DNA from: Erwinia sp. E602
Lineage (GTDB): Bacteria; Pseudomonadota; Gammaproteobacteria; Enterobacterales; Enterobacteriaceae
Length of the DNA: 64,000 bases
Reading direction: 5' to 3'
Assembly: GCF_018141005.1 (NCBI RefSeq)
Contig: NZ_CP046582.1
Span: 2,294,001-2,358,000, forward strand
Shown here: in pieces, positions 1 to 64,000 of the stretch
Numbering within the stretch: the first letter of the stretch is position 1
Layout: each line of letters opens with the position of its first letter
Position numbers and translations under genes: made by a program
The notes under the pieces: model-generated
What the model was told of the DNA's origin: nothing
Databases searched by the model: none
The model's input: the letters and a program-made list of their open reading frames with translations, nothing else

Positions 1-101
1 TCTACCCCGCCAGCGGCGGTAAGCCGGAAGTGCTGCCGCAGGTGCTGACCCCGGCGATTGTGGTCAGTGCGCTGGAACGTGCGGCGGCGAAAAAAACATA
101 A
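1..101 (+). CDS. C-terminal end of an unidentified protein (5' truncated by the window)
   Basis: An open frame enters from the left edge and stops at TAA 99-101; only about 32 residues are visible, ending SALERAAAKKT. I see no motif that identifies the family. It is followed after 53 nt by the sigma factor gene on the same strand, so it may belong to that transcription unit or be its target. Confidence 0.5.
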   Translation, partial: YPASGGKPEVLPQVLTPAIVVSALERAAAKKT

Positions 102-154
102 CCATTCTGCGCGCCTGCGGGCGCGCCGGATTTCGTGAGGAAGGGAATGCCAGC

Positions 155-775
155 GTGACCGTCGCAGAGCAAGAGAGTTCGCCACAGCCCGCGCCGCGTG
201 AAGCGTGGCCGCGGCTGATGGCCCGTGCCCAGCGCGGCGACGGCCAGGCGTACGCCCGCCTGCTGACCAGCCTGCTGCCGGCGATCCGCGCGCTGATACG
301 GCGGCAGATTGCCGATCCGCTGCTCACCGAGGATGTGATCCAGGACGTGCTGCTCAGCCTGCACCGGGTGCGGCACACCTACGATCCGCGCTGCCCATTT
401 TTACCCTGGCTGACGGCGATCGTCTCCGCGCGCAGCACGGATGCGCTGCGCCGTCGCGGCCGCGATCGCCGCTGGCACCCGGCAGCTGACGGCCCGAACG
501 GTGACGTGAGCGAACCGCCAGACGCGCCGGCGGCGCGCGGTGATGAGCCGGGATTTTCCCTGCATCAGCGCGACCGCCAGCGCGAACTGCAGGGCATTCT
601 CGGCCAGCTGCCGCTGCGCCAGCGTGAGGTGGTGGAAGATATTCATCTGCGGGAGATGAGCCTGGCCGAGGCGGCCAGTAAAAGCCAGCTGAGCGTGGCG
701 GCGGTGAAGTCGCTGCTGCATCGGGCGCTGACCACCCTGCGGCGCTATGGAGAAAAAAATGACCGATCATCGTAA
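155..775 (+). CDS. ECF-type RNA polymerase sigma factor
   Basis: A 206-residue alternative sigma factor. The N-terminal part (about residues 35-100) carries the sigma region 2 pattern (LLTEDVIQDVLLSLHRVRHT, then WLTAIVSARSTDALRRRGRD) that melts and reads the -10 element. The C-terminal part (about 145-200) has region 4 with LPLRQREVV and the helix-turn-helix SLAEAASKSQLSVAAVKSLL. The start is GTG 155, chosen because GAGGAAGGG lies about ten bases upstream; the nearby ATG at 147 runs into a stop after three codons. The next gene starts inside its 3' end and encodes an NrsF-type membrane anti-sigma, the usual partner for this ECF group. The inducing signal is not visible from sequence. Confidence 0.9.
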   Translation: MTVAEQESSPQPAPREAWPRLMARAQRGDGQAYARLLTSLLPAIRALIRRQIADPLLTEDVIQDVLLSLHRVRHTYDPRCPFLPWLTAIVSARSTDALRRRGRDRRWHPAADGPNGDVSEPPDAPAARGDEPGFSLHQRDRQRELQGILGQLPLRQREVVEDIHLREMSLAEAASKSQLSVAAVKSLLHRALTTLRRYGEKNDRSS

Positions 776-1394
776 ACTTATCGCCGAACTGAGCCGTGAT
801 GCCGTACCGGTGCGGCGGCCGCTTACCCGGCCGTGGCGCCTGTTAAGCTGGCTGTTGATCGCGCTGCCGTGCGGCGCGTTGATGAGCCTGCTTTCCGCCC
901 GGCCGCTGACCGACTGGTCGCAGCCCGGTGCAGAATGGGCGCTGCTGCAGCTGGCGCTGTGCCTGCTGGCCGGGCTGTTTGCTATGCTGCAGGCCTTCAC
1001 GTTAAGTATCGCCGGACGGCGTAAGCTGAGCTGGAAATGGTTACTGCCGCTGGCCGCTGGCTGGCTGCTGGCGCTGCTGATGGGGCAGGCGACCGCGACG
1101 CTGCCGTCGGCCGATCATGATGCCAGCAGCTGCTATCGCTTTATGCTGACGGTCAGCGTGCCGATGGTGCTGATAACGCTGCTCTACCTGCGGCGCACCC
1201 GCACGCTCTATCCGTTACAAAGCCTGGCGGCGGCCGGTTTTGGCGTCGCCTGTATGGCGATGGCGCTGCTGATGCTGTGCCACCCGGTGCATCAGCATCC
1301 GCTGGATCTGCTGCTGCACGTCGCCGCCTTTATCAGCATTATCGCGCTGACTCTCGTCAGCGGCCGCTGGCTGGTTGGCCTGCCGCGTTCCTGA
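759..1394 (+). CDS. NrsF-type (DUF1109) membrane anti-sigma factor
   Basis: A 211-residue integral membrane protein with six hydrophobic segments separated by short loops, preceded by a ~25-residue charged cytosolic N-terminus (MTDHRKLIAELSRDAVPVRR) that would hold the cognate ECF sigma factor. NrsF proteins sequester their sigma factor at the inner membrane and release it on stress. The start at ATG 759 is preferred over ATG 747 because GGAG at 749-752 is correctly spaced for it. The gene overlaps the sigma gene by 17 nt, which implies translational coupling and balanced amounts of the two partners. Confidence 0.85.
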   Translation: MTDHRKLIAELSRDAVPVRRPLTRPWRLLSWLLIALPCGALMSLLSARPLTDWSQPGAEWALLQLALCLLAGLFAMLQAFTLSIAGRRKLSWKWLLPLAAGWLLALLMGQATATLPSADHDASSCYRFMLTVSVPMVLITLLYLRRTRTLYPLQSLAAAGFGVACMAMALLMLCHPVHQHPLDLLLHVAAFISIIALTLVSGRWLVGLPRS

Positions 1395-1433
1395 GGGCAG
1401 CCCGGCGGCAGCCCTCAGGAACGTTAACCGCTA

Positions 1434-2222
1434 TTACACCGGCGAGTAATCACCCAGCCCGTCCGGCCACGGCGTTAACAGATCGAAGCCGGTTTCGGTG
1501 ACGGCAACGGTGTGCTCCCACTGCGCCGACAGTGAGCGGTCTTTGGTCACCACCGTCCAGCCGTCGCCCAGCACGCTCACCGCCTGCTTACCGGCGTTGA
1601 TCATCGGTTCAATGGTGAAGATCATCCCCGGTTCCAGCACCATGCCCTGGCCCGGATTACCGTAGTGCAGGATCTGCGGTACGTCGTGATAGATACGGCC
1701 AATGCCGTGGCCGCAGTACTCGCGCACCACGCTGAAGCCGCTGGCTTCGGCCAGCTTCTGGATCGCGGAGCCGATATCGCCGAGGGTGTTGCCAGGGCGC
1801 ACGGCGCGGATACCGGCCAGCATCGCCTCGTAGGTGACTTCAACCAGGCGCTTTGCACGAATCGACGGCGTGCCGACGTAGTACATGCGGCTGGTATCGC
1901 CAAACCAGCCGTCGCAGATCAGCGCCACGTCAATATTGACGATATCACCGTCGCGCAGGCCTTTCTTATCGGTAGGGATGCCGTGGCACACCACGTGATT
2001 CACCGAGGTGCAGACGGTTTTGGTATAGCCGTGATAGCCGATATTGGCCGGGATGCACTTCAGCGTGTTGACGATATAGTCGTGGCAGATGGCGTCGAGC
2101 TGCTCGGTGGTGACGCCCGGACGCACGTGTTCGCCGATCATCGCCAGCACCTGCGCCGCCAGGTTGCCCGCGGTACGTGCCTGTTCAATCTCCGCCGCGG
2201 AGTGGATTTTGACTTTTTCCAT
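1434..2222 (-). CDS. map: Type I methionine aminopeptidase
   Basis: A 262-residue pita-bread-fold metallo-aminopeptidase that removes the initiator methionine from nascent proteins. All five metal ligands of the family are in register: D98 (VNIDV), D109 (FGDTS), H172 (CGHGIG), E205 (TIEPM) and E236 (WEHT). Substrate-site histidines H80 and H179 are also present. Length matches E. coli Map (264), but the sequence is clearly divergent (for example YHGYTKTVCTSVNHVVCHG), and it does not lie next to rpsB/tsf as the housekeeping copy does in E. coli. It is therefore probably a second paralogue; this needs the rest of the genome. It diverges from the EamA gene across an 80-nt gap. Confidence 0.9.
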   Translation of the reverse strand: MEKVKIHSAAEIEQARTAGNLAAQVLAMIGEHVRPGVTTEQLDAICHDYIVNTLKCIPANIGYHGYTKTVCTSVNHVVCHGIPTDKKGLRDGDIVNIDVALICDGWFGDTSRMYYVGTPSIRAKRLVEVTYEAMLAGIRAVRPGNTLGDIGSAIQKLAEASGFSVVREYCGHGIGRIYHDVPQILHYGNPGQGMVLEPGMIFTIEPMINAGKQAVSVLGDGWTVVTKDRSLSAQWEHTVAVTETGFDLLTPWPDGLGDYSPV

Positions 2223-2302
2223 CTCAATTCTCGTATTTCAGTGTCTGATAAGGCATTTTAATAGATTCAACGAGTTAATTGAAACACTGATTCAGGGATA
2301 GC

Positions 2303-3220
2303 ATGGAAAAGGTGAATGCACGTCAGCGCTGGCTGGCGGAGGGATTACTGGTTTGCGTGGCGGCGGGCTGGGGAATCGGCTTTCCGGTGATGAAAAGCGC
2401 GGTGGATGTCTATCCGGTGCTGATGGTGCTGTTCCTGCGTTTTCTGCTGTCGACGCTGCTGATGCTGCCACTGACCGGCAAAAAACTGCTCAGGGTGCAG
2501 CGCAGCACCCTGATGACCGGCGTGCTGCTGGGGACGTTACTGGGCGCGACCTATCTGTTGCTGATCTTCGGGCTGCAACAGACCTCGGCGGCCAGCACCG
2601 GTTTTCTGGCGGGCCTGAATGTGATCTGGGTGCTGTTACTGGCGGCGCTGCTGGCCGGCCGTTTCCCCGGTGCAGACGCCTGGCTGGCGACCGGCTGTGC
2701 GCTGCTCGGGCTGGCTCTGATGTCAGACATCAGCAGCCTGCAACTGCGGCAGGGCGATCTGCTGGTGATTGCCGGCTCGTTTTTCTCTGCCCTGCATATC
2801 CTCGCGCTGGACCGCTGGAGCGGCCGTCACGATACGCTGACGCTGACGGTGATTCAGATTGCTACCATGACGGTGATGATGCTGCTGGCACTGCTGGGCA
2901 CCGGTCAGCCGCTGTTCCCCGACCATGTTGACACCTCGCTGCTGACCGCACTGCTGATAACCGCCGTCTTCTCGACCGTATTTGCCTTCTGGGTGCAGAC
3001 CCACTATCAGCGCTTCACCACCCCAACGCGGGCGATTCTGATCTACAATCTTGACCCGGTATTCTCCGCGCTGTTTGCCGTCTGGCTGCTGCACGAAACC
3101 CTGTCTGATAACATAGTGACCGGTGGCGCTTTTATCCTGCTGGGCATGTGCCTGCCGGGGGTGTTGGGCGCATTACTGCAACGTTGTCGTGAAATGAAGG
3201 CGAGAAATGAGGTGTCATGA
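2303..3220 (+). CDS. EamA/DMT-superfamily transporter
   Basis: A 305-residue inner-membrane protein with ten predicted hydrophobic helices in two EamA repeats (about residues 12-145 and 155-290), the layout of drug/metabolite transporters that export amino acids, metabolites or toxic compounds. Typical family features are the N-terminal GWGIGFPVMKSAVDVYPVL and the second-repeat stretch AILIYNLDPVFSALFAVWLL followed by an E in LLHETLS. The substrate cannot be assigned. It stands alone between the divergent map gene and a short hairpin. Confidence 0.85.
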   Translation: MEKVNARQRWLAEGLLVCVAAGWGIGFPVMKSAVDVYPVLMVLFLRFLLSTLLMLPLTGKKLLRVQRSTLMTGVLLGTLLGATYLLLIFGLQQTSAASTGFLAGLNVIWVLLLAALLAGRFPGADAWLATGCALLGLALMSDISSLQLRQGDLLVIAGSFFSALHILALDRWSGRHDTLTLTVIQIATMTVMMLLALLGTGQPLFPDHVDTSLLTALLITAVFSTVFAFWVQTHYQRFTTPTRAILIYNLDPVFSALFAVWLLHETLSDNIVTGGAFILLGMCLPGVLGALLQRCREMKARNEVS

Positions 3221-3226
3221 CAGTTG

Positions 3227-3246
3227 CCAGCCCAGCTACGGGCTGG
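3227..3246 (+). terminator. Possible weak terminator after the EamA gene
   Basis: A 7-bp perfect stem (CCAGCCC / GGGCTGG, 6-nt loop) begins six bases after the stop codon. There is no U-run behind it, so intrinsic termination would be weak. Confidence 0.3.
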
Positions 3247-3271
3247 TCAATAAAAGCGATTAACGTATAAT
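3244..3271 (+). promoter_or_regulatory. Predicted sigma-70 promoter for the ATPase/nuclease pair
   Basis: TATAAT at 3266-3271 is a perfect -10 hexamer; TGGTCA at 3244-3249 is a 4/6 match to the -35 with a 16-bp spacer. It lies about 65 bases before the ATPase start codon. A 10-bp direct repeat CAGTTGCCAG (3221-3230 and 3280-3289) flanks it. Confidence 0.45.
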
Positions 3272-3334
3272 AAAACAATCAGTTGCCAGAATGATATCGC
3301 TGCCAGGTTTCACCACTCCAGTAAGGGAGGATGT

Positions 3335-4450
3335 ATGTTAAAGACGTTGTCCGTAGAGAACTTCACCTTATTTCAGAAAACAGATCCTCTGCAGTTCTCA
3401 TCCGGACTGAACGTTATTGTCGGAGAAAATGGCAGCGGCAAAACGCACTTACTCAAACTGCTTTACAGCCTGATTGCAACCAGTAATGAGTCTGCACGTC
3501 AGGCCATCACGCTGCTTCCCACCAAACTGCATCTGCAAAAAGCCTATGGCGAAAAGCTGATGGGCGTATTTAAACCGGATGCCGTTGGCAGGCTGGCCAG
3601 CCGTAAGCAGGGTCTCGCACGATGCGAGATCAAGGTGACCTTCAGCGAGCCTAAGCTTGATGTTGGCATCAGCATTGGAACCCGAGCCCAGACGGACGTT
3701 CAGATTGAACACCTGCCTGCGATGTGGGACACGAAAACAGCACTGTTTATTCCTACCCGTGAGTTATTGACTCTCTCTCCCGGACTGGCTGCATTATATG
3801 AACAACGTCATGTCCAGTTTGAAGAGACATGGCGCGATACCTGCCGGCATCTGGAGATATCGGCCCTGAAGGGGCGTCGTTCCAAAGCGCTTGCCAGCCT
3901 GATTAAGCCGCTTGAAATTGCCATGGGAGGAACCGTGGTGGTAGAGAGAAATGGTCAGTTCTATCTTAATGTGACGGATGGCGGAAAGATGGAGATGTAC
4001 CTTGTCGCTGAAGGTCTGCGTAAGCTGGCGATGCTGGCACATCTTATTGCCAATGGAACATTGCAGCAGCAGGGCTATCTGTTCTGGGATGAGCCTGAAT
4101 CTAATCTTAATCCGCGACTTATCCGTCTGGTGGCCTTCGTTATCCATGCTCTGGCGGCTAATGGCATTCAGGTCTTTATTGCCAGCCACAGTTACTTTTT
4201 AATGAAGGAGTTGGAAATACTGGAAAAACTGGCGCAACGCAAACCGGAAGGTCATGAGAATGCTGAAATAGCCGGAGACTCACCTGATACACCTGAAAAA
4301 ACACCATCGCGCTACTTTGCATTAGTAAAAGAAGGCAGTGTGGTTAATCGTATAGAAACCGCCGAGCGGTTCTCTGAGCTTGAGAATCTGGTGATGCTGG
4401 ATGAGGAACTGGCTCAGTACGATCGCGACATGGAGGCGGGGAATGCCTGA
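3335..4450 (+). CDS. ABC/OLD-like AAA family ATPase of a two-gene putative defence module
   Basis: A 371-residue soluble ATPase of the RecF/SMC-like AAA15/AAA21 type. It shows the N-terminal strand LKTLSVENFTLF, Walker A GENGSGKT (30-37), a degenerate signature around VAEGLRKLA (224-232), Walker B YLFWDEPESNLNP (248-260) and the H-loop ASHSYFLM (H285). This arrangement is typical of ATPases that act as sensors or motors for a partner nuclease in anti-phage systems (OLD, PARIS AriA, Septu PtuA, AbiL). It has no fused TOPRIM domain; the partner is the next gene, which overlaps it by 8 nt. Its base composition is visibly more AT-rich than the flanking EamA and flavin reductase genes, suggesting acquisition. 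SD AAGGGAGG precedes ATG 3335. Confidence 0.8.
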   Translation: MLKTLSVENFTLFQKTDPLQFSSGLNVIVGENGSGKTHLLKLLYSLIATSNESARQAITLLPTKLHLQKAYGEKLMGVFKPDAVGRLASRKQGLARCEIKVTFSEPKLDVGISIGTRAQTDVQIEHLPAMWDTKTALFIPTRELLTLSPGLAALYEQRHVQFEETWRDTCRHLEISALKGRRSKALASLIKPLEIAMGGTVVVERNGQFYLNVTDGGKMEMYLVAEGLRKLAMLAHLIANGTLQQQGYLFWDEPESNLNPRLIRLVAFVIHALAANGIQVFIASHSYFLMKELEILEKLAQRKPEGHENAEIAGDSPDTPEKTPSRYFALVKEGSVVNRIETAERFSELENLVMLDEELAQYDRDMEAGNA

Positions 4451-5039
4451 TATCACGGAAGGTAAGATAAAGCTGGCGTTTCCCCCCACCTGGCAGGTGA
4501 TGAAATACGATGAGTGCTCCTGGCATAAACAACATAAAGCGGGACATGGCGCGCACGCGATGGATGTGCTGGCGGTTGGTGATGACCAGACGCACTGGTG
4601 GATTGAAATTAAAGATTGTGAGGGCTTTGAAACCGATAACCGGCCACGTCTTTCTGATGCCAGCTCCCCATCCCTGGAAAAAACTCGCGCCTGGCTGGTG
4701 GCAGAAAATATTGACCATGAGGTTCGGGCTCTGCGAAAAAAACCGTTTATTATTGAAGAAATGCTGCTGAAGGTCCGCGATACGCTGGCCGCGCTGTCAA
4801 TTGCTCACCGTCAGGCTGAAGCCGCGCTGCTGCCATGGAACCTGTTCGCCAGCCCGGCCCCACGATGGACGGTTGTGCTGCTGTTAACCTGGGATGTAAA
4901 AGATTTTAAACTGATCGCCAAGCGCATACAGACAAAACTGAACACAGCCTTTAAAGGCTATGGTATTAACGTGTACGTTGTTAATCAGGCGACCCTGCCA
5001 GACTGTGGTTTACCTTGCACATTAAGTCGACTTCAATAA
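4443..5039 (+). CDS. Small protein with a PD-(D/E)xK-like nuclease motif, partner of the upstream ATPase
   Basis: A 198-residue protein I cannot place in a named family. Residues 40-58 read as a hydrophobic strand with D41 (MDVLAV), a turn, then WWIEIKD with E55 and K57, which is the D-x13-E-x-K spacing of PD-(D/E)xK nucleases. The C-terminal half has a hydrophobic strand (WTVVLLLTWDV) and a basic helix (FKLIAKRIQTKL). The start at ATG 4443 is chosen because GGAGGCGGGG precedes it and because it overlaps the ATPase stop, giving tight coupling; a longer frame from 4401 lacks such a site. By position and motif it would be the effector of an ATPase-nuclease pair. The nuclease reading is inference. 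Confidence 0.65.
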   Translation: MPDITEGKIKLAFPPTWQVMKYDECSWHKQHKAGHGAHAMDVLAVGDDQTHWWIEIKDCEGFETDNRPRLSDASSPSLEKTRAWLVAENIDHEVRALRKKPFIIEEMLLKVRDTLAALSIAHRQAEAALLPWNLFASPAPRWTVVLLLTWDVKDFKLIAKRIQTKLNTAFKGYGINVYVVNQATLPDCGLPCTLSRLQ

Positions 5040-5058
5040 CCAAAAGAGAGCTGTCCTG

Positions 5059-5640
5059 ATGAACAATACGTTTATTCGCCCCGTAGCCTTAGAAAAATCC
5101 TGGCGTTTAATTAACCACGGGCCGACGGTGCTGGTCTCCGGGCGGCATGACGGCGTGGACAATGTGATGGCCGCCGCCTGGGCTACCGGGCTGGATTTCA
5201 ATCCGCCGAAAGTGCTGGTGGTGCTGGATAAAATCGCGGTGACGCGCCAGCTGATTGAAGGTAGCGGTCAGTTTGTTCTTCAGGTGCCGACGGTGGCGCA
5301 AATCAAACTGACCCACGCGGTGGGCCATAGCAGCCTGGCCGACCAGCCGGATAAGCTGGCGCGTCACGGCGTGGAGCTGTTCGGCTTCGACGGCTTCGAC
5401 CTGCCGTTTGTTGCTGGCTGCTCCGGCTGGCTGGCCTGCCGCCTGATTAACGAGCCGCATAACCAGCAGGCGCACGACCTGTTTATTGGTGAAGTGATCG
5501 GGGCCTGGGCCGACAGCCGGGTGTTCAGCGACGGTCACTGGCATTTCGAACAGGCGGACCCGTCTCTGCGCAGCCTGCACTACGTGGCCGGCGGCCAGTT
5601 CTACGCCACCGGCGAGTCGCTGAACGTAGCGGAAGAGTGA
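5059..5640 (+). CDS. Flavin reductase-like domain protein
   Basis: A 193-residue FMN-binding split-barrel protein of the flavin reductase/DIM6-NTAB family. Members bind FMN and either reduce flavin with NAD(P)H or act as flavoprotein oxidoreductases. Family features include the N-terminal GPTVLVSGRHDGVDNVMAAAW, the strand PPKVLVVLDKIAVTRQLIE and the late GEVIGAW. It sits between two accessory modules on the + strand, convergent with the helicase operon, and its GC content is like the core genome, so it probably marks host backbone between insertions. Confidence 0.8.
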   Translation: MNNTFIRPVALEKSWRLINHGPTVLVSGRHDGVDNVMAAAWATGLDFNPPKVLVVLDKIAVTRQLIEGSGQFVLQVPTVAQIKLTHAVGHSSLADQPDKLARHGVELFGFDGFDLPFVAGCSGWLACRLINEPHNQQAHDLFIGEVIGAWADSRVFSDGHWHFEQADPSLRSLHYVAGGQFYATGESLNVAEE

Positions 5641-5655
5641 CCGGGGTGAGGGCGG

Positions 5656-8379
5656 TCAGCCCTCATCCTCCCTCAGCGCCGGCCAGGGATCGATCGCGCT
5701 GGCGTCAGGGTCAGGCTGGCGCAGATAGTCGCGCCAGCGGCTGCCGTCCACCTGCATATCAATCTCGCCGCTGAACGCCTGGACGCGGCAGGCATCTACC
5801 CGCTTTTCCACCTGGTGTTTGGCGATGATAAAGCGCGCCAGCTGCTCCTGGTCGAAGGAGTTTTCCAGATAAGGGTAGTTAATGGTCAGGCGCGTTTCCC
5901 CCCGCTGGCGCAGCTGATGGTTTAGCAACCCGAACAGCCGATCCACCCGGCCAATACGTTGCTCATTTGCGCCTGGTGTCCAGGCCAGCCCGTAGTGGTG
6001 CACCTTACGGCACTGCAGGTGCAGGTTAACGCCCTCCTGGAACACGGCGGTGGCGACCAGCACGTTGGGGTAGAATGGGCTGTTAAAACCGATTTTCAGC
6101 GGCGTCCGGTTGCCCGTTTCACCGCTGGCAAAGCGGGCGGGGCTGTGCATGCTGCTGATAAATGTCCAGGGCGTATCGCAGTCTTCCAGCGAACGCGAGA
6201 CGACCTTTGTGCACAGCGCCTCAAAGGTGCGCAGCGCGGCGGAAAAGTAGTTAAAAAGATGCGACCCGGCGATTTTCGGTTGCACAAAGCGGATAAAAGC
6301 GCGGTATTCGCCTTCAACGCCTTCAGCTTCTCCCCGTTGCTGGCGCTGCCGCCAGAAGCCGGTGTACCAGCAGTAGAGTTCGATCATCACCGGGCTGGCG
6401 TAGAGGAAACCGCTTTGCAGATAGCGGGAAAAGTTCTCCACGATGCGCGGGTTTGTCTTGCGCCAGTCAAGAATTTGCTGCTGCTCAGATGCAATCAGCA
6501 GCGGCCAGACCAGCGCCCAGGCGGTGGTGGCTGGCTGGCTGATGGGGAGCCGCCGCTGCACTGCCTGTTGCCCGTGCAGGCGGTAATGCTGCGCGGCCAG
6601 CACATAGTTAATGCGATCCCGATCCTGTTCAGCAGCGTGATCCCCCCCTGCGTACTCAGCCTGGCAATAGTCCGCTGCCGGCTCAAGAAACAGAGCAAAC
6701 AGGCTCTCTTTTTTGCGAAAGCGCTGGCGCACGTTGGCGCAGTCGCTGCGGTTTTCATCGGGGTTATCCCCTTTTTTTACCGTAAACAGATCGGCGATGC
6801 GCGAACCCGTAGCATCGTCCTCCCGGTGCGGCAGGTCGTGGTCAGCGTCGGCATCATATTCATCCTGGTAGACAGGATCGGTAACAGCTGCGGTCTCAGA
6901 TCTCGTCCTGGCGCGTTTTTTACCGGTACGGGAGGCATTCTGCGACACCGCTGACTGCCAACGAACCATCCCGTTAAACCAGCTGCGTGACCATTTATCC
7001 TGGTGCCACTGCGCAAGATTTTCCGCCACCTGGTCTTCCGGCAGCCAGGTCTCCAGCAGCAGCCGTGCCTGCTGGCGGTCATAATCATCATTGATGCGGC
7101 GGGTTAATTCGCGCACGGAGGGGATACGGCGTACGAACACCAGATGCTTATGCTCTTCGATATTTTTGCAAGGCGTCAGCGGATCGCTGGCGCGGCAGAG
7201 ATCGACCAGCTGCTGATATTTCGGGTGCTCCGGCACACTGCCGGTGAATTTCTGATGAGCCTCTGTCAGCTGCTGCAACAGTGAGGAGTCGGGTGCCTGA
7301 TGCCACGACTGCCCCTGATTATCATTGTCAGCCTGTTCGGTCGGACGCTGCGGGGTGGTGGACTCAAACCCTTCCAGATAACCATAGAAAAAACGACGTG
7401 GCGCGTCGGCCTGCTCGTTCTCTTTTAACAGCAGCTTATGGTAGAGCGCAAAAAACAGCTCCGCCCGTTCGTCACCGGCCAGTGAGGCAGGAAGCGCCCG
7501 CTCTTCACGATAGTGATATTTGTTAAACGCTTTCCCCCCGGCACCGGACAGAATACGCATCCGCCGGATGGCGAAGCGCCGGAGCAGCTCGTCCGCATCC
7601 GGCAGGCTGTTACCCCCTTCAGCGGCGAGAAAGTAGCTGAACATATTGGGAATATCATCCAGCGAGGAGTAGCTCGGCGTGGCGGTCATCAGCAGCACCT
7701 GCTGACTCAGCGGCTGCGCGGGGGGGCCGAACAGTCCGCGCGCAGCAGATGCCCGCTGGCTGCCGCTCCACGCGTGGCGAAAATAGTGCGCCTCATCAAT
7801 CACCAGCAGGTCAAATCCCTGTGCGCCCAGCGCCGCTTTAAGCCGCTGATGGATCCGGCTGGCGGCCGTAAAAGCAGCCTGAGCACGATCGTCGGTGGTC
7901 TCTTTCTCCGCGCTGCTCAGCAGATGGCTCAGCGCATGGATAGTGGTGATACAGAGCTGGCTGCTGCCGGCCTGCACGGCGGTGACCAGATCCTCCAGCC
8001 GGTAAGCCACGGTAAGCGCCGGGCAGAGCGTCTTATCCCGGACGTGCTTTGCGAAAAAGGTAGCAAATTCCGTCTCCCAGTGCTGGCAGATATCCCGGTT
8101 CGGTGCCATGACCAGCACCTTAGCCGCGGGGTTCTTCTGCCAGTTCCACGCCATCACGGCCAGCGCCTGCAGCGTTTTGCCCATGCCAACTTCATCTGCC
8201 AGCAGGGCCAGCCCGCCAGCGTGCAGGCGGTTAAGCAGTCCGGCAACGCCTTCTGCCTGGCGGTCAGCCATGCTGTTACCGCCCGGTTGCGGCAGCCAGT
8301 CCGGCTGGCTGAGGTCAAAATTGATCCGCTCTGCAACCTGCGCCACGCTAACCGGTTTGTATTTTTTACTGTTTTTCAT
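5656..8379 (-). CDS. SNF2-type DEAH helicase, third gene of a putative defence operon
   Basis: A 907-residue superfamily 2 translocase. Visible motifs: the Q-like lead-in MADRQAEGVAGLL (37-49), motif I DEVGMGKT (62-69), Ia VLVMAPNRD, motif II DEAH (195-198), motif III LLMTATPSY (229-237) and motif VI QRIGRVDR (807-814), the last being characteristic of SNF2/RapA-like proteins. A long insertion (about 340-640), rich in charged and polar residues, separates the two RecA lobes. Its start overlaps the end of the PLD gene by 14 nt. Helicase plus PLD nuclease pairs occur in DISARM, Dpd and Mokosh defence systems, but the DUF1998, methyltransferase and deazapurine genes of those systems are absent here. 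Confidence 0.85.
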   Translation of the reverse strand: MKNSKKYKPVSVAQVAERINFDLSQPDWLPQPGGNSMADRQAEGVAGLLNRLHAGGLALLADEVGMGKTLQALAVMAWNWQKNPAAKVLVMAPNRDICQHWETEFATFFAKHVRDKTLCPALTVAYRLEDLVTAVQAGSSQLCITTIHALSHLLSSAEKETTDDRAQAAFTAASRIHQRLKAALGAQGFDLLVIDEAHYFRHAWSGSQRASAARGLFGPPAQPLSQQVLLMTATPSYSSLDDIPNMFSYFLAAEGGNSLPDADELLRRFAIRRMRILSGAGGKAFNKYHYREERALPASLAGDERAELFFALYHKLLLKENEQADAPRRFFYGYLEGFESTTPQRPTEQADNDNQGQSWHQAPDSSLLQQLTEAHQKFTGSVPEHPKYQQLVDLCRASDPLTPCKNIEEHKHLVFVRRIPSVRELTRRINDDYDRQQARLLLETWLPEDQVAENLAQWHQDKWSRSWFNGMVRWQSAVSQNASRTGKKRARTRSETAAVTDPVYQDEYDADADHDLPHREDDATGSRIADLFTVKKGDNPDENRSDCANVRQRFRKKESLFALFLEPAADYCQAEYAGGDHAAEQDRDRINYVLAAQHYRLHGQQAVQRRLPISQPATTAWALVWPLLIASEQQQILDWRKTNPRIVENFSRYLQSGFLYASPVMIELYCWYTGFWRQRQQRGEAEGVEGEYRAFIRFVQPKIAGSHLFNYFSAALRTFEALCTKVVSRSLEDCDTPWTFISSMHSPARFASGETGNRTPLKIGFNSPFYPNVLVATAVFQEGVNLHLQCRKVHHYGLAWTPGANEQRIGRVDRLFGLLNHQLRQRGETRLTINYPYLENSFDQEQLARFIIAKHQVEKRVDACRVQAFSGEIDMQVDGSRWRDYLRQPDPDASAIDPWPALREDEG

Positions 8380-10294
8380 AACCGCAGTTCTTCTTAATCC
8401 AGCGCTGATATTGCGGTGACACTGTCACCGGGAGTTTTACGGAGGGCAGTGCCAGGCGCGACCACGGCAATCCGGACAGCTCCGGCCACGCTTCTGCCAG
8501 CTCCCCGGCATGGTTTACCAGCGAACTTAACTCCTGAATCAGAAACCAGCGGAACAGTGGGCTGGGGTGCGCCTGCGGCTGACGTGCAAAGGCCACCAGT
8601 TCAGCCAGACCGCCGGGAAAACCAAACGTCTGCTGGTAAAAAGCCTGGCCGGTTGCCGCTGCATCCAGCCTGGTGCGCAGCTGTGAGCAGGCCAGAAACA
8701 GGCCGTGCCACGACACGGTATCCTGCGCGGTGTCTGTTGCATGCTCCGCCGGAGAGCCATCCGTTTCCAGGTTTTCTGCCAGACCGCGCAGCAGCAGGCT
8801 GTCCGACTGCTGCGGGTCGCGCTGTAAAATCAAATCCTGCAGCAGATCGTTCAGCGAGGCATAACCCTGTGCCGGGCGGCAGTGCGGATGGCTCTCCACG
8901 ATCGGCCCGGAAAACGGAACTTCACGCCTGCGCCACGTCTGCCAGGCACGATCGTGGAGCAGTGCGGTGTTATCGGCCACGTGCAGCGTTGTTGGTGAGA
9001 TCAGGCGGAAGCTGTTTTTGCCCTTGCTGCGGCGCTGCGCCCACTCCAGCGTCAGGTTGCCCTTAACGCCCGGCAGATGCAGCCGGTAACCGCTCTGCGG
9101 TTTACCCTCCGCCCAGCTGCCGCTGATAGTGTACTCACCGCGCTGCCAGTCCCAGTGCACCTGCAGGTCGAACGGTGGCGGCAGCGGCCAGTCCGGGCCA
9201 AGTGCGTCCAGCTGTTCAGGGCTGGCAAAGTGTACCTCTTCCGGCGGCAGGGCGGCCCCGGCGATCGCCAGACCGACCGGGACCGTCTGCACCACCCCGG
9301 CCTCAATATTGTGACCCACGCCGCTGGGGGTGAAATTCCACGAGCCGGTGGCCATTCTGGCGCGTTCACCGTCGTGCAGATGCCAGATCTTGGCGTGCAT
9401 CAGCTCGCTGTGCGGCTGTTGCAGCGGGTTATGACAGAAATGCAGCTTCTCTTCTGCCATCAGCTCCAGCAGCGCTTCGCTCCGGCGGGTGCGGTAAACG
9501 CGGCCGTCCACCCGATCGCTGACCAGGCTGACCGACAGGCTGGCGTTATGACTCTCTTCCGCCAGCTGTTGCCAGAACCCGGCCAGATCGGCGGCCAGGT
9601 AAGGCGACCAGACCGTCAGCCTTCCGCGGCGCATACCGCGAAACAGGGTGCTGAGAAAACTACCGGGCTGGAAGCTGTGAACAAATCGCCAGCCCGTCTC
9701 CCCCGGCAGATAGCGACAGCGCGGGGGCAGGCCGCCTTCGTGCTGGCTCTCCTGCTCCTGAAACGGGCGCAGCGGGGCAAAGAAGTCGAGAATGGCCTGG
9801 TACTGCACCCGCGCACTCACCGGATAGAAGCGAAACACCTCCTGATTGCGGCCCCAGCCGCCCAGCGTCAGGTTGGCGCTGCCGGTGCCGAGGATCGTCT
9901 CGCCGAGGCTGTTCTGCAACAGGATCACCTTGGGGTGAAACAGGGTATGCCGATCCGGCGTTATTTCAGCATCCGGCCACTGCAGCAGGCGGGGAGCCAC
10001 CGGATGAATCTTCAGCGCGGTGCGCTTCACCTGGTCGCTGCCGGCCAGCCGGTGATCGCAGAAGATGCGCAGGTCGAGGCCGCTCTCATTGAGTCTGCTC
10101 TGCAGCAGCTCATAATCCATGCGGGTAACCGGCTCCACTTCGCCATCCAGCACACGCGGCAACAGGTATTTTTCAATAAACGGGATGTTGAGGTTAAAGC
10201 TGGTCATCCACACCCGGACGAGCGGAGCCCGGCCGCGCAACGCCGCCAGCTGCTGTTCAAATTCGGTCAGCAGTTTCACGGTGTGTTCCCCCAT
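8366..10294 (-). CDS. Phospholipase D-type nuclease, second gene of a putative defence operon
   Basis: A 642-residue protein with two PLD half-sites: H120-P-K122 with GSANLT (138-143) and GRNQE downstream, and H300-A-K302 with GSWNFT (317-322) and HNIEAG. Two HxK motifs in one chain would form a complete active site for phosphodiester cleavage, as in PLD-family nucleases. The C-terminal ~300 residues match nothing I recognise. The open frame extends 91 codons further upstream, but that stretch is low-complexity R/A-rich sequence lying over the preceding gene; ATG 10294 begins a natural sequence (MGEHTVKLL) and gives a 19-nt overlap with the upstream gene. It is between the unknown protein and the helicase in a three-gene overlapping operon. 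Confidence 0.8.
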   Translation of the reverse strand: MGEHTVKLLTEFEQQLAALRGRAPLVRVWMTSFNLNIPFIEKYLLPRVLDGEVEPVTRMDYELLQSRLNESGLDLRIFCDHRLAGSDQVKRTALKIHPVAPRLLQWPDAEITPDRHTLFHPKVILLQNSLGETILGTGSANLTLGGWGRNQEVFRFYPVSARVQYQAILDFFAPLRPFQEQESQHEGGLPPRCRYLPGETGWRFVHSFQPGSFLSTLFRGMRRGRLTVWSPYLAADLAGFWQQLAEESHNASLSVSLVSDRVDGRVYRTRRSEALLELMAEEKLHFCHNPLQQPHSELMHAKIWHLHDGERARMATGSWNFTPSGVGHNIEAGVVQTVPVGLAIAGAALPPEEVHFASPEQLDALGPDWPLPPPFDLQVHWDWQRGEYTISGSWAEGKPQSGYRLHLPGVKGNLTLEWAQRRSKGKNSFRLISPTTLHVADNTALLHDRAWQTWRRREVPFSGPIVESHPHCRPAQGYASLNDLLQDLILQRDPQQSDSLLLRGLAENLETDGSPAEHATDTAQDTVSWHGLFLACSQLRTRLDAAATGQAFYQQTFGFPGGLAELVAFARQPQAHPSPLFRWFLIQELSSLVNHAGELAEAWPELSGLPWSRLALPSVKLPVTVSPQYQRWIKKNCGYEKQ

Positions 10295-11625
10295 AACCCC
10301 TGCAGCAGATACTGAAACTGCGGCAGGTAGTAACTGTTTTTCCAGCGGCCTGGCAGCTGCCGCTCCTCCTCGTCGACTGCGGCTGAGAGCACGCTGACGG
10401 CGTAACTGCCGGGGGCGGTCTCCCGCAGCCAGGGCAGCTGACCGCGCAGCGCCATCACCCGTTGATGCCAGCTCAGCAGCAGGGCAATCTGCTCTGCCAG
10501 CGTACCGGCGCGGGCAATGTCCAGCAGCTGCCTGCGCCGCTCCCCGGCGGTGCTCTCCGCCAGCCATGCCACCTCGGCCTGTTCCGCCTGCACGGCCAGC
10601 GCAGGCAGGGTCTGCGCATCCCGCTGCATCGCGCGCCAGTCGGCCTCAATCTGCCGCAGGCTGTTGTGCCGGCGGCAGGTCAGCGTGCGGAACAGCAGAT
10701 CGATACCGGTCAGCAGCGGTTCGGTCAGGCGGATATCATCCAGCCGCTGGCGTGCATCACCGGCAGGCAGTGCGGCACGCGCAAGCCTGAACACCTCAGC
10801 GTTGTGCAATGCGGTGGCCGGCGGCCACTGCAAAATGACGTCGCCCAGCGCACCGGCGGCGGCATCATCCAGCCCGGTGACCTCCAGCCAGAATTCACGC
10901 GCGTAGCTGCCGCAGTGTTCCCGCGAGCGAAAAGCCGCCACATAGTGTGCGGCCAGCGCCGGATCGCACTGGCTGAAGCGGGCGATACGGCGGGCAGCGG
11001 GCAGCGCCAGCTGCTGCTGCAGGTGGGTTACCAGCGCGGTAAACAGCGGATGCAGCACGCCGCCGTGCCCCAGAAGCACCTGCGCCTTCTGCCAGACGGC
11101 GCCGCTTTCCGCGCCGCTGTAGTGGTAGTGCCGGTCAAAAAACTGCATCTCCATCATCGGCGTTTTATAGCGGCCGCTGATGCCCAGCAGCGTCTGTCGT
11201 TCCAGCAGCCAGCCGTCCCCCCGATGGCTGAACAGCAGCCGCTCACGCTTCTCCAGCCGGTTTTTCTGCCCCATGCGGATGCCGGGAACCCCGCTCAACA
11301 CCACGTCCTCGCGATCCTGCGCGCTGAGCATACTGTAAACAAACAGGTTCTCCAGGTACGTCAGGCAGGCGTGTTTAAACGCCAGGCTGTTGAGGTCGGG
11401 GTAGTCCGCCGGGGTCAGGTCGCCGGATTCGGTAAGGCGTTTGATCACCGCGTGGTGCAGTAGATTGAGGGTATACTGGCGCACGTCGTTTGAAATCGAG
11501 CTGAGTCGGTGGCGAAAAACCCGCTGCCCGAACGCAGACCAGATAACCAGGTTGCCCAGCGGGTCGCTATTGATTTCTGCCGTCAGGCGCTGATCATATT
11601 CGGTAAGAAACTCCGCGAGTTGCAT
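10276..11625 (-). CDS. Unrecognised 449-residue protein, first gene of the helicase/PLD operon
   Basis: I do not recognise a domain. The protein is soluble, mostly helical in appearance, with R/Q/L-rich helices in the second half (for example the stretch around QIEADWRAMQRDAQ). The first third has a conserved-looking segment with VIWSAFGQRVFRHRLSS. It is the promoter-proximal gene, its 3' end overlapping the PLD gene by 19 nt, so it should be a structural or specificity partner of the nuclease and helicase. The start codon 11623-11625 has GGGAG ten bases upstream; that ribosome site is part of the perfect palindrome at 11635-11661, which suggests control of the operon at its first gene. Confidence 0.75.
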   Translation of the reverse strand: MQLAEFLTEYDQRLTAEINSDPLGNLVIWSAFGQRVFRHRLSSISNDVRQYTLNLLHHAVIKRLTESGDLTPADYPDLNSLAFKHACLTYLENLFVYSMLSAQDREDVVLSGVPGIRMGQKNRLEKRERLLFSHRGDGWLLERQTLLGISGRYKTPMMEMQFFDRHYHYSGAESGAVWQKAQVLLGHGGVLHPLFTALVTHLQQQLALPAARRIARFSQCDPALAAHYVAAFRSREHCGSYAREFWLEVTGLDDAAAGALGDVILQWPPATALHNAEVFRLARAALPAGDARQRLDDIRLTEPLLTGIDLLFRTLTCRRHNSLRQIEADWRAMQRDAQTLPALAVQAEQAEVAWLAESTAGERRRQLLDIARAGTLAEQIALLLSWHQRVMALRGQLPWLRETAPGSYAVSVLSAAVDEEERQLPGRWKNSYYLPQFQYLLQGLWGNTP

Positions 11626-11634
11626 CCTTTCATG

Positions 11635-11661
11635 ACTCCCTTATCACTGTGATAAGGGAGT
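11635..11661. promoter_or_regulatory. Perfect 27-bp palindrome at the head of the helicase/PLD operon
   Basis: Arms ACTCCCTTATCAC (11635-11647) and GTGATAAGGGAGT (11649-11661) are exact inverted copies around a single T. It lies 10 bases upstream of the first start codon and overlaps its GGGAG ribosome-binding site. It could be a repressor operator, or an RNA hairpin that hides the ribosome site. It is also 46 nt past the stop of the microcin exporter gene on the same strand, but no U-run follows it, so it is a poor intrinsic terminator. Confidence 0.7.
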
Positions 11662-11706
11662 ATCGGCAGCCGGTGGAAATTCCTGAATCCGCCCGTGCGT
11701 TCGCCG

Positions 11707-13806
11707 TCAGCCCAGCGTCATTACCCGATCCGCCGAGGCAATGGTCGAAGGCCGGTGGGCGATGATTACCCGGGTGATATTCAGCCCCTGAATGGCGGTG
11801 TTAACCCGCGCTTCGCTGTCGGTATCCAGGTGGCTGGTCGCCTCATCGAGAAACAGGATCGCCGGGCGGCGATAGAGCGCGCGGGCGATCAGCAGCCGCT
11901 GTTTCTGGCCGCCGGAGAGGCTGCTGCCCAGCTCGCTGATCAGCGTCTCATAGCCCATCGGCATGCGCATAATATCCTCGTGGATCGCGCTGCGCTGTGC
12001 GCACTCCAGCAGCCAGGCCTCATCCTTCTGGCCGTCGAAGCCGGCAATATTATCGGCGATCGAACCGGCAAACAGCGTGTCCTCCTGCAGCACGCAGGCG
12101 ATGCAGGCGCGGTAGTTATTGCTGCCCGCCTGGCTGATATCCAGACCGTTAAGCCGCACCTCGCCAACGGTGGGCTGCAGCAGACCGGTGAGGATCTTCA
12201 TCAGCGTGGTTTTGCCCTTGCCGGAGGGGCCGGTAATCGCCAGGCACTCGCCGGGGGCGACGCTGAAGCTCAGTTCGCGGAACAGCGGCGCGGAGAGCGC
12301 ATCGTACTGGAAACCGAGGTTGTGCACCTCCAGCCCGGCCGGTTCGCCGGGGCGCAGCAGCGGCCGGTCCGGCTGTACCGGTTCGGTTTCGGTCAGCGCG
12401 ATATCGGCGATGCGTTCGGCGTGCAGCGACAGCATGCGCAGCTGCAGCAGCATCTCCAGCAGGTTGGCGGTGCGCTCCGAAAACTGCCCGCGGTAGGTGT
12501 TGAAGGCGACAAACATCCCCAGCGTCATATGGCCGTCAATGACCTGAGTGGCACCCAGCCACAGCAGGGCGATCTGATCCAGGGTGGCGATCAGGGTGCT
12601 GCCGCCGCTGAACAGCATCTCAAATTTGGCCTTGCGCACCCCGACGTTGGCGGCGTCGATATTCATATTCAGCCAGTGCTGCGCCCGGGTGCCGGAGAGC
12701 CCGAGCACCTTCAGCGTGGTGATGCCGTACAGCGTTTCCATAAAGTGCGAGCCGGAACGGGCATTTTTTACCAGCATCTCTTCCGAGATCTGCCGGTAAC
12801 GCTGATAGGTGCTCAGGCGAAAAAGGCAGTAAATCGCGGTGAATGCCAGCACCACCCACACCAGCCAGCCGCCGTACAGTACCATCATCACCAGCAGCCC
12901 GATGGTCATCACGCCGTCCATCAGGCTGTTAACGACGTTGGTGGTCAGCGTGGCTTTCAGCGTATCAAGGGAGAGAAAGCGCGACTGAATGTCCCCCAGC
13001 TTGCGCTTTTCAAACCACGCCAGCGGCAGCGCCATCAGATGGTCAAACAGCCGCGCCTTCCACTGCACGTCGATCAGCGTGGTCATCACCAGCGTGGTCC
13101 AGGATCGCACGATGCCCATGCCGGTGCGGAACAGCACAAAGAACAGCAGGCCGAGGCAAATCAGCGTCAGCAGGTCGGCGTCCCGCGCCGGGATCACATG
13201 GTCCATCACCAGCTGCATCCCCACCGGCAGCAGCAGGTTAACCGACTCGATCATCAGCGCCAGGCAGGCGATTTTGGTCAGGGTGGCGGGCAGGCCGCTG
13301 ATGCTGCCCATCAGCGAGCGGATGCTGACGCGTTTCTGGCGTTTCTGACGGGTGAATTCACCGTCCGGCCACAGCTCCAGCGCCACGCCGGTGAAGTGCT
13401 GCGACACATCGTTCAGGCTCAGCACCCGTCGCCCGGAAGCCGGATCGTGAATAATTACCCGGCTGCCGCGCACGGCGACCAGTACCACAAAATGGTTCAT
13501 ATCCCAGTGCAGGATCGCCGGGGTTTTCAGCGCCGCAAGCTGGTCGATATCCAGCTGCAGCGCGCGCGATTTCAGATTCAGCGCGCCGGCCACCGCCATC
13601 AGCGTGCGCAGCGTCACGCCGCGGCTGGAGACGTCAAACCGCTGGCGCAGCGTCAGCAGGTCGGTATGCAGGCCAAACCAGCCGCAGACCATTGCCAGAC
13701 AGGCCAGCCCGCACTCGGCGGCTTCGGTCTGGATGATTTGTGGCACGCGGCGTCGCAGGCCCAGGTGCAGGCGGCTGGCCAGTTGCTGCACGTCTTCTTT
13801 ATTCAT
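11707..13806 (-). CDS. C39 peptidase-containing bacteriocin ABC exporter (CvaB type)
   Basis: A 699-residue exporter that cleaves double-glycine leaders and pumps the mature peptide across the inner membrane. Residues 20-130 are the C39 cysteine peptidase: Q26 and C32 in QTEAAECG, H105 in MNHFVVL and D121 in IHDPASG, all catalytic positions intact. The middle has six hydrophobic helices (about 165-430). The C-terminal ABC domain shows Walker A GPSGKGKTT, signature LSGGQKQR, Walker B LFLDEAT and the H-loop IIAHRPS. It overlaps the fusion-protein gene by 8 nt. Together with that protein and the precursor at 15188-15403 it forms a type I export system; an outer-membrane TolC partner must be encoded elsewhere. 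Confidence 0.92.
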   Translation of the reverse strand: MNKEDVQQLASRLHLGLRRRVPQIIQTEAAECGLACLAMVCGWFGLHTDLLTLRQRFDVSSRGVTLRTLMAVAGALNLKSRALQLDIDQLAALKTPAILHWDMNHFVVLVAVRGSRVIIHDPASGRRVLSLNDVSQHFTGVALELWPDGEFTRQKRQKRVSIRSLMGSISGLPATLTKIACLALMIESVNLLLPVGMQLVMDHVIPARDADLLTLICLGLLFFVLFRTGMGIVRSWTTLVMTTLIDVQWKARLFDHLMALPLAWFEKRKLGDIQSRFLSLDTLKATLTTNVVNSLMDGVMTIGLLVMMVLYGGWLVWVVLAFTAIYCLFRLSTYQRYRQISEEMLVKNARSGSHFMETLYGITTLKVLGLSGTRAQHWLNMNIDAANVGVRKAKFEMLFSGGSTLIATLDQIALLWLGATQVIDGHMTLGMFVAFNTYRGQFSERTANLLEMLLQLRMLSLHAERIADIALTETEPVQPDRPLLRPGEPAGLEVHNLGFQYDALSAPLFRELSFSVAPGECLAITGPSGKGKTTLMKILTGLLQPTVGEVRLNGLDISQAGSNNYRACIACVLQEDTLFAGSIADNIAGFDGQKDEAWLLECAQRSAIHEDIMRMPMGYETLISELGSSLSGGQKQRLLIARALYRRPAILFLDEATSHLDTDSEARVNTAIQGLNITRVIIAHRPSTIASADRVMTLG

Positions 13807-15085
13807 TGACGGGTCCCGTGATGCTTTTCTTCAGGCTGTAATAGGGGGAGAGCATCCACTGATAGAGCGGGCGTTTTTCCAGAAACAGCGTCGACTGCGC
13901 CTGCATGCCGCTGGAGAGCACCAGCGGCTGGCCCTGCCAGCTCAGTCCGCCGTTATCGAGCGCCACCGTGGCCTTATACCAGGAGCCGTTAACCCGGCCG
14001 GCCGGGTCGCGCGGCACGCTGGCCCACCCCTCCAGCTCACGCACCGGCACCGGCGCAGCGGAGACGGAGACAATGCGGCCGGGGAACTGGCCGTACTTCT
14101 CATAGGGGAAGGCGGCATAGCGGATATTGATGGTTTCCCCCGGTGCCACGTGCGGGCGGCTGTCGTCGGGCAGCCAGGCGACAAAGAGCACGCTGGCATG
14201 CGAGGAGGGCACCAGCTGGATCAGGCTGTCGCCGGCGTTGACCATCTGCCCTGGCGTCACGCTGAGCGAGGAGACCACGCCGCGGGTCGGGGCGATGATC
14301 ATCCGGCTGCCGCGCGCGCCGGTTTCTGCCCGCTGGCGCGCGAGGTCATCACGCTGATAGCGCGACTGGGCGATCTGGTTATCGAAGTCGGCGGCTTTGG
14401 TCTGCAGCTCGCTTTTCAGGGTGGTGATCTGCAGCGACTGTTGCAGCGCCTGCGAGTTCAGGCTCTGATATACGCTCTGCTGCTGATAGTAGAGGTAGCG
14501 CTGGTTATTCATCTGATCGGTGTTGATCAGCCCCTTGCGCAGCGAGGCTTCATAGGAATCCCGACTGGCACGCATCGCCTGCAGGCCTTCGCGGGCCGTG
14601 GTCACCATCCCCTCCAGGCCCTGCTGCGCCTGCTGATACTGTTTCAGCTGTTGTTGCAGGCTGGACAGCGTTTCCCGTTTGTTGCTCTGCAGCTGGCTGA
14701 TAATGGCGTCCAGCTGTTTCGTCTGCTGTTCGAGGATGGTGAGGGTGGTGCCGCTGACGCTGCCCGTGTCGGTCACCTGGCTGACGTCCAGCTGGTAGAG
14801 CGGCGTACCTGCGTTAACCTGCTGACCGTCGGCCACCAGCAGCTTCGAGACGATGCCCTGTTCCGGGGCAAACAGGTTGATGGTGCGCGGTTCGGTGATG
14901 ATTTCACCGTTAACGGTAATGCGGCGGGTGTAGGTACCTGAAATCAGTAAGGTAAGCAGTGCGATGATAAAGCCGGCGGTCAGCAGCAGGGTCAGCCACA
15001 GCGGCCAGCCGTTCAGCAGCAGCACCTGGCCGTTCCAGCGGCTTTGCTGATGCTGCGTCACCTCCGGGCGAAACTGTATCGGCAT
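13799..15085 (-). CDS. HlyD-family membrane fusion protein for bacteriocin export (CvaA type)
   Basis: A 428-residue periplasmic adaptor: short cytosolic N-terminus, one transmembrane helix (about 27-50), a biotinyl-lipoyl-like half (APEQGIVSKLLVADGQQVNAG), a long coiled-coil hairpin rich in Q (about 125-270), the second lipoyl half (IIAPTRGVVSSLSVTPGQMV) and a beta-barrel. It bridges the ABC exporter to an outer-membrane channel such as TolC. ATG 15085 is chosen because AGGGA lies six bases upstream; the frame extends 13 codons further, into the terminator hairpin, which is unlikely. It lies 102 nt downstream of the precursor gene, behind a hairpin terminator that may limit exporter relative to peptide. 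Confidence 0.9.
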   Translation of the reverse strand: MPIQFRPEVTQHQQSRWNGQVLLLNGWPLWLTLLLTAGFIIALLTLLISGTYTRRITVNGEIITEPRTINLFAPEQGIVSKLLVADGQQVNAGTPLYQLDVSQVTDTGSVSGTTLTILEQQTKQLDAIISQLQSNKRETLSSLQQQLKQYQQAQQGLEGMVTTAREGLQAMRASRDSYEASLRKGLINTDQMNNQRYLYYQQQSVYQSLNSQALQQSLQITTLKSELQTKAADFDNQIAQSRYQRDDLARQRAETGARGSRMIIAPTRGVVSSLSVTPGQMVNAGDSLIQLVPSSHASVLFVAWLPDDSRPHVAPGETINIRYAAFPYEKYGQFPGRIVSVSAAPVPVRELEGWASVPRDPAGRVNGSWYKATVALDNGGLSWQGQPLVLSSGMQAQSTLFLEKRPLYQWMLSPYYSLKKSITGPVNE

Positions 15086-15128
15086 GGCATATCCCTGGTC
15101 AGATGTTCTGGGGCAGCATAGCATACTA

Positions 15129-15160
15129 AAAAAAGCCCCCGACGCGGCGGAGGCTTTTTT
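15129..15160 (-). terminator. Terminator/attenuator between precursor and export genes
   Basis: A 13-bp stem with one mismatch (AAAAAAGCCCCCG paired with CGGAGGCTTTTTT, 6-nt loop), ending in a T-run in either direction. On the minus strand it follows the microcin gene by 27 nt and precedes the HlyD gene, so it probably stops most precursor transcripts and lets a fraction read into the exporter. Confidence 0.8.
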
Positions 15161-15187
15161 CCTGAAGAGGATGTCTGACGGGCAGTA

Positions 15188-15403
15188 TCAGAACAGCAGT
15201 TTGCCCAGCAGGCCGCCAACGCCAACGGTCGCCGCCTGTACGCCCGGCAGCGCCACGGTGACGCCCTGGCCTGGCGTGACCTGGACGACAGAACCGAGGT
15301 TGAGACCTAATGAACTGGTTAGCCCCAGCACGCTACCCAGGAGACCGCCACCTGCAACATCATCAATTTCTGTTTCAGTTAATTCACGAATGGTTGAAGT
15401 CAT
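15188..15403 (-). CDS. Class II microcin-like precursor with double-glycine leader
   Basis: A 71-residue peptide. Residues 1-19 form a classical double-glycine leader (MTSTIRELTETEIDDVAGG): hydrophobic residues at -4 (V16), -7 (I13), -12 (L8) and -15 (I5) relative to cleavage after G19. The predicted mature peptide of 52 residues starts GLLGSVLG, is glycine- and hydrophobic-rich, has no cysteine, one lysine and no acidic residue, and ends GGLLGKLLF. It lacks the serine-rich C-terminus of siderophore-linked microcins, so it would be an unmodified class IIa-like microcin. The start is fixed by GGAG eight bases upstream; the longer frame to 15508 has no comparable site. The two genes behind it encode exactly the peptidase-exporter and fusion protein needed. 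No immunity gene is recognisable nearby. Confidence 0.85.
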   Translation of the reverse strand: MTSTIRELTETEIDDVAGGGLLGSVLGLTSSLGLNLGSVVQVTPGQGVTVALPGVQAATVGVGGLLGKLLF

Positions 15404-15655
15404 TTCCACTACTCCGCAATAAACTTGATGTGCCTGATGACTGAGCATCAGGGGAGGTAAGCCATTAACAACAGGCTGAAAAGAGCATAGCAGAACGGTT
15501 GTTAGCAACCAGTCTCTGTGGCGGAGTTTTGGCTGTGTTTATGAGACTGGCGGTCAGGTGATTTATGGAAATCATTAATTTTATGACTGTTTTGGTGATA
15601 CGGGTGGGGTGATAAATCATAAAAAATACTATTGAATTTTGGAATGGTGATAGAA
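15404..15655. other. Presumed promoter region of the microcin operon, no gene seen
   Basis: The stretch upstream of the precursor is AT-rich from about 15560 to 15650 and has no convincing coding frame. I could not pick a clear -35/-10 pair on the minus strand. Any immunity gene expected for a microcin is not visible here. Confidence 0.4.
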
Positions 15656-16020
15656 GGGTTCGTTGCCTGTTTGATCGAGAGTGCCGGGCCTGTCAGCGGG
15701 CGACCCTGCGCGGGTTACCCCGCTCCGGGCTCATCCCGCTGCCTTCCCTGATAATCGGCTTTTGGTGGGGGCTGCTGCTTTTTTAGGGCTCGTTGCCTTT
15801 GTGATCGAGAGTGCCGGGCCTGTCAGCGGGCGACCCTGCGCGGGTTACCCCGCTTCGGGCTCATCCCGCTGCCCTCCCTGATAATTGGCTTTTGGTGGGG
15901 GCTGGTGCTTTTTTTAGGGCTCGTTGTCTTTGTGATCGAGAGTGCCGGGCCTGTCAGCGGGCGACCCTGCGCGGGTTACCCCGCTTCGGGCTCATCCCGC
16001 TGCCCTCCCTGATAATCAGC
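15656..16020. repeat. Three tandem copies of a ~130-bp unit
   Basis: The block GATCGAGAGTGCCGGG recurs at 15673, 15803 and 15934, a period of 130-131 bp. Units two and three are nearly identical; unit one differs at a few positions (for example CTCC for CTTC in the centre). The third copy ends early, at CCCTCCCTGATAATC. Each unit contains the GC hairpin GCGGG-TTAC-CCCGC and, between units, a stretch ending in a T-run (TGCTTTTTT). Short open frames cross the units on both strands but change reading with the copies and are not credible genes. Confidence 0.85.
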
Positions 16021-16380
16021 GATGGCGTTGGCTGAGTTATTCCTCGTCGCATATTGGATCGGGGAAGAAGCTTGCACCTTAATTGCACGGGTAATGGGGA
16101 AGAATGGTCCGGCGGGGTGCAAAATTGATGAAAATAATGTTCCTTTACTGGCTTTGTGCACATTTTTGGGGCGGGGAGAGCATGCATGCGTTTATTTGCG
16201 GCAGAATTTAGTTAACCCTGCATTATGTTTAACCCCAAAACCATAAGAAAAGAGAATGACCTGTTTTATGTGATGCCGCCTGCATTTTTGAACGTCTGTA
16301 ATTTTCGATTTAAGTTATTTTAACGTTATGTTTTTGAATGATTTTTGTCATTTCAACTTAATCATGGCATGTCATTTTAT

Positions 16381-16396
16381 TGTGATGAATCTCACC
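16381..16396 (+). promoter_or_regulatory. CRP-like binding site upstream of the rraA-like/hyu operon
   Basis: TGTGA-TGAATC-TCACC matches the CRP half-site pattern TGTGA-N6-TCACA with one mismatch. It lies about 105 bases before the first start codon in an AT-rich leader, a suitable place for activation of a catabolic operon under carbon limitation. Confidence 0.6.
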
Positions 16397-16501
16397 TTTT
16401 CCATTAATTCCCTCCGCAGAAATCGATTGCCAGATTAATTTTTAAAGTGATAAAACATTCTCATTCGAGAAATCATTATCACAATAACGACGAGGTAAGT
16501 T

Positions 16502-17134
16502 ATGGCACTTGAAACTGCAGAGGTTCGTATTGCCCCGCGCTGGACGCGGCCATCTTCCGAGTGGCTGGAAGCATTTTCCGCGTTTCCGGTAGCCAATATC
16601 GGTGATGCGATGGAACGGCTGAGTATGTGTGATGCCGGGATTGTTCCGCTGGCCGGGCAGAGCCAGTTTTGCGGGTTTGCGCTGCCGGTACAGGTGACTG
16701 CGGGCGATAACGCGGCGGTGATTATGGCGCTGGAGTATATCGAGCCGGGTGACGTGATGGTGATTAACGGTATGGGCCACACCGACCGGGCGCTGGTGGG
16801 CGAACAGCTGACCCAGCGTTTCCAGCACGCCGGGGCACGCGGGCAGATTATCGACGGCGCGATCCGCGATCGCAGCGTGATTGAGTCGACCGGTTTTCCG
16901 ACCTTTGCCCGCGGCACCACGCCGGCCGGTCCCTATAAGAATGGTCCGGGTGTGATTGGTGAACCGGTGGCGATCGGCGGCGTGGTGTGCTGCGCCGGCG
17001 ATATCGTGGTCGCCGATGCCGATGGCGTGATTGTGATCCCGTTCTGGCGCGCCGCCGGTGTGCTGGAAAAAGTCAGAGAGGTGGCTAAGCGCGAAGCGGA
17101 GATGACCGCCGAAGTCACCCGTCAGTACCGCTAG
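16502..17134 (+). CDS. RraA-like / HMG aldolase family protein
   Basis: A 210-residue protein of the RraA fold, which includes 4-hydroxy-4-methyl-2-oxoglutarate aldolases and oxaloacetate decarboxylases that need a divalent metal and cleave 2-oxo acids to pyruvate. The family signature is present: MVINGMGHTDRALVGEQL then the G-x-x-x-D/R-D block GARGQIIDGAIRDRSVI (around 120-136), with R and D for substrate and metal. The lineage is closer to enzymes than to the RNase E inhibitor RraA, judging by the catabolic neighbours. GAGG seven bases upstream supports ATG 16502. It is first in a seven-gene cluster ending with a TetR regulator. Confidence 0.82.
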   Translation: MALETAEVRIAPRWTRPSSEWLEAFSAFPVANIGDAMERLSMCDAGIVPLAGQSQFCGFALPVQVTAGDNAAVIMALEYIEPGDVMVINGMGHTDRALVGEQLTQRFQHAGARGQIIDGAIRDRSVIESTGFPTFARGTTPAGPYKNGPGVIGEPVAIGGVVCCAGDIVVADADGVIVIPFWRAAGVLEKVREVAKREAEMTAEVTRQYR

Positions 17135-17200
17135 CGGAATACGCCGTGCCGGTTCAGCCGCGCTGACCGGATTTCGTCAACACTGTAGCAGGGCAAAACC

Positions 17201-18541
17201 ATGAATAAATCACAGACAGTCCCGATGGATTACCCGATGCCATCAAAAGCGTCTTCACAGAGCAATGTGGTTAAACGCGCTTCGCTGGCCGGCGGCGTCG
17301 GCTCGTTTGTTGAGTGGTATGACTACGGCATTTATGGCCTGCTGGTCAGTACGCTGGTGCTGGTGTTCTCCTCCAGCGAGATGGGGATGAGCGATGCCGG
17401 GCTGATGCTGACCTATCTCGGCTTTACCGTCAGCTTTGTGGTGCGGCCGTTTGGCGGCATTATCTGCGGTTACTTCGGCGACAAAATTGGCCGCCAGAAG
17501 CTGCTGGCGATCCTGCTGCTGATGATCTCGCTGGCGACCGCCGCTATCGGCCTGCTGCCCAGCTATCAGAGCATCGGCTGGGCGGCACCGGCGCTGCTGA
17601 TTTTACTGCGCATCGTGCAGGGCTTCTCGGCGGGTGGTGAAGTCTCCGGTGCCGGGTCGTTTGTTGCCGAGTACGCCGAAGATCACCGCCGCGCCGTGGT
17701 GATGTCACCGCTGGTGATGGGCTCGTTTATCGCGCTGCTGTTCGGCAGCCTGCTGATCAGCGGCCTGATCAACCTGTACGGCCCGCAGGCGATGGTGGCC
17801 TGGGTGTGGCGCGTGCCGTTCCTGCTGGCGATCCCGATGGCGCTGATCGGCGTCTATATCCGCACCCGCATTGAAGACACGCCGCACTTCCGTCTGATGA
17901 AGAACGAAAAACGCGTGGTGGCTAACCCGCTGCGTGAGGTGCTGACCTCAAAGCGGCACCTGAAAGCCATCCTGCTGGCGATCACGCTGCCCGCCGTTAA
18001 CGGCCCCGGCTACTACATTCTGTTCGTCTATATGCCGACCTACCTGAATAAGGTGATGCACTTTACCCAGGTGCAGAGCCTGATGGTGACCGCCTGCGGC
18101 CTGCTGACCATTATCGCCGCCATTCCGCTGATGGCGTGGCTCTCTGACCGGCTGGGACGCAAGCCGCTGCTGATTGCTTCGGCAATGGCGATGGCGGTGC
18201 TGGCGTGGCCGTGTTTCTGGCTGCTGACGCTGGGCATGCTGCCGCTGGCCTGTATGGCCGCCATCCTGCTGGCGCTGGCTTTTGCCGGGCACGCGGGAGT
18301 GATTCAGGCCGCGCTGGCGGAGATGTTTCCGACCACCGTGCGCTACAGCGCCTACAGCATCGGCTTCAACCTGTCGACGGTGATCTTCGGTGGCTCTGCG
18401 CCGCTGCTGATGACCTGGCTGATTGGCCTGACCGGCGTTGCCAGCATCCCCAGTTATATGGTGATCGCTACCGCCGCGCTGACCCTGATCAGCACCCTGT
18501 ATCTGAAAGAGACCGCCGGTAAACCGCTGCGCGACGCCTGA
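17201..18541 (+). CDS. MFS metabolite:H+ symporter (MHS family)
   Basis: A 446-residue inner-membrane transporter with twelve hydrophobic helices. The first helix region FVEWYDYGIYGLL, the loop motif GYFGDKIGRQK and the later SDRLGRKP are typical of the metabolite:H+ symporter branch (KgtP, ShiA, ProP), which imports organic acids, amino-acid derivatives and osmolytes. It lies between the aldolase and hydantoinase genes, so it probably imports the substrate of this pathway. The substrate itself cannot be read from sequence. Confidence 0.85.
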   Translation: MNKSQTVPMDYPMPSKASSQSNVVKRASLAGGVGSFVEWYDYGIYGLLVSTLVLVFSSSEMGMSDAGLMLTYLGFTVSFVVRPFGGIICGYFGDKIGRQKLLAILLLMISLATAAIGLLPSYQSIGWAAPALLILLRIVQGFSAGGEVSGAGSFVAEYAEDHRRAVVMSPLVMGSFIALLFGSLLISGLINLYGPQAMVAWVWRVPFLLAIPMALIGVYIRTRIEDTPHFRLMKNEKRVVANPLREVLTSKRHLKAILLAITLPAVNGPGYYILFVYMPTYLNKVMHFTQVQSLMVTACGLLTIIAAIPLMAWLSDRLGRKPLLIASAMAMAVLAWPCFWLLTLGMLPLACMAAILLALAFAGHAGVIQAALAEMFPTTVRYSAYSIGFNLSTVIFGGSAPLLMTWLIGLTGVASIPSYMVIATAALTLISTLYLKETAGKPLRDA

Positions 18542-18585
18542 TCACCCGACGGCTCAACTGAGCAAACAGACTATCTGAGGTCACT

Positions 18586-20673
18586 ATGAAACATGCGTCA
18601 CCCTGGAGAATGGGGTTTGATATTGGCGGCACCTTTACCGACCTGGTGCTGCTGAACGATGAGACCGGCAGCGCGCTGCGTCATAAAACGCTGACCACGC
18701 CGCACGACCCGTCTGAAGGGGCCTACACCGGCTTAACGGAACTGGTGGCCATGGCCGGGCTGCAGGCCAGCCAGATCCACACCATCACCCACGGCACCAC
18801 CCTGGCGATTAATGCTCTGCTGGAGCGTCGCGGCGCGAAAACCGCGCTGCTGGTGACGAAAGGTTTTCGCGATGTGCTGGTGCTGGGCCGCGAATACCGC
18901 TATGACATTTACGATCTTAACGGCGCACCCGCCGCACCGCTACTGCCGCGTTCACAGGCGTTTGAAATAGAGGAGCGGGTCACCGCACGCGGTGACGTTG
19001 TCACGGAACTGAACGAGGCACAGGTGGTCACGCTGGCCGCACGGCTGAAAAATGACGGTTATGAAGCGGTGGCGGTGCTGTGTCTGCACGCCTATGCCTG
19101 GCCGGAACATGAGCTGCGCATTGAAGCTATTTTGCAACGCGAACTGCCGGGCGTCTCGGTCTCCGTTTCGCACAAGGTCTCCCGCGAGATCCGCGAATAC
19201 GATCGCGGCGTGCTGACGGCGATGAACGCTTTTGTCCAGCCAAAAGCCCGCCACTATATGGCGCAGCTGGAGCGCAAACTGCGCGACGGCGGCTTCACCT
19301 GCGACTGGCTGGTGATGGGCTCCAACGGCGGGCTGATGGCACCGCAGGTGGCCGCCGACTACCCGACGCGCATCATCGAGTCCGGCCCGGCGGGCGGCAT
19401 TGTTGCCACCGCCGCCTTTGCGCGTAAAAACGCGCTCTCGCAGGTGCTGGCCTTTGATATGGGCGGCACCACCGCCAAAGCCTGCGTGGTGCGCGGCGGC
19501 GTGCCGTCGATCACCACCGATTATGAGGTGGGCCGCGCCGACCGCCTGCTGAAGGGCAGCGGCCTGCCGGTCAAGCTGCCGGTGGTGGATATGATTGAGA
19601 TCGGTGCCGGCGGCGGCAGCATCGCCCGCGTCGATCGGCTGGGGCTGCTGGAGATCGGCCCGGAGAGCGCCAGCGCCTTTCCGGGGCCTGCCTGCTACGC
19701 GCGCGGCGGCGAACTGCCCACGGTTACCGACGCCAACCTGGTGCTCGGGCTGCTGGATCCGGCTGCCTTCCTCGGCGGACGTATGCCGCTGGACGTCGAC
19801 GCCGCGCGCCGCGCCATTGAACGGGTGGCGACGGCGCTGGGGCTGAGTATTGAAGAGACGGCGTGGGGCATCCACGAAGTGGCCAACAGCAAAATGGCCG
19901 AGGCGCTGCGCACCCACGCGGTGGAGAAAAACGTCAGCCCGCAGCAGATGACCATGCTGGCCTTCGGCGGTGCCGGGCCAAGCCACGCCTGGTCACTGGC
20001 GCGCACCCTGCACGTAAAGCGGGTGTTCTTCCCTAACGGAGCCGGGGTTTACTCCGCCTTTGGCCTGCTGACCGCACCGCCCAGCGCCGACTTTGTGCGC
20101 AGCGATCGCTGCCGTCTGCGGCCGGAGATGAGCATGACCACAATTAACGCACTGTTTGCCGAAGGCTTTGACGAGGCCTTTACCACCCTGGCCGCCGCCA
20201 GCATTGACCCGGCCACCGCGCAGGTACAAAGGATGGCTGACGTGCGCTACGTCGGACAGGGCTCGCAGCTGACCCTGCCACTGCCGGATGCCTTTATCAC
20301 CGACGGTGACGGCGCGTCGCTGATCGCCGCCTTTGAACAGGCGCATCTGGCACGCTTTGGCCGCACGCTGCCGGGGCTGGAGGTCGAGGTCGTCAACTGG
20401 CGCGGCCGGGTGCAGACCGACGCGCCGCCGTTGTACACCCGTGACAGCCCCGATCCGCAGGCGCAGCAGGCAGAGGAAAAATCACTGCGGGTTTACCTTG
20501 GCCGCGAGGCCGGCTTCAGCGCCTGCCGGGCGATCCCACGCGCGTTACTGGTGGCCGGAGAGTCGGTGTATGGCCCGGCGCTGCTGCAGGAAAAAGAGTG
20601 TGCGATTTTTGTCGGACCGGGGGCGGTCGCGACGCTGGATGAACAGGGCAATATCCTGATGGAGCTGAACTGA
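18586..20673 (+). CDS. hyuA: Hydantoinase/oxoprolinase subunit A
   Basis: A 695-residue HyuA-type subunit: N-terminal Hydant_A_N domain with the actin-like phosphate loop FDIGGTFTDLVLLND (about 10-24) and HGTTLAINALLER, then the main hydantoinase A domain with ESGPAGGIVAT, AFDMGGTTAKACVV and IGAGGGSIA, and a C-terminal beta domain. These ATP-dependent enzymes open five-membered cyclic amides (hydantoins, 5-oxoproline) or, in acetone and acetophenone carboxylases, carboxylate ketones. Its stop overlaps the start of subunit B by one base (TGATG). Substrate specificity is unknown. Confidence 0.9.
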   Translation: MKHASPWRMGFDIGGTFTDLVLLNDETGSALRHKTLTTPHDPSEGAYTGLTELVAMAGLQASQIHTITHGTTLAINALLERRGAKTALLVTKGFRDVLVLGREYRYDIYDLNGAPAAPLLPRSQAFEIEERVTARGDVVTELNEAQVVTLAARLKNDGYEAVAVLCLHAYAWPEHELRIEAILQRELPGVSVSVSHKVSREIREYDRGVLTAMNAFVQPKARHYMAQLERKLRDGGFTCDWLVMGSNGGLMAPQVAADYPTRIIESGPAGGIVATAAFARKNALSQVLAFDMGGTTAKACVVRGGVPSITTDYEVGRADRLLKGSGLPVKLPVVDMIEIGAGGGSIARVDRLGLLEIGPESASAFPGPACYARGGELPTVTDANLVLGLLDPAAFLGGRMPLDVDAARRAIERVATALGLSIEETAWGIHEVANSKMAEALRTHAVEKNVSPQQMTMLAFGGAGPSHAWSLARTLHVKRVFFPNGAGVYSAFGLLTAPPSADFVRSDRCRLRPEMSMTTINALFAEGFDEAFTTLAAASIDPATAQVQRMADVRYVGQGSQLTLPLPDAFITDGDGASLIAAFEQAHLARFGRTLPGLEVEVVNWRGRVQTDAPPLYTRDSPDPQAQQAEEKSLRVYLGREAGFSACRAIPRALLVAGESVYGPALLQEKECAIFVGPGAVATLDEQGNILMELN

Positions 20674-22361
20674 TGAGCATCACAACCCACGACAATCTGC
20701 GCTTCCTTAACGATCCGGTGGCCCTGCGCATCACCTGGGACCGGCTGGTCAGCATCTCGGAAGAGGCGGCGGCCACGCTGGTCAATATGGCCTTCTCCAG
20801 CATTATCCGCGAGGTGGGTGACTACTCCTGCCTGCTGATGGATGCAGAGGGCAACTCGCTGGCGCAGCCGAAGGCCAGCGTCCCGGTGTTTATCGGCACC
20901 CTGCCGGCCACCGTGCGCCATCTGCTGGCGAAATTCCCTGCGGAGACGCTGAAGCCGGGCGACAGCCTGGTCACCAACGATCCCTGGCTGGGCACCGGGC
21001 ACCTTAACGACGTTACCATCGTCACCCCGGTATTCCGCGACGGCCGGCTGGTCGCCTTTACCGGCGCGGCGGCGCATATGTCAGATATCGGCGGCTCGCT
21101 GAATATGGGCTCCTCACGCGACATGTTTGAAGAGGGGTTTCTGATCCCGCCGAGCAAACTGGCGCACGAGGGGGTCATCAACCAGCAGCTGCTGGACCTG
21201 CTGCTGGCCAACGTGCGCGCGCCCGACCAGGTCGAGGGCGATCTGCACGCCATGCTGGCCGCTAACCAGATCGGTGCCAGCGGGCTGCTCGGGCTGATGG
21301 ACGATCTGCAGCTTGAATCGCTGCAGCCGCTGGCCACGAAGATCCACTCGCTGACCGAACAGGCGATGCGCAAGGCGATTACCGCCGTGCCGGACGGCCG
21401 TTACCAGGCGGCGGTGGATATTGGCGACTACGAGGGCGATATTCACCTGAACGTAGCGGTGATCGTCGAGGGCAGTAACATCACCATCGACTACGCCGGT
21501 TCGTCGGCCGAGTCGCTGTTTGGCAGCAACTGCCCGATGTCGTTTACCTATGCCTACAGCGTCTATCCGCTGAAGTGCCTGCTGGAGCCGCACCTGCCGA
21601 ATAACGAAGGCTGCTTTAAATCGATTCGCGTGACCGCCCCGGAAGGTTCGATCGTCAACGCGCGGCCGCCCTGCGCGGTGGAGATGCGCAACCGCGTCGG
21701 CCATATGGCCCACGCGGCGATCTTCAGCGCACTGGCAGGGATCATGCCGGAGCGGGTGATGGGCCACTCCGGCAGCGCGCCGGTCACCTGCGACGTGTTC
21801 GCCGGGCAGTTTGACGACGGTCGCCGCTTTGTCGAAAGCCTGTGCGTCAACGGCGGCACCGGCGCCCGCCCGGCGGCGGACGGCATCGTCACCGGTTTCC
21901 CCGGCAATATGTCCTCCACCCCGGTGGAGCTGATCGAAGCCGCCACGCCGCTGCTGTTTCTGGAAAAGGCCCTCGTGCCGGACTCCGGCGGTGCCGGGCG
22001 CTGGCGCGGCGGCGTGGCGCAGCGCATGACCATCCGCAACACCAGCCGTTATCCGCTGTCGCACAGCATGTTCTACTCACGGCAGAAGCACCCGGCGCAG
22101 GGCGTGCTGGGCGGCGAGGCCGGTGCACCTAACCTGATTGCGCTGAACGGCCAGCCGCTGGCGAAACCGGTCGGACGGCACGACGTGCAGCCTGGCGATG
22201 AGATTACGATTCAGATGCCCGGCGGCGGCGGCAAGATGCCGGTGGCGGAGCGCAGCCGGGAAGCGATCCTGTTCGATCTGCAGGAAGGGTATATCAGTGC
22301 GGAAGGCGCGCTGCGGGATTACGGTATTGCGGCAGAAACGCTGCTAAAGGAGGCAAAATGA
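20673..22361 (+). CDS. hyuB: Hydantoinase/oxoprolinase subunit B
   Basis: A 562-residue HyuB-type subunit that pairs with the preceding HyuA. Recognisable segments are NMAFSSIIREVGDYSC near the N-terminus, the metal-site region GDSLVTNDPWLGTGHLNDVT, the HMSDIGG motif, and the glycine-rich end DSGGAGRWRGGVAQRM with PGGGG near the C-terminus. It is translationally coupled to hyuA by the TGATG overlap and to the next gene by a 4-nt overlap. Confidence 0.9.
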   Translation: MSITTHDNLRFLNDPVALRITWDRLVSISEEAAATLVNMAFSSIIREVGDYSCLLMDAEGNSLAQPKASVPVFIGTLPATVRHLLAKFPAETLKPGDSLVTNDPWLGTGHLNDVTIVTPVFRDGRLVAFTGAAAHMSDIGGSLNMGSSRDMFEEGFLIPPSKLAHEGVINQQLLDLLLANVRAPDQVEGDLHAMLAANQIGASGLLGLMDDLQLESLQPLATKIHSLTEQAMRKAITAVPDGRYQAAVDIGDYEGDIHLNVAVIVEGSNITIDYAGSSAESLFGSNCPMSFTYAYSVYPLKCLLEPHLPNNEGCFKSIRVTAPEGSIVNARPPCAVEMRNRVGHMAHAAIFSALAGIMPERVMGHSGSAPVTCDVFAGQFDDGRRFVESLCVNGGTGARPAADGIVTGFPGNMSSTPVELIEAATPLLFLEKALVPDSGGAGRWRGGVAQRMTIRNTSRYPLSHSMFYSRQKHPAQGVLGGEAGAPNLIALNGQPLAKPVGRHDVQPGDEITIQMPGGGGKMPVAERSREAILFDLQEGYISAEGALRDYGIAAETLLKEAK

Positions 22362-23164
22362 ACGGGCAAACGCTGAAGGGACAGGTTGCGCTGGTGACCG
22401 GGGCGGGCAGCGGTATCGGCAGAAGCAGCGCCGCCGCACTGGCGGCCGCCGGAGCGCGGGTGGTGCTGGTCGGCCGACGGATTGAGGTGCTGGAGGGGCT
22501 GGCGGCGGCGCTGCGCCAGCAGGGCGGTGATGTCTGGCCGCGCGTCTGCCATATCGAACGTAAAGCGGAGGTCACGGCGCTGATCGCTGCGGTTGAAGCC
22601 GAACTCGGCGCGGTGGATATTCTGGTCAATAACGCCGGCAGCGCCAGTAAAACCCTTAACGCCCGCTGGATTGAAGAGGAGGAGTGGCAACAGGTACAGG
22701 ACGTCAACCTGAAGGCGGTGTTCCTGCTCACCCAGGCGGTGCTGCCGGGGATGCTAAAGCGCGGCGCGGGCACGGTGATTACCGTCTCCTCGCTGGCGGC
22801 GCTGCGCCCTAATCTGCTGGGCGGGGCGGCCTACGGTGCCGCCAAGGCCGGGGTGCGCAACTTTATGGCCTATCTGCACAACACCTACCGTAACGACGGC
22901 ATCCGCGCCACCTGCATTCTGCCGGGGGAGGTGAATACGCCGATTATGAACAGCCGCGCCAGGCCGCCGGAACAGGCGGTGCGTGACGCGATGGTGCAGC
23001 CGGAAGACGTGGCAGAGGCGATCGTGCTCTGTGCGTCGCTGCCGCCACGCACGGTGATTGAAGAGTTGCGCATTGCGCCGACCCGGCTGCGTGATATCTC
23101 CGGTGACCTTGAGATCAGCCGCTGGCAGGGCGCACCCGCCGACTGCCTGAACGAACGCGAGTAA
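22358..23164 (+). CDS. Short-chain dehydrogenase/reductase
   Basis: A 268-residue classical SDR. It has the cofactor loop TGAGSGIG (about 16-23), NNAG (about 92-95), the catalytic serine in VSSLAAL and the YxxxK pair in YGAAKAG. The R at the end of the second strand (VGRR) hints at NADP preference. It overlaps hyuB by 4 nt, so it acts in the same pathway, oxidising or reducing a keto/hydroxy intermediate. Confidence 0.88.
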   Translation: MNGQTLKGQVALVTGAGSGIGRSSAAALAAAGARVVLVGRRIEVLEGLAAALRQQGGDVWPRVCHIERKAEVTALIAAVEAELGAVDILVNNAGSASKTLNARWIEEEEWQQVQDVNLKAVFLLTQAVLPGMLKRGAGTVITVSSLAALRPNLLGGAAYGAAKAGVRNFMAYLHNTYRNDGIRATCILPGEVNTPIMNSRARPPEQAVRDAMVQPEDVAEAIVLCASLPPRTVIEELRIAPTRLRDISGDLEISRWQGAPADCLNERE

Positions 23165-23303
23165 CACCCTTGAAGGCTCGAAGGCTGGTTGATCAGCATG
23201 ATTGTCGCAGCCGGTCCGGAGTCGGACAACGCGGTAAAAACGCAGCGTACACGAATTACAGCAGCCTGATGCGTCAGGCTCTTAACCTGTTCAGAGGTAA
23301 CTT

Positions 23304-24455
23304 ATGTCGTTAAAACCCTTCAGCCCGGCCGAGGCCGTGCTGCGTATCGAACGCACCTCGCTGCGCGTGCAGCAGCCCGCCTCCGGCGCGGAGATGGTCT
23401 CGCTGGCGATGGGCGAGCCGGATTTTGACACGCCGCAGCGTATCGTTGCCGCCGCCGCCGATGCGCTGCGCGACGGCTACACCCACTATGCGCCGCTGCT
23501 CGGCGATAAGGCGCTGTGCCAGGCGCTGGCCGCTGAAATTGAAGCGCAATCGGGCGTGGCGGTAAAACCCAGTGAAGTGCTGGTGACCCACGGCGGCACC
23601 GCCGGACTGGCCGCCGCCATTCTCTCTATCGTTAACCCCGGCGACCGGGTGGTGATCCCCGATCCGACCTATTCGCTGTACGCCGACCTGGTGAATATGG
23701 CCGGTGGCATCTGCGTGCCGATGCCGTGTAAAACCGATCTGCACTGGGATCTTGGCCGCCTGGCGCAGACGCTGGAGGGGGCCGCGCTGTTTGTCTTCTG
23801 TAACCCCGGCAACCCGACCGGCATCGTCCACAGCCGGGAGGAGATCGAAACGCTGGGCGCGCTGGTGCAGCAGCACAATATTCGGGTGATTGCCGATGAG
23901 GCCTACAGCGATCTGGTGTTTACCGACCGGCCGTTTACCTCGGTGCTGCAGGTGCCGGCGTTCAGAGGCCGCACGCTCTACTGCCAGACCTTCTCGAAAA
24001 GCTACGCCATGACCGGCTGGCGCGTCGGTTATCTCTCCGGTCCGGCTGAGATGATTGCGGCGGCGGCGCGGGTGCACAACACGGTCAACGGCTCGGTAAA
24101 TACGGCGGTACAGCGCGCGGCACGGGTGGCGCTGACCGAGTGTAAAGATGATGTGCAGCGGATGGTGGCAGTCTATCGCCAGCGGCGGCAGCTGATGATG
24201 GACGGCCTGAATGCGATTCCGGGGCTGACCCTCAACCCGCCGGAAGGGGCGTTTTACTGCTTCCCGTCCTATGCGCTGCCGATCCCGGCCATCGACCTGG
24301 TGGCGATGCTGCGCGAACAGGGCGTTGCCGTGCGGCCCGGCAGCGAATTTGGCGCGGCGGGTGAAAAACATCTGCGCCTGTCTTATGCTGCCAGCAGTGA
24401 GGCGATCGCTGAAGGGGTTAAACGGCTCAAGCGCGGTCTGGCGCTGTTGGGCTAA
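23304..24455 (+). CDS. Class I/II PLP-dependent aminotransferase
   Basis: A 383-residue fold-type I aminotransferase of the AspC-like group. Key elements: substrate-side MGEPDFDTP, NPGNPTG around the conserved asparagine, DEAYSDLVF with the PLP-ring aspartate, the Schiff-base lysine in FSKSYAMTGWRVGY, and a C-terminal arginine in LRLSYA. It would pass amino groups between an amino acid and a 2-oxo acid produced by the RraA-like/hydantoinase pathway. It sits 139 nt after the SDR with AGAGGTAA ahead of ATG 23304. Confidence 0.9.
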   Translation: MSLKPFSPAEAVLRIERTSLRVQQPASGAEMVSLAMGEPDFDTPQRIVAAAADALRDGYTHYAPLLGDKALCQALAAEIEAQSGVAVKPSEVLVTHGGTAGLAAAILSIVNPGDRVVIPDPTYSLYADLVNMAGGICVPMPCKTDLHWDLGRLAQTLEGAALFVFCNPGNPTGIVHSREEIETLGALVQQHNIRVIADEAYSDLVFTDRPFTSVLQVPAFRGRTLYCQTFSKSYAMTGWRVGYLSGPAEMIAAAARVHNTVNGSVNTAVQRAARVALTECKDDVQRMVAVYRQRRQLMMDGLNAIPGLTLNPPEGAFYCFPSYALPIPAIDLVAMLREQGVAVRPGSEFGAAGEKHLRLSYAASSEAIAEGVKRLKRGLALLG

Positions 24456-24489
24456 GGCATTGTAAAGTCATCACGGACTGGGATTAACC

Positions 24490-25122
24490 ATGGCGAAAAT
24501 AATGCGCAGTGATACGGAGAGGAACCGAAAAAACCTGATTCAGGCGGCGGCCAGGCTGTTCGAGGTGGCCGAAGGGCCGATCAGCATGACCGAGATCGCC
24601 CATGAAGCCGGGGTGTCGGTGGCGACCGCCTACCGGCAGTTTGCCTCGGTGGAGGAGGTACTGAACACCTATCGTCAGGACGTTGGCCAGCTGCTGCTGG
24701 AGTTCAGCGAACGTCAACAGGGCAGCGGGGTGCAGCGGCTGGAGAGCATCAGCCGCTACTGGATCAGACTGGTCCGCGAACGCGGCGCGGCGATGGTGCC
24801 GATGCGTAACCGCCGCGGCTACCTGGCCCGCTTATGGGAAGGCGCTGACTACCTGCTGGTGCAGGCCAACGCCGTACGCCCGGCGTTGCGTGACGCGATG
24901 CAGGAGCAGTCACTGCCGGATATCGGCGATAAGGCGGTATTTCTGTGGAATATCCTGTTTGACCCACGTGAAATCTTCGACCTGATCGACACCGTCGGCC
25001 TGAGCGAGCAGCAGGTCGGCAGCCAGCTGATGGCGGTGCTGCTGGGCGGGCTGCGCGGGTTTGCCGAGGGGCAGGGGGCAAACGCTGAACCTGCCAGCCA
25101 CTCTGCAGGCCGCGAGAAGTAA
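24490..25122 (+). CDS. TetR-family transcriptional regulator
   Basis: A 210-residue regulator with an N-terminal helix-turn-helix (SMTEIAHEAGVSVATAYRQF, about 33-52) and a helical ligand-binding C-terminal domain without strong similarity to a named member. It is the last gene of the rraA-like/hyu cluster, 34 nt after the aminotransferase, so it is the likely local repressor responding to a pathway intermediate. Confidence 0.88.
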   Translation: MAKIMRSDTERNRKNLIQAAARLFEVAEGPISMTEIAHEAGVSVATAYRQFASVEEVLNTYRQDVGQLLLEFSERQQGSGVQRLESISRYWIRLVRERGAAMVPMRNRRGYLARLWEGADYLLVQANAVRPALRDAMQEQSLPDIGDKAVFLWNILFDPREIFDLIDTVGLSEQQVGSQLMAVLLGGLRGFAEGQGANAEPASHSAGREK

Positions 25123-25219
25123 GTCATTATCCTATCATTGGGCACGGAGGCCCGATGATTGCGCTTGCCACTCCGCATATCATGCAGACTTTGTTCGGAG
25201 TCATGAGCATTGAATAAAC

Positions 25220-25717
25220 TCAGTTGTCCTCGCGATATCCGTCGGACTGCCCAATTGTACTGATTATCTTATCCAGGCAGGCCTTGCCATTGGGCACTTT
25301 ATACAGGGCCCGTATCGCATCCACCACGTACTGGTTTAGTTCGATTTCATTCATTGAGTAGAAGGGTAAACTGCAAACGTTAGCCATCGCGAGAGGAGGA
25401 TCTTGTGCGTTGATAATAGCCAATACGCCCGCTGGATTATGCGGTATTGCCAGCCCCACGGCTGAGGTAAGGGACTCAGCAGAATCTGCGTCTGCTCCCG
25501 GCGCAAGCCGCGCAGCTACCTGTAACCAGCGTCGGTCGCCTTGTGCGATCTTTGAGGTCACTAACAGCCACTCTTTTTCATCATCGGCATACAGTTGGGC
25601 AATGGTTTTTTTGGGGCCGAGAGTGGTGATTTTCTTTTCTAATTCGCAGATGTTCGGGAATGCTATACTACTGAACGAGACGATCGAGAGTAACAGCACT
25701 AAATATCTAATTTTCAT
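25220..25717 (-). CDS. Probable periplasmic immunity protein for the Tlde1-type effector
   Basis: A 165-residue protein with an N-terminal signal peptide (MKIRYLVLLLSIVSFSSIAF) and a mature helical domain containing NICELEKKI and a WLQVAARLAPGAD-type segment. I do not recognise a named domain. Its start codon shares one base with the effector stop (TAATG), so the two are co-translated. Periplasmic location is what is needed to neutralise a peptidoglycan-modifying effector, which makes an immunity role likely. Base composition is AT-rich compared with the flanks. Confidence 0.65.
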   Translation of the reverse strand: MKIRYLVLLLSIVSFSSIAFPNICELEKKITTLGPKKTIAQLYADDEKEWLLVTSKIAQGDRRWLQVAARLAPGADADSAESLTSAVGLAIPHNPAGVLAIINAQDPPLAMANVCSLPFYSMNEIELNQYVVDAIRALYKVPNGKACLDKIISTIGQSDGYREDN

Positions 25718-26076
25718 TATCGAACCACCAGAATGGAGTCACCACTGTTCACAATCTGTTGCCTCCTTGATACGCCATCAATAACAATGCAGCCTTGAGA
25801 CGCATTATGGGCTCCAGATTTGCTACCGCCATGAATTCTGAAAAGATCGCGGCCAAAAGTATTGGTGCCAAGAATGGGCTCAAGAATAATTGTTACTTGC
25901 GTGATGGTGTTATGCGATCCGGCTATTCTGTAGTGCCCTTTTGGTATCGGACCTACACCACTCTCAGTTTCCTTTTCCGGATTGTTCTCACCAATCCCGG
26001 CGCCACTGTATCCCTGCGCAAAAAACTGACCATTATGTGTCAGCACTCCGGTCTGTTGCGAGTATTCCCATGTCAT
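25717..26076 (-). CDS. Tlde1-type (DUF2778) L,D-transpeptidase effector, T6SS
   Basis: A 119-residue protein opening MTWEYSQQTGVLTHNG, the hallmark of DUF2778/Tlde1 effectors delivered by type VI secretion. The core has GPIPKGHYRI and the catalytic L,D-transpeptidase pattern: histidine in FRIHGG and SQGC with the nucleophilic cysteine. Tlde1 enzymes cut or exchange D-amino acids in target-cell peptidoglycan. ATG 26076 is chosen over an extension of ten codons because AAGGA lies eight bases upstream and because the family starts at MTWEY. It is between hcp and the immunity gene. Confidence 0.82.
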   Translation of the reverse strand: MTWEYSQQTGVLTHNGQFFAQGYSGAGIGENNPEKETESGVGPIPKGHYRIAGSHNTITQVTIILEPILGTNTFGRDLFRIHGGSKSGAHNASQGCIVIDGVSRRQQIVNSGDSILVVR

Positions 26077-26156
26077 ATGAAGATTCCTTGTTTTTATAGT
26101 TGACAACCAAGGAAGTGGGTGCCTCAGTCACCCTCACTTCTTAGCATTTAATTTAT

Positions 26157-26648
26157 TCAGGCCAACTTCCTTTCACCCCAGCTATCCGAGTGAATTATAT
26201 TGCCAGGCAGATATTTCCAGGTGATTTTTCGATAGCGTAGTTCTATAGCCTCCATGTGGTTAAACTGTTTCTTTGTTTCATCTTTGATGTCATGCATCAT
26301 TGGTAATATGGTTACAATTTTTACATCTTCCAGTAACGTGTTGAAGTACTCTTCTTCCTGTCCAGCAGAGTTTATTCGAAAAAATTTAAGTTCGGCTGTT
26401 TTGAATGTTCTTCCACTGGTCAATGCTTTGTAAAGCCAGGATGAGGAGCAATCAATCTCTTTTTCAATAAGATACGAAAGATGGGTGCGCATCCCTGAAG
26501 TTTTTCCTGTCAGGTCATCTGTTGGAAGGAAAACACCATGATGCAGACCAAGAACTTCAATGCTGTTCTCACGACCGCGAATATCAACGCCGCCCTTGAC
26601 GACATTTCCAGCATCGTCAGTTAAAAATAAATATACAGGTATTGCCAT
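26157..26648 (-). CDS. hcp: Hcp-family type VI secretion tube protein
   Basis: A 163-residue Hcp. The opening MAIPVYLFLTDDAGNVVKGG, the segment GRENSIEVLGLHHGV and the end with ELRYRKITWKYLPGN are typical of Hcp1-type tube subunits, which stack as hexamers and carry effectors in the lumen. Residues beyond the family core are few, so it is not an evolved Hcp with a fused toxin. No other T6SS structural gene is nearby; this is an orphan hcp-effector-immunity cassette that needs a T6SS elsewhere. Confidence 0.82.
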   Translation of the reverse strand: MAIPVYLFLTDDAGNVVKGGVDIRGRENSIEVLGLHHGVFLPTDDLTGKTSGMRTHLSYLIEKEIDCSSSWLYKALTSGRTFKTAELKFFRINSAGQEEEYFNTLLEDVKIVTILPMMHDIKDETKKQFNHMEAIELRYRKITWKYLPGNIIHSDSWGERKLA

Positions 26649-26700
26649 ATTCATTGTCCTTAATTACATGAATGTATTTATAACACGCAGTACGTTAACC

Positions 26701-26892
26701 TTAAATGGTCCAGGGGCCCTTATGATTGTCATATCCCGATATTCTGTAATGGCCCTTTGGGATAGGGCCGGTGTTGCTGACATCGTCCATTGATGGATTG
26801 TTCTTACCTGAGTCTTTACCGCTGTAACCCTGTGCGTAGCGCTGGCCGTTGTGTGTTAACTCACCTGTTCTTTGTGAATGCTCCCACGTCAT
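26701..26892 (-). pseudogene. Truncated Tlde1-type effector, catalytic half missing
   Basis: The 63-residue frame begins MTWEHSQRTGELTHNGQ, close to the intact effector at 25717-26076 (MTWEYSQQTGVLTHNG), and continues to GPIPKGHYRISG before ending within ten codons. The histidine and SxGC cysteine regions are missing, so it cannot be active. The hcp gene follows directly, which suggests that hcp, effector and immunity gene arrived by recombination that cut this older copy. Confidence 0.75.
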
Positions 26893-27019
26893 ATAAGACT
26901 CCTTCCTGTGTTTAAACATCCGTTTTCTCCTTATCCACCGCCAGAAGTGAGGTTGGTGGATAAGGACTACTGTACCGCCGTATATTTTAAAAACTATTGT
27001 AGAAACGCCGAAAACGACA

Positions 27020-27040
27020 AAAGCCCCATCAGGGGCTTTC
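27020..27040 (-). terminator. Intrinsic terminator of the DUF1471 gene
   Basis: AAAGCCCC-TGAT-GGGGCTTTT on the minus strand, a GC stem with flanking A and T runs, about 30 nt past the stop of the DUF1471 gene. Confidence 0.8.
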
Positions 27041-27070
27041 GTCGCAGTGTAACGTGTAGATGTTAAACGC

Positions 27071-27280
27071 TTATTTCACCAGTTCAGCCGTCATATAGGC
27101 ACCGTTATTCTGACGGGCAGAGGTGATTTTGTAGCTGGTGCCGGCCTGCTGTGCCTGAGCGGCGATCTGCGCTTCGGCGGCGTCCAGTGTAGAGGCGCTG
27201 ACGCTGATGCTCTGGGCAAAGCTGGTAGACGCGAGCAGGGACAGGGCGGCAACTGCAACTAAAGTTTTGATGGTTTTCAT
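27071..27280 (-). CDS. DUF1471 (YhcN/BhsA/McbA family) small periplasmic stress protein
   Basis: A 69-residue secreted protein: signal peptide MKTIKTLVAVAALSLLASTSFAQ followed by the compact DUF1471 domain (ASTLDAAEAQIAAQAQQAG, then YKITSARQNNGAYMTAELVK). Enterobacteria have many paralogues, often induced by stress and affecting biofilm or surface properties. ATG 27280 is preferred to ATG 27286 because GAGG is then eight bases away instead of two. Confidence 0.85.
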   Translation of the reverse strand: MKTIKTLVAVAALSLLASTSFAQSISVSASTLDAAEAQIAAQAQQAGTSYKITSARQNNGAYMTAELVK

Positions 27281-27693
27281 GGTCATTTCCTCAGAGATTA
27301 TTGTTTGTAGTAAGGCGTCTCGCCTTGATGTGATAAATAATAGGCCTGTTTGCAGGGAAGTAAAAGCGGACGGTTTTGTTGATTAAAATCAAATAAACTG
27401 AATAACTAATCCCTTCTGAAAGACCTTCTGCATGACCTTCTGTATGAACTTCTGTATGAACTCCTGCATCGCCCTCTGGATTGGGCAACAGCAGACAGCC
27501 AGGACCCTCTCAACCGCAATCCGCTAGCTGCCGCCTGCTCGACACTTTTTGTCACATCCTTATAACAAACAGTGCGCTAGCGGGGCGGACTTCTCTGGCA
27601 TAATCTTGCCCGCCGGGAGAAACCGGCAACCATAACAATGAAACGACATCGCTCACCGGCCGCTGGCCGGGGCACTTTCAGGTAAGGATCCGC
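27281..27693. other. Intergenic region with a decayed repeat tract, no gene seen
   Basis: Divergent promoters for the DUF1471 gene and the MFS exporter must lie here. The only structure I can support is the 12-nt repeat at 27413-27484. A 65-codon minus-strand frame across it (27291-27488) has no ribosome site and no domain. Confidence 0.5.
27413..27484. repeat. Six degenerate tandem copies of a 12-bp unit
   Basis: Units start CTTCTGAAAGAC, CTTCTGCATGAC, CTTCTGTATGAA (twice), CTCCTGCATCGC and CCTCTGGATTGG. Read on the minus strand they encode repeats of the type H-T/A-E-G and L-S-E-G. Such EG-repeat tails are found at the C-terminus of Rpn/YhgA-like nucleases, so this could be the residue of one. 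Confidence 0.75.
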
Positions 27694-28938
27694 ATGATTT
27701 CCCGTCTTTCCCCGGCGCAGAGCGACGACTCGCTGCTGCGCCAGAGGCCGTTTGTCGCGTTCTGGCTGGCCCGCACCTTCTCCTCATTCGGTTTCCAGAT
27801 GTTCTCCGTGGCGGTCAGCTGGCAGATCTACGCGTTGACCCAGAGCGCGATGGCGCTGGGAATGATCGGGCTGATGCAGTTTTTACCCTCGGTGCTGCTG
27901 GCGCTGCCGGTCGGCCATATGGCCGATCGCTATGACAGGCGTCGTCTGGCGCTGGCCGGGCAGCTGCTGGAGTGGCTGGCGCTGCTGGCGCTAACCCTGC
28001 TGACCGTGCTGCACTGGCCGGAAAAAACCGCGCTGTGGGGGCTGGTATTTCTGATTGCCGTCGCTAAGGCGATTGAAGGCCCGGCGATGCAGTCGATGCT
28101 GCCCTCTCTGATACCGGCACCCTTGCTGGCGCGGGCCACCGCGGCATCCGCCGTCAGCGGCCAGAGCGCGGTGATCCTCGGGCCAACGCTGGGCGGCCTG
28201 CTGTACGTGGCGGGGCCTGAGGTGGTGTACGGCGTCTCGGCGCTGTTTTATCTGCTGTCGATCGTAATGGTCGCCCGCATCCATTACGTGCGTCCGCCGC
28301 AGCCGCGCCAGCCGGCCACGCTGAAAACCCTGTTCGCCGGGGTGACCTTTATCCGCGAGCGTCGTGACGTGCTCGGGGTGATCTCACTCGATCTGTTTGC
28401 CGTGCTGCTCGGCGGGGCCACCGCGCTGCTGCCGATTTTTGCCCAGGACGTGCTGCACACCGGCCCGTGGGGGCTGGGGCTGCTGCGCGGCGCACCTTCC
28501 GTTGGCGCGCTGCTGGTGGGGGTGTGGCTGAGCCGCAACCGGCTGGAGAAGAACGTCGGCATGATTATGTTCGGCTCGGTGGCCGGTTTTGGCGTGGCGA
28601 CGCTGGTGTTCGCGCTTTCCACCCAGCTGTGGCTGTCGCTGGTGGCGCTGGCGCTGCTCGGCGGTTTTGATATGGTCAGCATGGTGATCCGGGGTGCGCT
28701 GGTGCAGCTGGACACGCCGGACGAGATGCGCGGGCGGGTGAACGCGGTGAACAGTATCTTTATTAATACCTCAAACCAGCTTGGCGAGTTCGAATCGGGC
28801 ATGCTGGCAGCGCTGATGGGCGCGGTGCCTGCCGCAGTCCTGGGCGGGGTAGGGACGCTGGTGGTGGTCGGCGTGTGGATGACGCTGTTCCCGCACCTGC
28901 GGCGGCGGCAAACGCTGGAGAATGAGGCTGCGGCATAA
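27694..28938 (+). CDS. MFS exporter of the DHA3/EntS-like group
   Basis: A 414-residue, twelve-helix transporter. The start RPFVAFWLARTFSSFGFQMFSVAVSWQIY and the loop GHMADRYDRRRL are typical of the DHA3 branch that includes the enterobactin exporter EntS and macrolide exporters; the mid-protein MRGRVNAVNSIFINTSNQLGE is also characteristic. No siderophore genes are near, so the substrate is open. A strong terminator follows. Confidence 0.85.
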   Translation: MISRLSPAQSDDSLLRQRPFVAFWLARTFSSFGFQMFSVAVSWQIYALTQSAMALGMIGLMQFLPSVLLALPVGHMADRYDRRRLALAGQLLEWLALLALTLLTVLHWPEKTALWGLVFLIAVAKAIEGPAMQSMLPSLIPAPLLARATAASAVSGQSAVILGPTLGGLLYVAGPEVVYGVSALFYLLSIVMVARIHYVRPPQPRQPATLKTLFAGVTFIRERRDVLGVISLDLFAVLLGGATALLPIFAQDVLHTGPWGLGLLRGAPSVGALLVGVWLSRNRLEKNVGMIMFGSVAGFGVATLVFALSTQLWLSLVALALLGGFDMVSMVIRGALVQLDTPDEMRGRVNAVNSIFINTSNQLGEFESGMLAALMGAVPAAVLGGVGTLVVVGVWMTLFPHLRRRQTLENEAAA

Positions 28939-29027
28939 TTGGGTCACCGGAAACTGACTTATCTCAGTCGCAGCTGATTGCTATTCCATCACGCATTATC
29001 CCGGCTGGTATGACAATGTTACAATGA

Positions 29028-29053
29028 GCCCATCTTAACCGATGGGCTTTTTT
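29028..29053 (+). terminator. Intrinsic terminator downstream of the MFS exporter
   Basis: GCCCATC-TTAACC-GATGGGC followed by six T, 90 nt after the stop codon. Confidence 0.85.
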
Positions 29054-29212
29054 ATGACTAAATGAGCCACCGGTAGCGCCTCTGATTCACTGCGGCCATA
29101 ACAGGTAGCGCAGCCAGCGGGATCTTCTGTGATCGGCTTCATAAATTACAGCATTAACCCTGAACCGCGCGATGGCGTGCTTGCCAGCCAACCTCAGCTG
29201 CCAGTAGCATAA

Positions 29213-29254
29213 GTAATCGATTACATTTTTATAACTTCAAAAGTAATCGATTAC
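29213..29254. promoter_or_regulatory. Pair of LacI-type operators upstream of the periplasmic isomerase-like gene
   Basis: Two copies of the perfect palindrome GTAATCGATTAC (29213-29224 and 29243-29254), 30 bp apart, end 33 bases before the start codon. The same 12-mer occurs twice upstream of the transporter operon at 36.1 kb. A central CG with dyad symmetry is typical of LacI-family operators, and a LacI-type regulator is encoded at 31401-32381. Confidence 0.85.
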
Positions 29255-29287
29255 TTTAGGCATCTTACCTGACAATAAGGATTTTCC

Positions 29288-30148
29288 ATGGCTCGCGTAA
29301 CCCTCATCACCGGCGGCGTTCTGATCTCGCTGTTATCCCTCACCAGCCTGGCACCGGCAGTGGCCGATGAAGCGGCGGCAAAACAGCATCTGGCGCTGCA
29401 GATGTACACGCTGCGCAACGTCGGCACGCTGGAGCAGCAGTTTGCTCTGGCGCAACAGAGCGGCTTTAGCGCGGTAGAGCTGGTCGGCAACCACGGCGTC
29501 AGCGCAGCACAGATGCAGGCGCTGTTGAAAAAATATCAGCTGCGTGCCATTGCCGATCACGTCCAGCTGGCGGAGCTGCGCAGCAACAGCCGCGAGGTGG
29601 TGGCGTTTAACAAGGCGGTAGGCAACCCGCTGCTGGTAATGCCGTGGCTGAAACCGGAAGAGCGACCGACCACGGCCGAGGGCTGGAAAAAGCTGGCACA
29701 CGAGCTGGACGCGCTGGGCGGTCAGCTGCGTCAGCAGGGGATGACGCTGGCCTACCACAATCACGATTTTGAGATGAAAAAGTATGACGGCAAGACGGCG
29801 CTGGAGATCCTGCTGGACAACAGCAAACCGTCAAACCTGCAGCTGGAGATGGATGCCGCCTGGGTGTCACGCGGCGGGCAGGATCCGGTGCGGCTGCTGA
29901 GTAAGTATGCCGGGCGGGTGGTGGCGATCCACGCCAAGGATAACGCCGGCATCGGCATTCGCGATGACGAGATGAACTTTGCCCCGGCGGGCAGCGGGCT
30001 GCTGGCGTGGAACGAGGTGCTGCCGGCGGCGGTGAAGGCCAACACCCGCTGGTTTATCGTCGAGCACGATCTGCCGAAGGATCCGCAGGGGATTATCGTT
30101 CAGGCCAACAGCTACCTGGTCAGCCAGCTAAAAACGCTGGAGAAATAA
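29288..30148 (+). CDS. Secreted sugar phosphate isomerase/epimerase-like TIM-barrel protein
   Basis: A 286-residue xylose isomerase-like TIM barrel with an N-terminal signal peptide ending near ADEAAA (hydrophobic stretch LITGGVLISLLSLTSLAPAV). Visible family elements are LALQMYTLRNVGTLEQQF, AYHNHDFEM with metal/substrate residues, LEMDAAWVSRGG and AIHAKDNAG. Periplasmic members are thought to act on 3-keto or other oxidised sugars rather than sugar phosphates. It is preceded by two LacI-type operators and so belongs to the same regulon as the operon at 32.6-36.1 kb. Confidence 0.82.
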   Translation: MARVTLITGGVLISLLSLTSLAPAVADEAAAKQHLALQMYTLRNVGTLEQQFALAQQSGFSAVELVGNHGVSAAQMQALLKKYQLRAIADHVQLAELRSNSREVVAFNKAVGNPLLVMPWLKPEERPTTAEGWKKLAHELDALGGQLRQQGMTLAYHNHDFEMKKYDGKTALEILLDNSKPSNLQLEMDAAWVSRGGQDPVRLLSKYAGRVVAIHAKDNAGIGIRDDEMNFAPAGSGLLAWNEVLPAAVKANTRWFIVEHDLPKDPQGIIVQANSYLVSQLKTLEK

Positions 30149-30332
30149 GTCAGCAGGCAGGGTTCGTGTGCTGAACGTTGCGTGTTCAGTTCGTTGCAAA
30201 GCTTGAGGATGCATTCAACGGAAGTTTTATCGCGAATGCATCTGCTGATTCGCCGCGTGAAGAAGTGCTTAGCATTAACCAGCAGGCGCATTCAACAGGG
30301 TATTTCCTGATGCTCAGGCAGTTGCAGGGCGC

Positions 30333-31352
30333 TCAGCAACGCTGGCCGTTAATCCAGCCGGCGATGCCGTCGATGGCCCCCGGTGCGTAGGCGTAGCGCC
30401 CCAGCAGCAGAAACAGCCCCTGTTTCCAGCCGGGCCAGTCCGATTCCAGCTGGTAGTTAAACCAGCGGCTGCGCAGCAGGCCGTGGCTGGCGTGTTCAAC
30501 GCTGCGGATGCAGTGCCGGGTGGCGGGCGGCACAAAGGAGCGCCAGAGCGGCAGCGTGTTCCAGGGATCGACGTTGCGATCGTCCTCGCCCATCAGTACC
30601 ATCACCGGCACCGTCATGCGGCGAATATCCGGCAGCGCGTTAGCATCCGCATTGCGCCGTTCGAAGTCCTCACGGGTGCAGGCCGCGGCACAAGGCAGGG
30701 CGATACGCTGCGGGGTGAACGTCTGCTCAACGTCGGCCTGTTCCTGCGCCAGCTGGCGATCGACCTCCCGCGGAGCCACCCCCTCGGCGCTCAGCCGCTG
30801 GCGCATAAACCACAGGCCCTGTTCACGCCAGTCGATTGCCGGCCCCACCAGTACCACAAATTCGGCCGGCGCGATGCGGCTGGCCTGCGGCACGACCCAG
30901 CCGGCCTGCGAGAAACCCAGAAAACCGATACGGCTGGCGGATAATCCGGGCTGCTGACGCAGCAGATTAACGGCCTCTGCGGCCTCACTGGCGCGATCGC
31001 TCATGGTCTGCGCCAGCCAGTTGCCGCCGCTGCCGCCGACGCCGGGTTTATCCCAGGAGAAGACGCCGATGCCGCGTGCCAGCAGTGCGTTAACCAGCGG
31101 CAGATAGCCGCCGTTCGACCAGCGATCCTGCGGGCCATCGCCGTGCACGATCACCGCCACCGCCGGTGACGTGCGGCCCGGTGGCAGGATCAGCGTGCCC
31201 TGCAGGGTGTGGCCTGCGGAGGTAAAGGAGAGAGGGCGTTGGGCTGCCGCGCCGTCCGGTTCGAAATCGGCAAGGCGGATAAAGAGCAGAGCCGCCAGCA
31301 CAAAAGCCAAACCAACCAGCCAACAGGCCCAGAGTCGCCACTTTCTTATCAA
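30333..31352 (-). CDS. Membrane-anchored alpha/beta hydrolase
   Basis: A 339-residue alpha/beta hydrolase preceded by one transmembrane helix (about 7-27), so probably anchored with the enzyme in the periplasm. It shows the oxyanion strand VIVHGDGPQD, the nucleophile elbow GFSQAG, an acid in VLMGEDDRNVD and the histidine in EHASHG: a complete Ser-Asp-His triad in the dienelactone hydrolase/acyl-CoA thioesterase style. The substrate is unknown. It is between the operator-preceded isomerase gene and lacI-type regulator gene, in the same direction as the latter. Confidence 0.8.
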   Translation of the reverse strand: MIRKWRLWACWLVGLAFVLAALLFIRLADFEPDGAAAQRPLSFTSAGHTLQGTLILPPGRTSPAVAVIVHGDGPQDRWSNGGYLPLVNALLARGIGVFSWDKPGVGGSGGNWLAQTMSDRASEAAEAVNLLRQQPGLSASRIGFLGFSQAGWVVPQASRIAPAEFVVLVGPAIDWREQGLWFMRQRLSAEGVAPREVDRQLAQEQADVEQTFTPQRIALPCAAACTREDFERRNADANALPDIRRMTVPVMVLMGEDDRNVDPWNTLPLWRSFVPPATRHCIRSVEHASHGLLRSRWFNYQLESDWPGWKQGLFLLLGRYAYAPGAIDGIAGWINGQRC

Positions 31353-31400
31353 AACACTATCCTCTCTTTCGTGACGGTGTCACGCTGACCTGCTGACCCG

Positions 31401-32381
31401 TCAGGCCGATCCCCGTGCCAGGTAGCGCCAGGCCAGCGTAGTGTGCTGGGCCTGGCTGTCCGGGTCGTTGATGTTGTTCAGCAGCAGCAGCACCGCCTGA
31501 CGGCCAATCTCCTGCGAGGGTTGTTCAATGGTTGAGAGCGGCGGCGAGGTGAGGTGGCCCAGCTCGGTGCCGTCAAAGCCGATCACCGCCGTCTCTTCGG
31601 GCACGCGAATGCCCGCCTCGCGCAGGGTAGCGATCGCCCCGGCGGCCAGCGTATCGGAAACGGCAAAGACCGCATCCGGGCGCTGGCCGTGCTGCAACAG
31701 CTGTGCCATCGCCGCTTTCCCCGCCTGGTAAGTCAGTTCGCTGGCGTAGGCTACCTCAGGCACCGCCTGCTGCTGCTCTGCCAGCACGTCGCGGAAACCC
31801 TGTTCGCGCTGCTGGGCATATTTGTAGGTCAGATCGTGATTGATCATCGCCAGCTGCCGCCGGCCGCCGGCAAGGAAGTGCTCTGCCACAAAGCGTGAGG
31901 CCTGGCGATCGTCGATGCCGACGGTGGAAACGCGCGACGCCTCGTCGTATTCGGCGCACTGCACCCAGGGGGCATCGCCGATCAGGTTTTGCAGTCCGGG
32001 CAGGGCGGCGAGGGCGTCCATGGTGATCACCCCGTCGACCATCTTGCCGGAGAGCAGCTGCAGGCTGGACTGGGAACGGGCGAGATCGGAGCCGGAGTTG
32101 CACAGCAGAATGCGGTAGCCGTTTTTTTCCGCCTCGGCCTCAATGCCTTTGACCACATCGGCGCAGAACGGGTTAGCAATATTGGAGACCATCACCAGCA
32201 GCATATTGCTGCGCGCGGTACGCAGCTGGCGCGCCAGCAGGTTGGGCTGGTAGTTGCTCTCTTTGATGGCGTTAAGCACGCGTTCACGATTCTGCGGCTT
32301 TACCGTACCGAGATTGTTGAGCACGCGGGAAACGGTGGCGACGGAGACGCCCGCCAGGCGTGCAATTTTTTGAATCGACAT
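31401..32381 (-). CDS. LacI-family transcriptional repressor
   Basis: A 326-residue regulator: N-terminal helix-turn-helix SIQKIARLAGVSVATVSRVL with hinge helix residues NLLARQLRT, then a periplasmic-binding-protein-like effector domain (DGVITMDAL, VIGFDGTELG, STIEQPSQEIG). It very probably binds the GTAATCGATTAC palindromes found in pairs at 29.2 and 36.1 kb and responds to the sugar handled by the neighbouring operon. No such site lies in front of its own gene, so autoregulation through it is not seen. Confidence 0.9.
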   Translation of the reverse strand: MSIQKIARLAGVSVATVSRVLNNLGTVKPQNRERVLNAIKESNYQPNLLARQLRTARSNMLLVMVSNIANPFCADVVKGIEAEAEKNGYRILLCNSGSDLARSQSSLQLLSGKMVDGVITMDALAALPGLQNLIGDAPWVQCAEYDEASRVSTVGIDDRQASRFVAEHFLAGGRRQLAMINHDLTYKYAQQREQGFRDVLAEQQQAVPEVAYASELTYQAGKAAMAQLLQHGQRPDAVFAVSDTLAAGAIATLREAGIRVPEETAVIGFDGTELGHLTSPPLSTIEQPSQEIGRQAVLLLLNNINDPDSQAQHTTLAWRYLARGSA

Positions 32382-32568
32382 CCCGATAACTGTCCCTGCT
32401 GATGAGTTAAAAACAGGGTAACACAGTTCCTGATGCCGCTGTATTCAGGTTAGCGGGGCACCAGGCTGGCATGCCCGCAACGATCCCCCGTGATGCAGAG
32501 CCGCCTCAGCCTGCTGCCGGGGGAGTGGGCAACGTTTTTAGCGGCTCACCGGCCGGAGCCTGGCAGGC

Positions 32569-32591
32569 TTTCCCCGCCGGGGGCGGGGAAA
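32569..32591 (-). terminator. Hairpin after the sugar operon
   Basis: A 10-bp perfect stem TTTCCCCGCC / GGCGGGGAAA with a 3-nt loop, about 25 nt past the stop of the Gfo/Idh gene. It is strong but lacks a long U-run. Confidence 0.45.
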
Positions 32592-32615
32592 CGAGCGCAG
32601 CAGGGTGGCAGGTTG

Positions 32616-33764
32616 TCAGTCCGCCACCTTCACCCAGCGCTGCTGTTTATGGCTCTGCACCATCGCCTCGATAATACACATCACGTTGGCCCCGTCGTGG
32701 AAGCTGGCGAAGTTGCCCGCCGCCGCGCTACCGCCGTCGCGGATGGTGCTGTAGAAGTTGAGCAGCATATTTTTAAACGCGTCCGGCCAGCCCTCAATAT
32801 GCCCGCCGGGGAAGTGGGCGGCGGCGGCGATATCCGCATTAAGCAGCGACGGATCGTCGCTCAGCAGCTGGTCAGGTCCGTCGCGGCGGCCGATCCACAG
32901 TTTCTGCGGCACCTCCTGGTCCCAGCCCAGCGACAGTTCGCTGGCGTTAACCTCAAACGCCAGCCGGTTTTTACGCCCGGCGCTGACCTGCGACACGGTC
33001 ATGCTGCCCTTGCTGCCGTCGTCGAAGCGCAGCAGCACCGAGGCGAAATCTTCGGTCTGTACCGCCACCTCGTCGTACTCCGTCACCGCCTCGCCGCTGG
33101 TAAAGGTGCTCTGCGCGCCGCGGCTGGCCTTACGGAACGGGTGAACGATGGCGAAATCCGCCAGCACCCCGACGATTTTGCGTCCGGTGACAAACTGCAA
33201 CGTGTCGCACCAGTGGGAGCCGATATCGGCCACGGTGCGCGAGACGCCGCCCTGCTGCGGGTCGATGCGCCAGTTGAAATCGGTATCGTGCAGCATCCAG
33301 TCCTGCAGGTAGCTGCCGTGCACGGCGAATATCCGCCCGGCCTGCTGCTGGCGGATCATGCTGGCCGCCTGCTGCACCATGGCAAACTGGCGGTAGACAA
33401 AGCTGACGCCGTGCACCACGCCGGCCTCTTCGGCCAGCGCCACCAGCTCCCGCGCTTCGGCGGCGGTCATGCACAGCGGTTTTTCCGAGAACACGTGTTT
33501 ACCGGCCTGCAGGATCTGCCGGTTGATCGCCGCGTGCAGATGGTTTGGCGTGCAGTTATGCACCGCCTGCAGCCCCGGATGTTGCAGCAGTTCGGCGACG
33601 TCGCCGTAGGCATGGGGAATATGGTAGCGGCGGGCTTTCTCCTCCGCGGCGGCCTGCGAGCTGTCGCACAGCGCCACCACCTCGACAAAGCCGAGGCGGC
33701 GAATGGCTTCGAGATGGGCCGGGCCGATAAACCCGGAACCGATAATGGCTGCTTTAATGGTCAT
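32616..33764 (-). CDS. Gfo/Idh/MocA-family oxidoreductase
   Basis: A 382-residue NAD(P)-dependent sugar dehydrogenase. The Rossmann loop AIIGSGFIGPAHLEAI is at the N-terminus, EKPL (SEKPLCMTA) holds the conserved EKP lysine, and the C-terminal domain has DIGSHWCDTLQFV with the catalytic-region aspartate/histidine. Such enzymes oxidise or reduce C-OH groups of inositols, sugars or glycosides. It overlaps the isomerase gene by 4 nt and is last in the transporter-isomerase-dehydrogenase operon controlled by the LacI-type operators. Confidence 0.9.
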   Translation of the reverse strand: MTIKAAIIGSGFIGPAHLEAIRRLGFVEVVALCDSSQAAAEEKARRYHIPHAYGDVAELLQHPGLQAVHNCTPNHLHAAINRQILQAGKHVFSEKPLCMTAAEARELVALAEEAGVVHGVSFVYRQFAMVQQAASMIRQQQAGRIFAVHGSYLQDWMLHDTDFNWRIDPQQGGVSRTVADIGSHWCDTLQFVTGRKIVGVLADFAIVHPFRKASRGAQSTFTSGEAVTEYDEVAVQTEDFASVLLRFDDGSKGSMTVSQVSAGRKNRLAFEVNASELSLGWDQEVPQKLWIGRRDGPDQLLSDDPSLLNADIAAAAHFPGGHIEGWPDAFKNMLLNFYSTIRDGGSAAAGNFASFHDGANVMCIIEAMVQSHKQQRWVKVAD

Positions 33765-34825
33765 GGCTGCGCCTCCAGGCCAAGCATGCGGCGAATGGCC
33801 GGCAGTTCGCTGCCGGTGACGGCGAAGTCGTCAAACGCGCGATCCGCCAGCGGAATCATCTGACCGGCGATAAACCCTGCGCCTTCGGCCGCGCCGGTCG
33901 CCGCGTCCTTCAGGCAGCACTCCCACTCCAGCACCGCCCAGCCGTCATAGCCGTACTGGGCCAGCCGGCTGAAGATGCCCTTAAAGTCGATCTGGCCGTC
34001 ACCCGGTGAACGGAAGCGCCCGGCGCGTTCCCGCCAGGGCTGGTAGCCACCGTACACGCCGCTGCGCCCGGAGCGGACAAATTCGGCATCCTTAACGTGA
34101 AACGCCTTGATGCGCGGGTGGTAGAGATCGATAAACGCCAGGTAGTCCATCTGCTGCAGCAGCATATGGCTGGGATCGAACAGGATATGGCAGCGCGGAT
34201 GGTGGTCCACCGCCGCGAGGAAACGGTCAAAGCTGACCCCGTCGTGCAGGTCCTCCGACGGATGCAGCTCGTAGCAGAGGTTGACGCCGTGGCGGTCAAA
34301 CTCATCAAGGATCGGACGCCAGCGCGCCGCAAGTTCAGCGAAGGCGGTGTCGATCAGCGCCTCTTTGCGCGGCGGCCACGGGTAGAAGTAAGGCCAGGCC
34401 AGCGCGCCGGAGAAGGTGGCGTGCGCGGTCAGCCCCAGCCGCGCCGAGGCCTGCGCCGCCTGCATCAGCACCTCTGTGGCCCACTGCTGGCGGGCGTGGC
34501 GGTCGCCGCGTACCGCCGGTGGGGCAAAATCGTTGAAAGCCTCGTCATAGGCCGGATGCACGGCGATCAGCTGCCCCTCCAGGTGGGTGGAAAGTTCGCT
34601 GATCACCAGCCCGTAGCGCGCCAGCCGCTGCTGAATATCGTCGCAGTAGGCCTGACTGGCGGCGGCCTGCTGCACGTCAAAAATGTGCGGATGGTTACAG
34701 GGGATCTGCAGCGCTTTATAACCGAGGCTCGCCGCCCATGCGGCGAGGTTATCCAGCGTATTAAACGGCGCTTCCTGACCGATAAACTGCGACAGGAACA
34801 GACCCGGCCCTTTTAATGTGTTCAT
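33761..34825 (-). CDS. Cytoplasmic sugar phosphate isomerase/epimerase family protein
   Basis: A 354-residue xylose isomerase-like TIM barrel without a signal peptide. Metal- and substrate-binding segments are visible: CYELHPSEDLHDG, HILFDPSHMLLQ, IKAFHVKDAEF and VLEWECCLKD. In combination with a Gfo/Idh dehydrogenase and a nucleoside/sugar MFS carrier, these proteins are often found in pathways that pass through 3-keto sugars. It is the middle gene of the operon, coupled by a 4-nt overlap to the dehydrogenase. Confidence 0.87.
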   Translation of the reverse strand: MNTLKGPGLFLSQFIGQEAPFNTLDNLAAWAASLGYKALQIPCNHPHIFDVQQAAASQAYCDDIQQRLARYGLVISELSTHLEGQLIAVHPAYDEAFNDFAPPAVRGDRHARQQWATEVLMQAAQASARLGLTAHATFSGALAWPYFYPWPPRKEALIDTAFAELAARWRPILDEFDRHGVNLCYELHPSEDLHDGVSFDRFLAAVDHHPRCHILFDPSHMLLQQMDYLAFIDLYHPRIKAFHVKDAEFVRSGRSGVYGGYQPWRERAGRFRSPGDGQIDFKGIFSRLAQYGYDGWAVLEWECCLKDAATGAAEGAGFIAGQMIPLADRAFDDFAVTGSELPAIRRMLGLEAQP

Positions 34826-34847
34826 TGCACTCTCCTGAGGGTAAAAA

Positions 34848-36089
34848 TTAGCGTTCTTCTTTGTAGCGGAACGAGAACAGGAAGATCACCGCGATAACCA
34901 GCGCGGCCACCGCCGGGATCAGCCAGAACGTCGTCCAGTCGGCGGGCTGGTGCGCCACGCCGGGGGTAAACAGGCGGTTGTACAACGCGCCGGAGATCTG
35001 TGAGCCGAGCAGCATGCCGATGCCGTAGGTGAACATGACGATCAGGCTCTGCGCCTGGCCTTTCACCTGGCTGCCGGCGACGCGGTCGGTGTAGATAAAA
35101 CCGATCACGAAGAAGAAGTCGTAGCAGACGCCGTGCAGCAGGATGCCGGCGTAGAGCAGCCAGCGCGTCTCTTCGCTGACGCCGTAGGCGAACAGCACGT
35201 AGCGCACAAACCACGCCACCATGCCGATCAGCAGCATGTACTTCACGCCGAGCCGGCGGAACAGCAGCGGGATAATCAGCATAAAGAAGATTTCGGACAT
35301 CTGGCCGAACGACATCGCGCTGCTGACGTCCGCAATGCCAGCATCGGACAGGAACGAAGCGGTAAAGGCGTAGTAGGTGCCCAGCGGCACCGAGATCAGC
35401 GTGGCGCAGATGGCAAAAATCAGGAAGTGGCTTTTCTTCAGCAGCGCGAAGGCGTCGGCGCACAGCAGGTCGCGCAGGGCGAACGGCTGGCCTTTAGCCG
35501 GGGCAGGGGTGTGCGGCAGCGTCAGGCTGTAGGCCGCCAGCAGCACCGAGCACACCGCCGCCAGCTTAAAAATCCCGGTGCTGGCAGCAATGCCGCTGAC
35601 GCCGATGCAGATCCCGGCGACGATCCAGCCGATGGTGCCGAACACGCGCACCAGCGGGAAACTTTTTTCACTGTTACTCAGGCTGTGGAAGGCGATGTTA
35701 TTGGTCAGCGCCAGCGTCGGCATGTAGCACAGGGTGTAGCCAAACAGCAGGCCGATCAGCAGCGGACCGTTTTCAGCGACTAACGCCTGTGGTACCAGCC
35801 ATAAGAATACGGCACCGGCCAGGTGCAGCAGCGCCATCACCTTCTGCGACGGGAAGAAGCGGTCAACCACCATGCCCAGCACAAACGGCGACAGGATTGA
35901 GGCGATCGGCCCGGCGGAGAAGGCGTCACCAATCAGCGTGCTGAGGTTGTGCTGGCTCATCACCAGGCCCAGCGTCACCGACCAGGTGCCCCAGATAAAG
36001 AACTGCAGAAACATCATCAGCGCCAGGCGCGGGACCAGCAGGCGATGCTGCCCGGCCGGGTGGGTGTGTGTAGCGGAAGAAACCATCAT
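34848..36089 (-). CDS. MFS transporter of the nucleoside:H+ symporter (NupG/YegT-like) group
   Basis: A 413-residue inner-membrane protein with twelve hydrophobic helices. The stretches MMFLQFFIWGTWSVTLG, LCYMPTLALTNNIAFHSL and FPLVRVFGTIGWI are characteristic of the NupG/XapB/YegT group. With its partner genes it more likely imports a sugar or glycoside than a nucleoside. Two adjacent ATG codons (36089, 36086) follow AGAAGGGG; either may be used. Two LacI-type operators lie 16-59 bases upstream. Confidence 0.85.
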   Translation of the reverse strand: MMVSSATHTHPAGQHRLLVPRLALMMFLQFFIWGTWSVTLGLVMSQHNLSTLIGDAFSAGPIASILSPFVLGMVVDRFFPSQKVMALLHLAGAVFLWLVPQALVAENGPLLIGLLFGYTLCYMPTLALTNNIAFHSLSNSEKSFPLVRVFGTIGWIVAGICIGVSGIAASTGIFKLAAVCSVLLAAYSLTLPHTPAPAKGQPFALRDLLCADAFALLKKSHFLIFAICATLISVPLGTYYAFTASFLSDAGIADVSSAMSFGQMSEIFFMLIIPLLFRRLGVKYMLLIGMVAWFVRYVLFAYGVSEETRWLLYAGILLHGVCYDFFFVIGFIYTDRVAGSQVKGQAQSLIVMFTYGIGMLLGSQISGALYNRLFTPGVAHQPADWTTFWLIPAVAALVIAVIFLFSFRYKEER

Positions 36090-36104
36090 CGGACCCCTTC
36101 TAAA

Positions 36105-36148
36105 GTAATCGATTACATTATTATCTCAGCGCAAATGTAATCGATTAC
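36105..36148. promoter_or_regulatory. Pair of LacI-type operators upstream of the sugar transporter operon
   Basis: GTAATCGATTAC at 36105-36116 and 36137-36148, 32 bp apart, identical to the pair at 29.2 kb. They lie immediately upstream of the transporter start, where a repressor would block transcription. Confidence 0.85.
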
Positions 36149-36466
36149 TTTTTGGATTTCATATCGATCGTGTTGAAGTGCGAGGAGGATCACAATCAAT
36201 ATTTCTGGCCGTTTGTTTCACAGGCGAGGTCTCAGACACAGTTTGTTACCTGCGCCTCTGGCGATGATAAGCGGAGGTTGAGAGCGGGGAACCGGTCTCC
36301 GCTCGTTCATATAAGATGATATTTATCAGTGATTTGCCTCAAAATAATCCGCCATTAAGAGCAGGATTAACAGGGCAGCACGGTGATTAATTTCCCGCTC
36401 AGACCTTCCGCCAGCGGCAGCCTGTTCTAAGCTTTACCCTTCATTCGTCGCGACAAAGGGGTTCCC
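36149..36466. other. Upstream region of the YghA-like gene, no gene seen
   Basis: About 320 bases without a credible frame. The 3' part (36390-36460) should contain the promoter of the dehydrogenase gene; I cannot assign one confidently. Confidence 0.4.
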
Positions 36467-37375
36467 ATGAGCCAGAAAACCGGTACTTTCAACTCACTTA
36501 ACGCCACCAATGCCAGCACTTATCCCGTGCCGCCGTTTGCACAGCAAAAGCAGCCGTTTCCCGGCCTCGCCAGCGAAATGCAGCCGCGCCCGGACCACGG
36601 TGAAACCTCTTATCAGGGCAGCGGCAGGCTGAACGGTCGCCGGGCGCTGATCACCGGCGGTGATTCCGGCATTGGCCGCGCGGTGGCGATTGCCTTCGCC
36701 CGTGAAGGAGCGGACGTGGCTATCAACTACCTGCCGGACGAGGAGCAGGACGCGCGTGAGGTGGTGGAGCTAATCCGTCAGGCCGGACGCAGGGCGGTAG
36801 CAATTCCCGGTGATATCACCGACGAGGCCTTCTGCCAGCGGCTGGTCAGCGAGGCCGTTGAACAACTGGGCGGGCTGGATCTGCTGGTCAACAACGCCGG
36901 ACGCCAGCAGTTCCGTGAATCAATTCTTGACCTGAGCACCGCGGATTTTGACGCCACCTTTAAAACTAACGTCTATGCGATGTTCTGGATCACTAAAGCG
37001 GCGGTGCCGCACCTGCCCGCCGGTGCCTCGGTGATCAACACCAGCTCGGTGCAGGCGTTTAAGCCTAGCGAAATCCTGCTCGACTACGCGCAGACCAAGG
37101 CCGCGATCGTCGCCTTTACCAAATCGCTGGCCAAACAGCTTGGCCCGCAGGGCATTCGCGTAAACGCGGTGGCACCGGGACCGTACTGGACGGCGCTGCA
37201 GGTGTGCGGCGGTCAGCCGCAGAGCAAAGTCGAGGAGTTTGGTGCCTCCGCGCCGCTCGGCCGCCCAGGCCAGCCCGCCGAGATCGCGCCGCTGTACGTC
37301 ACGCTGGCCGCGGCTGAAAACAGCTACACCTCCGGCCAGGTGTGGTGCTCGGACGGCGGTACCGGCACCCTGTAA
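36467..37375 (+). CDS. SDR oxidoreductase, YghA-like
   Basis: A 302-residue short-chain dehydrogenase with the ~50-residue N-terminal extension typical of the YghA/YhdF group (PFAQQKQPFPGLASEMQPRP), then the cofactor loop TGGDSGIG, NNAGRQ, the catalytic serine in NTSSVQ and the YxxxK pair in YAQTKAA. Members reduce aldehydes or ketones and are usually stress-related. It stands alone, with a strong terminator 30 nt after the stop. Confidence 0.9.
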   Translation: MSQKTGTFNSLNATNASTYPVPPFAQQKQPFPGLASEMQPRPDHGETSYQGSGRLNGRRALITGGDSGIGRAVAIAFAREGADVAINYLPDEEQDAREVVELIRQAGRRAVAIPGDITDEAFCQRLVSEAVEQLGGLDLLVNNAGRQQFRESILDLSTADFDATFKTNVYAMFWITKAAVPHLPAGASVINTSSVQAFKPSEILLDYAQTKAAIVAFTKSLAKQLGPQGIRVNAVAPGPYWTALQVCGGQPQSKVEEFGASAPLGRPGQPAEIAPLYVTLAAAENSYTSGQVWCSDGGTGTL

Positions 37376-37405
37376 TCTCAATCTGCGCTGGCGTAACAAC
37401 CCTAT

Positions 37406-37430
37406 CGGCCGCCTTTGGGCGGCCGTTTTT
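37406..37430 (+). terminator. Intrinsic terminator downstream of the YghA-like gene
   Basis: CGGCCGCC-TTTG-GGCGGCCG followed by TTTTT. Confidence 0.88.
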
Positions 37431-37477
37431 ATGGTTACTGCTTATTGTGTTATCAGGAGCGGCAGCGTAATGGGACG

Positions 37478-39328
37478 TTACTCCTCGCCGATCCCCAGCA
37501 GCCCGTTCAGCTGGCTTATGCGTAGCTGCCACTGCTGTTGCAGGGCGGGCTTCTGGTGGTGAGGCCTGCGCTGCTGGTCCGCCATTAGCCGGCTTTCCAG
37601 CGTCACCAGCTCTTCCAGCCACTGCTCCTCAACCTGCTGCACGTCGCCGTTCGCTTCACAGGGGGATGCCAGGCCCGGCATTCTGGCGTCGCTGCCACGT
37701 CGTAGCGCTACGCCTGGATCGCCGCCGTCCGGGCAGCCCACCGCCGGTAAAGCTGCCTTGCCGGATGCGTGGCTCCCGGGCATCACGTTGTCAGCCTTGA
37801 TATGCGCCTCGCCCCGCAGCCGATCGTTCACCGCCGCCAGATCGTGCCACTCGGTCAGTTCACCGCCGTCAATCAGCCAGTAGCGGTTGCAGCTTTGCGT
37901 CATCAGCGTGCGGTCGTGTGACACCATAATCACCGCCCCCGGATAGTCCCGCAGCACCACCGCCAGCTCCTCTTTACCCGCCAGGTCGAGGTGGTTGGTC
38001 GGTTCATCCAGCAGTAACAGCGAGTAGCGGGCCAGCGACAGCCCAACCAACAGCAGCCGCGCGCGTTCACCGCCGCTCAGCGTGCTCACCGACTGCTGAT
38101 GCCGCTGCCAGCTAAAGCCGGCGCTAATCAACGCGCGGCGTCGCTGCTCCTCGCTGAGCGGGGCGAACCCGGCCAGCGCCTCGCTCAGGCTGTGCCCGTC
38201 GCGCAGCGTTTGCTGGTGCTGATCGTAGTAACCGATGCGCACGCGCGGGTGGAAGGTGATGCCCGGCACCTCCGCCGGGCGCTGCTGATACGCCTGCCAC
38301 AGCTGCTGCAGCAGTGAGGATTTACCGCTGCCGTTGCGCCCGGCCAGCGCGATACGGTCGCCGCTTTTTACCCGCAGTTGGCGCAGCTGATACAGCGGCG
38401 GGGACGCCGCCGCCGCGCGCACCGTCAGCCCCTCCAGCGCCAGCAGCCGGTCCGCCGCCAGCGCCTCACCGGCCAGACGCAGCTGCCAGCGCGAACCGGC
38501 GCTGACCCCGGTCTGCTGCTCCTGCAGGCGCGCCACCTGCTTCTCCATCTGTTTCGCCTTGCGCGCCAGCCCTTCGTTGTCATAGTCGCGCCCCCACAAT
38601 GCCAGCCGGCGGGCGCTTTTGGCCACCCGGTCGATCTCGTTTTGCTGCGCCTGACGGCGGTGGCGGTCGGCGTCATCCTGCTCCGCCAGCGCGGCGCGTG
38701 CCGCCGTGCAGGGCAGCGCAATGCTGACTATCTGACGGTCACGCAGGATCCAGCTCACCCCGGTGACGGCGTCCAGCAGCTGGCGGTCGTGGGAGACCAT
38801 CACCAGGCTGCCGCGCCACTGCTGTAAAAACTGCTCCAGCCACAGCAGCGTCGGCAGATCGAGGTGGTTGCCCGGCTCATCCAGCAGCAGCAGGTCCGGC
38901 TGGCGGATCAGCGCGCGGGCCAGCAGCAGCCGGGTCTGCTGACCGCCGCTCAGTTCGGCGGCGGTTTTCTGCCAGAGCGGGGGAGCGAAACCGGTCTGCT
39001 CCAGCAGTAGATCAGCCTGCCAGCGCTGCGGCGGTTCGGCACTGCCGGGCAGGCCGTGCAGCAGCACCTCCGGCAGAGGCAGTCGTGCCAGGTCCGGCGG
39101 CAGAAACTGTTCCACCTGCGCCACCACGCAGCGGGCGGCACGGGTGAGGCTGCCACGGCCGGGGGCCAGCCTGCCGCTGAGCAGGTTTAACAGGGTACTT
39201 TTACCGCAGCCGTTATCGCCGATCAGGCCGATACGGTCGCCGGTATTGAGGGTGAAGTTCAGGTCAGACAGCAGCGGGCCGCCGGCCAGATCGAGGCTCA
39301 GCGCCTGGGCAGAAAGAAGTGTACTCAT
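37478..39328 (-). CDS. ABC-F family ATPase (ribosome-associated, leader-controlled)
   Basis: A 616-residue soluble protein with two ABC domains and no membrane segment. Domain one: Walker A GDNGCGKS (37-44), signature LSGGQQTRLL, Walker B LLLDEPGNHLDLP. A charged linker follows (RVAKSARRLALWGRDYDNEG). Domain two: Walker A AGRNGSGKSSLL, signature LSGGERARLL, Walker B DEPTNHLD. ABC-F proteins bind the ribosomal E site to rescue stalled or antibiotic-blocked translation. The C-terminal region contains an unusual G/P/A-rich stretch (37660-37790) that looks inserted. The start at 39328 has only a weak ribosome site, and a leader ORF with hairpins lies upstream, suggesting regulation by translation state. 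Confidence 0.85.
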   Translation of the reverse strand: MSTLLSAQALSLDLAGGPLLSDLNFTLNTGDRIGLIGDNGCGKSTLLNLLSGRLAPGRGSLTRAARCVVAQVEQFLPPDLARLPLPEVLLHGLPGSAEPPQRWQADLLLEQTGFAPPLWQKTAAELSGGQQTRLLLARALIRQPDLLLLDEPGNHLDLPTLLWLEQFLQQWRGSLVMVSHDRQLLDAVTGVSWILRDRQIVSIALPCTAARAALAEQDDADRHRRQAQQNEIDRVAKSARRLALWGRDYDNEGLARKAKQMEKQVARLQEQQTGVSAGSRWQLRLAGEALAADRLLALEGLTVRAAAASPPLYQLRQLRVKSGDRIALAGRNGSGKSSLLQQLWQAYQQRPAEVPGITFHPRVRIGYYDQHQQTLRDGHSLSEALAGFAPLSEEQRRRALISAGFSWQRHQQSVSTLSGGERARLLLVGLSLARYSLLLLDEPTNHLDLAGKEELAVVLRDYPGAVIMVSHDRTLMTQSCNRYWLIDGGELTEWHDLAAVNDRLRGEAHIKADNVMPGSHASGKAALPAVGCPDGGDPGVALRRGSDARMPGLASPCEANGDVQQVEEQWLEELVTLESRLMADQQRRPHHQKPALQQQWQLRISQLNGLLGIGEE

Positions 39329-39425
39329 AATGACTGGTCCAGTTTTTTGGGCGTAACAATGCCCTCGTCATAGTCGCTGACGATAACCGGTAAGCCGGAG
39401 GGAAGAACTCAGATTAGTGGGCTTC

Positions 39426-39468
39426 GCTCAGACCCGTTATCGCAGCACGATAGCAGAAAGGTCTGAGC
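39426..39468 (-). promoter_or_regulatory. Attenuator-like hairpin over the leader ORF stop codon
   Basis: GGTCTGAGC (39460-39468) and GCTCAGACC (39426-39434) form a 9-bp perfect stem with a 25-nt loop. The upstream arm is within the last codons of the leader ORF and the loop contains its stop codon, so a ribosome stalled in or finishing the leader would control folding. A second small palindrome, CAGCGA-CGA-TCGCTG (39469-39483), is inside the leader. Confidence 0.6.
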
Positions 39469-39520
39469 AGCGACGATCGCTGATGACAGGTGAATAAAGA
39501 AACCATTCACGTGTGAGCAT
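39437..39520 (-). CDS. Leader peptide upstream of the ABC-F gene
   Basis: A 27-codon ORF, starting MLTREWFLYSPVISDRR and ending SAIVLR. It has a perfect Shine-Dalgarno AAGGAGG (39527-39533) six bases before ATG 39520, far stronger than that of the ABC-F gene itself. It ends 108 bases before the ABC-F start. The combination of efficient initiation, short length, and overlap with inverted repeats is what is seen in translation attenuation leaders of ribosome-protection and methylase genes. The peptide is not one I recognise. Confidence 0.6.
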   Translation of the reverse strand: MLTREWFLYSPVISDRRCSDLSAIVLR

Positions 39521-39675
39521 AGCCATCCTCCTTAATATAGTTATCTGAGTGAATCGGTGAAAAAAGTATAAGCAACAACCGCAGCGGCGGCCAGCTAAAT
39601 AATAAAACTGGCCGGATTAGTGCGGCTTCAGGGTTAAGTTAAATAGCGGCAAATCAGCGCTGAATTGTTGGCTGG

Positions 39676-40464
39676 TTATCCCGCCGTAACACCAGCTGCA
39701 CAGAGCGGGCAGTGGAAATCGATGCGCATCACCCCCGGATGGCGCTGCTCGACGCTGGCATCCACCTGCCAGATGGCGGCGATACGCTGCGGCGTCAGTA
39801 CCTGCTGCGGCGTGCCGGCGGCGGCGACCTCACCCTGCTTCAGCACCACCAGATGCTGGCAGTAGCGCGCGGCGAGGTTGAGATCGTGCAGCGCCACCAC
39901 CACGGTAACCGGCAGGCTGGCGATCAGCTGCATCAGCGCCAGCTGGTGCTGAATATCCAGATGGTTGGTCGGCTCATCCAGCAGCAGCACATGCGGCTGC
40001 TGCGCCAGCGCACGGGCAATCTGACAGCGCTGTTTTTCGCCGCCGGAGAGCTGCTGCCAGCGGCGCTGGCGCAGCGGCTGCAGGTGGGTCATCTCCAGCG
40101 CGGCGGCGACCGCCTGCGCGTCCTCTCTCTGCCACGGGCTCAAGGCTCCCCGGTGCGGGCTGCGGCCAAGACGCACGATCTCCTCCACGCTCAGCGCATC
40201 TTCTGCCTCCGCGTGCTGGCTGACCAGCGCCAGCCGCTGCGCGCGCTGGCGGGCCGAAAGCAGGCGTAACGGCTGCCGGTCAAGCTGCACCGCGCGCTGC
40301 GGATCGGGGTACAGCCCCGCAAGGCACTTGAGCAGCGTCGATTTCCCGCTGCCGTTCGGCCCCAGCAGGCCAACGGTCTGCCCGCTGGCGGCATTAAAAT
40401 CAATCCGCTGCAAAATCGTCTGCGCCTGGCGGGTCAGGGTCAGCTGCCGTGCGCTAAGCTCCAT
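39676..40464 (-). CDS. ABC importer ATP-binding protein (FecE/BtuD/HmuV type)
   Basis: A 262-residue ATPase with Walker A GPNGSGKS, Q-loop region LALVSQHAEAEDA, signature LSGGEKQRCQIARAL, Walker B VLLLDEPTNHLD and H-loop VALHDLNLA. These subunits drive siderophore, haem and cobalamin import. Its start touches the permease stop by one base. With the permease and binding protein it forms a complete importer transcribed away from a Zur-like site, so the cargo is probably zinc or a zinc-metallophore complex. Confidence 0.9.
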   Translation of the reverse strand: MELSARQLTLTRQAQTILQRIDFNAASGQTVGLLGPNGSGKSTLLKCLAGLYPDPQRAVQLDRQPLRLLSARQRAQRLALVSQHAEAEDALSVEEIVRLGRSPHRGALSPWQREDAQAVAAALEMTHLQPLRQRRWQQLSGGEKQRCQIARALAQQPHVLLLDEPTNHLDIQHQLALMQLIASLPVTVVVALHDLNLAARYCQHLVVLKQGEVAAAGTPQQVLTPQRIAAIWQVDASVEQRHPGVMRIDFHCPLCAAGVTAG

Positions 40465-41483
40465 CAGGCTGCCCCCCGTTGCCGCCAGAGGATCGCTGCA
40501 AACACCGGTGCACCGACCAGCGCGGTGACCACGCCGATCGGCAGTACCTGATGGGCAATCAGGCTGCGCGACAGCAGGTCGGCGATAATCATAAAGTGTG
40601 CCCCGGCGAGGAAAGCGGCCGGCAGCAGCCGCAGATGCGGCGGCCCGGTAAAGAAGCGGGTCAGATGCGGGATCACCAGCCCGATAAATCCTACCGCGCC
40701 GATAATGCTCACCAGCACCGCGGTCAGCAGCGCGGCGGTCAGCAGCAGCACGATGCGTACCGGCGTGACGGCGGTGCCCAGCGTGGTCGCCACCTCCTCA
40801 CCAAAGCTGAACGTGTCAAGCGTGCGGGCAAACCACAGAAACAGCAGCAGCGCCAGACCGGTAACCGCCATGCTCAGTAACACGTCCGGCCAGCGCACGC
40901 CGCTCAGGCTGCCCAGCAGCCAGAACATCACGCCGCGCGACTGCTCGGCGTTGGCCGAGGTGCTGACCACGCAGGCGGTCAGGGCGTTGAACAGCTGCGT
41001 TGCCGCGATACCGCTGAGGATAATGCGCGCCGGGCCGTCGCGCAGCCCGCGCGCCAGCAGCATAATCACCGCAAACGCCGCCAGCGCGCCGAGAAACGCG
41101 CCGCCGCTCACCGACAGCAGGCTGCCGCCGAAACCCAGTAACATCACCAGCACCGCGCCGGTGGAGGCACCGGCGGATATACCCAGCAGATAAGGTTCCG
41201 CCAGTGGGTTACGCAGCAGAGCCTGTAATACCACGCCACAGATCGCCAGCCCGCCACCGCTAAACGCCGCCATCACCGCCCGACTCATCCGGTACTGCCA
41301 GACCACGCCCTGTTCGATAGCCGGCAGCGGATACTGGCTCACACCCAGCCCGTTACTCACCGCCTGCAGGGTATGACTGAAGGAGACCGGCAGCTCGCCG
41401 CTGGCGGCGGCCAGCAGGGTGAGAGCACCCGTGCTCAGCGTTCCCGCAGTCAGCAGCAGGGACGTTTTCAGCAGCGGGTTCAT
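40464..41483 (-). CDS. FecCD-family ABC permease
   Basis: A 339-residue inner-membrane protein with about ten hydrophobic helices. Family features: YRMSRAVMAAFSGGGLAICGVVLQALLRNPLAEPYLLG near the N-terminal third and the cytosolic coupling-helix region GAVGFIGLVIPHLTRFFTG with PHL. It is coupled to the binding-protein gene by a 4-nt overlap and to the ATPase by one base. Confidence 0.92.
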   Translation of the reverse strand: MNPLLKTSLLLTAGTLSTGALTLLAAASGELPVSFSHTLQAVSNGLGVSQYPLPAIEQGVVWQYRMSRAVMAAFSGGGLAICGVVLQALLRNPLAEPYLLGISAGASTGAVLVMLLGFGGSLLSVSGGAFLGALAAFAVIMLLARGLRDGPARIILSGIAATQLFNALTACVVSTSANAEQSRGVMFWLLGSLSGVRWPDVLLSMAVTGLALLLFLWFARTLDTFSFGEEVATTLGTAVTPVRIVLLLTAALLTAVLVSIIGAVGFIGLVIPHLTRFFTGPPHLRLLPAAFLAGAHFMIIADLLSRSLIAHQVLPIGVVTALVGAPVFAAILWRQRGAA

Positions 41484-42499
41484 GGCTGCGCCGCAGAACG
41501 GGCAATCTGCTGACCGATCAGCTCAACGGCGTCGACGTTACGCAGCGACGGATTGAGCGACATCGCCGGTACCACGATCAACTGGTTATTTTTTACCGCC
41601 GGTAGCTCTCTGGTCACCGGATCGCTGTGCAGAAACGCCATTTTCTGCGTGATATCGTCTGCCGGGTAGAGGCGGCGATCCATACTGGCCAGCACAATGA
41701 CGTCCGGCTGCAGGCGGGCGATCTGTTCCCAGCTGACCGCCGGCCACTCCTGATTTGACGCAATCACGTTTTGCAGGCCCAGCGTGCGGCTGATCCAGCC
41801 CGGCGCTCCATCGCGCCCGGCCACCCAGGGATCGCCGTTCAGCCGGGTGCTGGAGAACCAGTACAGCACCTTCAGCGGCCGCACCTGCGACGCCTTCAGC
41901 TGCTGCTGTACGCGGGTAATGCGCCCGGCCAGCTGTTCGGTCAGCGCCAGCCCACGCGGCTCAACGTCAAAAATCTGCGCCAGCTGGCTGATTTCCTGGT
42001 AGATCGCATCCAGCGAGAATGGCGCGCTGCGGGCACCGTCACCGTTTGATTCCGCCGTCACCGCTTTACCGATGCAGTCAGCGGGGGAGAGCCAGGTGTT
42101 GATCCCCAGCTGCTCAAAGCGTTCGCGGCTGGCGACTTCCCCCTGGGGGCCTAGATGCCAGCTGTACTGCGCTAATACCAGATCCGGCTTCTGTGCCACT
42201 ACGGCCTCAAAGCCGGGGGCATTATCGGCCAGTCGCTTAAGATCCTTTCCGGCTGCCCGTACCCCATCCGGCAGCGGACCAAACCACACCGAAGTCCCGG
42301 CAATTTTCTTCTCCAGACCCAGCGCCAGTAGCAGTTCGGTTTCATGCTGACCGATGGTTACCACCCGCTGTGGGGCGGCCTGAAAGGTTTCATCGCGATC
42401 GCAGTTATGCACGGTTAGCGGATACGCGGCAGAGACGGAAAGAGAGACGGCAAGGGAGAGGGCGGAGAGCATCGGCAACAGCAGTTTTCTGGATTTCAC
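41480..42499 (-). CDS. Periplasmic substrate-binding protein of the FecB/BtuF class III type
   Basis: A 339-residue protein with a signal peptide (LLLPMLSALSLAVSLSVSAAYP) and a TroA/BtuF-like two-lobe fold joined by a long helix. Segments typical of the class are PQRVVTIGQHETELLLALGL and KPDLVLAQYS in lobe one, QPDVIVLASMDRRLYP in lobe two, and a C-terminal AVELIGQQIA helix. It is the first gene of the importer operon, with its start 20 nt from the Zur-like palindrome. Confidence 0.9.
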   Translation of the reverse strand: MKSRKLLLPMLSALSLAVSLSVSAAYPLTVHNCDRDETFQAAPQRVVTIGQHETELLLALGLEKKIAGTSVWFGPLPDGVRAAGKDLKRLADNAPGFEAVVAQKPDLVLAQYSWHLGPQGEVASRERFEQLGINTWLSPADCIGKAVTAESNGDGARSAPFSLDAIYQEISQLAQIFDVEPRGLALTEQLAGRITRVQQQLKASQVRPLKVLYWFSSTRLNGDPWVAGRDGAPGWISRTLGLQNVIASNQEWPAVSWEQIARLQPDVIVLASMDRRLYPADDITQKMAFLHSDPVTRELPAVKNNQLIVVPAMSLNPSLRNVDAVELIGQQIARSAAQP

Positions 42500-42519
42500 G
42501 GGGTTAACACCTGAATTTA

Positions 42520-42537
42520 GATATGTTATAACATATC
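42520..42537. promoter_or_regulatory. Zur-like operator between the importer and the cobW-like gene
   Basis: GATATGTTATAACATATC is a perfect 18-bp palindrome matching the ATGTTATA/TATAACAT core of enterobacterial Zur boxes. It lies 20 nt upstream of the binding-protein start and 57 nt upstream of the G3E GTPase start, so one dimer pair could repress both directions when zinc is ample. Confidence 0.82.
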
Positions 42538-42594
42538 AATTATTCTGCATTCAGGCGTATCCCGAGTCAAGCGCCGTGACAATGAGATCTCAGC

Positions 42595-43791
42595 ATGCAA
42601 CCGCGACTTCCCCTGACCATCCTTAACGGCTTTCTTGGCGCCGGTAAAACCACCCTGCTGAAAAGCCTGCTGCAGCAGGCCGGGCAACGGTCGCTGCCGG
42701 TTAGCGTGATCGTTAACGACATGAGCGAACTGGACGTGGACGGCGTGCTGATTGCCAGTACCGGTATCGCCGGCCACGAAAACCGCTTTATTACGCTCTC
42801 AGCCGACAGTGTCAGCAGCGTTACCGGTGTTCAGAAGCTTGAGCTGGCGCTGCAACGGCTGGCTTCCGGCAATCGCCCCGCACATATCCTGCTGGAAACC
42901 TCGGGGAGCAGCCATCCGCTGCCGCTGGTGAGAGCGCTGCGCGACCATCCCTTAGTCCGGTTAACGGGATTTCTGACGCTGATGGATGCGGTGATGCTCA
43001 ACGGCGACTATCACGGCGGCGCGGACCTGCTGCCACGCTGGCAGCGTCATCTGGCTGCCGGGCAACGCGGCGTGGAGAACCTGCTGGCCGAGCAGCTGCT
43101 GTTCTGCAGCCAGCTGTTGCTGACGAAAACCGACCGGCTGACGGCAGAGCAGGTGGTCAGTATCGCCCACGCGGTACATCCGATTAATCCGGGCGTGGCG
43201 GTGATGGCCCTGCCGTGGGGGAATCTGCCGATAGAGAGGGTGCTCAACGCGCCGGACTATGACTTTCATCGCGTGGGACGGCTGATTGAGGAGCTGGCGC
43301 CGCAGGTGGACCGCATGACGCCGCAGCGCGCGCCCTATGATATTGAGTCACGGGTGATTGAGGACGACAGGCCGTTCCACCCGCAGCGGCTATGGGACAC
43401 CTGGCAGCAGTTTACCGGCATGGGTATCCATCGCAGTAAAGGCTTTTTCTGGCTGCCGGGGCGCGATGACCTGGCGCTGCTGTGGAACCAGGCGGCGGGC
43501 AGCATCGGGCTGGAGTTTATCAGCTACTGGAAGGCGGGGGTGTTGCGCCACGAGGATAACCGACTCAATGCCGGGGAGCGGGCGATGCTGCAACAGCAGC
43601 TGGACGCGATGCCGGGGCGCTTTGGCGACCGGCGCTGCAGCCTGACGGTAATTGGCCTGCGCGACCAGCTCGATCCGTTTGTCGCGGCGCTTAAACGCTG
43701 TTTTCTGACCGAACGGGAGATCGCCTGGTGGCAGGCGGGCGGGGAGTTTAGCGATCCCTGGCCGACGAGCGTGGCGCGGCTGCAGGTTTGA
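42595..43791 (+). CDS. CobW/G3E-family GTPase, probable zinc chaperone
   Basis: A 398-residue COG0523 protein. GTPase motifs are ILNGFLGAGKTTLLKSLL (P-loop), VNDMSELDVDG (switch I), ETSGSSHPLP (the usual E-T-x-G switch II) and LLTKTDRL (the base-recognition TKxD). The C-terminal CobW_C domain follows. The canonical metal motif CxCC after switch I is not present; the equivalent place reads ISADSVSS, which suggests a variant subgroup, as in YeiR-like or ZigA-like proteins. Being driven from a Zur-like site, it probably allots zinc to client enzymes in starvation. Confidence 0.88.
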   Translation: MQPRLPLTILNGFLGAGKTTLLKSLLQQAGQRSLPVSVIVNDMSELDVDGVLIASTGIAGHENRFITLSADSVSSVTGVQKLELALQRLASGNRPAHILLETSGSSHPLPLVRALRDHPLVRLTGFLTLMDAVMLNGDYHGGADLLPRWQRHLAAGQRGVENLLAEQLLFCSQLLLTKTDRLTAEQVVSIAHAVHPINPGVAVMALPWGNLPIERVLNAPDYDFHRVGRLIEELAPQVDRMTPQRAPYDIESRVIEDDRPFHPQRLWDTWQQFTGMGIHRSKGFFWLPGRDDLALLWNQAAGSIGLEFISYWKAGVLRHEDNRLNAGERAMLQQQLDAMPGRFGDRRCSLTVIGLRDQLDPFVAALKRCFLTEREIAWWQAGGEFSDPWPTSVARLQV

Positions 43792-43861
43792 CCGCCACCA
43801 CTCAGCTTCAGGGAAAGGCCCCGCGTCCATCGACGTATTGGTCATACATAGCCGCTGAACA

Positions 43862-43906
43862 GTCAAAACCCTTTGCGTGAGCGAATCACGCGGCTACGGC
43901 TTTGAC
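43862..43906. repeat. Nested inverted repeat upstream of the dksA-like gene
   Basis: Outer arms GTCAAAACC / GGCTTTGAC (8 of 9 pair) enclose an inner perfect stem GCGTGA-GCGAA-TCACGC. There is no U-run. I do not know whether it acts as an attenuator, an RNase site, or simply ends the cobW-like transcript. Confidence 0.5.
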
Positions 43907-44004
43907 CGGAGAGTGTGCTGAGCACGTAAAGAATCATGACTACTACCGCATCAACTATCTACTAAGACGGCGTGATGACCGTTCATAAGCAGCAGAGGGC
44001 AAAG

Positions 44005-44424
44005 ATGCCAGCAAAGAAACAGACCGAAGAACAGAAAATCCTGGCGATGAAACCAGAGCACTATATGAATACGCAACAGCAGGCATTTTTCCGTCAGCGG
44101 CTGGAGCAGGAGAAACAGGCGCTGCTGCTGCATATTGCCGAGCTGAAGCAGGGGCTGCAGGGCGGCGATAATCACGGTGACGAAGCGGATAAAGCGTTAA
44201 GAGAGGAGGAACTGCGGCTGCTGTTTCGGCAGATCGATCGTGAATCGCGGCTGCTGCCAAAAATCGACGCGGCCCTGACTCGCCTGCGTAACGGCGAATA
44301 CGGCTACTGCCTGGAATCCGGCGACCCGATCGGCCTGCCGCGCCTGCTGCTGCGGCCCACGGCGGAGCTGAGTATTGATGCAAAGGCGGCGCAGGAGATT
44401 CGGGAACTGGGGTACAGGAAGTAA
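44005..44424 (+). CDS. Zinc-independent DksA paralogue (DksA2-like)
   Basis: A 139-residue DksA/TraR protein that would bind the RNA polymerase secondary channel and work with ppGpp. The coiled coil and tip motif are present (D59-E-A-D62-K-A64). The C-terminal zinc finger of DksA (C114, C117, C135, C138 in E. coli) aligns to C102, S105, S123 and A126, so three of four ligands are lost while the fold-defining GYC, IG, RPTA, IDAK residues remain. Pseudomonas DksA2, also cysteine-poor, replaces DksA when zinc is scarce and is Zur-controlled. ATG 44005 is preferred because GAGGG is five bases upstream. The adjacent zinc genes fit this role. Confidence 0.85.
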   Translation: MPAKKQTEEQKILAMKPEHYMNTQQQAFFRQRLEQEKQALLLHIAELKQGLQGGDNHGDEADKALREEELRLLFRQIDRESRLLPKIDAALTRLRNGEYGYCLESGDPIGLPRLLLRPTAELSIDAKAAQEIRELGYRK

Positions 44425-44441
44425 CTGTTTTGAATCCGTTT

Positions 44442-44483
44442 AAGCCGCGATAATCTGATGATTCATCGCGGCTTTCTGTTTTT
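44442..44483. terminator. Bidirectional terminator between the dksA-like and amidase genes
   Basis: AAGCCGCGA (44442-44450) pairs with TCGCGGCTT (44466-44474), followed by TCTGTTTTT on the plus strand. It separates two convergent genes and reaches the amidase stop codon. Confidence 0.75.
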
Positions 44484-45954
44484 ACCCTGTCACGTGCACC
44501 ATTGGCTGGTGGCCAATACCAAATCTCCCCCCCAGCGCACGCTCCAGCTGGGCGGCCAGCTGCAGCAGCTGCGCGTCGTTGCCCTGGCGGGTCTGCGCGT
44601 GAATGCCCAGCGGAATGCCGGACTGCTGGTGGCCGAGCGGCAGGGAGATGCCGGGGGTGCCGGTGACGCTGGCCAGCGGCGTATAGGCGAAGATATCCCA
44701 CAGGCCGTAGAACCAGTCCAGCACGTCCGGGTTGTCGCTGGTGGTCAGATAGCGTTTATCGCCCAGCAGCGGCGTCGGTTTGGCAAAGGTCGGGGTGAGG
44801 ATAATATCCCACTGCTGATAAAAGTTGCCCAGCCGCCGTGCGGTAGTGTTAAACACGTCCTGCATTTTCCAGCGTTCGCTGTAGCTCATATCAATGCCTT
44901 TCTGCCAGATCTTAATATTGATCGGCTCGACAAGATCTTCCGGCGGTGCATCCAGCCCCTTTTTCTCCAGCAGGCGGGCGATAAACTGCGCAAAGTTGCC
45001 GATATAGCAGCTGGTCTGCGCGGCAAACGCCGCCTCAAAGTCGATATCCGGCACCTGCCACTCCACCTGATGCCCCAGCTCGGCCAGCAGCCCGGCGGCG
45101 CGCTCCAGTTCGCGAACAAAGTGCGGGTCGGCGCGGTAATCCCCCCACTCATGGGAGATAGCGATGCGCAGCGGCGGCGGGTCGCGTTTGATCAGCTCGC
45201 TGCACGGCTCCGCACTCTGCCAGTAGGGCATAAACTCCCCAGGCGCACCGCCGCGGCAGCTGTCGACAAACAGGGCGCTGTCCCGCACCGAGCGGCTGAC
45301 GCAGCCCTGGGTGGAGACGTAGCCGCTGATATCGGAGAGCGCCGGGGCGATGGAGAACACGCCGCGCGAGCTTTTCAGGCCGATCAGCCCGTGCGATCCG
45401 GCGGGAATACGGATCGAACCGCCGCCGTCGGTGGCGTGCGCCAGCGGTAGCACCCCGGCGGCCACCGAGGCCGAAGCCCCGGCCGAAGAACCAAAGGTGG
45501 TGTATTCCGGATTCCACGGATTGCGGGTGACGTAGATGTCAGGGTTTTCCGCCGAGCCGCAGACGCCAAACTCCGGCGTGGCGCTGCGGCCGATAATGTT
45601 CAGCCCGGCGTTGCGGATCTGCTGCGTCAGGAATGCATCCTCCGCCGGGCGGTTGCCGCGCAGAAATTTCGATCCCTGCTCCTGCAGGCGGCCTTTGACG
45701 CCCGGCCCGAGGTCTTTCATCAGGAAGGGCACGCCGGCAAACGGGCCATCCAGCCGCGTACCGTCGGTAGCCGGCGCGTGGATGGCGTCGTCAAACAGTT
45801 CAACCACCGCGCCAGTCGCCGGATTGACGCGGGCAACGGCGTCGGCGGCCTGGTGGGCGAGTTCCGCCGCCGTTACCTCACCCGATTTAACCTTTGCCGC
45901 CAGCGCGACGGCATCCGCGGAGGCCCACGCCTCCCAGCTCATTACAGTGCTCAT
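44482..45954 (-). CDS. Amidase signature family hydrolase
   Basis: A 490-residue amidase. The Ser-cisSer-Lys triad is visible: lysine in PFLMKDLG (about 80), the cis-serine in FGSSAGASAS, and the nucleophile in DGGGSIRIPA. The usual GSSGGS block is GSSAGAS here, a small variation. Length fits 6-aminohexanoate-cyclic-dimer hydrolase-like and other broad amidases. Two bases separate it from the upstream MHS transporter gene, so importer and hydrolase form an operon probably controlled by the divergent LysR protein. Confidence 0.9.
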   Translation of the reverse strand: MSTVMSWEAWASADAVALAAKVKSGEVTAAELAHQAADAVARVNPATGAVVELFDDAIHAPATDGTRLDGPFAGVPFLMKDLGPGVKGRLQEQGSKFLRGNRPAEDAFLTQQIRNAGLNIIGRSATPEFGVCGSAENPDIYVTRNPWNPEYTTFGSSAGASASVAAGVLPLAHATDGGGSIRIPAGSHGLIGLKSSRGVFSIAPALSDISGYVSTQGCVSRSVRDSALFVDSCRGGAPGEFMPYWQSAEPCSELIKRDPPPLRIAISHEWGDYRADPHFVRELERAAGLLAELGHQVEWQVPDIDFEAAFAAQTSCYIGNFAQFIARLLEKKGLDAPPEDLVEPINIKIWQKGIDMSYSERWKMQDVFNTTARRLGNFYQQWDIILTPTFAKPTPLLGDKRYLTTSDNPDVLDWFYGLWDIFAYTPLASVTGTPGISLPLGHQQSGIPLGIHAQTRQGNDAQLLQLAAQLERALGGRFGIGHQPMVHVTG

Positions 45955-45956
45955 AG

Positions 45957-47279
45957 TCAGAGATCCTCAGGGTTTAACAGAGGGCGATGCGCGATGACCG
46001 GCGGCCGCGACGAGGTGCGGGTCTTAATCAGCGCCACCGAGATCAGGCACAGAATATTGGCGGCAATCAGATACCAGCCGGGCGACACCGGGTCGCCGGT
46101 GCTTTTGATCAGCCAGGAGAAGACGATCTGCGCGGTACCACCGAACAGGGTGATGCCAAAGGCATAGGCGATGGAAAAACCGGTGGAGCGGATCGCTTTC
46201 GGGAAGTTCTCGCACAGCACGACCAGAACGCCGGAGCCGCTGATGCACTGCAGTGCCGCCAGCACGGCGATCACCGCAAAGAACACCGGTTCACTGCGCG
46301 TGCTGTTAATCAGGTCCAGCGCCGGCAGCAGCAGTATCAGCAGCAGCAGGCGCGGCGCGATAATCGTCACTTTGCGGCCAAAGCGATCCGCCATCCAGCC
46401 GCCGACCAGCGAGAAAACCACCACGCAGCCGCCGATCATCATGGTGGAGATCATCGCCGTACCGGAGTCAAAGTGCAGCTCGCTCAGCGCATAGGTGGTC
46501 ATATAGTTCAGGAAGTACTGGGTGATGGTGCTGCCGGAGAGCATAAAGATCCCCAGCAATACCAGGCTGCGGTGATTTTTCATCACCTGTGACAGCAGCC
46601 CGCGGGTGGTGGTTTTGCTGCTCTGTTCTGCCGGGGTAAAACTTTCATGCAGGTGGCGGCGCAGGTAGATGGCAATCGGCAGGATCAGCAGGCCAAAGGC
46701 GAAGGGCAGGCGCCAGCCCCAGCTGGCGAGCTGCTCCGGCGTCAGCCAGACGGTCAGCGAGTAGCCGATCAGCCCGGCGCTGATGCCGGCAACTCCCTGG
46801 GCGACAATCTGCCAGCTGGCGTAGAATGCCCGTTTGCCTTCCGGTGCCGCTTCCATAATAAAGGTGGTGGCCGGTCCGGCTTCGCCGCCCCAGGCCAGCC
46901 CCTGCATCATGCGGATCAGCACCAGCAGGATCGGCGCGGCGATACCGATGGTTTCATAGCCGGGCAGGAACACCAGCCCGCCGGTGCCGATGGTCATCAG
47001 CGCCATGGTCAGCAGCATCGCCGGTTTGCGCCCGGCGCGGTCGGCGTAGCTGCCGATAAAGATCGCCCCCAGCGGCCGCACAATAAAGCCGATGCCGAAC
47101 ACGGAAACGGAGAGCAGCAGGCTCATAAACGGCGTTTCCGACGGGAAGAAGACGTTGCCGATCATAATAGCGAAGGTGGCGTAGGCGCTGAAATCAAAAA
47201 ACTCGACCGCTGCCCCCAACACCACGGCAACCACTTCTTTACGGCTTGCGCGCCGGGGCGCGGTTGTTTCATGCGACAT
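45957..47279 (-). CDS. MFS metabolite:H+ symporter (MHS family) linked to the amidase
   Basis: A 440-residue twelve-helix transporter. It has VEFFDFSAYATFA in helix one, GSYADRAGRKPAML in the 2-3 loop, RMMQGLAWGGEAGPA in helix four and WMADRFGRK after helix eight, all of the MHS pattern. Its partner amidase suggests that it takes up an amide, nitrile-derived or N-acylated compound. It is the first gene of the pair, divergent from the lysR-type gene over 567 bases. Confidence 0.88.
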   Translation of the reverse strand: MSHETTAPRRASRKEVVAVVLGAAVEFFDFSAYATFAIMIGNVFFPSETPFMSLLLSVSVFGIGFIVRPLGAIFIGSYADRAGRKPAMLLTMALMTIGTGGLVFLPGYETIGIAAPILLVLIRMMQGLAWGGEAGPATTFIMEAAPEGKRAFYASWQIVAQGVAGISAGLIGYSLTVWLTPEQLASWGWRLPFAFGLLILPIAIYLRRHLHESFTPAEQSSKTTTRGLLSQVMKNHRSLVLLGIFMLSGSTITQYFLNYMTTYALSELHFDSGTAMISTMMIGGCVVVFSLVGGWMADRFGRKVTIIAPRLLLLILLLPALDLINSTRSEPVFFAVIAVLAALQCISGSGVLVVLCENFPKAIRSTGFSIAYAFGITLFGGTAQIVFSWLIKSTGDPVSPGWYLIAANILCLISVALIKTRTSSRPPVIAHRPLLNPEDL

Positions 47280-47846
47280 AGCAGAAGCTCCTGTTGAATT
47301 GAGCAGAATGTTATTATTGCTGGTCAGGGTTAATGCCCGTCGTGATGATGATGACTGCCTGAATTAATTGCCGCAGCAGGCTGCGAATGTCAGATATAAC
47401 AAAGGCCGCGTGCCCCGACCAGCACAATTGCGCTGGAGCAGTGTCAACAAAATGTGAGCACTCAGGAGGTGGCGATAAAAATGCCCGGAAAGATGAACCA
47501 CAGTAACGCATTGAAATTTCTGGATTATAGTCCGATCATGCCGTCACACCGATCTGTTTTCAAAAACAAAAATGATCATAACGCACTAAAAATGTGCGCT
47601 CTGTCATGGTTTGCTTATCGATCCGCTGAAAGGGGTTTTCCGGTTAATATGATGATTGCTAACCTGTTTCTTTCAGAGCAAAAAAATGTGATCGGACGCT
47701 TAAATTCAACGCTGCACAAATAGCGATCGCGATGCGCCATAAGCGGGCAGCGATATATTCATTCCTGTCGCTGAGGGTATTTGCATCATCAATAAAAAAC
47801 GGTGATGATAATTTTCATCTTATAATACTGTACGGCAGGAGCAATT
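47280..47846. other. Divergent control region between transporter and LysR gene, no gene seen
   Basis: An AT-rich stretch of 567 bases. A GTG-started frame on the plus strand (47454-47723) has no similarity I recognise. The region should hold LysR-type binding sites and both promoters, but I could not identify a unique T-N11-A site. Confidence 0.45.
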
Positions 47847-48746
47847 ATGCAGCTCAGGGCACTGCGATATTTTAGTCAGGTCGCCAAATCCGCCTCGCTG
47901 CGTGAGGCCGCGGAGAAGCTGTTTGTCACCGCCACGGCGGTGACCCGGCAGATTGAGATCCTTGAGCACTATTACGGCGCGTCGCTGGTCGAGCGCAGCC
48001 CACGCGGCATCAGGCTGACGCGTGAGGGGGAGTTTCTGGCGCAGGCGATCCACGCCACGCTGACCGAGCTGGACAGCGTTAAGGATAAGATTGCCGCCTC
48101 GAACAGCATTGTCTCCGGCAGCGTGCGGCTGTGCGCCGCCGAAAGCCTGATGTCTTCGTTTATCGCGCCGGCGATTGCCGGATTCAGCGCGTTGCATCCC
48201 AGGGTGACGTTTGAGATTGAAACCGGCAGCGCACCCCATATCGCCGCCGAACTGCTGGCGGGGCGGGCTGACGTGGCGCTGACCTTTTATCTGCCGGTCA
48301 GCGCCGACCTGCAGATCACCCACAGCTGTGAACTGCAGCACAAGGTGGTGATGTCACATCAGCATCCGCTGGCGGTGAAAAGTAGCCTGACGCTGAAGGA
48401 GGTGGCGCAGTACCCGCTGTGCATTCCGTCAGAGAACTTTGCCGTACGCCAGCTGATGGAGTCGGCCGCCCGCCGCGAAGGGCTGACCTTTGATATCCGC
48501 TATGTTGCCAGCTCGCTGGACGTGCAGAAGCGGCTGGCGGTGCTCGGCCTGGCGCTGATTATCCAGCCGCAGCTGAACGTTAACGATAGTACCGACCACG
48601 ACCAGCTGATTGCGGTATCGCTGGCCGACCCGGTGATGGGGCGGGTAAAGGTTGACCTGTGTCTGCCGCGCCAGCGCAATCTGTCGATGGCCACCCGGCT
48701 GTTCCATCAGCAGCTGGCGGCGATCGTGGTCAGGCAGAACGGCTAA
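47847..48746 (+). CDS. LysR-family transcriptional regulator
   Basis: A 299-residue LysR regulator. The winged helix-turn-helix is at 14-60 (SLREAAEKLFVTATAVTRQI, EHYYGASLVERSPRGIRLT) and the effector domain follows, with SGSVRLCAAESLMSSFIAPA. CAGGAG precedes ATG 47847. It is divergent from the transporter/amidase operon and most likely activates it in response to the substrate. Confidence 0.9.
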   Translation: MQLRALRYFSQVAKSASLREAAEKLFVTATAVTRQIEILEHYYGASLVERSPRGIRLTREGEFLAQAIHATLTELDSVKDKIAASNSIVSGSVRLCAAESLMSSFIAPAIAGFSALHPRVTFEIETGSAPHIAAELLAGRADVALTFYLPVSADLQITHSCELQHKVVMSHQHPLAVKSSLTLKEVAQYPLCIPSENFAVRQLMESAARREGLTFDIRYVASSLDVQKRLAVLGLALIIQPQLNVNDSTDHDQLIAVSLADPVMGRVKVDLCLPRQRNLSMATRLFHQQLAAIVVRQNG

Positions 48747-48856
48747 CCGCTGGTGTCATATCCTATCGCCGACCCGCAGGGCAGCTATGCGTCGGCCAGC
48801 GCAATCCGGACCGGCAGGTAACGGATGCCCGGCCCCTGAAAGCGGCAGGGCCGCTG

Positions 48857-49873
48857 CTAACTAATGCTAATCAGCAGCCATTCGCGCAGCTGCGCCAGTT
48901 CCGCCTGCTGCTGCGGATAGTCGGCCTGCACCGACGCCAGGCAGGCGGCTACGTCCGCCGGCCGATAGGTTACGCCCGGTAACGTCAGCGCCAGCTGCTC
49001 CAGAGGGGCGGGATTCAGGCTGTCGGTAAAAATCTGGCAGCGCGCGATCGTCCCACGCTCAACGTCGAAATGGATCTCCACGCCGCCCCAGCTAAAGCGC
49101 TCATCCAGCTGATGGCTGAACTCCGGCGCCTGACCAAAGTTCCACTCCCAGCTGCTCTGACGGGCAAACAGCGCTTCGAAACCGGGCAGGTCGGGCAGGG
49201 CATCCGGCGAAATCAGTTCCGGCTCGCAGCGTTCGTTAAAGTGGCTGAAAAAGGCTTCCTGTGTTGCCTCACAGATTTGAGCAAAGTCGATCCCCGGCAC
49301 CAGCTCCCGCAGGTTGGCCACCCTGGCCCGCACCGAGGTAATGCCCTTGGCCTGCAGCTTTTTCTGGTCCGGGTTGAGGTAGTTGGCCAGCCGCGACAGG
49401 TCGGCATCGATCAGCAGCGTGCCGTGGTGGAAACCGCGATCCGCCGCCTCTTTATAGGCCGACCCGGAAACTTTCCGCACGCCGTCTGCGGTGTTGACCA
49501 CCAGGTCATTACGGCCGGACGCCTCCGCCTGCACGCCCAGCGAAGCGAGCGCCTGCAGGATAATGCCGGTAGAAACGCTTTTATCGTATCCGGGTTTGCC
49601 GGCCATAAAGGTAAAGCAGCAGTTGCCGAGATCGTGAAACACCGCGCCGCCGCCGCTGCTGCGCCGCGCCAGACGCACATTATCTTCCGCCATTCGCCGT
49701 GTATTGCACTCTTTCCACGCGTTCTGCGCGCGGCCGATCACCACCGTCTCAGCGTTCTGCCACAGAAACAGCACCCGCTGGGTCGGCGGCATCTGGCGGA
49801 AGATGCACTCTTCAACGGCAAGGTTAAACCAGGGATCGTGCGACAGCGACAACAGCAGGCGTAGTGAGGACAT
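48857..49873 (-). CDS. lplA: Lipoate-protein ligase A
   Basis: A 338-residue enzyme, exactly the length of E. coli LplA, that activates lipoate with ATP and attaches it to lysines of pyruvate and 2-oxoglutarate dehydrogenase and glycine cleavage proteins. The N-terminal domain has [33 protein letters not shown] and the [15 protein letters not shown] signature; [10 protein letters not shown] contains the catalytic-region lysine. The smaller C-terminal accessory domain is intact. It stands alone. Confidence 0.95.
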
Positions 49874-50080
49874 TCAGTTTCCCGTTCATTTAGTTATTAA
49901 AATCATCCTGGAAGATGCTTTTTTACTCATTAAAAAATAAGAATTTTTACCTATCGTAATAAACTAGCAGAGAGTAAATTGACTGCAAAGGGAATAGCAG
50001 GCTAAAACGGATCGGGTCAGTACAAATAACACACTTAACTCTTCTACATTCCATTATCATTAATGGTAATGAGGTCTTTG

Positions 50081-50290
50081 ATGCTCTTAAAACGCAGCTG
50101 TACTATTGCCGTCGTCCTGTTGGTCACCTTCTCGATCACCGCGTGCGGTATGTCCCACCGCGGACGTAACACCGCCATTGGCGCGGGTGTCGGTGCCGTA
50201 GGTGGCGCGGTTCTTACCGGCGGCAGCACCTGGGGTACTCTGGGCGGCGCGGCCATCGGTGGCCTGGTCGGACACGAAGTGAGCCGCTGA
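50081..50290 (+). CDS. osmB: Osmotically inducible lipoprotein OsmB
   Basis: A 69-residue lipoprotein: signal peptide MLLKRSCTIAVVLLVTFSITAC with the lipobox ITAC, followed by a glycine-zipper domain (RNTAIGAGVGAVGGAVLTGG and GTLGGAAIGGLVGHEVSR) almost superimposable on E. coli OsmB. In E. coli osmB is under RpoS and Rcs control. ATG 50081 follows GAGG by six bases; the upstream in-frame starts lack a site. The gene is isolated. Confidence 0.92.
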   Translation: MLLKRSCTIAVVLLVTFSITACGMSHRGRNTAIGAGVGAVGGAVLTGGSTWGTLGGAAIGGLVGHEVSR

Positions 50291-50343
50291 GTCTCGCTTG
50301 CCTGGCGGTGGTTATCTCCGGTAACTGCCGCCACAAATTCCGC

Positions 50344-50703
50344 TTAAAATTTCGGCCGCCGGTATTTCGGTACACCCTCTAATACTAAACGATACGACTC
50401 TTCAACCAGCTGGCTAATTAACGCTGCGCTAATCTTTTCCCCCGGCCACACCGTAATCCAGTGGCGCTTATTCATATGATAGCCCGGTCTGATGCTGTCA
50501 TAAATAGCCCGGTGCAGCTCACCGTCCTGCTCGCGACACTTCAGGGTAACGATCTTCTCGCCGTGACGTTCGGTCAGCAACAGAAAAATTTTATCGGCGA
50601 CTTTAAACACCTGATGTTCCGGCCCGAACGGATAGCTGCACGCCGAGGCGGCCAACAGCTCTGCCGTGGCGATCGCCGCCTGATGGATCTCATTACCCTG
50701 CAT
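50344..50703 (-). CDS. MmcQ/YjbR family protein
   Basis: A 119-residue protein of the MmcQ/YjbR (DUF419) fold, a small double-wing alpha/beta domain sometimes thought to bind DNA. Typical segments are YPFGPEHQVFKVADKIFLLL, VTLKCRE, PGYHMNKRHWITV and LVEESYRLV. ATG 50703 is supported by GAGGAG six bases upstream; the frame extends eleven codons further. The function in the cell is unknown. Confidence 0.85.
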   Translation of the reverse strand: MQGNEIHQAAIATAELLAASACSYPFGPEHQVFKVADKIFLLLTERHGEKIVTLKCREQDGELHRAIYDSIRPGYHMNKRHWITVWPGEKISAALISQLVEESYRLVLEGVPKYRRPKF

Positions 50704-50939
50704 TGTTGCTCTCCTCAAACGTCTTTTCTCGTTCACCCATGTTCACCAACGTTGTTAAGCGCCAGCGTGGTGATTAGTCAGAAACGATTCCACACTCTTG
50801 CTTACATTCTGCCGTTAATACTGCTTTATGCAAATGATTACTCAGCAAATTATTTCTCTGCCAACCAGCCTTAAGCATTGGCAGAGGCAAAAAATGCGAT
50901 AAGCTAAGCGAAACTTTACTCAACCTTACGGAGCAGGGA

Positions 50940-51869
50940 ATGGATATCATTGGGATCATCATGGCGGCGGGCAAGGCCTCGGTTGACGTGGCGCTCTACA
51001 CGCTGATCCCGGTTATGGTAGTGATGCTGATTATTATGAAGTATCTGGAAGCACGCGGGATACTCGATCGCATCGTGGCGCTGCTCAGCCCGCTGTTAAA
51101 ACCTTTTGGCATTACCGGATTGGGCATTTTCGCGCTGATCCAGCTTAACTTCGTCAGCTTTGCCGCACCGCTGGCGGCGCTGGCGATTATGGAAAAACGC
51201 GGTACCTCCGATCGCCATCTGGCCGCTACCCTGGCGATGCTGTTTGCCATGGGGCAGGGTAACGTGTTCTATCCGCTGATCCCGTTCGGGCTGCAGTGGG
51301 GCGCGGCGATTGGGATCTCAGTGGCCGGCGGGCTGGCCGCGTCGGCGGTGACCTGGTATCTGTCTGGCCGGCGCTTATCGGTTAAATCGTTGCTGCCGGA
51401 GACCATGCCGGTTGAGGACAAGTCATCCAGCGGGGCGATCGCCATTATTAACGGTGCAGGCTCGGACGCCATTCGTCTGTCGCTCGGTTCGGTGCCGATG
51501 CTGATCCTGTCGCTGACCATCGTCGGCATTCTGAAAGAGGCGGGCGCTATCGATCTGCTTACCCGTCTGATTTCGCCGCTGCTGGCCGCGGTAAGTATTT
51601 CCGACGTCTACGTGTTACCGGCGCTGACCAAGTGCCTGGCCGGCGGCACCGCGTATTTTGGCGTGGCATCCGACCTGCTGCAGCGCGGCCTGTTAACTCC
51701 GCAGCAGATCAACGCCTCGGCCGGCTTTATGGTGCAGACGCTGGATCTGCCCGGCATTGGTATTTACCTCGGCATCGCCAGCCGCTTTGTGCGTCTGTTC
51801 CGCTTTGCGCTGCCCGGCGCGCTGATCGGTATTGCGCTACGTTCGGTGCTGCATGCTTTACTGTTTTAG
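50940..51869 (+). CDS. Nucleoside recognition (Gate) domain membrane protein, YjiG/SpmB-like
   Basis: A 309-residue inner-membrane protein with about eight hydrophobic helices arranged as two Gate-domain repeats (IIMAAGKASVDVALYTLIPV and later GSDAIRLSLGSVPMLILSLT). Such proteins appear with spore maturation proteins and YjiH/YjiG transport pairs; the substrate is unknown. It is a single fused protein rather than a pair. Its 3' end overlaps the convergent fic gene by 12 bases. Confidence 0.8.
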   Translation: MDIIGIIMAAGKASVDVALYTLIPVMVVMLIIMKYLEARGILDRIVALLSPLLKPFGITGLGIFALIQLNFVSFAAPLAALAIMEKRGTSDRHLAATLAMLFAMGQGNVFYPLIPFGLQWGAAIGISVAGGLAASAVTWYLSGRRLSVKSLLPETMPVEDKSSSGAIAIINGAGSDAIRLSLGSVPMLILSLTIVGILKEAGAIDLLTRLISPLLAAVSISDVYVLPALTKCLAGGTAYFGVASDLLQRGLLTPQQINASAGFMVQTLDLPGIGIYLGIASRFVRLFRFALPGALIGIALRSVLHALLF

Positions 51870-52958
51870 CGCTGGAAGGCTGTAACGGGTGCTGCGCCCG
51901 CCACCGGGGTTAACGACCAGGTAGCCCAGCTCAACCAGCTGGGCCAGATGACGGGTGGCGGTGGCGCGGCTGACTCTGGCCACCGCTTTATACTGGCTGT
52001 TGTTAATCCCGTCGCTAAAGTCTCCGTCGAGCAGGCGGTTCAGCACCTTAACCTGTTCACCGCCTAACGCCGACCGCCCGAAGCGCTGCCAGTAGCGGGT
52101 TTTAAACACCGTTTGCTCAATCACCGTCAGCGTCTCTTCGATCGAGGCTTTCAGCATATCGATAAACCAGCTGAGCCAGCCGGTGATCTCCAGTTCGCCA
52201 CGCTGCGTCTGTTCCAGCACCTGATAATAGTCCCGGCGGTGGGTATTGATGGTGCGCGACATCGCATACAGCCGTACCGTATTGCGCTCGGCCTGCGCCA
52301 GCGCCAGGTCCATGATCAGCCTACCGATGCGGCCGTTGCCGTCTTCAAACGGATGCAGGGTTAAGAACCACAGGTGGGCGATGCCGGCGCGCAGCAGCGG
52401 ATCGATCTGCCGATCGTCGCCGCTGGTGTTAAACCAGCGGAGGAAAGCGTCGACCTCACCGTCCACCGCTTCACTCGCCGGGCCTTCAAAGTGAACCAGC
52501 GGTTTATCCAGCCGGCCGGAAACGACCTGCACCGGGCCGCTGCGAAACTGCCCGCCGGCGATCGGATGAAACAGCGCCGCGCCATCCGGAAAGAGCAGGG
52601 CGTGCCAGTGCAGCAGGCGTTCACGAGTCAGCGGCTGGTCAAGGTTTTCGATGGCGTCCAGCGCCGAGGCGACCAGACCTTCAGTTTTCTGATCCACCGG
52701 CCAGGCCAGCTCGTTATCCACACCCAGGTGCAGCGCCAGCGATGAACGTACCGAACGGGCGTTGAGCTTTTCGCCCTCGATATCACTGGAATAAAGGATA
52801 TTGGCCAGCACGTTATCCAGCGTACTGGTTGTGGTATCCAGCAGCAGGCTGCTACCGTAGAGTTTTCCCTGCAGAAACCGTACGTCACGCAGCAGCGGAT
52901 CGAGCTGCTGGCGATCCCAGCCAAACGCCGGCCAGTTTTCCTGCTGCCAAATCCACAT
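51858..52958 (-). CDS. Class II Fic-family AMPylator with C-terminal winged helix
   Basis: A 366-residue Fic protein. The catalytic motif HPFEDGNGR is at 202-210, with H202 as general base. An N-terminal inhibitory motif S57-S-D-I-E61-G62 fits the (S/T)xxxE(G/N) rule of class II enzymes, so activity would be self-restrained. The C-terminus has a helix-turn-helix (YKAVARVSRATATRHLAQL), as in Fic proteins that bind DNA. ATG 52958 follows CAGGAG by six bases; a six-codon extension lacks a site. Four copies of GAGTCRATTA upstream point to autoregulation. Confidence 0.88.
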   Translation of the reverse strand: MWIWQQENWPAFGWDRQQLDPLLRDVRFLQGKLYGSSLLLDTTTSTLDNVLANILYSSDIEGEKLNARSVRSSLALHLGVDNELAWPVDQKTEGLVASALDAIENLDQPLTRERLLHWHALLFPDGAALFHPIAGGQFRSGPVQVVSGRLDKPLVHFEGPASEAVDGEVDAFLRWFNTSGDDRQIDPLLRAGIAHLWFLTLHPFEDGNGRIGRLIMDLALAQAERNTVRLYAMSRTINTHRRDYYQVLEQTQRGELEITGWLSWFIDMLKASIEETLTVIEQTVFKTRYWQRFGRSALGGEQVKVLNRLLDGDFSDGINNSQYKAVARVSRATATRHLAQLVELGYLVVNPGGGRSTRYSLPALKQ

Positions 52959-52969
52959 GCTGTGCTCCT

Positions 52970-53063
52970 GAGTCAATTAGAAGGGTTATTCGCCTCACTT
53001 TATGAGTCGATTAAAATCTTATTTTACTCATAAAACGAGTCGATTATAAGAGTTAATTGACTC
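52970..53063. promoter_or_regulatory. Four GAGTCRATTA sites upstream of fic
   Basis: Direct copies at 52970-52979, 53004-53013 and 53037-53046 (33-34 bp apart, about three helical turns) and an inverted copy at 53054-53063 that makes a palindrome with the third. They cover the expected promoter of the fic gene. The Fic protein has a C-terminal DNA-binding domain and is the obvious ligand. Confidence 0.75.
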
Positions 53064-53309
53064 ACCGAGTGAGGATTGCGCGGTCGGGCAGGGATCCATA
53101 ATCACGTTGTGGGGTAAGAACGTGATTAATCCCGATCGGGATAGTGCTGAATGCGTTATCGTAGAGGCCGGCGAGCGGGTTAAGACAATTTCTGCGACCA
53201 GATTTTGCCTGCGCTGTGTGAAATCTGCAGTATCATTACCCTGATGTTTTTGCAGATTTCACGTAGCGCGATCAGCAGGAGTGTATTGTTTATAATCATG
53301 AGGTTACAG

Positions 53310-53792
53310 ATGAATTGCAATGAAATCGTACTCAGGCCTTACCTGCCAGAGGACCTGGAGCAGATTATCACTCTTTACCAGGCATCGGTCAGGCAGCTGG
53401 CCGCCGGTGATTACACTCCTGGCCAGATTGCGGCCTGGTCGACCTGCGACCGCGAACGCTGGCAGCGAATGATGAGCAGCGGGCAGATCCTGTTGGCGAT
53501 TATCGGTGAGAGAATTGCCGGATTCAGCCGTACTGAGCCAGACGGGTATCTCGATTTGCTGTTTACCCATCCGGATTTTCCGCGCCGCGGCGTGGCAACG
53601 CGGCTGGCCGATCGCCTCGAAAGCGATCTGAGGCAGCAAGGTATTAAACAGGTCACCACGCACGGCAGCATTACCGCGCAGCCGTTTTATCTTGGCCGCG
53701 GTTATCAGGTGCTGGAACAGCAGCAGGTGGAAGTGAGAGGAGAAACCTTTGTGAACTACCGGATGAGTAAGGCGTTGAGTGAGGAGGGTTGA
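53310..53792 (+). CDS. GNAT-family N-acetyltransferase
   Basis: A 160-residue GNAT enzyme using acetyl-CoA. Motif A with the pyrophosphate loop is LFTHPDFPRRGVATRLADRLE; the C-terminal segment FYLGRGYQVLEQQQVEVRGE is the usual beta6-beta7 part, similar to PanM/YafP-like proteins. GAGG six bases before ATG 53310 supports this start over the 35-codon longer frame. The substrate is unknown. Confidence 0.85.
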   Translation: MNCNEIVLRPYLPEDLEQIITLYQASVRQLAAGDYTPGQIAAWSTCDRERWQRMMSSGQILLAIIGERIAGFSRTEPDGYLDLLFTHPDFPRRGVATRLADRLESDLRQQGIKQVTTHGSITAQPFYLGRGYQVLEQQQVEVRGETFVNYRMSKALSEEG

Positions 53793-54155
53793 ACCACCGC
53801 AAACGCCAGACGTTGAATCCGGAAGGTAGGCGCTGGTGCTGATGACTGACAGAAGCCGGCACGGCGCCGGAATATCTGATGTTCATCGCCTGGCCGTTTA
53901 GGCAGGTCAGGTTTCATAAGAGCACTACAGCATAATAACAGAGCACTACAGCATAATAACGACGATCTGGCTGGGGAAAGGCAGGTCAGGGCTGAGCCTG
54001 AATGGGTATCGCCAGGTTGATACTCAATTTAACATAATATACATTATGCGTACTAGAAATGTAGTAGCCAAATTCAGATGTCCGTCTCTGACCAAATAGA
54101 CATGTCCGCGCTACAGTCTCACCACAGCGATCGCTGCTTTCAAAGGATGAGACTC
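53793..54155. other. Intergenic region with IS remnant flank, no gene seen
   Basis: Apart from the 21-bp duplication and what seems to be the left flank of a transposase remnant, I find no coding frame. The 10-mer GGCAGGTCAG occurs twice (53901 and 53981), around the duplication. Confidence 0.45.
53919..53960. repeat. Exact 21-bp tandem duplication
   Basis: A 21-bp unit beginning AGAGCACTAC and ending ATAATAAC occurs twice without a gap (53919-53939, 53940-53960). Confidence 0.9.
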
Positions 54156-54248
54156 ATGACGGCATACGGAACGGAGTTTTTCTCGATGAACGATGTGAAC
54201 CGACTCAGGATCCTTCAGGACGTGATTGACCGGCGTCTGTATTGTTAG
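54156..54248 (+). pseudogene. N-terminal remnant of an ISNCY-like transposase
   Basis: Thirty codons: MTAYGTEFFSMNDVNRLRIL then QDVIDRRLYC. The stretch MNDVNRLRILQDVIDRRL resembles the start of ISNCY-type transposases, where the helix-turn-helix normally follows at once; here the frame stops instead. The rest of the element is missing. Confidence 0.55.
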
Positions 54249-54367
54249 CTCCCATCAGTTAATGTCCCAGCATGGTACATGTACGTGATCAAGTACAACT
54301 AATATTCCCTGCCCGGCACAATCAGCACATCCAACCTGGCGGCCAGATCGAGCAGATGGTCGTAAGG

Positions 54368-54907
54368 TCAGTCACCGCTGTCCAGTACCGCCTTACGTGC
54401 CTTAACCAGCATGGCCGCTTCTTTAAGGTGGTTTTCAATAAACTCCGCCTTCAGCATACTATATTGATGGCAGTTATTACGGTTTGCTAAGGCTATCGCG
54501 CGTTTAATCCCGGCATAGCGATTGGCTACCTGACTGTTTGCAATGAGATAATCACGGAACGCCAGATGTTTAAGGATTTGCAGATCGCCCATTATGAAGG
54601 CATGGACATGGTGACTACGCCGCTCGCCACCTTTAGTGAAATATCTGCGATCGCAGATCCCATTTTCACCTCGCACAGCGTATCCAATGTGCTCCATTGC
54701 CGCGTTATGTTTATCGAGTTCACTTAGGCTGGCCACTTCCAGCAGTATATCGATGACGGGTTTTGCTGCCAGGCCTGGCACTGCCGTACTACCAATGTGA
54801 TGAACATGCAAAATGATAGCGCCAAGCGTTTCCTGCAACAGCTTGCTTTCGGCCTCAAATAAATCAGGCCATTGCGGATCGTAGTCGGAAATGATGATCT
54901 TTCGCAT
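54368..54907 (-). CDS. GrpB/UPF0157 family protein
   Basis: A 179-residue protein of the nucleotidyltransferase-like GrpB family. Diagnostic segments are DYDPQWPDLFEAE, HHIGSTAVPGLAAKPVIDILLEV (the GS...D-x-D-like core) and RSHHVHAF. The activity is not established. ATG 54907 is preferred because GGAG is six bases upstream; ATG 54919 and a longer frame are less well placed. It is 38 nt downstream of a DeoR-type gene on the same strand. Confidence 0.85.
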   Translation of the reverse strand: MRKIIISDYDPQWPDLFEAESKLLQETLGAIILHVHHIGSTAVPGLAAKPVIDILLEVASLSELDKHNAAMEHIGYAVRGENGICDRRYFTKGGERRSHHVHAFIMGDLQILKHLAFRDYLIANSQVANRYAGIKRAIALANRNNCHQYSMLKAEFIENHLKEAAMLVKARKAVLDSGD

Positions 54908-54945
54908 GTTTCGCTCCATTTTCCCTGTCAGGAGGTTTGAGTCCC

Positions 54946-55701
54946 CTACGCTTTCACTACCGTAACGCCCTTCTCTTCTATGCTGCTGATCCACTGCTCA
55001 TCCACTCCGTCATCCACCACCACGGTGTCGATCAGCCCGAGGCCGCCGATCACAAACGGCGAGGCGGTGTTGATCTTCTCCGGGGAGAGCAGCACCACGG
55101 TTTCCGCCGCTCTGCCGGAAAATGCACGTTTGATGCACGATTCTTCGTAATCACCGGTGGTTAAGCCCGCTTCGGGATGAATACCGGTGACGCCCATAAA
55201 GAAAATATCGGCATGAATCGCGTTGATCCCTTCAATAGCGGTGCTTCCCACGGTGACGATTGAGTGCTTGTAGAGCCGTCCTCCAATCAGAATCACCTCA
55301 ATCAGTGGATGGTCGATCAGCCCCAGCGCGATGCTCGGGCTGTGCGTGACCACGGTAATCTGCAGGTCGTGCGGCAGATAGCCGATCAGCTCTGAGGTGG
55401 TGGTGCCGCCGTCAATAATCACCACCTGCCCGGCGGAAATCAGCTGCGCCCCTCGCAATGCCACCCTCTTTTTTGCACTGGTTTTTAATGACTTACGTTC
55501 CGTAAAGGTGGCAACCGCCGTCGACGAGGGCAAAGCACCACCGTGAACGCGTTGCAGGTGCCCTTCTGCTGCCAGCTCGCGCAAGTCCCGGCGGATGGTG
55601 TCCTCTGAGACGGCAAAGCGGGCGCTCAGATCTTTCGACAGTACCTGCCCATCGGCCGCCAATTGTTCAAGTATATGTTGTTTGCGTTGACTGGTGAGCA
55701 T
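54946..55701 (-). CDS. DeoR-family transcriptional regulator
   Basis: A 251-residue repressor. The N-terminal helix-turn-helix is typical (RKQHILEQLAADGQ then FAVSEDTIRRDLREL), followed by a sugar-phosphate sensor domain with IDGGTTTSELIGYLP and MGVTGIHPEAGLTTG, like GlpR and AgaR. The target is not evident; the divergent nudK-like gene shares its control region of 86 nt, and grpB lies behind it. Confidence 0.9.
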   Translation of the reverse strand: MLTSQRKQHILEQLAADGQVLSKDLSARFAVSEDTIRRDLRELAAEGHLQRVHGGALPSSTAVATFTERKSLKTSAKKRVALRGAQLISAGQVVIIDGGTTTSELIGYLPHDLQITVVTHSPSIALGLIDHPLIEVILIGGRLYKHSIVTVGSTAIEGINAIHADIFFMGVTGIHPEAGLTTGDYEESCIKRAFSGRAAETVVLLSPEKINTASPFVIGGLGLIDTVVVDDGVDEQWISSIEEKGVTVVKA

Positions 55702-55787
55702 AAATCATTCCTGATGTTGCACGATTTTTCTTGAGCATGCACGATAATGCTGTTTATTATGGTTACTCTACGGTCAGAGGCCTTATC

Positions 55788-56372
55788 ATGCAATCAAAAC
55801 GTGCAGAAATACGGATCGTCGACAGCAGGATCCTGTCTGACGACTGGTATTCACTTAAAAAATATACCTTTGAACTTCAGCGGCGCAGCGGCGAGTGGCA
55901 GCGCCAGAATCGCGAAGTTTACGACCGCGGCAACGGGGCGACGGTGCTGCTTTACAACCGCGAGCGGAAAACGGTGATCCTGACCCGCCAGTTTCGTTTT
56001 CCGGTGTTTATCAACGGTCACGATGGCTATCTGATTGAGACCGCAGCGGGCCTGCTCGACAATATGGACCCCGAAAGCCGCATTAAGGCGGAAGCCGAGG
56101 AAGAGACCGGATACCGCGTTTCACAGGTGCAGAAGGTGTTCGAAGCCTTTATGAGCCCGGGCTCGGTAACGGAAAAGCTCTACTTCTATATCGCTGAATA
56201 TGCGGCTGCCGATCGGGCAACGGCGGGCGGCGGCATTGAAGCCGAGGGCGAAGATATCGAAGTGCTGGAGTTGACCCTCGTCGAGGCGCTGGCCGCCGTC
56301 GACAGCGGTCAGATCGTTGATGGTAAAACCATTATGTTGCTTTATCACCTGGCCCTGAAGGGCATTTTATGA
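55788..56372 (+). CDS. nudK: NUDIX hydrolase, GDP-mannose pyrophosphatase-like
   Basis: A 194-residue enzyme close to E. coli NudK (191), which splits GDP-mannose and related nucleotide sugars. Shared segments include REVYDRGNGATVLLYN, VILTRQFRFP, the Nudix region AAGLLDNMDPESRIKAEAEE with ETGY, MSPGSVTEKLYFYIAEY and DGKTIMLLYHLALKGIL. The Nudix box has D in place of the first glutamate and lacks the usual arginine before the first EE pair, as partly also in NudK. The start at 55788 matches the family; the frame extends 19 codons upstream. Confidence 0.88.
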   Translation: MQSKRAEIRIVDSRILSDDWYSLKKYTFELQRRSGEWQRQNREVYDRGNGATVLLYNRERKTVILTRQFRFPVFINGHDGYLIETAAGLLDNMDPESRIKAEAEEETGYRVSQVQKVFEAFMSPGSVTEKLYFYIAEYAAADRATAGGGIEAEGEDIEVLELTLVEALAAVDSGQIVDGKTIMLLYHLALKGIL

Positions 56373-56437
56373 GGTTCCAATAACCCTGAGCGACCAGCAG
56401 CCCGCTGACTCAAGCGGTACGGCGGCAGTCGTCCCTA

Positions 56438-57415
56438 TCAGGCTGATGCGCACGACATCCGGTGGCCGGGCCCGCGAAAGGTACGGCGCCACTCGCTGGG
56501 GCTGACATTAAAATGTGCTTTAAAACTCTGCCTGAACGATACGGGCGACTGATAGCCTGCCAGTAAGGCGATCCGTTCAATGCTGTGATCGGTGGTTTCC
56601 AGCAGCTCCTGGCTCCGCTGCAGGCGCTCGGCACTGAGCCACTCCCCAATCGTCATACCGGTGGCTTTGCTGAAGTGCCGGGTCAGCGTACGTCGGCTCA
56701 TGCCGACGGCAGCGGCCAGCGAGTCAATATCGTGCCGTTTTTCCAGGCTGCGCCGCAGTAACGCGATCAGTTCGTTGATCTGCGCGTCACGGGTGGTTTC
56801 CGGTATCACCCGCTCGATAAACTGAGCCTGACCGCCTTCGCGATAAGGCGGGACGACCATTCTGCGGGCGACGCGGTTAGCCAGCGCTGCGCCATATTTT
56901 TCACGCACGATATGCAGGCAGCAGTCGATCCCTGCCGCCGTTCCGGCCGAGGTAATCAGGCGTTCGTCACGGGTATAGAGCGCGTTGCTGTCCAGACGGA
57001 TATGCGGGAAACGTCCGGCAAAATCGCGCTCATACTCCCAGTGCGTGGAGGCTCGGCGGTTGTTCAGCAGCCCGGCATAGGCAAGGACGTACGCCCCCAG
57101 GCATAATCCGGCCACTTCCGCACCACGCTGCCAGGCCGTACGCAGTGCCGCAAGCAGCTCCGGTGAGGGTTCAGTGGCAGGATGTTCCCAGAACGGTACG
57201 ATAATAATGTCCGCCGTGTTAAGCAGCTCAAGCCCGTGCGCCACGTTAAGCGACATGCCGATGTCCGATTCCACCCGCCCTGGCTGCTCAGCACAGATAT
57301 CCACCCGAAACAGGCCAGGCTCCGGCATAGCCTTATCAAAGACCATTGACGGCACCGAAAAATGAAACGGGCTGAACCCGTGAGTGGCAATCACTACAAC
57401 CCGCAGAGCGGACAT
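56438..57415 (-). CDS. GlxA-type transcriptional activator (DJ-1/PfpI plus AraC domains)
   Basis: A 325-residue regulator. Residues 1-190 form a DJ-1/PfpI-like amidotransferase fold with the nucleophile-elbow region EVAGLCLGAYVLAYAG; the C-terminal ~100 residues hold two AraC helix-turn-helices (HDIDSLAAAVGMSRRTLTRHF and ERIALLAGYQSPVSFRQSF). Relatives regulate choline, carnitine or arginine catabolism. The target here is unknown. Confidence 0.88.
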   Translation of the reverse strand: MSALRVVVIATHGFSPFHFSVPSMVFDKAMPEPGLFRVDICAEQPGRVESDIGMSLNVAHGLELLNTADIIIVPFWEHPATEPSPELLAALRTAWQRGAEVAGLCLGAYVLAYAGLLNNRRASTHWEYERDFAGRFPHIRLDSNALYTRDERLITSAGTAAGIDCCLHIVREKYGAALANRVARRMVVPPYREGGQAQFIERVIPETTRDAQINELIALLRRSLEKRHDIDSLAAAVGMSRRTLTRHFSKATGMTIGEWLSAERLQRSQELLETTDHSIERIALLAGYQSPVSFRQSFKAHFNVSPSEWRRTFRGPGHRMSCASA

Positions 57416-57515
57416 CGTTCAGATCCTTATACTGTTGTAAACTGCGGGCTGCCACGCTGGCGACATCGCCTGGCAACCGGATGCCATTGCCCTGCGCCTG
57501 AGGGTATCAGGTCTT

Positions 57516-58292
57516 TCAGAAGATCAGCGTTTCACCGTCTTCCGGCACCAGCACTCGATCGGCAACGCCCTGTTCAGCCGCATAGTGCCGAAGTTCAGCT
57601 CGGGTCAGCAGGCAGTGGTTAACTGCTTCCATATGTGAGGCCACGACGATGGCGGCAGGCAGTACCTTCAGCGTGCGTACCGCGTCCTGCTTGCCCATGA
57701 TAATCGCACCGATCCCGTCCACATGGGCAAAGCCGATATTCAGCACCACCACATCAGGCTGATGGCGATGCAGACTCTCCGCGTAAGCGGGAACCCAGAC
57801 GGTATCACCGGCGACGTAGAGCGTTTTTTCCTCCGGGTGTGAAAACACCAGCCCGCAGGCGTCACCCAGCCGTTCGGCCACCTCGGGGATAGCGTAGGCG
57901 TCATCGCTGCCGTGCTGGCCGTCCGTTTTATCGATCGTTATTCCGGCAATCCTGGTTATATCGGACAGCGCACTTACCGCGGTAAACCCCTGTGCGCGAA
58001 GCAGCGCGGCATCATGGTCATTCTGGGTATAGATCGGCCGGTCTTTGGGGATCTGTTGCTGCGCCGCTTCGTCCCAGTGATCCTGATGAGTATGGGTGAT
58101 AATAATCGCATCCACATCCAGCAGCTCTGCCACGGATACCGGTAACGGCACCATCGGGTTACGCAGGTGGCTACGGGCCGTGCCGGGGAAACCGGGCCAG
58201 GCCTCTTTATCTGACAGCATAGGATCGATAAGAAAGCGGCTGCCGGCATAATCCAGCTTCAGTGTTGCGTTACGAATTTGGGTCAGTTTCAT
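57516..58292 (-). CDS. MBL-fold metallo-hydrolase (UlaG-like)
   Basis: A 258-residue metallo-beta-lactamase fold protein with the metal motif THTHQDHWD (H67, H69, D71, H72), a further aspartate in VAGDTVWVP and a C-terminal histidine in VASHME. It belongs to the L-ascorbate-6-phosphate lactonase-like branch with unknown substrate. ATG 58292 has GGAG six bases upstream; the 48-codon longer frame is not plausible. Confidence 0.85.
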   Translation of the reverse strand: MKLTQIRNATLKLDYAGSRFLIDPMLSDKEAWPGFPGTARSHLRNPMVPLPVSVAELLDVDAIIITHTHQDHWDEAAQQQIPKDRPIYTQNDHDAALLRAQGFTAVSALSDITRIAGITIDKTDGQHGSDDAYAIPEVAERLGDACGLVFSHPEEKTLYVAGDTVWVPAYAESLHRHQPDVVVLNIGFAHVDGIGAIIMGKQDAVRTLKVLPAAIVVASHMEAVNHCLLTRAELRHYAAEQGVADRVLVPEDGETLIF

Positions 58293-58527
58293 GGTGCACT
58301 CCATCGGTAAAGGCACGGCGGACGGCCTTAAGGTTGAGTGCAGAGTATAAAAAAGCTGCCGAACGGCCGTGAGTGGCCCGCAGGTCATTGTTCGATGGAA
58401 TAAGGTCAGGTGGATCTGACCGACACACGGTGCCACAGGGTTGAGGCATTACCGCTTGTGGTCCTGCTGAATACCCTGCCCACCAGCGCTGCCGGCACAC
58501 GTCGTACCGGCAGAGCCTCAGCCGGCG

Positions 58528-58773
58528 TTACTCATTGCCCCACTGATTGAGGAAGTTAGCGATATCGTCGATACGCTGCTCTGCGATACCCGTTTCAACG
58601 GCCATATCCTGCTGCGCCTGTTCATCGATCTCTTCGTTGTTGGTCAAACGTTCGATTAGCAGCTGGAAATAGCGCGCCAGCGGATCGCGTTCGGCATCGG
58701 CCACCGGGTGTGCGGTTTCCGTCGCGTACTCATCCACGATGTCATAATATTTCAGCGGTATTGCATTGGTCAT
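58528..58773 (-). CDS. ymjA: YmjA-like (DUF2543) protein
   Basis: An 81-residue acidic protein whose sequence ([40 protein letters not shown] and [11 protein letters not shown]) matches the DUF2543 family typified by E. coli YmjA in length and pattern. The function is not known. It is a single gene. Confidence 0.82.
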
Positions 58774-59094
58774 AAAAAGCTCTCAAAGTTAACGTTTCGA
58801 TCCCTCGCTGGCCTGAATGGTCCACCAGCAGTACAGCGCTGATTGTAGCCGACCAGGCCCCCTTTCGGCATCAGAGATTAACGGCTTTATCAGTCATGCG
58901 ACCGGCGACTATTAACGGGGCTGAGCCGAACGGTCCAGGCGATCGCTACTTACGCTTTTCGATGTTAACAATGGCCTGCCCTGATTTCAAAGATAGCTAA
59001 ATTAGGGCCAGGATATGAGCCCTGTGCAGGCGGGTTGTCATGCCGCTGTCACCGCCGGATGATACGCTCTCTGTCATAAAATTCAGGAGGATTA
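58774..59094. other. Intergenic region, no gene seen
   Basis: Divergent upstream regions of ymjA and the GFA gene. I see no RNA gene, repeat or clear promoter motif. Confidence 0.4.
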
Positions 59095-59505
59095 ATGACC
59101 AGTCTGCTTGCGGCCCGCTGCCACTGCGGAGCCATCAGCTTTAACGTTGAACTGATTGACGGATTTAACGGCGTGCGCCGCTGTAACTGCTCGTTCTGCC
59201 GCATGCGCGGCGCGGTGGTGGTCCCTGCCCGCCTGCCCGAACTTGAGACGCTGAAGGAGAACCCACAGCTTAGCGAATACCGTTTTAACACCCGGATGGT
59301 GGCGCACTACTTTTGTAAGGTCTGCGGGATCTACACCTTCCACCAGCGGCGATCGAATCCTCAGCAGTATGCGGTAAACGTGGCCTGCATTGAGGGGATC
59401 TCACCGTTTGATTTTGCGGTGGTTGACGTCGCCGACGGCATAAACCATCCGCAGGACGGCGGTAAGGGTGATATAGCGGGCCGGCTGCACTACGTTGCTA
59501 AATAG
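59095..59505 (+). CDS. GFA/CENP-V family zinc protein
   Basis: A 136-residue protein of the glutathione-dependent formaldehyde-activating enzyme fold. Zinc ligands of the family are visible: C9-H-C11, C30-N-C32-S-F-C35 and FCKVCG further on. Most members are not true Gfa enzymes but glutathione-binding or unknown-function proteins. CAGGAGG precedes ATG 59095. Confidence 0.87.
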   Translation: MTSLLAARCHCGAISFNVELIDGFNGVRRCNCSFCRMRGAVVVPARLPELETLKENPQLSEYRFNTRMVAHYFCKVCGIYTFHQRRSNPQQYAVNVACIEGISPFDFAVVDVADGINHPQDGGKGDIAGRLHYVAK

Positions 59506-59763
59506 CCTGTCATCATCATGACTGATAGCCCCCTTTACCCGGCTTCCGCTGGCGTCGTGCTTCCGGCGGATGGCTCCGGGGCAGGCATCCGATCTGAAAT
59601 GTTTCCCGCGTCCTTTCTCCAGGCTATTCTGTGGCAGACTCAGGTCTTATCATTGACGGTGGCAAAAGACCGCTGACGGCAGGCAGGTTGCGCCGGTGAG
59701 TTGTGGCTGCCTGGCTTTTTTACGCGTAAAAATGACCAACATCAGAAAGTCGATCGGAAAAAA

Positions 59764-60099
59764 ATGAAAAAACTGTTTGTCTACGGGACGTTATGTCCGG
59801 GGCGTTCGAATGCCCATATTCTGGAAAATATCGGCGGCGAGTGGCTGCCGGGCTATGTCACCGGCACCTTCTATGAGAATGGCTGGGGGGCGGCCGCAGG
59901 TTTTCCCGGCATCGTACTGGATAATCAGGGGCCGCGCGTTGAAGGCTATCTGTTCCTGTCTGAACATCTTGAACCGCACTGGCCGATGCTGGATGAGTTT
60001 GAAGATGGCTACGATCGGGTGGAGGTCAGGGTGACCACCGCTGGCGGCGGGCAGGAGGTGGCGTGGATCTATCAGCTGCAGCCGCGAGAAATGGCTTAG
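59764..60099 (+). CDS. Gamma-glutamylcyclotransferase-like (AIG2/YtfP) protein
   Basis: A 111-residue protein beginning MKKLFVYGTLCPG, the nucleotide-binding-like YGTL turn of the GGCT fold, and containing the family acidic residue in LDEFEDGYDRVEV. Homologues cyclise gamma-glutamyl compounds or detoxify modified amines. The start at 59764 is where the family begins; an in-frame extension of 21 codons precedes it but is not similar. Confidence 0.82.
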   Translation: MKKLFVYGTLCPGRSNAHILENIGGEWLPGYVTGTFYENGWGAAAGFPGIVLDNQGPRVEGYLFLSEHLEPHWPMLDEFEDGYDRVEVRVTTAGGGQEVAWIYQLQPREMA

Positions 60100-60110
60100 C
60101 GGGGTAGCGC

Positions 60111-61133
60111 TTACAGTAGCTGGCTCAGCCACTCCGCCGCCGTAGCATTAAAATCATGGCGGGTTAGCAGATGCTGTACCAGCACAGCGGTCAGCAGCGT
60201 AATAAAAAAGCTGATAAAGGTGCCGATCATAATGTATTCCGAGCGGTGGCTGTCGTTATCGTCTTTAAGATCGTTAAAACGGAATGCCGTTTTGATCGCC
60301 ATCACCGCCGCAATCGCGGGGTATTGCCCGAGAATAAAGAACAGAAAAATCATTACTCTTTCAATGTAGCCGATCCATTTACCGGCCTGATTGGAGGGGA
60401 AGTTCTGCGCGACGTTGGTCTGCGGCGGGTTTTTCAGCAGTGAGTCGGCCACCCGCTGCTGATTCTGCTGCGACTCCTGCAGCAGCACATCAACCTGCTG
60501 TTCGCTGAGCGAGCCTGGCTGCGCCAGTAACGCCGTCATCCGGCTTTTTATCGCGCCGTAGAACACTTCAGCCAGGTGACTTTGCGTCAGGCGGATCTCC
60601 CCGATGCGCGTTTCGCTCATCGCCAGTTCAAGAAACTCACTGACCAGCTGAGAAGCTGGGCGCAGCAGCCATAATATGGCCACCAGCAGTAAAAGCGCAT
60701 CGGCAATCAGCGTGGCGTCTGACTGAGGGGCCGGGGGCAGCGGCACCAGCAGCTGCGGTTGCAGGAAGCCATATGTCACCCACAGTAGCACGCCAGTCTG
60801 TAGCAGCTGGCCGCTCACCGTTGCCCGCAGACGCTGTACCGGTGAAGATTGCGGCATCAGACCGAAAAGCAGTTTTATTGCGAGACTGCTACATACCACT
60901 GTCGCGATGGCCTGCACAAAATCGGGATAGTATGCGGCCATCACCACCCCGCTGTTGCGCGACCAGCCCTGAAATGCCAGCCACAGCAGCAGGATAAGCG
61001 TCAGCGCACAGACACACAGGTTTCGTAGACCGCTGCGGGATAAAAGAGGTCGTTGTTTCATTACCCCGCAGCCGGGTAAATAGCTACTGGCCAGCAGATG
61101 CACGAGGAACAGCCAGATGATCAGGTACTGCAT
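60111..61133 (-). CDS. DUF3307-type membrane protein paired with SatD
   Basis: A 340-residue inner-membrane protein: several N-terminal helices (about residues 3-20, 35-55, 80-95, 105-125, 145-160), a soluble helical middle (about 170-260) and three C-terminal helices. The pairing with a SatD-family gene just upstream, separated by one base, is the usual arrangement of DUF3307 proteins. Its role is not known. Confidence 0.72.
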   Translation of the reverse strand: MQYLIIWLFLVHLLASSYLPGCGVMKQRPLLSRSGLRNLCVCALTLILLLWLAFQGWSRNSGVVMAAYYPDFVQAIATVVCSSLAIKLLFGLMPQSSPVQRLRATVSGQLLQTGVLLWVTYGFLQPQLLVPLPPAPQSDATLIADALLLLVAILWLLRPASQLVSEFLELAMSETRIGEIRLTQSHLAEVFYGAIKSRMTALLAQPGSLSEQQVDVLLQESQQNQQRVADSLLKNPPQTNVAQNFPSNQAGKWIGYIERVMIFLFFILGQYPAIAAVMAIKTAFRFNDLKDDNDSHRSEYIMIGTFISFFITLLTAVLVQHLLTRHDFNATAAEWLSQLL

Positions 61134-61134
61134 C

Positions 61135-61788
61135 TTAACTCTCCATTCTGATATGTTCGCCGATGGTCAGCAGCGCAGCGATAATGTTTTCGCAGCCGCT
61201 GCGTGTCACCAGTTTATGCACGTTCTGACGACTGCTGCCCATTGCGGCCGCCAGCGCTGTGGTATCTACCTTCATCTCCGCCATGGCCCGCTGCAGCACC
61301 TCTGCCTGCGGGCGCGAAAGCATGGTCAGCAGCGGGTCCAACAGCGCGATCAGCGCGCGCAGTGGCGCGTCCAGCGCTGGCCGATCCGAACCAAATACCA
61401 TCATATTTTTTTTGTCGAGGGTTTCCAGATTACGTCCGGAAACGATATGCGCCTGTTCAAAAGCGCTCTCTTTGAACGATGAATAGCGATTGCGGGTAAA
61501 GATGGTCAGCGACATGCGCGCATCATAGCGCACGCCGTCCTGCTCTTCCGGTAGCGCCATCAGGCTGGCCCGCAGCCAGGCCGCCAGTTCCGGCAGCGTA
61601 GAGGGATCGTTAAGGGTTATTTGAAAAGCGTCGCCGCGGAACAGCTCCATCTCCGCCACGTCAAAACGCGGATGGCTGACAATGGTCTGCTCCAGCTGCT
61701 GCATCACCCTCTGATAAATTATTCCCCGCGTCAGCCCCGCCGTTGAACGAAACAGGTCGCCGGTAATCACGCCGATCAGCTTACTCAT
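61135..61788 (-). CDS. SatD-family regulator-like protein
   Basis: A 217-residue SatD-type protein. The N-terminal two thirds has VITGDLFRSTAG and ELFRGDAFQI, resembling nucleotide-cyclase-fold sensor domains; the C-terminus has a helix-turn-helix (TTALAAAMGSSRQNVHKLV). In Streptococcus, satD is part of an acid-tolerance operon, but here its role is open. Upstream lie four related operator-like sites, suggesting that the protein controls its own operon with the DUF3307 gene. Confidence 0.82.
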   Translation of the reverse strand: MSKLIGVITGDLFRSTAGLTRGIIYQRVMQQLEQTIVSHPRFDVAEMELFRGDAFQITLNDPSTLPELAAWLRASLMALPEEQDGVRYDARMSLTIFTRNRYSSFKESAFEQAHIVSGRNLETLDKKNMMVFGSDRPALDAPLRALIALLDPLLTMLSRPQAEVLQRAMAEMKVDTTALAAAMGSSRQNVHKLVTRSGCENIIAALLTIGEHIRMES

Positions 61789-61832
61789 CTAATATCCCAT
61801 CCAGGTCAACCCTTGCTGTCAGATACCGTTTT

Positions 61833-61988
61833 TGTAAACCATAATGGTTTACAATGTCGATTGTCAATCATTTTGGTTGCATTATATGAGAATGCTGTGG
61901 GCATTTTAACCCCAGCAGGACTCAATGAGCTGTCGAGCTTTGCAACCATTTTGATTGATAATTGAGTTTATCAACCATAATGATTGCA
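61833..61988. promoter_or_regulatory. Cluster of four related operator-like palindromes upstream of satD
   Basis: (1) 61833-61853: arms TGTAAACCAT and ATGGTTTACA around a central A, a perfect palindrome. (2) 61864-61881: TCAATCATTTTGGTTGCA. (3) 61941-61958: TGCAACCATTTTGATTGA. (4) 61971-61988: TCAACCATAATGATTGCA. Site 2 read on the other strand shares the CAACC-A-ATGATTG core of sites 3 and 4. They lie 45 to 200 bases upstream of the satD start. Confidence 0.78.
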
Positions 61989-61989
61989 C

Positions 61990-62162
61990 GAGCAACAATG
62001 TAGTGTTCTTAACAGCGGAAGGCTGCTGATGATCGATGCTGACGGTCGTGTGCTGCTGTTCCGCTTTAGCCATCATAATGATGCACTTGCCGGGCAACGC
62101 CAGGCGGTGGCGTGGAGAACGGTGAAACTTTTACGCAGGCAGCCGTGCGCGGTTTGCTTTGA
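61990..62162 (+). pseudogene. Decayed NUDIX hydrolase
   Basis: One frame gives RLLMIDADGRVLLFRFSHHN, then DALAG, the standard N-terminus of a small NUDIX enzyme. From about 62109 a different frame gives GVENGETFTQAAVRGLL, the first half of the Nudix box (G-x5-E-x7-R), ending in TGA. The expected linker (tryptophan, proline-glycine loop) between them is missing, so the gene has lost a segment, shifted frame and been cut off. Confidence 0.75.
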
Positions 62163-62365
62163 GTTATACACAATAAATATTAAACTGTATAAATATACAG
62201 TATCGCTATTAAACCGCATTTATTCCCGTCTGCAGCAAGATATTGATCGTGAAACGTACCATAACCAGCCCTTTCAACCTCCAGTCGGCGCGCAACCGTT
62301 AAGCAGAATTACAGAGATCGGCGGTTAAGCAACGTGGGTCAACACATAAGCCGCGTTGGCGTTGA

Positions 62366-62890
62366 TCAGACCAGTGCTTTACTCAGAATCACGCTGCGGT
62401 AGTTGGTATGCGACCACTGCACGTGTTCGGTAAAGCGATAGCCGAGCCGGGTGTACCAGTTGACCAGGTGCGTGGCCGGTTCGGCGGTATCCAGCGCCAG
62501 CTCGGTGGCACCGCTGAGCCGCGCCTGCGCCTCGGCTGCCTGCAGCAGTTGCCGCCCTAACCCCTGCGCCTGCAGGGTCGGGTCGACGGCAAACTGAGCG
62601 ATTGAGGCCACTTCCGGGCGATCGTACCAGCCGCAGCCGTGGGTCTGTTGTGGATTGCGAAACAGGATGGTGCCGCGCAGACGGGGTTCCTCGCTGGCGA
62701 TCAGGCACAGCCCCTGCGCCACGCGTTCGGCGGTGACCGCCACGCTCTGGTTTACGGCCATATAGTTCAGCCCCAGATTCGCGAGCTGCCGATAGGCGCT
62801 ATGCAGCAGCGTGGTCAGTTCCTGCAATGAGTCCGCTGCGCTGAGCGGACGAATAATGAGTGGCGGTATCTGGTGCGTAATGACCGACAT
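62366..62890 (-). CDS. GNAT-family N-acetyltransferase
   Basis: A 174-residue GNAT protein. Motif A is QFAVDPTLQAQGLGRQLLQA and motif B ALDTAEPATHLVNWYTRLGYR, the full acetyl-CoA-binding core. No close family name can be given and the substrate is unknown. It is a single gene on the minus strand. Confidence 0.85.
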   Translation of the reverse strand: MSVITHQIPPLIIRPLSAADSLQELTTLLHSAYRQLANLGLNYMAVNQSVAVTAERVAQGLCLIASEEPRLRGTILFRNPQQTHGCGWYDRPEVASIAQFAVDPTLQAQGLGRQLLQAAEAQARLSGATELALDTAEPATHLVNWYTRLGYRFTEHVQWSHTNYRSVILSKALV

Positions 62891-62998
62891 GCGGTGAATT
62901 CCCTGTCTGAGCCGTTAGAGATCGGCAGGGACTTTACCCCGCACAGGCACAGTCGGCCAATACGTTTTACTGATAAACATCACCACAACGGTCGGCCG

Positions 62999-63379
62999 TT
63001 AAGGACAGTCGTGAAAAACCTTGACCATCGCGGCCTGATAAACGTCCCGCTTGCCCGAGGAAAATACGACCACGCCGCTGACCGTACTCCCTTTTTTCAG
63101 CCAGCCTTTCGTCAGCAAATCATCCACCGTATCGACACCGAAGCTTTGCGTGTCTGACGCATAGGCTCTCAGACAGAGGGTCGCAAGATCGATATCCTGA
63201 TCAGTCGGATTGGCGATAGACACGTCAAAGGTTTTGGTAAACGCACTCTTACTCCCCGCCCACATGGACCCCTCTGACTTTGACTGCGCGTACACCAGCA
63301 GATTTGCAGGCGCGTTAGCGACTGCTGCGCCACAGGCAGCAGAAAACAACATGGTGCAGGCGATAAATAAGCTCTTCAT
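62999..63379 (-). CDS. Secreted DUF4354-type protein
   Basis: A 126-residue protein with a signal peptide (MKSLFIACTMLFSAACGAAV) and one small beta-rich domain including LLVYAQSKSEG, FTKTFDVSIANPTDQDIDL and a pair of cysteines (one in TLCLRAY, one in the last residues FHDCP) that could form a disulphide in the periplasm. It fits the DUF4354 family; the role is not known. ATG 63379 is preferred over six codons upstream because it opens a proper signal peptide and AAGGAAA precedes it. Confidence 0.7.
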   Translation of the reverse strand: MKSLFIACTMLFSAACGAAVANAPANLLVYAQSKSEGSMWAGSKSAFTKTFDVSIANPTDQDIDLATLCLRAYASDTQSFGVDTVDDLLTKGWLKKGSTVSGVVVFSSGKRDVYQAAMVKVFHDCP

Positions 63380-63594
63380 ATTAATTTCCTTGTGCAATTG
63401 ATTACGGACTTTCCACCCAAAAACAGCACGGTGGTCCGTTTAGTAAGTTAATCGCACAGTGATAAACGCAGGCACAATTATAAAGACGCATTGGGGGAAT
63501 AAAGAGCGGTCCGACGCGCAGGAAACGGGGTAAAGAGCGTGCAGGCAGGAGCAAAACGCTCCCCACCCTCAACAGCAGCGGGGGACGTTCCTGT

Positions 63595-64000
63595 TCAGTC
63601 ACGAATCAGCGGCACATGGGGCGCGGCGTCAGCAGGCAGGTGGCCGCTCAGGCGCGGGTCAGCTTTCACCTCAACCTGAAACGCATAAGGGGTAAATCCG
63701 GAGCGAATGTAAAAATTCAGCGCTGCCGGGTGGTCAAAGCTGCAGGTGTGCACCCAGAAGCGGTTGATCGGGTTTGACCACGCGCGGGTTATCGCCTGGT
63801 TCATTACCCAACGCCCCAGACCTTTGCCGGTTGCCGCGCCGGTCAGGCCAAGGAACGACAGTTCGCACTGGTGCGGCTGGCTGAAATCCAGCTCAAGCAT
63901 GCCAGTGTCCTCAGCGCCGTCACGCACCACGTAAATTTCCACGCTGTCGTTGCGGAGGATCTCCGCCAGTTTCTCGTCGGACATCAGCAGCCGCGAAAAC
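63595..64000 (-). CDS. GNAT-family acetyltransferase (5' end beyond the window)
   Basis: The visible part of a GNAT enzyme. It shows GMLELDFSQPHQCELSFLGL, the acetyl-CoA loop GAATGKGLGRWVMNQAI and NFYIRSGFTPYAF. The frame stays open through the window edge (FSRLL before the first internal ATG at 63984), so the true start is further right. Confidence 0.8.
   Translation of the reverse strand, partial: FSRLLMSDEKLAEILRNDSVEIYVVRDGAEDTGMLELDFSQPHQCELSFLGLTGAATGKGLGRWVMNQAITRAWSNPINRFWVHTCSFDHPAALNFYIRSGFTPYAFQVEVKADPRLSGHLPADAAPHVPLIRD

Follow-up and report, generated by a model that had tools for sequence, protein, structure and literature searches.

The microcin V operon (cvaC, cvi, cvaA, cvaB) encodes a precursor with a double-glycine (GG) leader and a small core, a HlyD-type adaptor and a C39 exporter; its cvaC and cvi genes are on the opposite strand, behind cvaB. 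Across Enterobacterales, Pantoea and Erwinia among them, putative class II microcins have been described (PMC9746304, PMC13174018), and one survey counted 425 unique novel ones (PMC9746304). Inhibition of the E. coli secretor was recorded for 12 of 23 candidates from Pantoea, Erwinia and Xanthomonas and was far weaker than that by microcin V; in the most active cluster all six combined a candidate immunity ORF with two cysteines (PMC13174018). Further, 12 of 40 Serratia candidates inhibited the E. coli secretor, but only 7 of the 40 gave zones on S. marcescens, and on E. coli W3110 no zones were observed (PMC13101503). An immunity gene beside the peptide is described as the rule for class II microcins (PMC13101503), a leader of 15-20 aa ending in GG, GA or GS is a criterion of the class (PMC13174018), and the triad residues of a microcin exporter are numbered Cys32, His105 and Asp121 (PMC11494933). 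The Neisseria Nap peptides also combine a GG leader with a C39 peptidase. They are cationic peptides of autolysis and go with this peptidase and an outer membrane protein of the FapF type, where the window has an ABC exporter and adaptor; they are encoded on an island that carries an immunity-like gene, napI; they serve a function other than killing competitors and have no detectable antimicrobial activity (PMC11798529).

The window is a 64,000-nucleotide stretch of the genome of Erwinia sp. E602 (a 4.84-Mb contig plus a 0.33-Mb contig). For a 20-kb piece of the smaller contig the best matches were Pantoea piersonii plasmids (79% identity over 41% of the piece), and 69 of the 136 records matched were from Pantoea, which points to Pantoea or a near relative as host. 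The window carries a related set of genes on its minus strand, transcribed in the order precursor, hairpin (34 bases), adaptor and exporter:

15188..15403, minus strand: precursor peptide gene, 71 aa (ORF listing, leader pattern, composition)
15347-15403, minus strand: leader, codons 1-19
15191-15346, minus strand: core, codons 20-71
15128..15161, minus strand: terminator-like hairpin with A-run, GC stem and T-run (fold scans)
13799..15085, minus strand: HlyD/CvaA-type membrane fusion protein (adaptor), 428 aa (HlyD_3, E 3.3e-15)
11707..13806, minus strand: C39 peptidase-containing ABC exporter, 699 aa (Pfam domains and catalytic residues)

The sequence-only reading had proposed a new class II microcin at 15085..15403, an interval that also covers the intergenic DNA before the adaptor gene; the coding frame itself is 15191-15403(-), followed by a stop codon at 15188-15190. 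The frame starts with ATG, and a ribosome site, GGAG, lies 8 nt 5' of it. Double-glycine leaders have consensus positions, against which we judged the leader. This leader, MTSTIRELTETEIDDVAGG, is 19 aa long and ends in GG, within the length and endings given for class II microcins; it carries Leu at -12, Glu at -8, Ile at -7, Val at -4 and GG at -2/-1, and its GC3 is low (0.16). The core (GLLG...KLLF) has 52 residues, including 12 Gly, 12 Leu, 9 Val and no Cys, with a mass of 4.89 kDa (4,887), a charge of +1 and a GRAVY of 1.15, and the precursor ends in VGVGGLLGKLLF. The earlier descriptions of a complete double-glycine leader and of a 52-residue, cysteine-free product were thus correct. Pfam contained no family for the peptide, NCBIfam gave sub-threshold leader matches only, and the single match among solved structures was at chance level (E 0.11). 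The Ser/Gly-rich C-terminus with modification genes nearby that marks class IIb (siderophore) microcins was not found at the precursor locus. Among eight neighbouring genes scanned, six had Pfam matches (helicase, PLD, AAA, RraA, MFS, hydantoinase) and two had none. Sequence scans for RNA families (gathering threshold) and tRNAs found none.

The genes next to the precursor are, as had been claimed, a HlyD-type adaptor and a C39 exporter with intact motifs. The exporter matched Peptidase_C39 (1.5e-33), ABC_membrane (4.1e-49) and ABC_tran (1.3e-31), and its catalytic triad is intact at the residue numbers given above (C32, H105, D121), with Q26 also present. The membrane fusion protein expected of class II microcins lies in the same operon, its gene overlapping that of the exporter by 8 nt. 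Both proteins fell below the NCBIfam equivalog cut-offs of the NHLP bacteriocin export system (exporter, 481.3 of 853.3 bits; adaptor, 84.7 of 156.2 bits).

Like the microcin V operon, the locus thus has a GG leader, a small core, a C39 exporter (58% identical to CvaB) and a HlyD-type adaptor (42% identical to that of the operon). In contrast to microcin V, its precursor comes first and is co-directional with the exporter, the hairpin lies between them, and there are neither cysteines nor an immunity gene. Further, its core is not CvaC-like, scoring no better than shuffles against the CvaC core (P 0.216). The core had been said to resemble no known microcin; this agrees with the lack of a curated family (Pfam, NCBIfam) and with the result for CvaC, the sole one of ten verified microcins compared. 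The Pantoea and Erwinia candidates of PMC13174018, compared by description, come from related hosts and involve the same gene kinds, whereas the precursor locus has neither the immunity ORF nor the two cysteines of their most active cluster. Since putative class II microcins were already known in Enterobacterales, the window adds a new sequence to a type of locus already described, and its novelty is lower than first seen (compare the 425 candidates of PMC9746304).

A strict leader pattern, applied to the ORFs of 30-150 aa in the whole window, selected two: the precursor and 56121-56348(-), an evident chance ORF that is antisense to a predicted 213-aa ORF and has no exporter nearby. The same pattern found none in 40 second-order Markov copies of the window, in which a loose pattern found a mean of 0.40 per copy (maximum 2). 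As a protein query against whole genomes, the precursor matched in 1 of 60, its own, and tblastn against 72,556 plasmid records gave no match. Besides the precursor, a leader profile (A2, 38 rows) found four more genes with GG/GA leaders, dispersed over the chromosome:

C2:2070273: 73 aa, two Cys, A2 match
C2:3740918: 90 aa, A2 match
C2:1422470: about 80 aa, A2 match
C2:3067983 (L208 1399-1836): 49-aa GA-leader ORF, weak A2 match (E 0.05)

These data bear on the explanation that the precursor is a chance ORF and that the exporter serves only unlinked GG peptides. The missing close homologue, the four unlinked genes and the evident chance ORF picked by the strict pattern would agree with it; the full leader, the ribosome site, the place and orientation of the ORF, the absence of strict matches in the Markov copies and the occurrence of a comparable peptide in the corresponding position at two of the nearest exporter loci (L048, L052) speak against it. 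A chance origin of the ORF is unlikely, and the explanation as a whole is hardly credible.

Directly upstream of C2:3067983 lies a 96-aa ORF with two membrane segments and a single Pfam match below threshold, to a capsule protein; the two form a candidate microcin/immunity pair in the same genome. Two further C39 exporters are encoded in this genome, one (L098) with its own adaptor and an outer membrane efflux protein and the other (L099) apparently alone. Elsewhere in the host genus, unlinked GA-leader peptide genes recur at one chromosomal place (L175, L176, L178, L179, L200), adjoining a glycerol-3-phosphate acyltransferase gene (by Pfam for L178, by likeness for the others). Among these five, a nominal immunity-like ORF, probably a chance one, was found only in L176.

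The hairpin between precursor and adaptor had been taken to set the stoichiometry of peptide and exporter. When G-T pairs and one mismatch were permitted, 19 of 24 precursor-adaptor gaps, that of the window included, held a hairpin; it was counted if fewer than 5% of base-shuffled copies reached its score, and the gaps were hand-chosen among co-directional pairs, with L063, L087, L095 and L215 left out. The window hairpin had the second highest score of the gaps tested, and most of the hairpin sequences vary among loci. A Watson-Crick-only scan found hairpins in 13 of the 24 gaps and missed that of the window because of a G-T pair. Further, a simple terminator scan did not list the window hairpin, and the fold of the whole 121-nt stretch around it was unremarkable (z -1.04). 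The recurrence in 19 of 24 gaps therefore supports the stoichiometry idea as a recurrent design; termination itself is predicted, and the hairpin would lower transcription of the exporter relative to that of the precursor.

A C39 exporter (E<=1e-60) was found in 31 of 37 genomes of the host genus, its own included, and the best of the others was 64% identical to that of the window. Loci of Rahnella, Ewingella, Hafnia, Rouxiella and Serratia sp. M24T3 had exporters 73-75% and adaptors 60-63% identical, the nearest exporters being those of M24T3 (L052) and Rouxiella badensis (L048), at 74-75%. In a tree of 75 exporters (FastTree), the window exporter grouped with those of R. badensis and Serratia sp. 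M24T3 (support 0.746), next with a Pantoea MAG and Kosakonia sacchari (0.883), and then with a Rahnella-Ewingella-Hafnia group and Rouxiella aceris (0.999), giving a clade of 21 exporters. CvaB and the in-genus exporters with immunity-like neighbours fell outside this clade. Such a phylogeny would fit lateral transfer. In an empty-site test with the two flanking genes, no relative had both close together, and therefore no empty site was shown.

A GG/GA-leader ORF lay within 2.6 kb of the exporter operon in 37 of 43 adaptor relatives (contig search), the six without being L045 (which ends at a contig edge), L054, L056, L057, L072 and L074. The proposed link of the precursor to a dedicated C39 exporter was thus supported, and the two almost certainly form a pair. 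At two loci on Erwinia persicina and Pantoea dispersa plasmids (L213, L214), CAAX-protease-family genes near 3.3-3.9 kb, Rce1-like in L213, lie directly upstream of the adaptor. These may possibly encode immunity proteins; the leader pattern found no GG peptide at either locus.

At L052 (1413-9229), Serratia sp. M24T3 has eight genes for GG/GA-leader peptides, arranged around two exporter operons, of which the second runs past the end of the stretch examined. This locus and that of R. badensis resemble the window in the hairpin before the adaptor, the lack of an immunity-like ORF and the cut site, VAGGGLL, which occurs in two peptides of the set; they differ from it in the eight peptides of M24T3 and in the acidic residues of most cores. 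Leaders of the M24T3 and R. badensis peptides were 73% alike and cores 26% (36 pairs), and against these nine relatives the window leader was 46% and the core 34% alike. In 16 core comparisons (2,000 shuffles each), just one core from these loci was significantly like that of the window after correction: that of the eighth M24T3 peptide (P 0.002, ~0.03 corrected), which adjoins a 75% identical (partial) exporter. Four further comparisons gave P 0.009-0.03, including one with a core that does not belong to the clade (L069), and 11 of the 16 gave P >=0.1, including the R. badensis (0.146) and Pantoea MAG (0.204) peptides. Similar leaders with varied cores in M24T3 and R. badensis would resemble diversifying bacteriocin sets. 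A profile built from 12 peptides (A1) matched in 20 of 394 genomes of the order (E<=0.01) and in 20 of 37 genomes of the host genus (E<=0.05), the own genome counted in both, with many matches spanning little beyond the leader. The Bacteriocin_IIc and MccV models each matched 6 of the 12 A1 members (best E 1.2e-5 and 0.0017).

The Rahnella-type loci (near 7.2-7.7 kb in L032, L034-L040, L043, L044, L046, L050 and L071, from Rahnella, Ewingella, Hafnia and a MAG) have a single 63-aa GA-leader peptide, divergent from the exporter, hydrophilic and near-invariant. The gene on its other side carries a DUF697 domain (L035); we take this gene to be ycjF. Mean pS was 0.405 and mean pN 0.053 (pN/pS 0.13, over the 63 of 78 pairs with pS >0.05), which indicates that this peptide is under purifying selection, unlike a bacteriocin.

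No immunity ORF was found beside the window precursor by the ORF listing and membrane-segment scans at the locus, and an adjacent inner-membrane immunity protein, as in class II microcins, was accordingly not found there. The membrane scans did not pick the ORFs in a set of 130-bp repeats, and neither scan picked a 51-aa ORF upstream of the precursor, 15465-15620(-); a 112-aa ORF antisense to it, 15084-15422(+), was not picked by the stricter scan (the other scan covered the same strand only). The repeats lie upstream of the precursor at 15655-16045, three in tandem, the copies being 95% and 82% identical to the first. Among relatives, we looked within 250 bp of each peptide for ORFs of 45-160 aa that lie on its strand and contain a hydrophobic segment, and this recovered Cvi beside CvaC (1/1). 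Nominal immunity-like ORFs accompanied 2 of 26 peptides in the exporter clade, window included, 9 of 24 at other linked loci, 13 of 20 at in-genus linked loci and 9 of 34 unlinked in-genus peptides; these counts include evident chance ORFs and neighbouring GG peptides taken as each other's candidates, leave out L033 (short contig) and L215, and place L053, inside the clade by the tree, outside it. L053 likewise has no immunity-like ORF. The candidate of L040 is antisense to a 357-aa open frame. That of L039 lies 173 bp away; the corresponding position is without a 60-codon open frame in L036 and L037, has a shifted one in L046 and does have one in L043 and L044. We judged both to be chance ORFs. 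Convincing by eye were 3 of 24 at other linked loci (L058, L061, L063), 6 of 20 at in-genus linked loci (L085, L086, L090, L091 twice, L094) and 1 of 34 among the unlinked (L208; L203 was doubtful). The clade peptides are not independent, because near-identical Rahnella-type copies make up 13 of the 26 and a single Serratia contig contributes 8.

The missing immunity gene had been called odd. Its absence is real; it is no local oddity, being common to a clade of 21 exporters (support 0.999), and local decay of an immunity gene was rejected for the same reason. The label of class II microcin, as first given, was not supported in its strict sense because no adjacent immunity gene, the rule for the class, was found at the locus. 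One explanation keeps the label: the peptide would be a typical class II microcin, its immunity gene being at a distant place in the genome, lost or unrecognised. The GG/GA genes scattered on the chromosome (one of them weak) indicate that components need not cluster, C2:3067983 has its two-segment membrane ORF, and in-genus loci with other exporters have membrane ORFs beside the peptide (L085, L086, L090, L091, L094). Further, an earlier, stricter immunity scan missed Cvi, and therefore weak or unusual immunity genes may be missed too. However, local loss is unlikely when the whole exporter clade is without immunity genes, and a remote immunity gene would not be recognisable by sequence. We consider this explanation rather unlikely.

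A secreted GG peptide other than a bacteriocin, with a surface, biofilm or signalling role and a non-killing exporter subfamily, would need no immunity gene. The clade offers no convincing immunity gene, the Rahnella, Ewingella and Hafnia peptide is hydrophilic and near-invariant, and none of the eight M24T3 peptides has an immunity-like ORF beside it. However, the core of the window peptide is hydrophobic, variation among the M24T3 cores is strong, and CvaB, the related exporter with known cargo examined, serves a bacteriocin. A role of this kind is possible and, on balance, doubtful. Equally tentative is a broader proposal, in which an Enterobacterales C39 operon subfamily would export GG peptides for which immunity genes never existed, since these peptides, unlike classical bacteriocins, would leave the producer's own kind unaffected; their role would be non-killing or intrinsically self-safe, with a fixed single peptide in Rahnella and relatives, arrays in Serratia and Rouxiella and a singleton in the genus of the window.

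The reading that we prefer, with a probability of about 0.6, is that the precursor yields a secreted, microcin-like peptide and that its exporter belongs to a subfamily that lacks immunity genes. The leader, ribosome site, place before the exporter, intact triad and kinship with CvaB and CvaA argue for it, as do the GG/GA peptides at 37 of the 43 relatives, the likeness to one M24T3 core, the varied cores of the M24T3 and R. badensis set and the inhibition recorded in print for candidates of Pantoea, Erwinia, Xanthomonas and Serratia. Against it stand the lack of an adjacent immunity ORF, the weakness of those printed activities, the Rahnella-type relative unlike a bacteriocin, the lack of a close peptide homologue, the 11 of 16 core comparisons with P >=0.1, the low likeness to the nine relatives in leader (46%) and core (34%), the poor structure model and the low leader GC3. 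Secretion of the precursor product is very likely, the peptide probably works like a microcin, and antibacterial activity is plausible. From the sequence we infer the following course. The hairpin would stop much of the transcription before the exporter genes, leaving the precursor in excess. The C39 domain would bind the leader and cut after Gly-Gly, and the 52-aa peptide would leave via the HlyD-type adaptor and host TolC. The core, very hydrophobic and almost uncharged, has two hydrophobic stretches round a TPGQG turn, as for a membrane-active peptide; because the AlphaFold model was poor (pLDDT 59.1), the idea of a hairpin in the membrane comes from composition only. The peptide would most likely act on competing bacteria in the way of a class IIa microcin. 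Encoded without a recognisable immunity gene, it would oblige the producer to be protected otherwise, by having no receptor or by suffering no toxicity from inside.

Altruistic lysis, too, needs no immunity gene, and an autolytic or self-directed peptide like the Nap peptides would share the leader and C39 logic (PMC11798529). However, the cationic Nap peptides with their FapF-type protein and napI differ from a core of charge +1 with a full ABC exporter, and we regard this explanation as very improbable.

The interest of the microcin-like reading lies in the exporter clade without immunity genes more than in one more candidate peptide. Microcin searches are guided by likeness to the ten verified members and by the presence of an immunity gene close by. 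A clearly bounded clade whose GG peptides come with no recognisable immunity gene would offer a direct test of any antibacterial activity in such peptides, and it bears on producer survival without immunity and on a second, non-killing use of GG-peptide secretion in Enterobacterales. Among the literature titles listed, in a coverage from which subscription papers were mostly absent, none dealt with this clade or with Enterobacterales GG-peptide loci that lack immunity genes.

Directly downstream of the exporter, at 5656-11625(-), three adjacent genes match A, B and C of PADLOC PDC-M27, a candidate defence system (532.7, 689.1 and 1189 bits). Further, an AAA ATPase gene at 3335-4450(+) matches PADLOC HEC-02 (436.8 bits) and, with the following ORF without a Pfam match (4401-5039), marks a second possible defence locus.
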